Below, one piece after another: positions 1 through 34,251 of a stretch of DNA of 34,251 nt. Both the position numbers and the translations under genes were made by a program. The stretch comes from a virus, in IMG/VR virus record IMGVR_UViG_3300042453_000219, positions 1 through 34,251 of that record, one strand, 5' to 3'. The notes beneath the pieces were generated by a model. That model was not told where the DNA came from. It saw only the letters and a program-made list of their open reading frames with translations, and did no database searches. Every line of letters begins with the position of its first letter. The stretch's first letter is position 1.

Positions 1-127
1 GAGTGCTTGAATTTACAGTTACCGATTCAAGAACTTTTGCATCTAGCGCAGGGACGCTTATTGGTGCTGATACTGGTGGAAGATTCTTTCCTAGCGGATA
101 CATATCAAACGCACGTATAGTCAAAGG
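1..127. repeat. Terminal identity, copy 1 (circular assembly overlap)
   Basis: These 127 bases are identical to 34125-34251. The repeat is internal to a coding sequence, and both copies are read in the same frame, so joining the ends restores one continuous gene. A length of exactly 127 matches a common assembler k-mer size. This suggests that the repeat is how the contig records circularity and is not a biological direct terminal repeat. Confidence 0.9.
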
Positions 128-1553
128 CAGGGCAGTCTACACATCTGCTTTCACCCCTCCGACAACACCTTTAGGCGCAACCTCGGGTGGGCAGAACCCA
201 CCGCAGGGAACAGAAACGTCTCTGCTCACCTGCCAATCCAATCGCTTTATAGACAACAGCACAAACGCATTTGCCATCACTCGCAACGGTGATGTGCGTG
301 TAACCCCCTTCAGTCCTTTCGCACCCTCTGCTGCTTACGATCCTGCCGTGAATGGCGGGAGTGGGTATTTCGATGGTACGGGGGACTATCTTTCTATTGC
401 GGATAACGCTGCATTTGAACTAGGCAGTTCCAACTTCGCAATTGAAGCATGGGTATATCCTTTAGCGTTACCAGGAAATAATGCTATTGCCAATGTTGCG
501 TCTCAATACATAACTACCGGATCAAGATCATTCCTTTTTGCTTTATATAATAATGCTGGAACCATGCAACTATTATTCCAGCCTGTAAGCGGATCAACAG
601 ATACAGCAATCTCACAAAACTTTGCTTTCAAAATTGGAGAGTGGGCGCACATTGCCGCTGTTCGATCAGGCAATAACATAACTTTGTACGGCAATGGTGC
701 TTCTCTTGGGACAACGGCTTATTCCAGCACTATAAACAATGCAACAGGATCGTACCTTGTAGGCGCTAGGTTTAACTCGTCTTCTGTTGCGGAGTTACTT
801 TTCAATGGATATATAGCAGGGCATCGTTTAATCGTTGGTTCTGATACAGCACCCTCTGGTATACCTACAGCCCCACCAACAGCAATCACCAACACCAGCC
901 TCCTCTGCAACTTCACCAACGCTGGCATATTCGACAACACAGGCAAGAACAACCTAGAGACAGTCGGCAATGCTCAGATAGACACCACCACTAAGAAGTT
1001 TGGTACAGGGTCTATGGAGTTTGATGGGACTGAGGATTATTTAATTTCTCCGGCGTCTCCTGAGTACCAGTTTGGGAGCGGAAACTTTACGGTAGAGGCG
1101 TGGATTTACCCAACTGTTGTTGGCGGCGGCACACTCACTAGACAAATTGTCGGTACACATGGATTTATTGGATCTCAAGATATGGGGTGGGGGCTTGGTA
1201 TAAATCCATCCAGTAAATTGACTTTTTATATGTGTTTATCTAACTCTTGCCAAGTAGTAACCGAAACTGGTACGCGCTCCACCAATACGTGGATTCATGT
1301 TGCCGCAGTTAGAAGTGGAACAACGCTAACTTTGTACGTAAATGGGGTAAGCGTTGGGTCTGGCACTGTGTCTACAAACGACACTGTGGCAACAAGACTA
1401 AAAATCGCGTCGGATGAGGCCAATTCGCTATCGCCAACCATCGGGAACTCTCAGGTTTCGTTCAACGGCTACATCGACGACCTCCGCATTACCAAAGGTG
1501 TGGCTCGCTACCCAACAGAGCCGTTCCCTACTAAAGCATTCCCAGATTTGTAA
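1..1553 (+). CDS. LamG-domain tail adhesin, 3' part (split by window ends)
   Basis: This is the C-terminal part of a large virion adhesin whose N-terminus is at 33584-34251; joined over the 127-base overlap it is about 697 residues. The visible frame starts at base 3. It carries two LamG/concanavalin-A-like modules, each opening with a FDGT-D-YL motif and followed by a G-NF-(I/V)EAW-(I/V)YP strand (about residues 120-270 and 335-500 of this part). A third module sits in the other half. Such jelly-roll domains usually bind glycans, so host-surface recognition is likely. The stop overlaps the next gene as TAATG. Codon use and AT content vary along the gene, suggesting mosaic origin. The receptor cannot be inferred. 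Confidence 0.8.
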   Translation, partial: VLEFTVTDSRTFASSAGTLIGADTGGRFFPSGYISNARIVKGRAVYTSAFTPPTTPLGATSGGQNPPQGTETSLLTCQSNRFIDNSTNAFAITRNGDVRVTPFSPFAPSAAYDPAVNGGSGYFDGTGDYLSIADNAAFELGSSNFAIEAWVYPLALPGNNAIANVASQYITTGSRSFLFALYNNAGTMQLLFQPVSGSTDTAISQNFAFKIGEWAHIAAVRSGNNITLYGNGASLGTTAYSSTINNATGSYLVGARFNSSSVAELLFNGYIAGHRLIVGSDTAPSGIPTAPPTAITNTSLLCNFTNAGIFDNTGKNNLETVGNAQIDTTTKKFGTGSMEFDGTEDYLISPASPEYQFGSGNFTVEAWIYPTVVGGGTLTRQIVGTHGFIGSQDMGWGLGINPSSKLTFYMCLSNSCQVVTETGTRSTNTWIHVAAVRSGTTLTLYVNGVSVGSGTVSTNDTVATRLKIASDEANSLSPTIGNSQVSFNGYIDDLRITKGVARYPTEPFPTKAFPDL

Positions 1554-2098
1554 TGGAAAAATTTTGCACAAAATGTAAACAAACAAAAGATGTTTCTTTG
1601 TTTTATAAAAATAGTTGCACTAAAGATGGTAAGTCATATTGGTGTAAAGTATGCGCCAATGAGTATATAAAACACTATTACAAAACAACATCATTCAGAC
1701 AGTATGTTTTAGATAAGTCCAAGCAAAGACAAAAGGAAAAAGCAAAAGAAGTTTCTGAGTACAAAAAACAATGGCGGCAAAAAAATATAATTAGATTGTT
1801 AGATTACGACAAACAAAGATACTTAAAGTCAAAGCATGTTTATATAGAAAGAGTTGCTAAAAGAAAAGCTAAGAAATTACAGGCCACACCTAAGTGGGCA
1901 GATGTCAATCTTATGCGAGCTTATTACGCCATGTCTAAATTGCTAGATAAACTTAATCCTTTTGTAAAACATCATGTTGACCACATTGTTCCGCTACAAA
2001 ATAAATTTGTGTGCGGTTTGCATACGCATACAAACTTGCAAATTTTAACGGCAAAACAAAATATGGAAAAGTCTAACAAGTTTAGTATTAATCAATAA
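1553..2098 (+). CDS. HNH endonuclease with N-terminal zinc-ribbon-like motif
   Basis: The 181-residue protein has C5-x2-C8 and C31-x2-C34 pairs at the N-terminus, a long Lys/Arg-rich helical middle, and a C-terminal HNH core: HHVDHIVPL near residue 140, then THTNLQ and NMEKSNK. This is the layout of free-standing phage HNH endonucleases, which cut DNA and often spread as homing genes. Its DNA is far more AT-rich than the genes on either side, with many AAA and TTA codons, pointing to recent acquisition. It starts on the TAATG overlap with the adhesin gene. A role in packaging or restriction is possible, but homing is the simpler reading. Confidence 0.8.
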   Translation: MEKFCTKCKQTKDVSLFYKNSCTKDGKSYWCKVCANEYIKHYYKTTSFRQYVLDKSKQRQKEKAKEVSEYKKQWRQKNIIRLLDYDKQRYLKSKHVYIERVAKRKAKKLQATPKWADVNLMRAYYAMSKLLDKLNPFVKHHVDHIVPLQNKFVCGLHTHTNLQILTAKQNMEKSNKFSINQ

Positions 2099-2108
2099 GG
2101 AGTAGTTC

Positions 2109-2555
2109 ATGCTTATCTACAAAGACGGGCAAGTAGCCCATTACAAAGAGATCTTTAGTAACACCAGCTTCTCCGCATCTGGGCCTAGCGATGAGTTCTT
2201 GGCAGAGCAGGGGGCGGTCAAGGTCAATGTTTTTAAGGATCACAATAGAGCCACGCAGAAGCTCGTTTCTGCCGAGCCTTATGTCGAGGATGGCTGGTGC
2301 TATACCGTGACAGTCGCAGACAAGACAGACGACGAGATCGCTGCCGATGCTGATGCTAGGGCCGCACAGGTACGCGCACAGCGGGATCGCCTGCTTGCTG
2401 ATAGCGATTGGACGCAAGTCCTAGACGCGCCTGTAGACCGTACTGCTTGGGCCACCTATCGCCAAGCTCTCCGTGATCTGCCGCAAGCAGAAAACTTCCC
2501 AGATGTCGCTATGCCTGCTATGCCTGGATCTACTGCTGGAAACGTCGAGGCGTAA
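2109..2555 (+). CDS. Tail fibre assembly/chaperone-like protein
   Basis: The gene encodes 148 residues behind a good ribosome site (AAGGAG, 2097-2102). The second half has a helix with the pattern RAQRDRLLADSDWTQ, followed by DR-AWA-YRQALRDLP. This is the hallmark of the phage tail assembly chaperone family Phage_tail_APC, which is commonly encoded just after tail fibre genes. The first half looks like a small beta domain. The position next to the LamG adhesin, separated only by the HNH gene, fits a protein that helps the fibre fold or attach. The HNH gene has apparently inserted between fibre and helper. Confidence 0.7.
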   Translation: MLIYKDGQVAHYKEIFSNTSFSASGPSDEFLAEQGAVKVNVFKDHNRATQKLVSAEPYVEDGWCYTVTVADKTDDEIAADADARAAQVRAQRDRLLADSDWTQVLDAPVDRTAWATYRQALRDLPQAENFPDVAMPAMPGSTAGNVEA

Positions 2556-2559
2556 TACA

Positions 2560-2586
2560 ATAGAACCTCTTACATGGGGGTTCTAT
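2560..2586 (+). promoter_or_regulatory. Hairpin covering a ribosome site and start codon
   Basis: ATAGAACC (2560-2567) pairs perfectly with GGTTCTAT (2579-2586) around an 11-base loop. The right arm contains part of the GGGGG ribosome site and the first two bases of the ATG at 2585. In RNA the stem would hide the start of the following gene unless it is opened. No T-tract follows, so it is not a standard terminator. Confidence 0.5.
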
Positions 2587-3229
2587 GACTACAAGCACGG
2601 GGGATGGTGGTAAGCCTTACACAGTAGCAATCGTCGCAATGGGTCCTAGCCGAGAGGACTATATAAAAGAATGTATAGCGCGGTCTTCTCGGTTCCAAGT
2701 AGCAGACGAGACTTGGGCTATAAATGCGATGGGCGGAATCATCCAGCATGACCGCCTTTTCGTTATGGATGACTTACCTTACTTCGCAAAGGTAGCGCGG
2801 TCAGAGAACCCTGGACTTGTCGGATATTCCGACTGGTTGCATAAGCACCCTGGCCCGATATACGCCCAACGAGCCTATCCTGAGTATCCTGGCGCGGTGG
2901 CCTACCCGCTAGAGGAAGTCCTAAATACGGTCAAATATCCGTACATCAACAACACGACGGTCTATGCGATTCTTTACGCCATATACCTTGGGGTAAAGCA
3001 CATCAAGCTATATGGCATGGACTTTACTTATGCCAACAATAAGGGCTTTGCCGAGGCCGGTAGAGCCTGTCTTGAGCATTGGCTGAGAGATGCTATCTGG
3101 CGCGGCATCAAGGTCACTATTGCCCCATCTTCTACCCTTATGGACCAGATGCAGAACCGCCCGCTGTATGGCTACAGTACGCCGCCAAAGATTACCTATA
3201 CAGACGGGAAGTACAAGGTCGAACAATAG
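2585..3229 (+). CDS. MptE-like/sialyltransferase-like Rossmann protein
   Basis: The 214-residue protein begins with a beta strand and glycine turn (VAIVAMGPS), then a TWAIN-MG motif and a D-LFVMDDL strand. Later it has a helix-strand unit, AIYLGVKHIKLYGMDF, near residue 140. This pattern is seen in phage proteins often labelled norphogenetic and in the DUF115/MptE-like group, which is related to sialyltransferase-type Rossmann folds. A nucleotide-sugar or small-molecule transfer role is an inference. The gene lies between the fibre helper and the lysis genes, and its start is covered by a hairpin (2560-2586). The exact function is unknown. Confidence 0.5.
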   Translation: MTTSTGDGGKPYTVAIVAMGPSREDYIKECIARSSRFQVADETWAINAMGGIIQHDRLFVMDDLPYFAKVARSENPGLVGYSDWLHKHPGPIYAQRAYPEYPGAVAYPLEEVLNTVKYPYINNTTVYAILYAIYLGVKHIKLYGMDFTYANNKGFAEAGRACLEHWLRDAIWRGIKVTIAPSSTLMDQMQNRPLYGYSTPPKITYTDGKYKVEQ

Positions 3230-3288
3230 TTTGCCTGTAATACTTAATGATTTATTATCTGGGCAGTCTTTTTCCCAGAGGGTGTCGT

Positions 3289-3558
3289 ATGGAATGGCAA
3301 ACGGTCATCAACATCGCGCTAGGCACGATGATGTCTCTTATAGGTTGGTTTGCCAGAGAGATATGGGAAACTATAAAAGAGCTAAGGAAAGAAATCCGAG
3401 ACCTAGACCAGAAAATGCACCAAGACTTTGTGCGGCGCGATGACTTTAAGGATTCGATGGCCGAACACAAAAAAGATATGCAGCGAGGTTTCGATGAAGT
3501 CAAAGAACTTATCGGCGCTGTTTTCAAACGCTTGGATCAAAAACAAGATCGGCCATGA
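3289..3558 (+). CDS. Small membrane protein with coiled coil (lysis region)
   Basis: The 89-residue product begins at ATG 3289, behind an AGAGGG ribosome site. A further upstream in-frame start lacks a good site. Residues 4-20 form one hydrophobic segment (VINIALGTMMSLIGWF). The rest is a highly charged amphipathic helix suited to a coiled coil. It is the first of four membrane-associated genes preceding the endolysin. It could be an accessory holin, a holin regulator or a spanin-like part, but no lipobox or typical spanin layout is visible. The function is unassigned. Confidence 0.65.
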   Translation: MEWQTVINIALGTMMSLIGWFAREIWETIKELRKEIRDLDQKMHQDFVRRDDFKDSMAEHKKDMQRGFDEVKELIGAVFKRLDQKQDRP

Positions 3559-3561
3559 GAA

Positions 3562-4026
3562 ATGCTGGTGGAACTTGCGGCGGCCAATGCCGCGTTTGCA
3601 GTCATCAAAGAGGCCATCTCTAACGGTGGTGAAATCGTTTCCGCCGGTCGCGCGGTTATTGATTGGTTCATTGCTCGAGACACTTTACAAGAAAAGGTCC
3701 AAAGCAAGCCTGCAGAGGAGCGATCCGATCTTGAAGAATTTTTTGCTCTTGAAGAACTCAAAAAACAACAACAAGAGTTAAAAGAAATGATGATTTATTC
3801 CGGTCGCCCAGGAATTTGGGATGACTGGGTGGCTTTCCAGGTAAAAGCAAAACAGGCTAGAGATGTTGCTTGGCAAAAAGTTTTGCAAGAACAAGAAGAA
3901 AAAAAAAGAAAAAAAGAAGCTCTAATTGAGCGTTTAATTTTAGGTTTTTGGTTAACTGTCCTCGGCTTAGTATTGGCTGGCATCATTATGGGCGCGGTCT
4001 GGCTCTATACGAAAGGCAAGCTATGA
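3562..4026 (+). CDS. Tail-anchored coiled-coil membrane protein
   Basis: The product has 154 residues. An alanine-rich N-terminal helix is followed by a long stretch rich in Glu, Lys and Gln (including QQQELKEMM and EEKKRKKEALIE), consistent with coiled coil. One strong C-terminal membrane segment (about residues 126-148) ends in a short basic tail. The layout is tail-anchored, with most of the protein in the cytoplasm. It starts 3 bases after the previous stop and overlaps the next gene by four bases. Its place in the lysis block suggests an accessory role in membrane disruption or lysis timing. This is not shown by any motif. Confidence 0.65.
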   Translation: MLVELAAANAAFAVIKEAISNGGEIVSAGRAVIDWFIARDTLQEKVQSKPAEERSDLEEFFALEELKKQQQELKEMMIYSGRPGIWDDWVAFQVKAKQARDVAWQKVLQEQEEKKRKKEALIERLILGFWLTVLGLVLAGIIMGAVWLYTKGKL

Positions 4027-4298
4027 ATGAACGCATGACCACAGAGGAGATCGAGGTTCGGGTCTGGGCCTGGATCGTGATGATCCTCGCAAGCATTCTT
4101 CTATTGTCCGTGTGCGCTATCTTGGGCGCGGTAATCTTCGTAGATCAGGACATGGATAAGATCGCACCTATAGACGAAGCCTTCCTTGGGATAATGAAAG
4201 ACATCATGCTTCTATGTATCGGGGCCGTAGGCGGGATCGTAGGCCGCAAAGGTGCTTATGCTGCCGCTAATGCTATGACCCGCAAGGAGGCCGAATAA
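4023..4298 (+). CDS. Two-segment membrane protein, putative holin
   Basis: The start at ATG 4023 gives 91 residues and an ATGA overlap with the upstream gene. There are two hydrophobic segments: about residues 14-39 (VWAWIVMILASILLLSVCAILGAVIF) and a second, more glycine-rich one at about 60-80. A short acidic loop lies between them. The size and two-span layout match class II holins, which form lesions in the inner membrane at a programmed time. The next gene is a better holin match, so this could be a partner, an antiholin or a pinholin. The stop shares bases with the next ATG (TAATG). Confidence 0.6.
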   Translation: MNERMTTEEIEVRVWAWIVMILASILLLSVCAILGAVIFVDQDMDKIAPIDEAFLGIMKDIMLLCIGAVGGIVGRKGAYAAANAMTRKEAE

Positions 4299-4729
4299 TG
4301 CTGCCTATAGCCGCCCTTCTTTCTATTGGGGAAAAAGTTCTTGATAAGGTTATTCCCGATCCTAACGCCAAGGCAGAAGCCCAAGCCAAACTGATGGAGA
4401 TGGCTCAAAAGGGTCAACTTGCAGAGTTAGAGGCGATGGGCAAAGAGATGGAGTCTGCTCGCAACCGAGAGATTCAGATCGCCACCAGCGATGCCGCACC
4501 GCTACTCAACAAGATCGTGACCCCAGTTTTGGCTCTGGGAACCGTGGGGCTTACCTTTATCCTTTTCGCGGTCATCATCTTCGTAGATGTAGACGAGCAA
4601 TCAAAAGACATTCTGGTTTATGTCTTGGGTGCGCTGACCTCGGCGGTAACTATGGTTCTGGGCTATTACTTTGGAAGCTCTGCCGGTAGCAAAGAGAAGG
4701 ACAACAAGATCAAGGAGTTAATGAAGTGA
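4298..4729 (+). CDS. Holin, 3TM/gene-transfer-agent type
   Basis: The 143-residue protein has a short hydrophobic N-terminal helix, an amphipathic helical middle (KAEAQAKLMEMAQKGQLAELEA) and two clear membrane segments (about residues 71-96 and 105-127), ending in a Lys-rich tail. This is the pattern of the Holin_3TMs family (PF11351), known from gene transfer agents and phages. Such proteins permeabilise the inner membrane to release endolysin. It overlaps the M15 endolysin gene by GTGA, as expected of a holin-endolysin pair, with AAGGAG upstream of the next start inside its 3' end. Confidence 0.75.
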   Translation: MLPIAALLSIGEKVLDKVIPDPNAKAEAQAKLMEMAQKGQLAELEAMGKEMESARNREIQIATSDAAPLLNKIVTPVLALGTVGLTFILFAVIIFVDVDEQSKDILVYVLGALTSAVTMVLGYYFGSSAGSKEKDNKIKELMK

Positions 4730-5193
4730 CCCAACTGACCAAGAATTTTTCCTTGGCTGAGATGACCAAAAGCGAGACGGCTTTGCGCTTAGACATGGAC
4801 AACACCCCAGGCGATCAAGAGATTGCCAACCTAAAGACCTTATGCGAAAAGGTTCTGCAACCAGTACGGGATCACTACGGTAAAGGCGTGAAAGTCAATT
4901 CAGGCTTTCGCCACCCAGAGGTCAATGCTAAAGTGGGCGGCAGTAAGACCTCGGATCATTGCCGAGGCATGGCGGCAGACATAGAGATTCCTGGGGTAGC
5001 CAATGCAGATCTTGCTTCTTATATACGAGACAATCTTCAGTTCACTCAACTCATTCTTGAATTCTATACTCCTGGTGTACCTGATTCTGGTTGGGTTCAT
5101 GTTAGTTACGATGGCCAAAATCTAAAGAAACAATCTATGACCGCGACCAAAAAAGACGGCAAAACGGTCTACTTACCAGGGCTTATTGCTTAA
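4726..5193 (+). CDS. Endolysin, peptidase M15 (L,D/D,D-peptidase type)
   Basis: The 155-residue protein matches the Peptidase_M15_3 family, which cleaves the peptide side chains of peptidoglycan. The zinc ligands are visible as H78 and D85 in SDHCRGMAADI and H125 in GWVHVSY, preceded by the SGFRHP motif. No signal peptide is present, so release needs a holin. The start is GTG 4726, overlapping the holin stop, with AAGGAG about eight bases upstream. It is the last rightward gene and is followed by a strong terminator. Family length is typical. This is one of the surest calls in the window. Confidence 0.9.
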   Translation: MTQLTKNFSLAEMTKSETALRLDMDNTPGDQEIANLKTLCEKVLQPVRDHYGKGVKVNSGFRHPEVNAKVGGSKTSDHCRGMAADIEIPGVANADLASYIRDNLQFTQLILEFYTPGVPDSGWVHVSYDGQNLKKQSMTATKKDGKTVYLPGLIA

Positions 5194-5224
5194 CTGTTTA
5201 CCTCCCCTCCCTGTCACAAGGGTT

Positions 5225-5253
5225 AGCCCCACCTGAGCGTGGGGCTTTTTTTT
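5225..5253 (+). terminator. Rho-independent terminator closing the rightward arm
   Basis: AGCCCCAC (5225-5232) pairs with GTGGGGCT (5239-5246) around a six-base loop, followed by a run of eight T (5246-5253). It lies between the endolysin stop and the stop codon of the leftward ssb gene. It ends the long rightward transcript. There is no A-tract on the other side, so it would act poorly for the leftward arm. Confidence 0.92.
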
Positions 5254-5659
5254 AGAACGGTGGATCGTCTTCGTATTGCCCGCCAGAAGCCCGCGCATAG
5301 TCCCGAGCGGTCTCTCTGCTACCACTACCTTCTGGCTTGCCCAAGAGCGTTAAGCGCCCGACTACGACCTCTGTCGAGTACCTGTCGTTTCCTTCTTTGT
5401 CCTGGTACTTGGTGGTGCGAATCGACCCTTCTATGTGGATCTGGGAACCCTTCTTAACGTAGTTTTGCACGACCTCTGCGGCTTGGTTAAAAGCCACGAC
5501 CTTATGCCATTCCGTGTGTTCCTTGCGATCCGATCCCTTGCCCGAGAAGCTAGAGGTGGCGACAGCCATATTAGCTACAGGTGTTCCATCGGAGGTATGC
5601 CGAATCTCTGGGTCTTTTCCAAGCCTGCCTAAAATAAAAACCTTGTTTACTGAACTCAT
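5252..5659 (-). CDS. ssb: Single-stranded DNA-binding protein
   Basis: The 135-residue protein is a classic bacterial-type SSB. An OB-fold domain spans about residues 1-105, opening with VNKVFILGRLGKDPE and including TEWHKVVAFN and KKGSQIHIEG. A Gly/Ser-rich linker follows, then the acidic tail DDPPF, which in cells docks partner proteins such as exonucleases and RecO. It coats single-stranded DNA during phage replication and recombination. Its start overlaps the stop of the upstream small gene by ATGA, and its stop lies in the terminator T-run. It works alongside the exonuclease (5772-6518) and the annealing protein (10222-10782). Confidence 0.95.
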   Translation of the reverse strand: MSSVNKVFILGRLGKDPEIRHTSDGTPVANMAVATSSFSGKGSDRKEHTEWHKVVAFNQAAEVVQNYVKKGSQIHIEGSIRTTKYQDKEGNDRYSTEVVVGRLTLLGKPEGSGSRETARDYARASGGQYEDDPPF

Positions 5660-5772
5660 TTATTTCTCCAAAACAATGCAACGATTCCACCAACAAAGAA
5701 CCCAAACGCCATAGGCGCGAAGGCAAAGACGGCCATCCAAAGAAGAATGGCCAGAGGCGTTTCCCAATCCAT
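5656..5772 (-). CDS. 38-residue membrane protein
   Basis: A very short frame lies between the exonuclease and ssb genes. Its ATG overlaps the exonuclease stop (TAATG) and its stop overlaps the ssb start (ATGA). It begins MDWETPLAILLWMAV and is hydrophobic for most of its length, probably one or two tight membrane segments, ending RNK. Exact coupling on both sides and a composition unlike random frames argue that it is translated. Its function is unknown. Small phage membrane proteins in early operons can act in superinfection exclusion or host takeover, but nothing here shows that. Confidence 0.6.
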   Translation of the reverse strand: MDWETPLAILLWMAVFAFAPMAFGFFVGGIVALFWRNK

Positions 5773-6518
5773 TATTTATGGGCGTTCTTGATCTGCCAGA
5801 ACTCCAAAAGACTGACGAACATATCCCAGCCGCGAGCCAGATCTTCTTGAGTCCACTCTATGACCTCTAGGTGGCCAGGAACCGACCGCGATAGAAATAG
5901 GTTCGCGCACCTTGTACCGGCAGGCATATTTAACCCAGCACGATAGGCTGCAAGCTGCATTAGATGTTCGTCATAACCCTCGACCTTATCGCCTGGGGCA
6001 AAGTCCTTGGTCTTAATATCAACCACGACATTCTTGCTATGTAGATCGACCTTACCCCCAAAGCCTAGAGGCGAAGCAAAAGCCTTTTCTGCTGTCCAAT
6101 CCCATGTGCCGAACTTATCCATTAGGATCTTCTCGGTGGAAATGACGTAAGGCGCGAAGCCAATGTCATAAGTTGCCTTCTCATAGTGGCTCTGTACTGC
6201 CGCGTGGATTTCCGTACCGCGATCCGCTGCCTTTATTGCAGATTCTCGAGAGTCGTCCATCACGCGGGCAAGCCAGTCTTTCTCGCCCTCTCCGTCCTGG
6301 CGCGGTAGCGTAAGAGCCGCTAGTAAGACTTGCTCTTGCTTCCATTTCTCAAGACCAGGCTTTGCGGCTACCCCGAGAATCGTAGTCACAGACGGGACCA
6401 GATCTAGGGTTCGCGCATCTCGCAAGGTCGTGTTTCTCTCCTTGCCATTCTTGCCGATGACCGTATACATCGGGTTGCCTGCGCGGGTGTAATAGTGTGT
6501 GGCTTCTTTAATGCTCAT
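5772..6518 (-). CDS. PD-(D/E)XK exonuclease, RecB/Cas4-like
   Basis: The 248-residue protein shows the ordered RecB-family nuclease motifs: RGTEIHAAVQ (H105), E144 in the TAEKAF strand, D158 in GGKVDLH, the catalytic D167-I-K169, and Q188-x3-Y192. Such enzymes degrade one strand of duplex DNA to make single strands for recombination. Paired with the Sak/DUF1071 annealing protein and SSB, it would complete a phage recombination set. The start is chosen by AAGGAG just upstream of ATG 6518. No iron-sulphur cysteine cluster of true Cas4 is visible. It is coupled to the 38-residue gene downstream. Confidence 0.85.
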   Translation of the reverse strand: MSIKEATHYYTRAGNPMYTVIGKNGKERNTTLRDARTLDLVPSVTTILGVAAKPGLEKWKQEQVLLAALTLPRQDGEGEKDWLARVMDDSRESAIKAADRGTEIHAAVQSHYEKATYDIGFAPYVISTEKILMDKFGTWDWTAEKAFASPLGFGGKVDLHSKNVVVDIKTKDFAPGDKVEGYDEHLMQLAAYRAGLNMPAGTRCANLFLSRSVPGHLEVIEWTQEDLARGWDMFVSLLEFWQIKNAHK

Positions 6519-6537
6519 TTTCTTCTCCTTGGTTGTA

Positions 6538-6825
6538 CTACGTTCTATTATATAGCTGTTCTATTGTCATTGCCAATAGATCTAGTTCGCTCAGTTTGTA
6601 CCGCGTGTAGAAGGCTTTTTCGCCCATGCCGTGATAGCCAGAGTTCCCCCTATGGTGTTCTCGGCAAAGTGGAACTGTAAGGAAGTTACTGGCCCTCTGA
6701 GCCATGCCTTGCCCATGTCTAAGATGGTGGATCTCTGCCGGCGTGTCATCAAAGCCTAGATGCTTACATAGGATGCAGCCAATCTCGGCCACACGGTTAA
6801 GGTGTTCCTTCTCAGACTTGATCAT
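6538..6825 (-). CDS. Ref-like RecA-dependent HNH nuclease
   Basis: The 95-residue protein has C17-x2-C20, then EIHHLRHGQGM, VPLCREHHRG and a C-terminal FYTRYKLSELDLL segment. This motif set is that of the Ref family from phage P1 (RecA_dep_nuc), a zinc-containing HNH nuclease that cuts at RecA-made D-loops, and of related small phage HNH proteins. The length is shorter than P1 Ref but typical of the stand-alone nuclease domain. ATG 6825 is preferred over TTG 6831. The gene overlaps the 3' end of the epimerase gene by 14 bases. It fits a recombination or resolution job in the leftward replication operon. Confidence 0.8.
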   Translation of the reverse strand: MIKSEKEHLNRVAEIGCILCKHLGFDDTPAEIHHLRHGQGMAQRASNFLTVPLCREHHRGNSGYHGMGEKAFYTRYKLSELDLLAMTIEQLYNRT

Positions 6826-7741
6826 GGTCAAACCAGGTCACGAACTTGTCGATTCCTGCCTGTACGGTAGTGGTGGGCGCGAACCAGAACTTATTTTCTA
6901 GCTTTGCAGTATTTGCACAGGTCATCATCATCTCGCCTTCATCTGGCTCGCTGTTAATCTTCTGCGCCCTCTTGCCGACCCGATCCTCGATGATCTTTAT
7001 AAACTCCGAAAGACGGATCATCTGCCCGCCCCCGATGTTATAGACCTGGTGACCTGTAGGCTCATGACCTACTACCCGTAGTATGCCCTCAACGATGTCG
7101 TCGATATAGGTAAAGTCTCGGAACATCCGCTGCTCGTCGTGGACGATGATCGGAAAGCCCTTCTTTATAGACTCCACAAACTTCCACGCCGCCATATCTG
7201 GCCTGCCCCAAGGTCCGTACACCGTAAAGAATCGAAGGCCGGTCAGGATCATCTGGTGATTCTGGGCGTAACTTTCTGCCATCTTTTCGTTCAACATCTT
7301 GGTCACGCCATACCAAGAAGTAGGCCTCATCTCCTGAGACTCGCAGAAAGGCGTTGAATTCGCCCCGTAGACCGATGAGGAGGACGCGTAGATGATAGGT
7401 ACATCGGAACCTCGGAAAGCCTCCAGAAGCCTGTAAAAGCCCGTTACATTGCAATGGTAGGTTTGGTCTGGATTGTCTTTGCTGGCGCGGACTCCAGGCT
7501 GAGCAGCCAAATGGATGATCCCGTCGTAGTCGTCTGCAACTTCAGAGATGTCATCTAGGTCTAGCCGGTGAAAGACGAAAGTCTTATGGGCCTGTATGTC
7601 TTGCAACCTTCGCATCTTCAGCCGCACATCGTAGTAGGCATTTAGGTTGTCTATGCCGACGACCTCATTGCCTTCTTGGAGCAGTCTTTTACTTACCGCG
7701 TGGCCGATAAAGCCCGCGCATCCGGTGACTAGGTATCTCAT
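6812..7741 (-). CDS. NAD-dependent UDP-glucuronate 4-epimerase-like enzyme
   Basis: The 309-residue protein is an extended short-chain dehydrogenase. It has the NAD-binding GCAGFIG (G7-x2-G10-x2-G13), D31 after the second strand, HLAAQPGVRAS near residue 77, a Ser-rich strand at 119-123 and the catalytic Y144-x3-K148. The NAYYDVRLK stretch resembles CapI-type UDP-glucuronate 4-epimerases, which interconvert UDP-glucuronate and UDP-galacturonate. The active-site residues are intact. It is an unusual gene for the early replication operon, lying between small conserved phage genes. It probably supplies or alters a nucleotide sugar for the glycosyltransferases at 12.7 and 16.7-18.7 kb, though this link is inferred. 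Confidence 0.85.
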   Translation of the reverse strand: MRYLVTGCAGFIGHAVSKRLLQEGNEVVGIDNLNAYYDVRLKMRRLQDIQAHKTFVFHRLDLDDISEVADDYDGIIHLAAQPGVRASKDNPDQTYHCNVTGFYRLLEAFRGSDVPIIYASSSSVYGANSTPFCESQEMRPTSWYGVTKMLNEKMAESYAQNHQMILTGLRFFTVYGPWGRPDMAAWKFVESIKKGFPIIVHDEQRMFRDFTYIDDIVEGILRVVGHEPTGHQVYNIGGGQMIRLSEFIKIIEDRVGKRAQKINSEPDEGEMMMTCANTAKLENKFWFAPTTTVQAGIDKFVTWFDHDQV

Positions 7742-8073
7742 TGGGTAGCCCTATCTATTCCTCTATTACTGGCTTCGGTTGTCCTCCAGATGTCGATCCT
7801 TGCCTGGGCTGCGATGAGATGCCAGCGGAGTTTCTCCTCGGTCTCTACAGCAGCTTTCAGTCCTTCTAAAAGCTGAAGATACTCGGGATGCCGGTATGCG
7901 TCTCTTTCCTGCCCGCCGATGGTTGGCTCTGGGGAATGGGTCATAAGCATGGCCTTCTTGCTCTTGCGGAATTCCTCTAGGTATACGCGCTCGCTTTTGG
8001 CTTTGGCGAACTTTGCCGAGTGTTTGTAGATGTACTCGACGGCTTCGTTAGGATCTATTTTCTTATCCATCAT
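7738..8073 (-). CDS. Conserved phage protein of unknown function
   Basis: The 111-residue, charged, mostly helical protein contains KSERVYLEEFRKSKKAML and, later, EKLRWHLIAAQARIDIWRTTEASNRG. Proteins with this pattern are common in phage replication and recombination operons, but I know of no function for them. No catalytic motif, membrane segment or cysteine cluster is visible. It overlaps the downstream epimerase by ATGA and the upstream replication gene by four bases, so it belongs to the same leftward transcript. A small accessory factor for replication or recombination is a guess from context only. Confidence 0.65.
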   Translation of the reverse strand: MMDKKIDPNEAVEYIYKHSAKFAKAKSERVYLEEFRKSKKAMLMTHSPEPTIGGQERDAYRHPEYLQLLEGLKAAVETEEKLRWHLIAAQARIDIWRTTEASNRGIDRATQ

Positions 8074-8450
8074 GCAGCCCTCATGATCTGGTGCATGACT
8101 GCCTGCTTAAACTGCGGCCAGGACGGGAACTGATCTGGGGTGAGACCCAACTCTCTACCCTTTGCCTCTATACCGCTAGCACTCTCATGCCAAGGCTTCT
8201 CGTTCACTACATCCGGTAGCACTACTTCGTGCTGGTCTTCCCATCGTTCACCGCGTAGCCAAGTGGCTGCATGAGGGATGAACTGCCCACCGCCTCGCAT
8301 CCATTGTTCTGTCTGGCAAGCGAGCTTGATTGCCTTTATGACTTCCTCTACTGCTGGTCTTACTTTCTCTGTCTGCTTCCAGGCTTTTCTTGCTTCTGCC
8401 TTTGCTACCTTGCGTGGGTACTCTTTCCAGAATTTCTCGAAGTCTTCCAT
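8070..8450 (-). CDS. Replication initiation-like protein (lambda O C-terminal type)
   Basis: From ATG 8450 (AAAGGA upstream) the protein has 126 residues. It opens FEKFWKEYPRKVAKAEARKAW, continues with a helix around residue 35-50 and then FIPHAATWLRGERWED. This is a recurrent domain at the C-terminus of phage replication proteins and DnaT/primosome-like factors, where it helps load the host helicase. The usual N-terminal winged-helix origin-binding part is absent. In-frame starts at 8474 and 8537 would lengthen it only slightly and have poorer ribosome sites. It is the likely replication organiser here, and no phage polymerase or helicase gene was seen. Confidence 0.7.
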   Translation of the reverse strand: MEDFEKFWKEYPRKVAKAEARKAWKQTEKVRPAVEEVIKAIKLACQTEQWMRGGGQFIPHAATWLRGERWEDQHEVVLPDVVNEKPWHESASGIEAKGRELGLTPDQFPSWPQFKQAVMHQIMRAA

Positions 8451-8727
8451 TTGATTTTCCTTTCGTTTAGGCATAGCTTCCCCAAGGGTGGATAGCTCCC
8501 ACCTGATCCCAAGCCTTTCTTTTCTATACAGACTCATTTACTTAAGACTCTAGATACCCCATAAGGCAGCGATTCATTCATACAAGGCTTTGTCTCCACC
8601 GCTAGTGCCTTGTACTACCTGAGTCCCTCGCTGACAGGCTCAGACCTAAACGGGGGTGTAACCGCTAGGTGTCTTTATTGCGATTCAGCCGATGCAGGCC
8701 ACCAACTAACGTGTCGCGGACGGTTGG
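8451..8727. other. Non-coding structured stretch upstream of the replication gene
   Basis: I see no convincing gene here. It contains three inverted repeats: ACCAAC (8701-8706) with GTTGGT (8723-8728), TACAAGGC (8581-8588) with GCCTTGTA (8607-8614), and CTGAG (8619-8623) with CTCAG (8639-8643). ACCGCTAG occurs at 8598-8605 and 8661-8668. The same octamer also occurs inside the replication gene at 8172-8179, but it turns up elsewhere by codon use too. The stretch could be a leader RNA or an origin region. Neither is shown. Confidence 0.45.
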
Positions 8728-8949
8728 TTATGACTCTGGCTTAACTTCAACCAGATTCACCTTCTCGCCTTCTGTCTCTGCTCGAATGATAGTCATAAGG
8801 ATGGTCGCAGGCTTATCAAACTTCTTAGATAAACGAGCCGCTTCCTCTATCGCTTCAGTAAGGGTGCGATGCTTAACGCGTGGTGGCCAGGCCCCATCGG
8901 AGAGATGGACCATATAAAAATGGTTTGGTACTGGCCTACGTTTAGACAT
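8728..8949 (-). CDS. Small conserved phage protein behind the attenuator
   Basis: The 73-residue basic protein begins MSKRRPVPNHFYMVHL and has a predicted beta-alpha-beta core with a helix at TEAIEEAARLSKKF, then an ILMTIIRAETEGE strand. Similar short proteins with an F-Y-x-VH opening occur in many phages without known function. Its ATG comes directly after seven U residues of a terminator-like stem. Its only ribosome site (AAAGGG on the minus strand, plus positions 8957-8962) lies inside that stem, so expression should depend on how the leader folds. It is the first gene behind the leader and is followed by the non-coding stretch and the replication gene. Confidence 0.65.
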   Translation of the reverse strand: MSKRRPVPNHFYMVHLSDGAWPPRVKHRTLTEAIEEAARLSKKFDKPATILMTIIRAETEGEKVNLVEVKPES

Positions 8950-9057
8950 AAAAAAACCCTTTATCAGAGACTTGGGCTTGACAGGCCAGCACCTGACTAG
9001 GTGAAGGTGCGTACAAGCCCCTGATAAAGGGTTCTTACCTACCTAGTCAAATGCTGG
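8950..9057 (-). promoter_or_regulatory. Candidate transcription attenuator / structured leader
   Basis: On the minus strand two helices compete. The terminator helix pairs 9021-9033 with 8955-8967 (13 bp, perfect) and 9014-9020 with 8974-8980 (7 bp), and is followed by U7 (8956-8950). The alternative helix pairs 9041-9057 with 8986-9002 over 17 consecutive positions, two of them G-U. Its 3' half is in the terminator loop and its 5' half is upstream, so both cannot form fully. The ribosome site of the next gene is in the terminator 3' arm. This is the layout of an attenuator or riboswitch expression platform. The signal it would sense is unknown. Confidence 0.6.
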
Positions 9058-9078
9058 AGCGTCACTTCCAACACTACA

Positions 9079-9108
9079 AGTATACAGTAGATCAAGATCA
9101 GAACTCAA
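9079..9108 (-). promoter_or_regulatory. Candidate sigma-70 promoter for the leader
   Basis: On the minus strand a -35 box TTGAGT (9103-9108) is 18 bases from a -10 box TATACT (9079-9084). Transcription would begin near 9072-9075 and run into the structured leader. It overlaps the last codons of the gene ending at 9098. The match is decent but not ideal, and no experiment supports it. Confidence 0.45.
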
Positions 9109-9409
9109 ATATTTTCACTTCCCACCGTCCCGCCTTGTTCTTAGCCCAGCCGTGGACCTCCATCTTCCACCCTGCCCGCAAGACCGCAGGCCAGTTCTCA
9201 TGCTCGCTGATCTTGGCGATCCTAGCCGCCATATTTGACCGGCTTGTCGTCTGGACCCCAAGAGTTAGGGATTCCCCTATTGCCAATATGTCTACGAACC
9301 CGAAAAGATCGTTTCGCACCCTGGCAAAAGGGTTCCAATGCTCCACGATGGCGGCGGTAAGCCCTCGCTCCCGCACTAGAGCCAAAGATCTTTGGGTCGG
9401 TGAACTCAT
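9098..9409 (-). CDS. PD-(D/E)XK-like protein, possibly inactive
   Basis: From ATG 9409 (AAAAGG upstream) the protein has 103 residues. It carries ARVRNDLFGFVDILAI (D40) and, on the next strand, VQTTSRSN (Q53). This D...QxT arrangement recurs in small phage relatives of the restriction-endonuclease fold, where Q replaces the usual acidic residue. A GW-MEVHGW strand follows. It may be a small nuclease, a Holliday-junction-resolvase relative or a DNA-binding remnant. It is the first gene of the leftward arm, directly beside the divergent control region, which suits an early function. The start at 9457 would add 16 residues without a good ribosome site. Confidence 0.6.
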   Translation of the reverse strand: MSSPTQRSLALVRERGLTAAIVEHWNPFARVRNDLFGFVDILAIGESLTLGVQTTSRSNMAARIAKISEHENWPAVLRAGWKMEVHGWAKNKAGRWEVKIFEF

Positions 9410-9429
9410 AAGAAAACCTTTTCTTTCGG

Positions 9430-9497
9430 CAATAGATCGGTAAAAACATTTTATCAATAATCTATTGCATGATCTATTGTCCTATGTATAATAGATC
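9430..9497. promoter_or_regulatory. Cluster of four CAATAGATC-type operator-like sites
   Basis: CAATAGATC occurs at 9430-9438. Its inverse GATCTATTG is at 9471-9479, with one-mismatch copies at 9459-9467 (inverted) and 9489-9497 (direct). Two copies overlap the -35 and -10 boxes of the rightward promoter. Alternating orientation at a divergent control point looks like binding sites for a phage regulator, perhaps one of the HTH proteins encoded just downstream. Confidence 0.5.
9465..9492 (+). promoter_or_regulatory. Main rightward sigma-70 promoter
   Basis: TTGCAT (9465-9470) and a perfect TATAAT (9487-9492) are separated by 16 bases, and the nearest gene begins at 9534 behind AGGAGG. It is the best promoter match in the window and sits at the start of the 29.8-kb rightward arm. 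Confidence 0.7.
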
Positions 9498-9533
9498 TCA
9501 TTGGATCTACTCAACTCTCTCTTAGGAGGCTTT

Positions 9534-9740
9534 ATGCAAAACCAAACTTTCCAAATCGCCGACGGCTCTTTTATCGGTCTTGGCCACTATGTGGTCAACT
9601 TCTCAACCAAAGCTGTTGTGGTCGGTATCCATACCGATCTCAATGGCGAGCAATCGCCGATCCTACGGCAAGTAGGCGCAGGCAACAAACTTATAGGCGG
9701 CAAGTGGGTCGCCAATCCAAAGTTTTGCAGTAAAGCGTAA
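9534..9740 (+). CDS. Small early protein, unknown function
   Basis: The 68-residue protein is the first gene of the rightward arm. It starts at ATG 9534 behind a consensus AGGAGG (9524-9529) about 40 bases from the main promoter, so it should be strongly made early in infection. It is predicted to be mostly beta, with GSFIGLGHYVVNF and KAVVVGIHTDLNG, and ends KFCSKA. No motif gives a function. The strong signals suggest a host-takeover or regulatory factor needed in large amounts, but this is inference from position only. A GC-rich UUCG hairpin follows its stop. Confidence 0.7.
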   Translation: MQNQTFQIADGSFIGLGHYVVNFSTKAVVVGIHTDLNGEQSPILRQVGAGNKLIGGKWVANPKFCSKA

Positions 9741-9743
9741 ACC

Positions 9744-9761
9744 TGGGGGCTTCGGCCCCCA
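9744..9761 (+). other. GC-rich UUCG hairpin between early genes
   Basis: TGGGGGC (9744-9750) pairs with GCCCCCA (9755-9761) around a TTCG tetraloop, an extra-stable RNA hairpin. No T-tract follows, so full termination is unlikely. It could protect the upstream message from 3' decay or lower expression of the downstream genes. Confidence 0.6.
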
Positions 9762-9779
9762 TAAACCAAGGAGAAAGAA

Positions 9780-10028
9780 ATGGATGACTTACAGCAACTG
9801 AGCAACCACGAGCAAGAAGTTCTGCAAAAGAAGATGGACCGTCCTGCTTACTACAAGAACGAAGACTGGGACGAAACTCTGGAACTTCGAGTGTTTCCGC
9901 TTAACGAAAAAGAAATCTTTTTATCGGTTCGCACCGGAAGCCTACAGGCCAAGTTCAACATCAAAAAAGAAGACGCGCTCGATCTTGCCGAGCGTCTTAT
10001 CTACGCCGTTAAGTACCAGTCGCTATGA
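9780..10028 (+). CDS. Conserved early protein, unknown function
   Basis: The 82-residue acidic protein starts at ATG 9780 behind AAGGAG. An N-terminal helix (QQLSNHEQEVLQKKM) is followed by beta strands in DETLELRVFPL and KEIFLSVRTGS and a C-terminal helix EDALDLAERLIYAV. A small alpha-beta fold is likely. No known active-site or DNA-binding motif is seen. The stop overlaps the ATG of the HTH gene, so the two are probably made together. It could be a partner or antagonist of the HTH protein, but this is only suggested by the overlap. Confidence 0.65.
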   Translation: MDDLQQLSNHEQEVLQKKMDRPAYYKNEDWDETLELRVFPLNEKEIFLSVRTGSLQAKFNIKKEDALDLAERLIYAVKYQSL

Positions 10029-10225
10029 GCCAACACACTTGGATACTTAACGCTCTCCAGAAAGGGCCTATCACGGCTCTGGACGCGCTCAAAGGTTGCG
10101 GGAGTATGAAGCTAGCCACCCGCATCTCTGAGCTTAAGCGCCAGGGTCACCCAATAACCACAGAGATGGTCTACATGGGCGAGAAGCGGTTCGCCCGCTA
10201 CAGACTGATAAAGGGGAAGAAATGA
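10025..10225 (+). CDS. Helix-turn-helix protein (HTH_39 type)
   Basis: The 66-residue protein is almost entirely one winged-helix unit: WILNALQKGPITALDALKGC, then KLATRISELKRQGHPI and a strand ending ARYRLIKGKK. This is the pattern of HTH_39 (PF14090), common next to phage replication and recombination genes. It probably binds DNA, either as a regulator or as a replication accessory. It is a candidate binder of the CAATAGATC sites about 0.55 kb upstream. It overlaps its neighbours by ATGA on both sides, so it is coupled to the annealing protein gene downstream. Confidence 0.75.
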   Translation: MSQHTWILNALQKGPITALDALKGCGSMKLATRISELKRQGHPITTEMVYMGEKRFARYRLIKGKK

Positions 10226-10782
10226 GCAACTACACAACGCTGGCCGCAATAGATGTCAGCAAGTGGACCGAGAAGAAAGGCCCGCACAAGCTCGAATACT
10301 TGAGCTGGCCTATCGCAGTCGACTTTCTGATGAAAGCCGATCCGACTGCAACGTGGGAGTTCCACGAGCCGCAGGCGTTCTCAGATACGTTGATGGTCAG
10401 CTGCACCGTGACCGCCTTTGGCAAACCCATGACCATGCACTTGCCGGTAATGGATCACACCAACAAGGCGGTTAAAAACCCAGACGCGTTCATTGTCAAC
10501 AAGAACATGATGCGCTGCCTAGTGAAAGCCATTGCCTGTCACGGTCTCGGAATACGGGTCTACGCGGGCGAGGACTTACCTACAGAAACACCAGCAGCAC
10601 CAACAACCATTGACATTACAGACGACCTTATTGCCATAGAAGAATCAGGAGACCTAGATGAACTACAAAAGATTTTCACGGTTGCGTACAACAAGGCTCG
10701 CGCCTACCCCGATGCTTTACAAAAGCTCACCGAAGTTAAGGATCGAAAGAAAAAGATTCTGGGAAGCCTTGGGGGTCAGTAG
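10222..10782 (+). CDS. Single-strand annealing protein, Sak/DUF1071 type
   Basis: The 186-residue protein matches DUF1071 (PF06378), a branch of phage single-strand annealing proteins. It opens with DVSKWTEKKG and LEYLSWPIAVDFL, has a beta region around VSCTVTAFGKPM, and carries the diagnostic MMRCLVKAIACHGLG followed by YAGEDLP near residue 115. Such proteins pair complementary strands after exonuclease resection. The C-terminal 60 residues are a helical acidic tail. Its natural partners, the RecB-like exonuclease and SSB, are in the leftward arm, so the recombination set is split between the two arms. Confidence 0.85.
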   Translation: MSNYTTLAAIDVSKWTEKKGPHKLEYLSWPIAVDFLMKADPTATWEFHEPQAFSDTLMVSCTVTAFGKPMTMHLPVMDHTNKAVKNPDAFIVNKNMMRCLVKAIACHGLGIRVYAGEDLPTETPAAPTTIDITDDLIAIEESGDLDELQKIFTVAYNKARAYPDALQKLTEVKDRKKKILGSLGGQ

Positions 10783-10842
10783 TCTCTTTATAAGCCTGAC
10801 AATTCTTGTCCTTTTTGTTCCAGAACTATTGAGGTGATGACT

Positions 10843-11142
10843 ATGAAACAGAAACACGCAGCCCTGATAAAAGCCTGGGCAGATGGCGCAAAGATCCAGA
10901 CGAAGAACGAATCTGGCGAATGGATCGACATTAACTTCCCCGACTGGCTCGATGGCAAGTACCGCCTAAAGCCAAAAGAGAAACGCAAGTCTAACGAGTA
11001 CAACATCCAGATCGTCCGCTACAAAGACGCCAGGCTCGGATTCAATTACCGAACCCAACGCTACAGCGACAAGTTCAAGCCGAATGTGAAGATCAAGTTC
11101 GACCGCTACGGGAAACTTATGTCGGTGGAGATGCTGCCGTGA
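10843..11142 (+). CDS. Conserved phage protein, unknown function
   Basis: ATG 10843 is preferred because GAGGTG ends six bases upstream. Starts at 10834 and 10837 overlap that site. The 99-residue product begins KQKHAALIKAWADGAKIQ and continues with ESGEWIDI and W-DGKYRLKP. This opening is common in short phage proteins describing a small domain after a helix, often with unknown role. The second half is rich in Tyr, Lys and Arg and predicted to be beta. The 60-base gap before it is one of the few in this arm, but I see no good promoter there. The stop overlaps the next start by GTGA. Confidence 0.65.
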   Translation: MKQKHAALIKAWADGAKIQTKNESGEWIDINFPDWLDGKYRLKPKEKRKSNEYNIQIVRYKDARLGFNYRTQRYSDKFKPNVKIKFDRYGKLMSVEMLP

Positions 11143-11510
11143 TAACGATCAAGCAATACGCCAAGAAAAAAAAGATCTCTGAGCGCACAGCCAGAAAGCA
11201 ACTGGACCGCAAGGTTGATCTTGGTCAAATGGAAAGAGAGAAAGGCCCAAATAACTGCTATGTCTATTACGAACCCAAATCCCAAGACTTCCGATGGCAC
11301 GACCCGTTCAACAAGATTTCGCTGGCACGATCCGTTCCGAAAAACGAAGGGAAGAATACCAAGGCCGTGGAAAGACCCGCGCAAGTACAGGAGCAAAAAC
11401 CGCTGGCCATTAATGGCCAGGCAGTCGCTTATTCTTCACCTTTACAACATTGGTTTGAACACCTACGACGTCGCAGAGCTAATGCAAATCACGGTAGCAA
11501 CCCTGCATAA
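11139..11510 (+). CDS. HTH protein whose frame appears to be left at about 11316
   Basis: The start is GTG 11139, overlapping the previous stop. The frame runs 123 residues. The first 59 look real: a helix-turn-helix-like region ITIKQYAKKKKISERTARKQL, then NCYVYYEP and FRWHDPFN. After base 11316 this frame becomes low-complexity and shadow-like (an RRRRANANH stretch), while the frame one base over becomes clearly coding. A single protein made by moving to the other frame at the 28-bp duplication, a truncated first protein, and a sequencing error are all possible. The first half probably binds DNA. Confidence 0.55.
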   Translation: MITIKQYAKKKKISERTARKQLDRKVDLGQMEREKGPNNCYVYYEPKSQDFRWHDPFNKISLARSVPKNEGKNTKAVERPAQVQEQKPLAINGQAVAYSSPLQHWFEHLRRRRANANHGSNPA

Positions 11511-11607
11511 GCATAAGAGCCGCATCTACTACAAGCTCGACGTCAACAACATAAACGACGCAATAAAAAAGGGGATAAGAATTGAACTGCCCGCAATGCG
11601 AAAGTAA
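11260..11607 (+). CDS. GerE/LuxR-type HTH regulator in an overlapping frame
   Basis: This frame is one base ahead of the previous gene. Its convincing part begins about 11317 with FRWHDPFRK, passes a basic Trp/Arg-rich linker and ends in a LuxR-type HTH: YNIGLNTYDVAELMQITVAT, then KHKSRIYYKLDV. The spacing matches GerE domains that bind promoter DNA. The first ATG is 11260, but its ribosome site is poor and residues before 11317 look out of frame. It may therefore be made by a frame switch from the upstream gene. It is a candidate regulator of late genes. It overlaps the zinc-ribbon gene by 26 bases. Confidence 0.6.
   Translation: MSITNPNPKTSDGTTRSTRFRWHDPFRKTKGRIPRPWKDPRKYRSKNRWPLMARQSLILHLYNIGLNTYDVAELMQITVATLHKHKSRIYYKLDVNNINDAIKKGIRIELPAMRK
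11289..11344 (+). repeat. Diverged 28-bp tandem repeat encoding FRWHDPF in two frames
   Basis: 11289-11316 and 11317-11344 match at 21 of 28 positions. The first copy reads FRWHDPF in the frame of the gene starting at 11139. The second reads FRWHDPF in the next frame, because 28 is not a multiple of three. All three differences within the shared seven codons are synonymous. Confidence 0.85.
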
Positions 11608-11755
11608 GAACATTAAAACAAAAGATGTTCGCAGCTTCCGCGACCCTAACTACGATTTCTTTTATGTAGAGCGTAGACGGGTCTGCTTAGACTGCGAGCA
11701 TCAATTTAAGACTATAGAGATGGACATAATCGACTACGAAAGGATGATCAAATGA
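11582..11755 (+). CDS. NrdR-like zinc-ribbon protein
   Basis: A 57-residue protein starts at TTG 11582 with a purine-rich GGGGAT upstream. It has CPQC near the start and CLDC about 30 residues later, with the linking VERRRVC and FKTIE segments. This layout closely follows the N-terminal zinc ribbon of the ribonucleotide reductase repressor NrdR, but the ATP-cone domain is absent. It could bind DNA directly or block host NrdR to keep dNTP synthesis on. No phage ribonucleotide reductase gene is in the window. It overlaps the next gene by ATGA. The start codon is uncertain, but the domain is clear. Confidence 0.7.
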   Translation: MNCPQCESKNIKTKDVRSFRDPNYDFFYVERRRVCLDCEHQFKTIEMDIIDYERMIK

Positions 11756-11904
11756 GTGCAACCACTACAGAATTAGAAGCTCTAAAGCGTGAATGGGTCA
11801 GCCTGACCGACGAGGAGTTTGAGCAGATCCTAAAAGAACTCAGCCACGACCCACGTTTATTGGCAATAGAAATAGAAGCACGACTAACGGAGAAAAATAT
11901 ATGA
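11752..11904 (+). CDS. Small helical protein, unknown
   Basis: The 50-residue acidic, helical protein begins MSATTTELEALKREW and contains LTDEEFEQILKEL. Both ends are coupled by ATGA overlaps to neighbouring genes, which argues for translation. The short acidic helices are typical of early phage accessory proteins. No fold or function can be assigned. Confidence 0.55.
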   Translation: MSATTTELEALKREWVSLTDEEFEQILKELSHDPRLLAIEIEARLTEKNI

Positions 11905-12068
11905 CCTACGAAGCACTTAAACTTGCACTAGAAGCACTCCAGAAGGGCTTTCCGAATATCGCAGAAGCCTTCCTAAAAGAAGGCATTGCACACGAGGAGA
12001 AACGCCAGCAAGATCTGGAAGAAGAAATAGAAAGAATGGTCCACAACAATATGGCAAAGGGGCAATGA
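11901..12068 (+). CDS. Small helical protein, unknown
   Basis: The 55-residue protein begins MTYEALKLALEALQKG, continues IAEAFLKEGIAHEEKRQQDLEEEIERM, and is one or two charged helices. The opening is a frequent one in short phage proteins without known function. It starts on the ATGA overlap with the gene before it. The charged second helix could form a coiled coil. Confidence 0.55.
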   Translation: MTYEALKLALEALQKGFPNIAEAFLKEGIAHEEKRQQDLEEEIERMVHNNMAKGQ

Positions 12069-12091
12069 TGCAACACACCCACGGAGGCATC

Positions 12092-12334
12092 ATGAGAATG
12101 GCAAAGACGGAGACATACTGGATGGGCTTTGCGCTAGGCGTACTTTTAACCCTGCTCACGGTCTTGGCCGCAGATAAGATGTTCAGCAAGCACGAATCCT
12201 TACAGACCGCCCTAGACCTTCCTACGGACATTGTGAAGTCTTATAACTTGGGAATAAAGGACGCACTCAAAACCAACCCCCCTAGCTGGGAACTAGAACA
12301 AACTTGTTTAGAACTATGGAGCAATAAAAAATGA
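12092..12334 (+). CDS. Small single-span membrane protein
   Basis: From ATG 12092 (GGAGG at 12083-12087) the protein has 80 residues. The ATGs at 12065 and 12098 are alternatives. One strong N-terminal membrane segment, YWMGFALGVLLTLLTVLAA, is followed by a soluble part of about 55 residues with two Cys/Trp-containing segments near the end. The layout suggests N-in with the tail outside the cytoplasm, or a signal anchor. No lipobox is visible. Function is unknown; early phage membrane proteins sometimes act in superinfection exclusion. Confidence 0.6.
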   Translation: MRMAKTETYWMGFALGVLLTLLTVLAADKMFSKHESLQTALDLPTDIVKSYNLGIKDALKTNPPSWELEQTCLELWSNKK

Positions 12335-12501
12335 CCGATCCCGCACTCGCCTACATCCAGATCACACAACGTCTAAACGACCTCGGGAAAGAACTCCGCA
12401 ACACAAACTCTGAGAGCAAAGAATCTATTCTAATGAGCTGCCATGTGATACGATCTCATCTATCACAGATAATGGAGTGGGCAGAATGTCAGAAGAAGTG
12501 A
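12331..12501 (+). CDS. Small helical protein, unknown
   Basis: The 56-residue protein begins MTDPALAYIQITQRLNDLGKEL and has a second helix including SHLSQIMEWAE. The start overlaps the previous stop by ATGA and the 3' end overlaps the next gene by 16 bases, so it is embedded in a compact early operon. No motif indicates function. It is included because of the overlaps and amphipathic helix pattern. Confidence 0.5.
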   Translation: MTDPALAYIQITQRLNDLGKELRNTNSESKESILMSCHVIRSHLSQIMEWAECQKK

Positions 12502-12734
12502 AGCCGCAGAGATCGGGCGCGATCACGAAGATCTTGGAAAGCCTAAAGCCAGGAGACCCGCTTACCCATGCCGCGCTTATGGAGAAGAACCCAGAGCTAA
12601 AGCATGAGCAGATCGGCATGAGCCTTTCCTACCTCAACAAGAAAGGGCTAATAGATCGGGAGAAAGTAGCCAGATCCAAAGCCTTTGGCCGTAGAGAAGT
12701 CTATGCCTACAAGCTAAAGCCCAAAGATGCCTAA
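12486..12734 (+). CDS. Winged-helix-like DNA-binding protein
   Basis: Starting at ATG 12486 (GGAG about eight bases upstream), the protein has 82 residues. It follows a winged-helix plan: ITKILESLKPGDPLTHAALMEK, a second helix HEQIGMSLSYLNKKGLID, then a beta wing with GRREVYAYKL. The plan matches small phage regulators and DNA-binding accessory proteins. It is the third HTH-type protein in this arm and the last gene before the glycosyltransferase, so it may help govern the step from early to late genes. That role is an inference. It overlaps the glycosyltransferase start by eight bases. Confidence 0.65.
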   Translation: MSEEVKPQRSGAITKILESLKPGDPLTHAALMEKNPELKHEQIGMSLSYLNKKGLIDREKVARSKAFGRREVYAYKLKPKDA

Positions 12735-13413
12735 GACGTTGTCGCTGCTTACCGCGACAGGTTGCCGCCCAGAAGCATTTTTCATCTGCCAGACTCTTAT
12801 GGGGAACCAAACCTATACGGGTCCGGTCAGATGGGTTATCGTCGACGACGGTAAAGACCCCCAAAAGATCACAATAGAACGCGACTGGGAAATAAAGGTC
12901 ATTCGCAGAGAGCCATTCTGGAAGCCAGGACAAAACACTCAAGCCCAGAATCTATTGCTCGGCCTCAAGCATTGCACCGACAAGCTCGCAATAATAGAAG
13001 ACGACGATTATTACCATCCGGACTGGCTAACCGCAGTCTCAGAGATGCTTAATCATGCAGAGCTGGTGGGCGAATCCCACGCCAGGTATTACAACATCAG
13101 GACCAAGACCGCCAAGACAGGCAAGAATAAAAGCCATTCCAGCCTTTGCTCGACGGCCATGAGGGGTAAGGCCATCCAGACATTTGCAAGGGTCTCTAGG
13201 CCGAACGTGCGCTTTATAGACAAGGATCTCTGGCAAAAGCATTCGGACAAGAAATTATTTCCCACGAATTATGTGGTCGGAATCAAGGGTATGCCTGGGC
13301 GAGACGGGATCGGGACCGGCCATAACTCACTACCCGTAGATGACCAAGACCGATCTATATTTAAGGCGTGGGTAAAAGACCACGAACTATATGCACAAGT
13401 CGGCACTAGATAA
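12727..13413 (+). CDS. Glycosyltransferase, family 2-like (GT-A fold)
   Basis: The 228-residue protein opens LSLLTATGCRPE, has WVIVDDGKDP near residue 38, and the metal-binding acidic cluster IIEDDDYYHPDWL near residue 90. These are the nucleotide-sugar and DXD motifs of GT-A glycosyltransferases. The C-terminal half contains FPTNYVVGIKGMPGRDGIG. No membrane segment is present, so it acts in the cytoplasm. Donor and acceptor are unknown. It is followed by an overlapping methyltransferase gene and precedes terminase, suggesting a sugar-modifying unit placed at the start of the late genes. Confidence 0.75.
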   Translation: MPKTLSLLTATGCRPEAFFICQTLMGNQTYTGPVRWVIVDDGKDPQKITIERDWEIKVIRREPFWKPGQNTQAQNLLLGLKHCTDKLAIIEDDDYYHPDWLTAVSEMLNHAELVGESHARYYNIRTKTAKTGKNKSHSSLCSTAMRGKAIQTFARVSRPNVRFIDKDLWQKHSDKKLFPTNYVVGIKGMPGRDGIGTGHNSLPVDDQDRSIFKAWVKDHELYAQVGTR

Positions 13414-13900
13414 CGCCAAGCGATTCTTCCGCGACCACGGCAAAGAATTCCAGTCTGGCCGTGTAGTAGATATTGGCTCGCAAGATATAAACGGAAGCCT
13501 AAAGGAAGCCACCCCGAGTAGATTCGTCTACATCGGCGTGGACTATGCGCCAGGCAAGAACGTCGAGATCATCCTAGAAGACCCGTATCTATTCCCACTA
13601 CAGGACAACTATTGCGAGATCACGGTATCAAGCTCGGTCTTTGAACACTCCGAGTTCTTCTGGATGACTTTCTTAGAAATGGTCAGGATTACAAAGCCTA
13701 GAGGCTATATATACATAAACGCCCCAAGCAAAGGTAAGGTCCACAGACACCCAGTAGATTGCTGGAGGTTCTACCCAGACGCAGGAAAAGCCCTAGCAAA
13801 CTGGGCAACGGCAGCAAATAAACCAGTAACCCTACTAGACAGCTACACAGATCCAGGACAAGAATGGGGTGACTACGTCGCCATTTATAGAAAGCAATAG
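13391..13900 (+). CDS. SAM-dependent methyltransferase, class I (type 11-like)
   Basis: The 169-residue protein has motif I as RVVDIGSQDINGS near residue 24, an acidic second strand (YIGVDYAPG), then VSSSVFEHSEFF and the motif III-like region MVRITKPRGYIYINAPS. This is a small Rossmann methyltransferase of the methyltransf_11 type, which more often act on small molecules, sugars or proteins than on DNA. No target-recognition domain is present. Its start lies 23 bases inside the glycosyltransferase gene, so the two are probably co-made and may modify the same glycan. The acceptor is unknown. Confidence 0.75.
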   Translation: MHKSALDNAKRFFRDHGKEFQSGRVVDIGSQDINGSLKEATPSRFVYIGVDYAPGKNVEIILEDPYLFPLQDNYCEITVSSSVFEHSEFFWMTFLEMVRITKPRGYIYINAPSKGKVHRHPVDCWRFYPDAGKALANWATAANKPVTLLDSYTDPGQEWGDYVAIYRKQ

Positions 13901-13903
13901 ATC

Positions 13904-14272
13904 ATGGCCAGACCAAGCACACTAGAAGACAACATAGAACCAGCACTCAAGTATGTGAACGGTGGGTACTTAGAGGCTGGAGACGTAATCCCAACCGTCG
14001 CAGGATTAGCTGTATCTTTGGGCAAAAGACGAGAAACTATGCACGTCTGGGCAAAGGAAAACGAGAAATTTTCTAACATTATTGAGGCTTTACTTTCGTT
14101 ACAAGAGAAAGGGCTTATAAACAACAGCCTAACTGGTAACTTTAACCCGACGATTACCAAGCTCCTGCTTAGCAAACATGGCTACTCTGAACGCCAAGAG
14201 ATTGAGAACAGATACCCAGATGGCGCACCTAGCGTTGAGGTAGTCTGGAAAAACCCGCCAAGTGAAGGTTGA
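13904..14272 (+). CDS. terS: Terminase small subunit
   Basis: The 122-residue protein fits the P22 gp3-like small terminase group. The N-terminal half carries the DNA-recognition helices (AGLAVSLGKRRETMHVWAKE). The middle has the oligomerisation hairpin with LLSLQEKGLINNSL, followed by FNPTITKLLLSKHGY, a diagnostic signature. It binds the packaging site and feeds DNA to the large subunit. The large subunit gene begins 11 bases before its stop. The length is typical. No cohesive-end site could be located by eye, and headful packaging would agree with a circularly permuted assembly. Confidence 0.85.
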   Translation: MARPSTLEDNIEPALKYVNGGYLEAGDVIPTVAGLAVSLGKRRETMHVWAKENEKFSNIIEALLSLQEKGLINNSLTGNFNPTITKLLLSKHGYSERQEIENRYPDGAPSVEVVWKNPPSEG

Positions 14273-15443
14273 GCTACCAGAAGCCTTCCAGTTTTTAACC
14301 CAGCCAGCACGATACAAGGTTGCCTACGGTGGCCGAGGATCAGCTAAGAGCTGGTCTGTTGCCCGCGTCTTATGCCTCCTGGCCGCAAGCAAACCCGTTC
14401 GTATCCTCTGCGCCCGAGAACTTCAGTCATCTATCAGGGATTCCGTACACCGCCTCTTGGCTGACCAGATAGAAGCACTCAACCTATCCGCTAGGCTAGA
14501 AATACAGAACGCAGAGATCCGTGGGGTCAACGGCTCGCTCTTTATCTTCGAAGGTCTAAGACACAACACCACCAAGATCAAGTCTATGGAAGGCATAGAC
14601 ATCTGCTGGGTAGAAGAAGCCGAACGGGTATCAGAGGAATCATGGAAAATTCTTGTGCCTACCATCCGCAAGCCTGGCTCAGAGATATGGGTCACGTTCA
14701 ACCCCGAGCAGGAGACCGATCCAACGTATACGCGGTTCGTAAAGAACCCACCACCAGACGCAATAGTTCGCAAGGTCAACCATGACCAAAACCCTTGGTT
14801 CCCGATAGAACTCCGCAAAGAGATGGAGTACGACTACAGGGTAGACCCAGACTCAGCCGCGCACATCTGGGGTGGTGAATGCAAGAAGATCGGGGATGCC
14901 CAGGTGCTGAAGGGCAAGTGGACAATAGACGACTTCACCCCAGAGGCAGACTGGAACGGACCTTATTACGGAGCAGACTGGGGCTTCTCGCAAGATCCAA
15001 CTACGCTGGTAAGAATGTGGATACATAAGCGGAATCTCTACATAGAGTACGAGGCTTACGGGGTAGGCGTAGAGATCACAGAGACACCAGCCCTATTCGA
15101 TAACGTGCCTGGTAGCCGCAACCACACTATCCGCGCAGACTCGGCTAGACCGGAAACCATCTCTTATATGAAGCGGCAAGGCTTCAACATCATAGCCGCC
15201 AAGAAGGGGCCAGGTTCGGTAGAGGACGGGATCGCGCACCTCCGAGGCTATGAGAAGATCATCATTCACCCTAGATGCAAGTACGCCGCGCAAGAGGCTA
15301 GACTGTACTCATACAAGGTCGATAAATTGACGGGCGACATTTTGCCTATACTTTTGGATGCGAACAACCATATAATCGACGCAGTTAGATACGGGCTTGA
15401 GCCTGTTATCAAACCCGCCAAACTGATAATGGAGTGGGCCTGA
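14262..15443 (+). CDS. terL: Terminase large subunit (ATPase and nuclease)
   Basis: The 393-residue protein has Walker A GGRGSAKS (residues 23-30), Walker B ICWVEEAE (114-121) and the coupling region VTFNPEQ. The C-terminal RNase H-like nuclease shows acidic residues at D239 (YYGADWG), D293 (RADSA) and D374 (IIDAVRYG). It is of the PBSX/phage-terminase-2 type. It pumps DNA into the prohead and cuts it. The start is GTG 14262, within the small-subunit gene. It shares its stop with the portal start as TGATG. All key residues are intact. Confidence 0.95.
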   Translation: MKVELPEAFQFLTQPARYKVAYGGRGSAKSWSVARVLCLLAASKPVRILCARELQSSIRDSVHRLLADQIEALNLSARLEIQNAEIRGVNGSLFIFEGLRHNTTKIKSMEGIDICWVEEAERVSEESWKILVPTIRKPGSEIWVTFNPEQETDPTYTRFVKNPPPDAIVRKVNHDQNPWFPIELRKEMEYDYRVDPDSAAHIWGGECKKIGDAQVLKGKWTIDDFTPEADWNGPYYGADWGFSQDPTTLVRMWIHKRNLYIEYEAYGVGVEITETPALFDNVPGSRNHTIRADSARPETISYMKRQGFNIIAAKKGPGSVEDGIAHLRGYEKIIIHPRCKYAAQEARLYSYKVDKLTGDILPILLDANNHIIDAVRYGLEPVIKPAKLIMEWA

Positions 15444-16690
15444 TGCGTCTCCTCGACTTTTTCCGACGAACGGAACAAAAAAGCTATTCCTCCCCAGAGC
15501 TGCTATTGAGCTATTACGGCAAGACTCCACAGTTCAATAGCTGGGACGCTACCAAAGCAATCAAGGAAGGTTTCAAGCACTCCACCTGGGTCTACTCTTG
15601 CGTCAACCTACGAGCGTCTTCTGCCGCTTCCGTTCCTTGGATCGTAGAGCGCAAAATCGAGGATGGATGGGAAAAGGTAGAAGGTACGCCGATCAACGCG
15701 CTACTAGAAAAGCCAAACCCAGACATGGACTGGGCGACGATGATCCAATACTGCGTCCAGCACCTAGATCTTAGCGGCAATGCTTACTGGTCTAAGGTAA
15801 GGGCAGGCAATATGGTCGCTGAACTTTGGCCGCTTATGCCCGATGCCTTGCGTGTAGTTCCTGGTTCTATTCGATTGGTCGAGCGTTACGAGTACAACCT
15901 TGGCGTGGCAAGGCGAGATATCCCGCCCGAGGACATGATCCATTTCAAGTATCCAGACCCAGGCAATCTATGGTTTGGCTGCTCTCCTCTACACTCTGCC
16001 GCACAAGCCGTAGACATTGACAACGAATCGGAGCGATTCCAGAAGGTAAGCCTGGAGAACCGTGGGCTTTCCGATATTCATTTCGAGATACCGCCTGAGG
16101 CAACAGCCGAACAGGTACGCCAACTGCGGGACATATACGCAGAGCAGCAGGCAGGCCCGCGCAATGCTCGCAAGGCGTTATTTAGTTCTGCCAAGGCGAC
16201 GATGCTTAACACGACAGCTGCCGAGCTAGACTTCGTAGAATCCCGCCGGTTTATCCGCGATGAGATCTGCTCTGCCTTTGGCGTACCGCCACCGATGGTG
16301 GGCAACTATGAGAAGGCAACGCTGGCCAACATAGAGACCGCCCGCCAAATCTTCTGGCGCGACACCATGATTCCCGTACTAGATAAGCTCTCGGGAATCC
16401 TCAACCTTCAGCTTGTCGCCGAGTACGGTTCCGAACTACGGATTCGGTACGACCTATCCCAAGTGGATGCGTTGCAAGAAAACTACACCGAGAAGGTCAA
16501 CAACGCACGCGGCTTGTGGAGCATGGGTCTGCCGTGGAACGAGATAAACCGCCGTCTCGAGATGGGCTTTGAAGACGTAGAGGGCGGCGAGATCGGTTAT
16601 TTGCCTGCTGGTCTATTGCCTACGAACTACGAGGAAACCGGAGAGCCGTTAGACCCAACGGTGGCTAAGAACCTGGCTTACGGCAAATAG
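15443..16690 (+). CDS. Portal protein, HK97 family
   Basis: From ATG 15443 (GGAG eight bases upstream) the protein has 415 residues, typical for HK97-type portals. Recognisable parts are STWVYSCVNLRASSAASVPW, the long central region with HLDLSGNAYW and PPEDMIHFKYPDP, the stretch VESRRFIRDEICSAFGVPP-MVG, and ETARQIFWRDTMIPVLDKL. It forms the twelve-part ring at one capsid vertex through which DNA moves. An earlier GTG at 15434 overlaps the ribosome site and is less likely. Unusually, the next gene is a glycosyltransferase and not the protease or head protein. Confidence 0.93.
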   Translation: MRLLDFFRRTEQKSYSSPELLLSYYGKTPQFNSWDATKAIKEGFKHSTWVYSCVNLRASSAASVPWIVERKIEDGWEKVEGTPINALLEKPNPDMDWATMIQYCVQHLDLSGNAYWSKVRAGNMVAELWPLMPDALRVVPGSIRLVERYEYNLGVARRDIPPEDMIHFKYPDPGNLWFGCSPLHSAAQAVDIDNESERFQKVSLENRGLSDIHFEIPPEATAEQVRQLRDIYAEQQAGPRNARKALFSSAKATMLNTTAAELDFVESRRFIRDEICSAFGVPPPMVGNYEKATLANIETARQIFWRDTMIPVLDKLSGILNLQLVAEYGSELRIRYDLSQVDALQENYTEKVNNARGLWSMGLPWNEINRRLEMGFEDVEGGEIGYLPAGLLPTNYEETGEPLDPTVAKNLAYGK

Positions 16691-17386
16691 ATGTTGACCG
16701 TCGTAACTTGGCTTTGGCGGCAACCTAGACGACAAATCTTCTACAGACCGGCTCATGTCGAGGCATGGGCCAACATGGTCTCCAGGAACCTTACGATTCC
16801 TCACCGGCTGCTCTGTATTACCGACCGCCCCCAAGATATAAGCAAAGACATTCCAACGTATCAGCTCTGGGATGCGCCAAGCGTAGTCAATCCTAACTGG
16901 GGCATAACTCGTCCCCAATGCTATGTGCGTCTAAAAGCATTCTCCAAGGACATCCGAGAAGTCTTGGGCGATAGGTTTGTAAGCATTGACCTCGATTGCG
17001 TCGTGACTGGCAACTTAGACAAGACGCTAGGCCGCACAGAGGACTTTATAATCAACGCGGGCGAGACCAAGCGCAATACCTACAACGGTTCTATGTGGAT
17101 GATGAAATCCGGCGCAAGGCGCAAGGTCTGGGATCAGTTTGGGCAAGAAGGAATTATGAGGGCGCTCAAAAATGGCTACATGGGTTCCGATCAAGCCTGG
17201 ATCAGAGAATGCTTAGGGCCAGACGAGGCGACATGGAAAGCCCCAGAGGTCTGCTCGTTCGTTCGCGTTCGCACCGTTCCAAAATGGGAACCGACCGAAA
17301 CTTCTATTGTTTTCTTTCAAGGGTCTATAAAGCCTTGGGATGCCATCGCTCAAAAGATGCCGTGGGTAAAGGCTAACTACAAATGA
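16691..17386 (+). CDS. Glycosyltransferase-like protein with DXD motif
   Basis: The 231-residue protein begins LTVVTWLWRQPRR and has WANMVSRNLTIPHRLLCITD near residue 27. It carries a metal-site motif VSIDLDCVVTGNLD near residue 98, then NGSMWMMKSG and GSDQAWI. These are features of GT8-like and related GT-A enzymes that use nucleotide sugars. It starts directly after the portal stop and overlaps the next gene by ATGA. Together with the two following genes it forms a three-gene sugar block within the capsid module. Acceptor unknown; virion protein glycosylation is one option. Confidence 0.7.
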   Translation: MLTVVTWLWRQPRRQIFYRPAHVEAWANMVSRNLTIPHRLLCITDRPQDISKDIPTYQLWDAPSVVNPNWGITRPQCYVRLKAFSKDIREVLGDRFVSIDLDCVVTGNLDKTLGRTEDFIINAGETKRNTYNGSMWMMKSGARRKVWDQFGQEGIMRALKNGYMGSDQAWIRECLGPDEATWKAPEVCSFVRVRTVPKWEPTETSIVFFQGSIKPWDAIAQKMPWVKANYK

Positions 17387-18048
17387 ATCTGCTCATCGTC
17401 GGCTTTAATAGATCGTTTTCCCATTGCTGGCCTAGTATCCAAGAAAAGTGGCTACCGCACACAGACAGGATCTTCTATTGCGTCTCCCGCACCAAGGGCG
17501 CGGTTAAGAACGAGCGCAGCGGTGAGGATGGTATGGGCGAGTGGGATCTTGGTATAGACGCATCTGCTGGCTTATATCTCGACCAGGCTTATGTAGACGA
17601 CCAATGTGCCAAGACCTACAAGATCGCGCTCAACGCAGGCGTATGGCAACGCTGGACACCAGAAACCCTGCATAACCTGGTGCGCTATCTATATGTGATT
17701 AGTCGTGCGGCTTGGTTCGTACCGGCAGAGAGAACGGCGGTCATACGCTGCGATATGCTTCATCACGACGACATAGATCCAGGTACAGGGAACATATTTC
17801 CCGCATGGCATAACTGGGCAGGGCTAAACGATAGGGTTGCGATCCTTGAGCCAGACGCACTACAGGCTTACTTGAGACGCTACGACAGGATCAAGGAGTA
17901 CATAGGCAAGGGCAATCAGCTGCACTCCGAGCGATTTCTTAAGTGGGCGATGGGTGACTTTCACTATGTAAAGGTTGATGGTATGAAATGCTCCAGGGTC
18001 CGCGTAGGCGGCAAGGTCAAAGAAGAAAAATTCGAGAGGGGCAGATGA
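17383..18048 (+). CDS. Glycosyltransferase-like protein, unassigned family
   Basis: The 221-residue protein begins LLIVGFNRSFSHCWPSI, with a strand-and-glycine opening, then DRIFYCVSRTKG. It has a helical section around HNLVRYLYVISRAAWF, followed by TAVIRCDMLHHDDIDP near residue 120 and DRVAILEP. The layout suggests a GT-A-like alpha/beta fold with an acidic metal site (the RCDM or HHDDID segment), but the family assignment is weak. ATGA overlaps tie it to the glycosyltransferases on either side. It may transfer a sugar in series with them. Confidence 0.5.
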   Translation: MNLLIVGFNRSFSHCWPSIQEKWLPHTDRIFYCVSRTKGAVKNERSGEDGMGEWDLGIDASAGLYLDQAYVDDQCAKTYKIALNAGVWQRWTPETLHNLVRYLYVISRAAWFVPAERTAVIRCDMLHHDDIDPGTGNIFPAWHNWAGLNDRVAILEPDALQAYLRRYDRIKEYIGKGNQLHSERFLKWAMGDFHYVKVDGMKCSRVRVGGKVKEEKFERGR

Positions 18049-18746
18049 ATCTCATATACGCCTATTACGAGAATGGCGGGATGCTGGACCGGCAAGTAGA
18101 AGAATGGCAGTCCTACGCGCCAGAGGTAAAAGAGAAACTCCAAATCTTTATGGTCGATGACGGTAGCCAGAAAGACTTAGCCGTAAACCATCTCAAGCCG
18201 GTTGGCTTCCCGATCCACCTTTACCGCGTGATTCCTAATCTAGTGTGGAATCAGACTGGCGCTAGAAATCTTGCGATGCACAACGCCACCGATGACTGGT
18301 GTTTTATGATGGACATGGACTGTTTATTGCCCGCAGAGCAGGCCGAGCGCTTAGTTAAGTTTCAGACTAACAAGCGCCGCTACTATATGCCCGAGGCTAG
18401 AAACTATGATGGCCAACTAGAGCATCGCCATCCTAATTGCATATTGGTCGAGCGCAGCGTCTTTTGGCAATCCGGTGGATACGATGAAGACTTTCAGGGC
18501 TGGTATGGATCAGACGCACCATTTAAAACGGCTCTATCTCGGGTGGCTAGGCGTATTGACACAAACGCATGGTTCATAAAGCGTGTCCGCCGAGAAGAAA
18601 TTCCCGATGCCTCAACTACCGAATGGGGCAGGAAAGGAACCGAATACCACTCTATGCAAAACCCAGTCTTGCGGGCTAAGCGCAAAACGATATATAAAGC
18701 TGAGAACCCGTTGCGGTTTCCTTGGGAAAAGGTATGCGTTATATAA
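18045..18746 (+). CDS. Glycosyltransferase, family 2 (GT-A)
   Basis: Starting at ATG 18045 (GAGAGGGG upstream), the protein has 233 residues. It shows LQIFMVDDGSQKD near residue 37, GARNLAMHNATDDWCFMMDMDCLL (acceptor-side Arg-Asn and the DMD metal site) near 70-92, and SGGYDEDFQGWYGSD near 145, a typical GT2 arrangement like chondroitin or GalNAc transferases. It is the clearest glycosyltransferase of the block. It is cytoplasmic with no membrane span, so it probably acts on a soluble acceptor. It overlaps the head-morphogenesis gene by 13 bases. Confidence 0.8.
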   Translation: MNLIYAYYENGGMLDRQVEEWQSYAPEVKEKLQIFMVDDGSQKDLAVNHLKPVGFPIHLYRVIPNLVWNQTGARNLAMHNATDDWCFMMDMDCLLPAEQAERLVKFQTNKRRYYMPEARNYDGQLEHRHPNCILVERSVFWQSGGYDEDFQGWYGSDAPFKTALSRVARRIDTNAWFIKRVRREEIPDASTTEWGRKGTEYHSMQNPVLRAKRKTIYKAENPLRFPWEKVCVI

Positions 18747-19489
18747 CCGGCAAGAATAGAAGGCGAGAGGTTGCGCTACAGGGCGCACTCTTGGACCGTC
18801 TATCGGCTAGATTCCAAAGATCTATGGCCAGACAATTGTCCGCAGCCTACCGCGCAGGGTTGAAACAGTTTGAGCAGGACGGTGGAAGCTCTGGAATAGA
18901 TTCCGCAGTAGATCCTTTTGAGATTCGCCTAACCGCGACGATAAGCACTGAGGCCAGAGAGATTATCAAGACCTTTGGCGAACGGATCGCTGGCGAGAGC
19001 AAGATGCTTAAGAAAGATGTGGGCGACGATCCTTTCGAGGAAGCCCTAAAGCTATACATTAGAACCTACGGGGTACAACACGCGGAACTAATAAACCGCA
19101 CGACCAAGGAACAACTAAAGAAATTGATTGAGGTAGGAATAGATGAGGGGCTGGGTACAGAAGCGATTGCTCGCAATATACAAAAGCAGATCCCATCTAT
19201 TGCGCGATACAGGGCAGCGACTATCGCCAGGACAGAAACTCACACGGCGGCGAACGTTGGCTCACAGGCGGCTGCGGAAGCTACGGGATTAGCCCTGATA
19301 AAAGAATGGGGCGCAGCTGAAGACGAGCGCACCCGAGAAACTCACGCCGAGGCAGATGGCCAACAGGTCCCGATGGACGGATTATTTTCGGTGGGTGGTT
19401 ACGATCTACGATTCCCAGGCGACCCTTCTGGACCAGCGGAAGAAGTCATTAACTGCCGGTGCGTTCAATTATTCCTTGCTGCTGATTGA
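18734..19489 (+). CDS. Head morphogenesis protein, Mu F-like
   Basis: The protein has about 251 residues from ATG 18734; TTG 18722 is also possible and the ribosome site does not decide. The C-terminal half carries the Mu gpF-like signature: RYRAATIARTETHTAANVG, then KEWGAAEDERTRETHAEADGQ and a final EEVINCRCVQLF with the conserved NCRC. These proteins sit inside or at the portal vertex of the prohead and help assembly; some carry toxin or ADP-ribosyl domains, not seen here. In most relatives the gene directly follows the portal, so three glycosyltransferase genes appear to have been inserted between them. Confidence 0.85.
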   Translation: MRYITGKNRRREVALQGALLDRLSARFQRSMARQLSAAYRAGLKQFEQDGGSSGIDSAVDPFEIRLTATISTEAREIIKTFGERIAGESKMLKKDVGDDPFEEALKLYIRTYGVQHAELINRTTKEQLKKLIEVGIDEGLGTEAIARNIQKQIPSIARYRAATIARTETHTAANVGSQAAAEATGLALIKEWGAAEDERTRETHAEADGQQVPMDGLFSVGGYDLRFPGDPSGPAEEVINCRCVQLFLAAD

Positions 19490-19514
19490 TTAAATACGGC
19501 GCAAGGGTTATATT
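19486..19514 (+). promoter_or_regulatory. Candidate internal promoter before the capsid genes
   Basis: TTGATT (19486-19491) and TATATT (19509-19514) are 17 bases apart, in the short gap after the head-morphogenesis gene. Transcription would start close to the ATG at 19521, which has no ribosome site nearby, so the message might be leaderless. The match is good but unproven. Confidence 0.45.
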
Positions 19515-19520
19515 TTCGTC

Positions 19521-20312
19521 ATGGATGAAGACGAACTCATAAGCGCCTGTATAGCAGGCAAGATTGGCGAGGGCTGGGATCAAGACCAAGCCGTTGCTGC
19601 TTGCATCAATATGGCCGCAGAGGGAACTCTTAAAAAGGCTAAGAAAATGGAAACCAAGGCTCTTAAGTTCAACGAAAGTTATATCGACATGGACGAGCGC
19701 ACCTTCAAAGGGTACGCCTCGACCTTTAATAACGTCGATGAGGTTGGCGACATTATCGAGTCTGGCGCATTCACCAAGACAATCTCTGAGCGCGGTCCTA
19801 ATGGAACCAAGCAGATCAAGGTCCTTTGGCAACACTCCGAGCCGTTAGGGATGCCGACCATGATGGTTGAGGATTCCAAGGGGTTATATGTCGAGGGCAA
19901 GATCAGCAAGACCAGACTGGGCGACGAGGCCCTAGAGCTTATGCGCGACGGAGTAGTGGACAAGATGAGCATCGGTTTCTCTATCCCTGGTGGCAAGTCT
20001 GAGTGGGATCAGAAACGCAATGCCAGAATCATCCGAGAGGTAAAGCTCTTTGAGTTCTCGCCCGTTACCTTTCCAGCAAATGAGATGGCCACTATCGATG
20101 GCGTAAAGAACTTAGAAGGCATGATCGCTCTGGCAAAGAGTGGTCGTGAGTTATCCCCTGAGAATTTAGCCAAATTGCAAAGCGTGTATCAGCAACTAAA
20201 GACATTGTTAGAGGCAGAGCCGGAGATCACTCAGCCCGATAGTGTAGACATCGACCCGATTATTCAGTCGATCAAACAGCTGCAAACCTTTGCCTCAACC
20301 CGACTTTATTGA
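19521..20312 (+). CDS. Prohead protease, HK97 type (S78)
   Basis: The 263-residue protein has an N-terminal extension with a Cys-containing ELISACIAGKIGEGWDQDQA segment, seen in many phage proteases. The protease domain follows: FKGYASTFNNVDEVGD, VLWQHSEPLG (catalytic H105) and VDKMSIGFSIPG (catalytic Ser, probably S150), then FEFSPVTFPANEMA. It trims the delta domain of the capsid protein and the scaffold during maturation. A helical C-terminal part of about 60 residues may act as scaffold. ATG 19521 lacks a clear ribosome site but lies at the predicted start of a transcript. Confidence 0.9.
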   Translation: MDEDELISACIAGKIGEGWDQDQAVAACINMAAEGTLKKAKKMETKALKFNESYIDMDERTFKGYASTFNNVDEVGDIIESGAFTKTISERGPNGTKQIKVLWQHSEPLGMPTMMVEDSKGLYVEGKISKTRLGDEALELMRDGVVDKMSIGFSIPGGKSEWDQKRNARIIREVKLFEFSPVTFPANEMATIDGVKNLEGMIALAKSGRELSPENLAKLQSVYQQLKTLLEAEPEITQPDSVDIDPIIQSIKQLQTFASTRLY

Positions 20313-20325
20313 AAGGAAGTCCAAA

Positions 20326-21558
20326 ATGGATATTAAAGAACTCAAAGGTCATTTTGACCAAGCCGCTAGCGAGATGACCGCCCTGGTTACCCGCCAGTCC
20401 GAAGAAATCAAGAAGTACGGTGAAACCACCGAAGCCACAGGTAAGCGCATTGCTGACCTTGGCAAGACCATCGACTCCATCCAGGGCGATGTTAAGTCTT
20501 TTGACGAGCGCCTCCAAGCGACCGAAAAGAAGATGAATCATCCTGGTTACGCTGCGCCTATGCAGTCCAAGTCCCTTGGCCAGATGTTTGTAGAGTCCGA
20601 GGAGTTCAAGTCTGCTCAAGCTCGTGGCTTACGCCAAACCGGTTCGGTAAACCTCGAAGGTTCCTTCTTCCGCAAGGACATCTCCAACGCTACCGCCTCG
20701 GCTGGCAATCTGATCCAAGATATGCGCTTGCCTGACATCTATCGTCAGTCTGGTGGCGACCGCGAAGTTCACATCCGCGACTTTATGAACGTCGGACAAA
20801 CCTCCGAAGGTTCTATCGAGTTTATGGTTGATGACACCGCTAGCCCCCCGATGGCCGAGCCGCAGTACGCTTCGCAGTCTGGCGCGACCGAACTCGTTGC
20901 CAAGAAGGTCAGCAACTGGACATTTGACCTGACGACCGTCCCTGTTCGCACCCTAGCTCACTATGTCGTGGCTTCCCGCCAGATCCTGAACGACGTTCCC
21001 CGTCTGCGTTCTTATGTCGACAACCAGCTCCGTTATGGCCTGGCTCTCGAAGAAGATGCACAGATCCTCTACGGTACGGGTACGGGTGGCGATCTGACGG
21101 GCATCATGACCAACGCAGCCATTCAGAACGCTGGCGGCGTGGCTTCTGGTGACACGATTCTTGACCACATCCGTAAAGCAATCGCTCTTGGTCGCGTAGC
21201 TGAGTACGCCATGAACGGTATGCTGCTCCACCCGACGGACTGGTCAAACATCGAGCTGCTCAAGGGCAACGATGACCATTACCTCTGGGTCACGGTTCCC
21301 AACGGCGGTGAGCCCCGTTTGTGGCGTGTTCCTGTTTACGAGACGACTGCTATCAACGCAGGCGATTTCCTCGTAGGTAACTGGACGCTCGCCGCACAAC
21401 TGCTTGACCGTGAGCAGGCCACCCTGCGGATCGCCGAGCAGCACGACGACCTTTTTGTTAAGAACGGTGTAGTGATTCTTGCCGAAGAGCGTGTAGCCCT
21501 GACGGTGTTCCGTCCTAAGGCGTTCGTGAAGGGTTCTTTTGATCCTGCTTCGACCTGA
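20326..21558 (+). CDS. Major capsid protein, HK97 fold
   Basis: The 410-residue protein begins at ATG 20326 behind AAAGGAAG. Residues 1-80 are a coiled-coil delta domain (FDQAASEMTALVTRQSEEIKK, TIDSIQGDVKSFDERL) that is normally cut off by the protease. The fold follows: a P-domain with SEGSIEFMVDD and ELVAKKVSNWTFDLTTVPV, RTLAHYVVASRQILND, the EDAQILYGTGTGGDLTGI loop, and C-terminal ALTVFRPKAFVKG. These are standard for HK97 capsid proteins. Its codons are more biased than those of its neighbours (frequent CGC, CTC, GGT), fitting very high expression. Confidence 0.95.
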   Translation: MDIKELKGHFDQAASEMTALVTRQSEEIKKYGETTEATGKRIADLGKTIDSIQGDVKSFDERLQATEKKMNHPGYAAPMQSKSLGQMFVESEEFKSAQARGLRQTGSVNLEGSFFRKDISNATASAGNLIQDMRLPDIYRQSGGDREVHIRDFMNVGQTSEGSIEFMVDDTASPPMAEPQYASQSGATELVAKKVSNWTFDLTTVPVRTLAHYVVASRQILNDVPRLRSYVDNQLRYGLALEEDAQILYGTGTGGDLTGIMTNAAIQNAGGVASGDTILDHIRKAIALGRVAEYAMNGMLLHPTDWSNIELLKGNDDHYLWVTVPNGGEPRLWRVPVYETTAINAGDFLVGNWTLAAQLLDREQATLRIAEQHDDLFVKNGVVILAEERVALTVFRPKAFVKGSFDPAST

Positions 21559-21767
21559 TGCTGGTCAGGCTTAATATCAGAAGTACCTTAGGTTCTGCGG
21601 GGGAGATCGTAGAGGTCTCCCCTAGCAGGGCACAAGAATTGAGTAGGGCAGGCTTGGCTTACGAGGTTAAGCCCGTCCAATATGAAACAAAGACTGTTGA
21701 GCCGACTAAGAAGCGAGGAAGGCCGAAGAAATGGAACAGTACCGAACAGTCGTCCTCCCCGCAGTAA
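21558..21767 (+). CDS. Small protein with AT-hook-like tail
   Basis: The 69-residue protein starts on the TGATG overlap with the capsid stop. The N-terminal half (LVRLNIRSTLGSAGEIVEV, RAQELSRAGLAYEV) looks like a small beta barrel followed by a helix, similar to short proteins often found after phage capsid genes. The C-terminus carries KKRGRPKK, which resembles an AT-hook that binds the minor groove of AT-rich DNA, followed by a Ser/Gln tail. The last 37 bases overlap the connector gene. It could touch packaged DNA near the head vertex, but no function is known. Confidence 0.65.
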   Translation: MLVRLNIRSTLGSAGEIVEVSPSRAQELSRAGLAYEVKPVQYETKTVEPTKKRGRPKKWNSTEQSSSPQ

Positions 21768-22336
21768 GAAGCCCAGTCTCCACTAGCGAGCTAGGAGCAT
21801 GGCTCCGCTTAGATTCCGAAGAACAAACCAGCTTAGTCCTGCCCATTCTCTTAGAGGCAGCGACCAAGACGGCTATGGATTTCTGCAATCGGTCTTTCCT
21901 AGAGCAGACCGTTCGCGTTCGTTACGATGGATTCCCAGGCTACGGAACCGAAACAAAAGGTTTAGACCCGCTGATTCGTCAGCCGTTCTACTGGATTACG
22001 CTACCTTATACGCCGCTCATCTCTGTAGATGAGGTTCGCATCATCGACGAGGAAGGCAGTTCGGAGGTCGTACCGGCAACAGACTACGAGGCTGATCTTC
22101 CTGGTGGCCGCATCAACTTTAGGAAGTTCTTCCCCGCATTCTCTGATGACGAGATCCTAGAGATCGAATACACCGCTGGGTATGGAACAGAAGGCTGCGA
22201 CATTCCCGCAGGCATCAAGATGGGCATTATGAAGATCGCCGCCTGGTCTTATGAGCATCGCGGGGATTGCGATCCTGCAAGCCAACCGGCGCAGTTCAAA
22301 GAACTTCTGGCCTATAAGGTAATGGATCGCCTGTAA
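21731..22336 (+). CDS. Head-tail connector protein, gp6-like
   Basis: The 201-residue protein resembles the Phage_connect_1/HK97 gp6 group. A helical N-terminus (STSELGAWLRLDSEEQ) is followed by LLEAATKTAMDFCNRSF, a beta region with PLISVDEVRI, then IEYTAGYG and a C-terminal helix IKMGIMKIAAWSYEHR. These proteins form the ring directly below the portal. The order portal, protease, capsid, this gene, adaptor, gp10-like, tail completion is standard. It overlaps the preceding gene by 37 bases in another frame, which is longer than usual for this genome. Confidence 0.85.
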   Translation: MEQYRTVVLPAVRSPVSTSELGAWLRLDSEEQTSLVLPILLEAATKTAMDFCNRSFLEQTVRVRYDGFPGYGTETKGLDPLIRQPFYWITLPYTPLISVDEVRIIDEEGSSEVVPATDYEADLPGGRINFRKFFPAFSDDEILEIEYTAGYGTEGCDIPAGIKMGIMKIAAWSYEHRGDCDPASQPAQFKELLAYKVMDRL

Positions 22337-22674
22337 TGCAATGCTGCGACCTCACCGCTGGGATGCTTCGCCATTCCGTGACCATTCAGAGGCTTAATCG
22401 CACTCCAGATGGGGCGGGCGGCTGGACTAAGGACTGGGAGACCATCCTCACCACAAACGCCTATATCCGCGTTACAGGCGGCACAGAGCAGAACTCCCAG
22501 GATAGACTTAACTGGATACAGAGACAATTCGCCTATATTCGCTATAGCCCGCTTATCCAGGCTAGAGATCGGCTAATCTTCCAGGGCAAGAACTATCAGA
22601 TCCGCAACCTCAACAATGTCGAGTTCCGCAACAAGTATCTGGAGCTTGACCTGGAATCTGGGGTGGCAACGTGA
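22336..22674 (+). CDS. Head closure / head-tail adaptor (SPP1 gp16-like)
   Basis: The 112-residue protein has the typical opening AGMLRHSVTIQRLNRTPDGAG, then WTKDWETI, a VTGG turn and RDRLIFQGKNYQIRNL. This matches Phage_H_T_join (PF05521), the SPP1 gp16/HK97 gp7-type stopper that closes the filled head and holds DNA before the tail attaches. The TAATG overlap couples it to the connector gene. Length and context are as expected. Confidence 0.88.
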   Translation: MQCCDLTAGMLRHSVTIQRLNRTPDGAGGWTKDWETILTTNAYIRVTGGTEQNSQDRLNWIQRQFAYIRYSPLIQARDRLIFQGKNYQIRNLNNVEFRNKYLELDLESGVAT

Positions 22675-23087
22675 GAATAAGCGCATCTACTACCGGCGGC
22701 GAGCAAGTGATTAAGAACTTGCAGAAGTACGGCAACGACAAAGATAAAAAGGTTCAAGAAGTAATAGACCTGACTGCTCAGTTAGTGCGTACTGACGCGA
22801 TAAAAAGTATGCAATCTTCTCCCGCTTCTGGTCGTACCTATAAGCGTCGTTCCATATTGCACACAGCATCGTCCTCGCCTAACCCGCCGAGGGTAGACCA
22901 AGGAGATCTGGTTAAGTCCATAAAGGCTCTGGTTGGCCGCTTAGAGGCTTTCGTGGGGACCAATCAAAAGTACGGGCCACACCTAGAGTTTGGTACGCAG
23001 AACATGGAACCTCGCCCTTGGTTATTCCCAGCCTTTGAACGGCAGCGGAGAAACTTCGTAAACCGTCTGCGGGAGGCTATGCGATGA
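22671..23087 (+). CDS. HK97 gp10-like tail completion/neck protein
   Basis: The 138-residue protein starts at GTG 22671 (GTGA overlap). It has the pattern of the HK97-gp10_like family: a GGEQVIKNLQKYGN opening, VRTDAIKSMQSSPASGRTYK, DQGDLVKSI and a C-terminal GTNQKYGPHLEFGTQNMEPRPWLFPAF, whose EFGT and PRP-L motifs are diagnostic. The family belongs to the neck or tail-tube junction of siphoviruses and gene transfer agents. A run of conserved context genes on each side supports the call. Confidence 0.88.
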   Translation: MRISASTTGGEQVIKNLQKYGNDKDKKVQEVIDLTAQLVRTDAIKSMQSSPASGRTYKRRSILHTASSSPNPPRVDQGDLVKSIKALVGRLEAFVGTNQKYGPHLEFGTQNMEPRPWLFPAFERQRRNFVNRLREAMR

Positions 23088-23503
23088 ACGCAGAACTAGA
23101 GATACAGAAAGCCATCTATGATGTTCTGGCAAATGACTACACCCTATCTAATATGGTTACTGGTGTCTATGACTCCGTGCCGCAGGCAGAAGACGCAGGA
23201 TCAGATGTAGCGTTTCCCTATGTAACGGTTGGCGATGACACGGCTCTGGACTGGGATACAGATACCAGCAACGGCAAAGAAGCGACTATTACGATTCATT
23301 CCTGGTCGCGCTATCGTGGACGAGCCGAGGTAAAAGAAATACAGGGCGCAATATATGAGGCTTTGCATCTAGCGAATATTCCGGTGCAGGGCTACAATCT
23401 AGTGGAATGTTGGTCGGAGTATTCGGAAACATTAGTAGACCCCGATGGCTTGACCAGGCATGGTGTACAGCGGTTCCGACTGATTATTGATAAGGAGATT
23501 TAA
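23084..23503 (+). CDS. Tail terminator protein, DUF3168 type
   Basis: The 139-residue protein begins LEIQKAIYDVLANDYTLS and continues YDSVPQ, FPYVTVGDDTA, ATITIHSWSRYRG and IQGAIYEALH. This is DUF3168 (PF11367), the tail completion/terminator family related to lambda gpU, which caps the tail tube and meets the neck. It is followed after one base by the tail tube gene with AAGGAG in the gap. The length is as expected. Confidence 0.87.
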   Translation: MNAELEIQKAIYDVLANDYTLSNMVTGVYDSVPQAEDAGSDVAFPYVTVGDDTALDWDTDTSNGKEATITIHSWSRYRGRAEVKEIQGAIYEALHLANIPVQGYNLVECWSEYSETLVDPDGLTRHGVQRFRLIIDKEI

Positions 23504-23504
23504 C

Positions 23505-23894
23505 ATGGCTGCGGCTTCTGGACGAGAACTAAAGATTCTCAAAAACAATGTGGTGATCGCTGGGGTCCGCACTAAGACCGTGGCCATCGCTGGTGCGCCT
23601 GTAGACATCACTTCTGATGACGACACGGGCTTTCGGACTATGCTCGATGAGGCCGGTACATATACCATTGACCTCTCTGTCGAAGGCGTGACCAAAGACC
23701 AGGCTCTTCTTGACATCATCGGCGCGGCTGGTTCCTATATGCTGACCGACATTACCGTTGAGTTTCCTGATGGCGCGAATATCTCGGGCGACTTCTTCTT
23801 GGCTTCCTTCGAGCAGTCTGGCGAATATGCAGATGCGGTGACCTTCTCCGCTTCGCTGCAATCCTCTGGCGCTTGGACTTACAACGCCAGCTAA
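23505..23894 (+). CDS. Major tail (tube) protein
   Basis: The 129-residue protein starts at ATG 23505 behind AAGGAG and begins ASGRELKILKNN, followed by AGVRTKTVAIAGAPVDITSDDD, TYTIDLSVEGVTKD, FFLASFEQSGEYADAVTFSASLQSSG. It matches the TP901-1/gene-transfer-agent major tail protein family, which polymerises into the tail tube. Its position between tail terminator and chaperone is standard. A strong ribosome site fits a protein needed in many copies. Confidence 0.88.
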   Translation: MAAASGRELKILKNNVVIAGVRTKTVAIAGAPVDITSDDDTGFRTMLDEAGTYTIDLSVEGVTKDQALLDIIGAAGSYMLTDITVEFPDGANISGDFFLASFEQSGEYADAVTFSASLQSSGAWTYNAS

Positions 23895-24247
23895 TGAATA
23901 TATTCGAGGACGTATCTCTTACCTGGAATGGGGTCGAGCATAAGATAGAAGCAGGCAAGATTATGGGCGCGATTGCGGTAATAGAAGAAGTCGTGACCCT
24001 GCAAGAGCTTGCGGAATATGCAACAACTGGCAAGACCCCACTTAGTAAGTTAGCAATGGCGTTTGGTTCAGTTCTTAGGTACGCAGGAGCAAACGTCAAG
24101 GATGAGGAAGTGTATGCGGGGATGTTCCAAGGGGCGGGCCAAAACTCTGCAATCCAGAGTCTCTCGGTTCTTCTCTCGATGATGATTCCGCAGACGGTAG
24201 TAAAGACCCCAAAGGAAGAAGCCGCGCCAACGGGCGGCAGCAATTAG
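23894..24247 (+). CDS. Tail assembly chaperone, N-terminal product (GTA gp10-like)
   Basis: The 117-residue protein starts on a TAATG overlap with the tube gene. It begins NIFEDVSLTWNGVEHKIEAG and has AVIEEVVTLQELAEYATTG and LAMAFGSVLRYAG, the pattern of Phage_TAC_11, the gene-transfer-agent chaperone family. Such proteins bind the tape measure during tail assembly. Like lambda gpG it appears to be the unshifted product of a frameshift pair: C CCA AAG at 24208-24214 would divert some ribosomes into the -1 frame. Without the shift the protein ends ten codons later. Confidence 0.85.
   Translation: MNIFEDVSLTWNGVEHKIEAGKIMGAIAVIEEVVTLQELAEYATTGKTPLSKLAMAFGSVLRYAGANVKDEEVYAGMFQGAGQNSAIQSLSVLLSMMIPQTVVKTPKEEAAPTGGSN
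24208..24238 (+). other. Predicted -1 programmed frameshift site
   Basis: The heptamer C CCA AAG (24208-24214) is in register with the chaperone frame (AC-C CCA AAG GAA) and permits re-pairing to CCC AAA. After a six-base spacer, GCCGC (24221-24225) pairs with GCGGC (24234-24238), extended by CC/GG with one bulged G and a three-base loop. Heptamer, spacer and hairpin all match the classic -1 frameshift layout; lambda uses GGGAAAG at the same gene. Confidence 0.8.
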
Positions 24248-24399
24248 TCAAGGAGTCTTATAAGGTCGCCGTTGGTGCGTGGGGCATACAGCCTTCGGAG
24301 TTCTGGCGTATGCACCCAGCAGAGTTTTGGTGGCTGGTAGACGCAAGGTGTCCACCACAAGAGGACAAATGGGAATCTTTGTATAGGATGCTGACATGA
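24214..24399 (+). CDS. Tail assembly chaperone, frameshift extension (rcc01693-like)
   Basis: In the -1 frame from base 24214 there are 61 codons ending at TGA 24397-24399. The segment VAVGAWGIQPSEFWRMHPAE followed by FWWLVDARCPP resembles the Phage_TAC_6/rcc01693 family, which in gene transfer agents is a separate gene. No ATG, GTG or TTG lies in this frame between the upstream stop and ATG 24310, which would leave only 29 residues. A fusion of about 168 residues by frameshift is therefore the best explanation. The stop overlaps the tape-measure ATG by ATGA. The fusion would link tube and tape measure, as lambda gpGT does. Confidence 0.75.
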   Translation, partial: GRSRANGRQQLVKESYKVAVGAWGIQPSEFWRMHPAEFWWLVDARCPPQEDKWESLYRMLT

Positions 24400-26144
24400 G
24401 TGAGATCGGAGCGTTAAGCGTAAGAATTGGCGCAGACACCGCCGATCTACAAAAGGGTCTCAAAGACGCTGAGAAAGAAGTATCGAACTTCTCAAAGTAT
24501 GTAAACGATGTTTCTAGTGATCTAAAAGTCTTTGCCGCTACCGCTGGGGTTGCCGCAGCCGCCGCAGCCGTAATGGGCAAAAGAGCAATAGACGCAGCGG
24601 ACGCGTTTAATGACTTATCCGAACGAACCGGCATAAGCACCGCCTCTTTATCTAGGCTTGAGTATGCCGCTAGGTTTGCAGACCTTTCTCTTGGCGAACT
24701 ACAGCAAGGGATCTTAGGCCTTACTAGAAATATGTCTGCTGCTCAAGCAGGCACAGGAGACGCTTACCAAGCCTTTAAAGCGTTAGAAATACAGTTTAAA
24801 AACACAGACGGATCTCTCAGGTCTACCGAGTCTTTGATCTTAGACCTTGCCGATAGATTCTCTACCCTGCAAAACGGAACAGACAAAACAGCATTAGCCA
24901 TTCAGATATTCGGTAAAGCTGGGGCACAGATGATCCCGTTCCTAAACATGGGGCGGGACGGGATAAAAGATTTTGCAGACGAGCTAGAGTATTTTGGTGG
25001 CGTCGTAACTCCTGAGGCCGCTGCTCAAGCCGGAATCTTCAACGACAACCTTGATAGACTTAAAGCCGCTGCCGCCGGTGCTGCTCAACAGATGAGCCAG
25101 GCTCTACTGCCCACTTTGAATCAAATCTTAAATAGTTTATTGGCGATTAACAAAGTTCGCACAGAAAAAGGATTTTGGGCAACATTCTTTGGTCTTACAG
25201 AGCTTGGCCAACTTCTTTCTGGCGACGATAGTGTAGAAAAGCGTGTCGCCGAGATTATGAAGAAGTCGCAAGAAGCTCAACGCAAAGCAATAGAAGAAGC
25301 AAAAGCTCCAGGGCAAAAGTCAGCGCCACCCATTATCGTTTCTGCCGAGCAAGTAAAAAAAGAACGTGACTTAATGAATGAGCACGTTATTGCGTACTTA
25401 GAGATGCAGGAAAAGATTCGTGAGGAACAAGAGAGGTACAGAGAAAGATTGTCTCAGCAAGCCGAATCTGTAAGACAAGGATTGCTAGATGAGCGAACCG
25501 CAATCGTTGAAGACGAAGCAGAAAAAAGAAAGATCCTAGACGAAGCAAATGCGATGGACTTAATCGCAGACGAGGCTCACGCACAGGCAAGGATCGCTCT
25601 TGAGCAACAGACGCAAGATCGCTTAAACGAGATTCGCAAGCGCAGCATGACCGAGCTAGAGAAGTTCCAGCAGATGAGCTATGCAAACCAAGTCAAGACC
25701 GTCTCGCAATCGCTTATCCAGATGACTCAATCCGTTACCCGCGAAAGCCGAGCGATGTTCAACATCAATAAGGCAGCGAGTATTGCAAACGCCATCGTCT
25801 CCACTTATGAGGGCATAAACAAGGCTTTGGCTGCATACCCGCCACCCTTTTCTTTTGCTATGGCCGCAGCACAAGCCGCAGCCGGTTTTGCTAATGTTCG
25901 GGCAATATCCTCTCAGCAATTTGGATCTGCTTCTGCCGCGCCTTCTGTTAGTGCATCTACTCCTGTCGGCGCTACGGCAGTTTCGCCTGTTGGCGGCGGT
26001 GGAGGCGGTGGCGGTGGCGGTGGCGGTGGCCAAATGGTAACAATCAACCTCACAGGTGAAATATTTGGTCGTGAGCAAGTACGCGGTCTTATCGGACAAA
26101 TAAACGAGGCCATCTCTGATGGTGCGGTACTGAGGTTGCAATGA
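24396..26144 (+). CDS. Tape measure protein
   Basis: The 582-residue protein opens IGALSVRIGADTADLQKGLKD, the standard start of many tape measures. It has alanine-rich and coiled-coil helices throughout, SERTGISTASLSRLEYAARF near residue 75, a hydrophobic region around 455-510 (FSFAMAAAQAAAGFANVRAI), and a run of twelve Gly near 540 before the C-terminal MVTINLTGEIFGREQVR. It spans the tail lumen and sets tail length; the small size suggests a short tail. The poly-Gly run is coded by GGT/GGC hexamer-like repeats that could slip. It follows the chaperone pair as expected. Confidence 0.88.
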   Translation: MSEIGALSVRIGADTADLQKGLKDAEKEVSNFSKYVNDVSSDLKVFAATAGVAAAAAAVMGKRAIDAADAFNDLSERTGISTASLSRLEYAARFADLSLGELQQGILGLTRNMSAAQAGTGDAYQAFKALEIQFKNTDGSLRSTESLILDLADRFSTLQNGTDKTALAIQIFGKAGAQMIPFLNMGRDGIKDFADELEYFGGVVTPEAAAQAGIFNDNLDRLKAAAAGAAQQMSQALLPTLNQILNSLLAINKVRTEKGFWATFFGLTELGQLLSGDDSVEKRVAEIMKKSQEAQRKAIEEAKAPGQKSAPPIIVSAEQVKKERDLMNEHVIAYLEMQEKIREEQERYRERLSQQAESVRQGLLDERTAIVEDEAEKRKILDEANAMDLIADEAHAQARIALEQQTQDRLNEIRKRSMTELEKFQQMSYANQVKTVSQSLIQMTQSVTRESRAMFNINKAASIANAIVSTYEGINKALAAYPPPFSFAMAAAQAAAGFANVRAISSQQFGSASAAPSVSASTPVGATAVSPVGGGGGGGGGGGGGQMVTINLTGEIFGREQVRGLIGQINEAISDGAVLRLQ

Positions 26145-26932
26145 TCGTCATACAAAGCGGATACAGCCCTACCATACCTCTGACCCATTCTCGGATAGGG
26201 CATAGCACCATCACGCGCACAGGAACCGCTACGGCTTCTTCTACAGCCACAGGATTCTCTGCTAATGCACCGCTTAATGGTTTGACCTATGAATACTGGA
26301 AGCCGACTTCTCTGCCTGCAACATGGGCGGTAGATGCTGGAACCTCTACGGCGGTCAACTATTGCGGGATCGCCGCGCATACCTTGGGAAGCTCAAGCTC
26401 TACAGTAACGGTGCAGTATTCCACGGATAACTCTAGCTGGACGACCGTAGACTCTACGACTCCGACAGATGACTCGCCGATCTTCTTTCTCTTTGCTTCT
26501 GTCTCTGCTCGTTACTGGCGCATTTCTATCTCTGGTTCTGTTGCGCCTGCCATTGGCGTGATCTATTTCGGCACGAGTCTGGATATGCAGAGACCCTGCT
26601 TTTCTGGGCTTAACCCTATCAACTTCTCCCGCGAAACTGCTATTCGCACGAATCGCTCGGAGGGTGGTCAGTTCCTTGGGCGGTCAATCATTCGCCAAGG
26701 CTCAAGCATGAGCGTGGGCTTTCGGCATCTGGACTACTCTTGGTACAAGACGAACTTCGACCCGTTTGTAGAGGATGCTTTACGCTATCCGTTCTTCTTT
26801 GCATGGAGGCCGCAGGGTTACCCAGAGACGATTGGACTAGTTTGGACTACAGAGGACATAAAGCCCAGCACGATGGGTATAAGGGATCTGGTAGAGGTTT
26901 CTTTCGGCATGGTGGGGCTGGCAATTGAGTGA
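26141..26932 (+). CDS. Distal tail-like protein with discoidin-like domain
   Basis: The 263-residue protein has an N-terminal half resembling F5/8 type C (discoidin) jelly rolls: TWAVDAGTSTAVNYCGIAAH, VTVQYSTDNSSWTTV, ARYWRISISG. The C-terminal half (INFSRETAIRTNR, FRHLDYSWYKTNFDPFVEDA, LVEVSFGMVGLAIE) looks like a tail-tip ring protein. The place directly after the tape measure and before the hub is that of a distal tail protein. The carbohydrate-type domain may add weak receptor contacts at the tip. It overlaps the hub gene by eight bases. Confidence 0.65.
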   Translation: MIVIQSGYSPTIPLTHSRIGHSTITRTGTATASSTATGFSANAPLNGLTYEYWKPTSLPATWAVDAGTSTAVNYCGIAAHTLGSSSSTVTVQYSTDNSSWTTVDSTTPTDDSPIFFLFASVSARYWRISISGSVAPAIGVIYFGTSLDMQRPCFSGLNPINFSRETAIRTNRSEGGQFLGRSIIRQGSSMSVGFRHLDYSWYKTNFDPFVEDALRYPFFFAWRPQGYPETIGLVWTTEDIKPSTMGIRDLVEVSFGMVGLAIE

Positions 26933-29273
26933 GACCACAGAGGGCCGTGAGCCATTTATCGCGGTACAGATCGACCAAGACTTCTGCACCCGCACCTACG
27001 GGGTAGCACCTTGCACCGCTGCAACACCAGGAAACAAATGCTTTAACACCCTAGCGACTTGCCAAGATCCAGCAAACTACGAGAAGGGCGAGCGCACTCT
27101 TTACTTCTGCAAGCCTGCCTCTAACATTCCCAAAGACAATCCATATATTCCGAGCGTTGCCTCGGTATCTACTGCGCCGACCAAGATTAACCCCACAAAC
27201 CAAGATCGGAATAGTTCTCCGCTAGGCCAACGAGCAGCCACGACAATCGTATTCGATGACCATCCGCACTCAGACTTCCAGGTTGACCCTTATCTAGCAG
27301 ATAGGAACTATGACCCGCTAGAGCGTGGAACCTTTTGGTCTAAGTGGGTCGCAAGGAATCCTTACTATCAGAATCGCCCGCTGCGGATCTACGAGCAATA
27401 TGTAGGCGAGACCTTTGGCATAACCGTCGTAGGTAGTTCTAGCATCGGTTCTGTCTCAAGCGTGACCCTTAACCTTCCTTCTGGCTTGCAACAGGGTGAC
27501 TTGGTTCTTTTATTTATAGGCGCAGACGGGAATACCCCCACATTGCCTAGCGGCTGGACTAACGTCAACACCTACACAATTGGATCTGAGTATGCGCGAT
27601 TCGCATATAAAGTCATGGGCAGTACACCAGACACATCTATAACCGCAACAGCAACAGGGGCGAATGCGGCAGGATGTATCGCGCTCAGAGGCATCGATAT
27701 AAATGACTTTTCTGTAGCGTCTGCGACTGGATCGTCAGGTATGCCTGACCCACCAAATCAAAGTACCGTATACCCTGGTGGGATATGCCTCGCGGTTGGC
27801 TTCTTAGATGATGACAACGTCGCAAGTACAACGACACCGCCCGCAGGATTCCAGACGGTTTTCAATGTCAACTCTGGAAGCTCTGGTCAGACATTGATGC
27901 TGGCTAGTAAGTTTCCTCTTGGCAATGCCGCGATAAACCCAAACGCCTTTGGTGGCACAGGTAATGACGAATGGGTTGCGCTCACGATAACTATCGGCGC
28001 TCTTACTAAGCCTCCGGTTCGTTCCTATTTTATAGATTCAGTCCAAGGGCCAGACTCTAATGGCCGCGTTCAAATCGTCGCTAAAGACCCGCTAAAGCTC
28101 GCAGACCGACAGAAGGCACAAGTCCCTGCTCCTAGTACGGGAACGCTACGGATCGCCATAAACACCACAGATACGACTATAGATATTGGTCTGTCGGTAC
28201 TTGCTGATTACCCTGCGCCTGGCATCGTTCGTATAGATGACGAACTCATAACCTATACGACCTCTGCGATTGTCACCATAAGCAGCGTTGACTATGTGCG
28301 CCTCACCGGAGTAACTAGGGCGACAAATGGATCTATTGCGGACGATCACGATGCTGGAACGCTGGTGCAGATCTGTACCGAGTACGACGACGAGCCAATC
28401 TGGGATGTGATCTATGACCTTCTGACGACCTATGCAGGAATAGATGCCTCATTCATTCCTTACTCGGACTGGCAATCAGAAGGAACCGTCTGGCTTGCTC
28501 AGTTTAATGTGTCGGCAATCCTCTCGCAGCCTAAAGGCGTGGGTGAAGTCTTAGGCGAAATCCTCCAGCAAGTTCTCTTATACATCTGGTGGGATGAGCG
28601 CGACCAAGAGATCAAGCTCCGCGCCATTCGCCCGCTTATCGGTACGGCTCCAACCTTTACCGACGATGCCAACATCATCGAGAACACGGTTTCTCTGACA
28701 ACTGACCCTAAGAATCGCGTGTCGCAAATCTGGGTGTACTGGGATCAGAACAACAAAGCAGAGGCGCTAGACAAAGAGAGTAACTTTAAAAAGCTACGGA
28801 TTCGTGCTGATTTAGAGGCCGAAAGCGCAGAAAAGTATGGCGAGTCTAGGGTGCGAAAGATTTATGCCAGATGGATACAGAACGATGCCCAGGCGATAAA
28901 CCTATCTGCTCGCCTGCTTGGTGCGTCTTTTGAGAACCCAAAGATCCTAAAACTACGGGTAGATGCCAAAGACCGCGCAGTCTGGACTGCTGACATTGTT
29001 GATATATTGCACAGGAATATAGTAGATTTCACAGGATCGCCAACGCTTGAGAGGTATCAAGTATTGAGCGTAGAGGAGGTTCTTCCAGGCGAGGTAGTGC
29101 AATATGAAATGCAGCGGTTTATCTTTAAGGGTACGCGCTTTGGCTTTTATATGGCCAGCAATGCGCCAACCTTTGCAAACGCTACACAACAAGAGAAAGA
29201 CGGAAATGCGGCTTGGTATTCAGACGCAAACGGTTTAATGAGTGATGGATCATCAGGATGGGAGTATCAATAA
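26925..29273 (+). CDS. Central tail hub / tail tip protein
   Basis: The 782-residue protein starts at TTG 26925. Residues 10-60 contain four close cysteines (C21, C30, C39, C46) that could hold a metal or Fe-S centre, as in some tail tip proteins. Residues 165-360 are a separate beta module (SSVTLNLPSGLQQGDLVLLF, LPSGWTNV, YKVMG) found in several phage and secreted proteins and probably inserted. The part from about 360 (YFIDSVQGPDSNGRVQIVAKDPL, DDELITYT, then a helical and beta region to the end) resembles tail hub proteins. It probably closes the tube and anchors the fibres that follow. Confidence 0.75.
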   Translation: MSETTEGREPFIAVQIDQDFCTRTYGVAPCTAATPGNKCFNTLATCQDPANYEKGERTLYFCKPASNIPKDNPYIPSVASVSTAPTKINPTNQDRNSSPLGQRAATTIVFDDHPHSDFQVDPYLADRNYDPLERGTFWSKWVARNPYYQNRPLRIYEQYVGETFGITVVGSSSIGSVSSVTLNLPSGLQQGDLVLLFIGADGNTPTLPSGWTNVNTYTIGSEYARFAYKVMGSTPDTSITATATGANAAGCIALRGIDINDFSVASATGSSGMPDPPNQSTVYPGGICLAVGFLDDDNVASTTTPPAGFQTVFNVNSGSSGQTLMLASKFPLGNAAINPNAFGGTGNDEWVALTITIGALTKPPVRSYFIDSVQGPDSNGRVQIVAKDPLKLADRQKAQVPAPSTGTLRIAINTTDTTIDIGLSVLADYPAPGIVRIDDELITYTTSAIVTISSVDYVRLTGVTRATNGSIADDHDAGTLVQICTEYDDEPIWDVIYDLLTTYAGIDASFIPYSDWQSEGTVWLAQFNVSAILSQPKGVGEVLGEILQQVLLYIWWDERDQEIKLRAIRPLIGTAPTFTDDANIIENTVSLTTDPKNRVSQIWVYWDQNNKAEALDKESNFKKLRIRADLEAESAEKYGESRVRKIYARWIQNDAQAINLSARLLGASFENPKILKLRVDAKDRAVWTADIVDILHRNIVDFTGSPTLERYQVLSVEEVLPGEVVQYEMQRFIFKGTRFGFYMASNAPTFANATQQEKDGNAAWYSDANGLMSDGSSGWEYQ

Positions 29274-29966
29274 ATGGCAACGTGGACCAATGTATTAGAT
29301 AGCAACCTAGAGCCAGGCGATCCTATACGCTCGGTAGACATCATTGCCATAAAGGACAACACGACAGCATTGGCAGAAGGCGCTAGTGGTGCGCCTGAGA
29401 TATATCAGAAGGCAACATTGTTTTCTGCTAGGGCGCAAGTCTTCACTAGCAACGGAACATTTACGATTCCTACAGGGGTAGTGCGCTTAAAAGTTACTGT
29501 TGTTGGTGGGGGTGGCGCTGGTGCGAGTGGGGGCTTTTGCGGTTGTTTTGGAGGTTTTAGTGGCGGCGGTGGCGGTGCTGGTGGTGCTGCTATTAAATGG
29601 TTGACAGTTACAGCTGGAACTCTTGCGGTAACGGTTGGAGGTGCTGGTCAGACTTCTAGCGTAGCTTCAGGAACTCAATCTATAACGACGATTTCTGCTA
29701 CAGCAGGAAGTGCCGGAACAAGCTCTGGGCCGGGCGGCGGTGGCGGTGCTGGTTCAAACGGAGATTTGAATATAGGAGGGGGCGGCGGCGGTGGTGGAGC
29801 AAGAAGTTTTAGTGCTGGTGGCGCATCCGGTGGGTCGTCTATATTCGGTGGTGGCGGCGCGTCAAGTGGCGTTGGGCGAGCTTATGGTGGGGGAGGAGGG
29901 GGTGGCCCGGCTGGTGGTGGAGCTGGTGGCGGAGGGGCCGCTGGCGTGGTTATTTTTGAATGGTGA
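29274..29966 (+). CDS. Glycine-rich tail tip/fibre protein
   Basis: The 230-residue protein has a short N-terminal part (TWTNVLDSNLEPGDPIRSVDI, often seen where fibres attach) and FTSNGTFTIPTGVVRLKVTV near residue 60. After this come many Gly runs (GGGGAGASGG, GGGGGGGGAR and others) to the end. The ordering of a beta strand followed by Gly-rich loops is that of phage glycine-rich adhesins, in which polyglycine helices pack as a sandwich and the loops between bind the receptor. The C-terminus is AAGVVIFEW. It is a likely receptor-binding or tip protein. Gly runs make the gene prone to repeat-length change. Confidence 0.72.
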   Translation: MATWTNVLDSNLEPGDPIRSVDIIAIKDNTTALAEGASGAPEIYQKATLFSARAQVFTSNGTFTIPTGVVRLKVTVVGGGGAGASGGFCGCFGGFSGGGGGAGGAAIKWLTVTAGTLAVTVGGAGQTSSVASGTQSITTISATAGSAGTSSGPGGGGGAGSNGDLNIGGGGGGGGARSFSAGGASGGSSIFGGGGASSGVGRAYGGGGGGGPAGGGAGGGGAAGVVIFEW

Positions 29967-29971
29967 TAACT

Positions 29972-30199
29972 ATGAAAGCACTTATAGCAACTAATGAACC
30001 TAGAGAAACAGGCTACCGTGTCGCACAGGTAGAGCCGCAAGAAACCTTCCATGCAGATATGCCTTTGTTCTGGATAGACTGCTCAGATGAGATTGTCGCT
30101 GATCAATACTGGTTCAACCCTGAGAACAATGAGTTCGTAAAGTTTGCAGAGTTTGAAATGCAGCCACAGCCACAAACGCAGGGAGCGCAAGACTTGTGA
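29972..30199 (+). CDS. Small tail-region protein, unknown
   Basis: From ATG 29972, behind GGTGAT, the protein has 75 residues (ATG 29960 would add four). It starts KALIATNEPRETGYRVAQVE, has FWIDCSDEIVADQYWFNPEN and ends in a Gln/Pro-rich tail. Short proteins with a D-W-F-P pattern like this often accompany tail fibre genes in aquatic phages; no role is known to me. The stop overlaps the cupin start (GTGA). It may be a fibre accessory or chaperone. Confidence 0.6.
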   Translation: MKALIATNEPRETGYRVAQVEPQETFHADMPLFWIDCSDEIVADQYWFNPENNEFVKFAEFEMQPQPQTQGAQDL

Positions 30200-30474
30200 A
30201 AGGTATAGGTCCGTCTCACTCGTTTAACTATGACGGGGCGACGCTCAACATCTTCTACGCCAACGCAGGAGAAGGTCTACCTAAGCACGAACACAACTAT
30301 TCTCATGCAACGATCTGCCTAGCTGGTGAGTGTGTAATCAGGAAAGAAGGAAAAGAAAAAAGAATAGATAAGAACTCTGGTGCGTTTAATTTGCTTGCAA
30401 AAGAGTGGCATGAGATTGAGGCTTTGGTTGATAATACGGTATTTGTAAATGTCTTTTCGGAAGGCAAATCATGA
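30196..30474 (+). CDS. Small cupin-fold protein
   Basis: The 92-residue protein starts at GTG 30196. It shows the single-domain cupin pattern GEGLPKHEHNYSHATICLAG (metal-site His residues near 33-39, Glu/Gln weak) and a later NLLAKEWHEIEAL strand with another His. Cupins of this size bind metal and can act as sugar isomerases, dioxygenases or simply binding domains. It is an odd presence among tail genes. It could process a nucleotide sugar or be a structural beta domain. Overlaps on both sides show it is in the tail operon. Confidence 0.7.
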   Translation: MKGIGPSHSFNYDGATLNIFYANAGEGLPKHEHNYSHATICLAGECVIRKEGKEKRIDKNSGAFNLLAKEWHEIEALVDNTVFVNVFSEGKS

Positions 30475-30809
30475 GTTACCCAAGCCTGCCAGATTTCAAA
30501 CGGGGTGATACCTTTGCCCTGACTTGCACCTATAAGACAGATGGAGTCCCGACCTCTATAACGGGCTATACCATCCGTTCCCAGATTCGGCAGACCAATA
30601 AGACATTGGTGGCCACGCTGACCGCAACACCCGCAAACCAATCTACAGACCCAGGCGTTTTTACTCTTGCTCCCGATACCAGCACAGAAGACTGGCCAGT
30701 AGAGACTCTTGTTTGTGACATAGAAATAACCCAAGGCGGGTTTGTTCGCAGCACGAATACCTTTGCGGTTCCGATTGTCAGAGACATTACCTTGCCAGCG
30801 GGGTCGTGA
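30471..30809 (+). CDS. Fibre-associated beta protein (BppU-N-like)
   Basis: The 112-residue protein begins [20 protein letters not shown], followed by [22 protein letters not shown] and [13 protein letters not shown], then [26 protein letters not shown]. This is an immunoglobulin-like beta sandwich similar in pattern to the N-terminal baseplate-attachment domain of BppU-type fibre proteins. It is just upstream of the collagen-like fibre gene and may be the adaptor linking this fibre to the tail tip. ATGA and TGATG overlaps tie it to both neighbours. Confidence 0.6.
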
Positions 30810-32536
30810 TGAATACCATAGAGATACAACAACAGAACACCGAGCTAACGGTAGAGCTAGGATTAAATGGCGCACCAGGACCCACCGGACCAACAGGGAA
30901 TATCGGACCCACAGGGCCTACGGGACCTCAAGGACCAACCGGACCCACGGGAGCCGCGTCTACTGTTCCAGGTCCTACAGGGCCACAAGGCGTTACAGGG
31001 CCACAGGGTCCGACAGGAATACAAGGCCCAACAGGAATCCAAGGACCGACAGGACCGCAAGGCGCAACTGGAGTACAAGGCTTAACAGGACCTACTGGAC
31101 CTACTGGACCGCAGGGGGTTATCGGACCTACAGGAAGCCAAGGACTAACTGGCCCAACAGGGCCTACAGGCCCGCAGGGAGTTATTGGACCTACTGGCAC
31201 GCAAGGTGTAACGGGTCCGACAGGGCCGCAGGGGATAGTCGGTCCTACTGGTCCTACCCCTTGGACTTTGCCTGCTACAGTATATGACAATGGTGCATCT
31301 TATAATCTTGGTGCAGCAGTTATCTATGCAGGAGGCTACTACTATAGAACAGGTAACGCATTAAATCCTGGGTATCCTCCGACCCCAGGCTCTATTAACG
31401 CATCATGGACTCCTGTAGCCGACGGTGGCGCTACTGGACCTACAGGAAACATTGGACCCACAGGACCAACTGGATCAATAGGATTAACCGGCCCCACAGG
31501 CCCTACAGGCCCAACGGGACCGGCTTCTACAGTTCCAGGACCTACGGGGCCAGCCGGAGCTACGGGGCCGACAGGACCGGCAGGACCAACGGGTGCAGCA
31601 TCTACCGTACCAGGCCCAACGGGTCCGTCTGGTAGCACAGGCCCGACTGGACCTACAGGATTACAAGGAAATGCTGGCCCGACTGGACCGGCGGGTGCAA
31701 CCGGAGCGCAAGGACCGACAGGGCCGGCTGGAGCAACAGGCGCGGCAGGACCTACTGGACCCGCAGGACCAACAGGGTTACAGGGTCCGACAGGGTTACA
31801 AGGTCCCACAGGTGTAGCAGGGCCTACCGGCGCAACCGGACCCACAGGACCAGCAGGGCCAGGCTTGCCTACTGGCGGCTTGCCTGGTGAGTATCTCGTA
31901 AAGAATACAAGTACCAACTATGACTTGGTCTGGACTGATCGCGCTCACGCAAGCATATTAAAAGGCTATTGCAAGAACGTCTCTGGTGGAACCTTGCAAA
32001 AGGGTACGCCGGTTTATCAGGTAGGCATTTCTGGCTCTGGCTTCACAATAGAAGTAGACGTTGCAGACGCTTCTAATCCTGCCAAGATGCCTGCCATCGG
32101 AATATTAGGCGAGACGCTTGCCGACGATGCAGAAGGCGAGCTGATTCTGCTAGGAGAGATCCAAGGCGTAGCAACAACTGGATTTACTGCTGGCGACGAT
32201 ATTTACGTTGCCTCTGGTGGCGGCTATACCAATGTCATGCCGACGGCTACGGGTATCGAGGTTCAGTACCTTGGAATTATTACCAAGGTTTCGTCTACAA
32301 ATGGCGGCGGCTATGTCTTAGGTACTGGTCAGAACGAGACCTTCCGCTACAACTCTGGAACAAGTAGCTTCCAGGGCTGGAATGGCACAGCGTGGACTGC
32401 GATTGCTGCGGCTGGAGCTGCTACAAAGCTCTTGGTAACAAATCGATCTGGTTCTATTATTGAGGTTCCGCTAACCAACGGATTCTTGGCTATCACGAAT
32501 CGTAGCGGTGGCATAGTAAACGTGCCGGTTTCTTAA
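30809..32536 (+). CDS. Collagen-like tail fibre with embedded carbohydrate-binding module
   Basis: From ATG 30809 (GTG 30806 also possible) the protein has 575 residues. A short N-terminal beta part leads to Gly-X-Y repeats, mainly [10 protein letters not shown], at about 20-149. Residues 150-205 are a CBM5/12-like module with [20 protein letters not shown] and its aromatic residues. A second collagen block covers 207-354 and a C-terminal globular region ([19 protein letters not shown] onward) ends the protein. Collagen triple helices form stiff rods, so this is probably a trimeric side fibre. The module may bind polysaccharide. Repeats are coded with many synonymous variants. Confidence 0.85.
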
Positions 32537-32549
32537 CGAGGATTAAATC

Positions 32550-33587
32550 ATGGCAAATAAGTACCCTTTAGTTTTAGACGGAACCTCGATTGAGGAACTA
32601 CAGTCAGGCGATGCAGTCGCGGGTTTAATCATCGGCACAGATGTCCAAGCCTACGATGCTGGGTTGCAGTCTATTGCAGGGCTAACGACTGCCGCAGATA
32701 AGATGATCTATACCACCGCTTTGGATGTTTATGCGGTAACAGACCTGACTGCTGCTGGCCGAGCTTTGCTAGACGATGCAGACGCTTCTGCCCAGAGGAC
32801 AACCCTCGGACTTGCTATTGGCACAAACGTGCAGGCATACGATCCTGGTCTGCAATCAATCGCAGGATTGACCACGACAGCAGACCGAATGATCTATACG
32901 ACCGCATCAGATGTTTACGCGGTTACAACTCTTACCGCTGCCGGTCGAGCAATCTTAGACGATGCAGATGCAGCCGCACAACGCACTACGCTAGGGTTAG
33001 CAATCGGAACAAATGTGCAAGCGTATGACCCAGGTTTGCAGTCTATCGCTGGGCTTACTACCACAGCCGATAGAATGATTTACACGACGGCTTCTGATAC
33101 GTATGCGGTGACGACCTTAACGGCTGCGGGTAGAGCGATTCTTGATGATGCTGACGCAACTGCTCAACGGGCAACTCTTGGCTTGGTGATTGGGACAGAT
33201 GTCCAGGCTTATGACCCTGATACTGCCAAGCTAGATGTAGTGCAATCATTTACAGCGCAGCAAACTTTCAAAGAAGTCAAAGATACTGTCCACACCATTA
33301 CCGATGGCGCTGCCTTTGAGATTGATCCTGCTAATGGTTCCATTCAAGTAGTCACACTCGGCGCAGATAGAACACCAGCGGCCACGAATTTTGAGGCTGG
33401 TCAGGTAGTGTTGCTTGGTATTAATGATGGCACTGGCTTTAATATTAACTGGTCAACGGTAAACCCAACATGGGTAAAGGCTGGCGGAACTGCATCAGCG
33501 CCTTCGCTGGCTACTACTGGGTTTACTTGGATTATGTTGTGGGAAGTTGGAACTACTATTTACGCTTCTGAGGTAGGCAAGCCATGA
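32550..33587 (+). CDS. Tail fibre with 62-residue tandem repeats
   Basis: The 345-residue protein has three 62-residue repeats from about residue 28 to 213, each containing IGT-VQAYD-GLQSIAGLTT, then KMIYTT/RMIYTT and AAGRA-LDDADA-AQR-TLGL. A fourth partial copy follows (IGTDVQAYDPD). The C-terminal 120 residues form a beta domain (TDGAAFEIDPANGSIQVVTL, GTGFNINWSTVNP, WIMLWEVGTTIYAS). The repeat type is common in shafts of phage tail fibres and is probably trimeric. It is followed by the LamG adhesin with an ATGA overlap. It may be the rod that carries that adhesin. Confidence 0.8.
   Translation: MANKYPLVLDGTSIEELQSGDAVAGLIIGTDVQAYDAGLQSIAGLTTAADKMIYTTALDVYAVTDLTAAGRALLDDADASAQRTTLGLAIGTNVQAYDPGLQSIAGLTTTADRMIYTTASDVYAVTTLTAAGRAILDDADAAAQRTTLGLAIGTNVQAYDPGLQSIAGLTTTADRMIYTTASDTYAVTTLTAAGRAILDDADATAQRATLGLVIGTDVQAYDPDTAKLDVVQSFTAQQTFKEVKDTVHTITDGAAFEIDPANGSIQVVTLGADRTPAATNFEAGQVVLLGINDGTGFNINWSTVNPTWVKAGGTASAPSLATTGFTWIMLWEVGTTIYASEVGKP
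32631..33188 (+). repeat. Three 186-bp tandem repeats (62 codons each)
   Basis: Copies are at 32631-32816, 32817-33002 and 33003-33188, with a partial fourth from 33189. The protein repeats are very similar, but the DNA differs at many third positions. Confidence 0.9.
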
Positions 33588-34251
33588 GCAACGTCTTAAA
33601 GATGGCTGCGGTTGGTGGTGCAGCGGTAGAGACTGACCCCAACTTCAAGCAAACAGTATTGTTATTGCACGGCGATGGCACGAACGGAGCGCAGAACAAT
33701 ACGTTCCTAGATGGCTCTACCAACAACTTCACCATTACCCGCAATGGCAACACCACCCAAGGCACGTTCGGTCCATTCAGTTTAGCAGCGGGGGAGTGGA
33801 GTAACTATTTTGATGGAAGTACGGGTTATCTTAGTGTTGCTGCACAGACAGCACTTGGAATGGGGGCTGGCGATTTTACTTATGAGGCGTTTATTTATGT
33901 AAACGAAATCATTGCCACTAATGCACTTGAGGCGTTATTTGATAATCGAGTGAGTAGTGCTGTCGGATGCGGTATTTATGTAAGTGCAAGCGGATATACT
34001 TCTAAATTAGTTTATGCCAACAATACAGCAATTTTAGGAGGATCAACTAATACAATACCGCCTTTTTCATGGACGCATATTGCAGTAACAAGAAGCGGAA
34101 CTACCGTTAGGGGTTTTATAAACGGAGTGCTTGAATTTACAGTTACCGATTCAAGAACTTTTGCATCTAGCGCAGGGACGCTTATTGGTGCTGATACTGG
34201 TGGAAGATTCTTTCCTAGCGGATACATATCAAACGCACGTATAGTCAAAGG
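33584..34251 (+). CDS. LamG-domain tail adhesin, 5' part (continues at base 1)
   Basis: The gene starts at ATG 33584 on an ATGA overlap with the 62-residue-repeat fibre and runs off the window end after 222 codons. It continues at base 3 after the 127-base overlap. It has a short N-terminal helix (NVLKMAAVGGAAVETDP), then VLLLHGDGTNGAQNNTFLDG and a LamG module starting YFDGSTGYLSVAAQ with FTYEAFIYV. The LLHGDG-N--F-D-S-N opening is shared by large LamG tail proteins of many aquatic phages. With the other half it gives three LamG modules. It is likely the outermost host-binding protein. Confidence 0.82.
   Translation, partial: MSNVLKMAAVGGAAVETDPNFKQTVLLLHGDGTNGAQNNTFLDGSTNNFTITRNGNTTQGTFGPFSLAAGEWSNYFDGSTGYLSVAAQTALGMGAGDFTYEAFIYVNEIIATNALEALFDNRVSSAVGCGIYVSASGYTSKLVYANNTAILGGSTNTIPPFSWTHIAVTRSGTTVRGFINGVLEFTVTDSRTFASSAGTLIGADTGGRFFPSGYISNARIVK
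34125..34251. repeat. Terminal identity, copy 2
   Basis: It is identical to 1-127 over all 127 bases. Joining the two gives a 34,124-bp circle and an intact adhesin gene. Confidence 0.9.

Follow-up and report, generated by a model that had tools for sequence, protein, structure and literature searches.

Two long RNA helices, A and B, can be drawn on the minus strand at 9072-8950 of a viral DNA of 34,251 nucleotides (IMG/VR virus record IMGVR_UViG_3300042453_000219; hereafter the window). The question is what these helices serve. A first-pass annotation had proposed that they exclude each other and form the attenuator of the small gene that follows. Judged from sequence comparison, the element makes up the 5' domain of a structured phage RNA that extends beyond it; this RNA was previously undescribed and is present in many uncultured phages.

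Two long helices behind a promoter

Both helices were found as the first-pass annotation had described them. Helix A pairs 9033-9014 (AACCCTTTATCAG followed by GGGCTTG) with 8980-8955 (CAAGCCC, then CTGATAAAGGGTT), giving 13 + 7 bp with a six-base bulge on the 3' side. Seven Ts (8956-8950) adjoin the stem, the first two of which double as stem-closing bases, and a U-run is present in all members of the family described below. The window has here the features of a terminator, a G+C-containing stem with a U-run directly behind it; a simple scan for short-loop terminators did not flag helix A, because its loop is long. Helix B pairs 9057-9041 with 9002-8986 through 17 gapless pairs, two of which are G-U. 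The RNA 9072-8948 has a minimum free energy of -51.1 kcal/mol (z = -4.0). In 1000 shuffles that preserved the dinucleotides, one stem of at least 13 pairs arose in 22 and two such stems in none. The observation of helix A together with helix B is therefore not due to chance.

The relatives divide helix B into three parts, namely helix E, a middle part and the B core (Table 1). The 3' strand of the middle part can alternatively make the local hairpin C. The UGAC in the loop of the hairpin P1 is complementary to a GUCA, also invariant, just before the 3' arm of A, and this pairing lengthens the combined helix E+B in the predicted 95-nt fold. Where cousins have another 5' domain, the UGAC/GUCA pair can be read by eye as UGGU/ACCA (L179) or as UGGC/GCCA (L260, L212 and L250).

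The promoter boxes proposed earlier are present, and their position is conserved. In 36 non-redundant relatives, a TATNNT box usually occupies -12 to -7 relative to the base with which P1 begins, and a TTGAAC-like box lies near -35. This conserved placement of the -10 box suggests that the RNA starts at about 9072 from its own promoter (9108-9079). The first-pass annotation had also put forward, as a weak candidate, a leader peptide of 11 codons. Since the predicted start falls inside the GTG codon of this peptide (9074-9072), the peptide was dropped.

Table 1. Features of the element and of the RNA that it heads, with positions in the window.
Feature	Positions	Strand	Remark
P1, 5'-terminal hairpin	GUUGG 9072-9068 / CCAGC 9057-9053	-	invariant UGAC in loop
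B core	UGACUAGG 9049-9042 with CCUAGUCA 9001-8994	-	partner-swap and length-class covariation tests
E	CCAGC 9057-9053 with GCUGG 8990-8986	-	competes with P1 and C
C, hairpin	GCACC 9010-9006 / GGUGC 8993-8989	-	loop contains 3' strand of B core
A, terminator-like stem	outer 9033-9021 with 8967-8955 (13 bp); inner 9020-9014 with 8980-8974 (7 bp)	-
U-run after A	8950-8956	-	at least 4 Us in 77/77 distinct members
D, closing helix	GUUGG 9072-9068 with CCAAC 8727-8723	-	spans 73-aa ORF
Type-1 3' domain	8470-8732	-	pseudoknot CAGCGA 8633-8628 / UCGCUG 8572-8567
Promoter (predicted)	TTGAGT 9108-9103, 18 nt, TATACT 9084-9079	-	boxes also kept among relatives
73-aa ORF	8728-8949	-	inserted between U-run and helix D; SD-like GGG in 3' arm of A

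Covariation in the relatives

A search with the upstream nuclease-like protein gave the first relatives, of which L003 carries the element and L002 does not. L003 has the layout of the window with different letters in both helices. An 18-base word common to the two, TGGCCTGTCAAGCCCAAG, matched 95 stretches in IMG/VR viral contigs, and a looser pattern matched 116 in the same contigs. After duplicates and chance matches were taken out, 77 distinct sequences were left. The sole candidate discarded for missing the U-run (L296) is by context a chance match. In the family, the first loop keeps UGAC and the foot of A keeps AGAACC, and GGCUUG, GGCCUGUCAAGCC and the U-run are conserved as well; the window carries all of them, together with A, C, P1 and the B core. 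The sequences that describe the family also served to build the models R1 and R2. When the RNA was compared by BLAST with 50,697 phage records, the window's 5' domain found no convincing match, and the exact 18-mer matched bacterial genomes twice, both times by chance as judged from context. The RNA family is apparently common among uncultured phages, where it lies behind promoters in several gene neighbourhoods.

Helices A, C and E were first considered jointly in 54 aligned sequences. Their pairing was 96.5%, with 163 double-change cells against 51 in the shuffled alignment, and dropped to 30-52% when the strands were slid. In helix A, which was paired to 94.9%, changes on both sides were found in 7 of the 13 outer pairs. 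Hairpin C had such changes in 3 of its 5 pairs and formed 4.9 bp, compared with 3.6 bp when permuted (0/20000). Helix E was 100% paired with few changes, and the run of pairs extending inward from E was 8.8 against 7.9 in permutations (0/20000). Because the length of the B core varies so much, the core was tested in two ways. Sequences combined with their own partners gave 8.3 bp and those with swapped partners 3.9 bp (0/10000 permutations); within one length class of 28 sequences, 97.4% of the cells were paired against 79.5% after shuffling, and 52 double-change cells were counted against 14. Sliding of the B core reduced its pairing to 22-45%. For P1, 99.3% of the cells were paired in the 54 sequences, with 7 both-side-change cells as compared with 1.3 in shuffles.

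For helix D, 67 relatives gave a value of 5.73 with their own partners, against a permuted mean of 5.29 and a permuted maximum of 5.66, in a test that is weak because the sequences are conserved. The matched pairs in D are GUCGG/CCGAC, GUUGG/CCAAC (L133 and the window), ACUGG/CCAGU (L147 and L160) and AUCGG/CCGAU (L003). Matched triples were also found: GUCGG with CCGGC and CCGAC, and GUUGG with CCAGC and CCAAC. P1, E, C and D draw on common strands, so that not all four can be present in one molecule, yet each of them is kept. The UGAC/GUCA extension is nearly invariant within the window's class and therefore has no covariation there.

It should be noted that the permutation tests ignore phylogeny, so that shared ancestry is still contained in these figures. 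Ancestry alone is unlikely to account for them, because the types of pairs are broad, as in the AU, GC, CG and UA found at one pair of B. Since bases on both sides have changed without loss of pairing in A, in the B core and in C, we conclude from the comparison that the element is a selected RNA structure. The selection on RNA suspected in the first-pass annotation is thereby borne out in both of its helices, in A by 7 of 13 outer pairs and in the B core by two tests.

These results bear also on a simpler reading, in which the upstream nuclease-like gene (9457-9098) has in A its ordinary terminator, and the other pairings arose by chance. Its attraction is that A and the U-run lie 65-150 nt past the stop codon of this gene. 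The conserved promoter, however, separates the gene from the element, and B, C, P1 and the 3' domain covary; we regard this reading as scarcely credible.

The 3' domains and the surrounding genes

Behind the U-run, at least seven kinds of 3' domain occur among the relatives. When the 77 members were sorted by motif and by eye, the domain known in Rfam as Betaproteobacteria-1 was found in 25, type 2 in 17, type 1 in 16 plus four variants, and type 5 in 5 plus L103, with at least three rarer kinds; the 25 Betaproteobacteria-1 domains were assigned by pattern, three of them being confirmed by covariance model. The domain at 8732-8470 of the window matches the type-1 model R2 with 200.8 bits, the window itself being among the sequences of the model. 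An RNAalifold analysis of 52 type-1 relatives gave 32 pairs, 24 of which have double changes. The type-1 pseudoknot (YAGCGA/UCGCUR) is paired in 52 of 52, with 16 double-change cells against 3.1.

Type 1 stands also behind quite different 5' domains: its pattern, CTGTYAGCGAGGGAC, was found in at least 119 viral stretches, a few of them by chance. A U-run stood at the expected place in 63 of 88 type-1 RNAs whose 5' domain is of another kind. In 47 non-redundant sister type-1 RNAs there is again a terminator-like stem with a U-run, and the loop of the stem pairs with an upstream segment as a clamp (7.6 bp with own partners against 5.4 bp with swapped ones, 0/20000). The upstream partner of the A loop is often the loop of a P1-like hairpin. 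Since unrelated sister RNAs keep a clamp on a terminator-like stem, the plan is kept, and not the sequence alone. In the 50,697 phage records, BLAST gave a partial match of the type-1 domain to MW202484.1 and a match of the Betaproteobacteria-1 domain in Acidovorax phage AP1. The former record is a podovirus from Manatee Spring, in which the type-1 RNA (L311, 2495-2758; 95 bits) lies under the annotated hypothetical protein UOF77725.1.

According to the first-pass annotation, the element would control the 73-aa gene as a classical attenuator, by termination and by hiding of the ribosome site. The ORF indeed begins right behind the U-run, with the SD-like GGG placed in the 3' arm of A, and L101 and L175 have a homologous ORF at the same place. 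Together with the window, however, these are only 3 of the 77 distinct relatives. In most of the others the ORF is absent and the element leads straight into the second conserved structured domain; moreover, helix D can join across the ORF. Because the ORF is rare at this site, the element is not readable as the leader of the 73-aa gene, and control of this gene as its purpose appears very improbable. As a query, the 73-aa protein found no relatives in viral contigs and only weak matches in phage records.

Small ORFs are inserted at two different places of the RNA, at 8949-8728 in the window and correspondingly in L101 and L175, and further along the RNA in L084 and L094, where the ORF is another one. 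Helix D is still possible across the insert. The RNA of the window lies between complete ORFs, with the nuclease-like gene upstream and a replication-initiation-like gene downstream. In L181, the type-1 RNA is found between scaffold-like and capsid-like genes, named by eye, and in other contigs the RNA stands beside ParB-like or PAPS-reductase-like genes, named from their sequence only. An intron was considered and rejected, as the RNA has its own promoter, the flanking ORFs look complete, no split gene was seen and no Rfam family matches. A nucleotide-sugar epimerase-like protein of 309 aa, recognized by eye, is encoded near the RNA at 7741-6812, and a putative tail protein with long collagen-like Gly-X-Y repeats at 30806-32536. 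No tRNA or tmRNA genes were found in the window.

A proposed co-transcriptional switch and its relation to known RNAs

When growing transcripts of the window were folded with RNAfold, P1 appeared first, the long helix E+B before the 3' arm of A, and A at the U-run. In 70 of 74 members, E+B was the minimum-energy fold before the 3' arm of A, better by 7.3 kcal/mol on average than the fold in which P1 was forced, and with the transcript extended to the U-run, A was predicted in 63 of 74. The early fold of E+B and the covariation of E and C support a co-transcriptional switch in which read-through would be favoured early. The order given by the first-pass annotation, with B formed before A, the 5' arm of A trapped and read-through as the default, agrees with these predictions.

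We propose that the 5' domain acts in a long phage RNA as an attenuator during transcription, and assign to this reading a probability of about 0.55. The long RNA, about 600 nt in the window, of which 222 nt are the inserted ORF, would be transcribed from its own promoter, and P1 would form first on the emerging RNA. The strand of E+B, with the UGAC/GUCA extension, would then zip into one long helix and trap the 5' arm of A, so that read-through is favoured. After read-through into the 3' domain, the freed 5' end would close helix D. Alternatively, P1 and C would persist, A would form beside the U-run, and transcription would stop at about 8950 to leave a short RNA. In the window, the read-through RNA would carry the small ORF, the ribosome site of which, lying inside A, would become accessible in the read-through state alone; this would be a local addition. 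Helix D gives a reason to think that the read-through product is functional and, together with the covarying 3' domain, indicates that the read-through RNA is a selected product.

There is another possible interpretation of the conserved pairings, namely a single fold without a switch. A, C, the B core and P1 would form a compact pseudoknot that heads the RNA, and the U-run would be a linker or a weak terminator. C and the B core both covary and are arranged as an H-type pseudoknot. B tends to be longer where the linkers are longer (rho 0.38 for L2 and 0.36 for L1), which fits B, C and A standing together as a pseudoknot and not their exclusion. The 5' region is clamped to the A stem also in the 47 sister RNAs with other 5' domains, and since this clamp pairs the A loop with the upstream region, A need not open. 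On the exclusion of the helices proposed in the first-pass annotation, the evidence is divided: A and B at full length look sterically incompatible, whereas the B core, mostly of 7-10 bp, could coexist with A as a pseudoknot. A single fold does not, however, agree well with the conservation of E, P1 and D, which compete for the same strands, with the U-run in every member, though a linker need not be U, or with the full-length E+B predicted early in nearly all members. We consider a single fold possible, with distinctly less than an even chance.

The attenuator reading may be extended to the sister RNAs. We tentatively suggest, at odds somewhat short of even, that these RNAs belong to a modular superfamily of noncoding RNAs from phages. 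Two exclusive co-transcriptional states of the 5' domain would there gate interchangeable large 3' domains, and different 5' domains would share the plan of a clamp on a terminator-like stem.

In attenuators and the expression platforms of riboswitches, a terminator-like stem with a U-run is set against an antiterminator-like helix that forms earlier. The competition of A and its U-run with the earlier-forming E+B is alike. In the window RNA, in contrast, neither a ligand to be sensed nor a leader peptide or a regulated gene is apparent, and what would be gated is the rest of a noncoding RNA. Against all 4227 families of Rfam release 15 at the gathering score, the whole window gave no match, in agreement with the earlier remark that no named riboswitch is known to have this layout. 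Neither the 5' domain nor the type-1 domain was matched, and permissive scans gave chance-level results only, with three eukaryotic small-RNA matches of this kind in 8520-9160 at E up to 10. In the open-access literature, no description of this RNA was found.

In position, the nearest known element is putRNA of phage HK022, a cis-acting RNA element of an early transcript that by itself affects transcription (PMC9378689). A processive antiterminator of this sort, acting on RNA polymerase from the nascent transcript of an early operon, would fit a structured RNA with which a replication-side transcript begins and which has a terminator-like stem. The location pattern is different, since the RNA is found also outside early operons, as between the scaffold-like and capsid-like genes of L181, and in the window RNA the element itself includes the terminator-like stem. 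A put-like function is in our view most improbable.

Nearest in kind are GOLLD and ROOL, which are large, elaborately folded noncoding RNAs carried by phages, with a function that is unexplained (PMC12286853). One half of GOLLD is conserved and the other less so (PMC12286853), as in the window RNA. The latter differs in that a terminator-like stem forms the end of its 5' domain, behind which several kinds of 3' domain are found, and the Rfam models of GOLLD and ROOL gave no match to it. It is another family besides GOLLD and ROOL, with one fragment in Rfam and the remainder absent from it. The modular parts of this RNA show enough covariation for a testable secondary structure to be defined, and its 5' head holds paired alternatives that resemble a termination switch inside a noncoding gene.

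The fragment is Betaproteobacteria-1 (RF02932), an orphan Rfam family that is now joined to a larger RNA. It was found directly behind the same 5' domain in L092, L105 and L128 (E 4e-13 to 9e-17) and also in other phage contigs. The Rfam model covers 120 nt of the 3' domain and starts after the U-run (L105), so that the 5' domain and type 1 lie outside it; the covariance model gave no match in the window. Hosts are suggested only by the name of this family and by those of a few relatives found through proteins or domains. In L321, L324, L359 and L383, Betaproteobacteria-1 lies directly behind a primase-like gene without the 5' terminator-like domain, and the record numbers of the first three suggest isolates. 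The contig L321 has in addition a match to C4 antisense RNA (RF01695, 60 bits) at 1656-1745.

The 3' ends of the Betaproteobacteria-1 type (L105, L099, L124, L092, L321, L333 and others) contain a word of 6-9 bases in two copies. One follows GGCUCC.. and probably lies in a hairpin loop, and the other follows CACCA.., at the 3' end. The word varies by phage (AGUGCAG, GGCGAA, GGGCAA, GGACAG, ACGGGAAG). Since the two copies match although the word varies among phages, their identity seems to be under selection. Another type of 3' domain, in L131 and L292, ends in a direct repeat, with ..AUCGGAUAG present twice.
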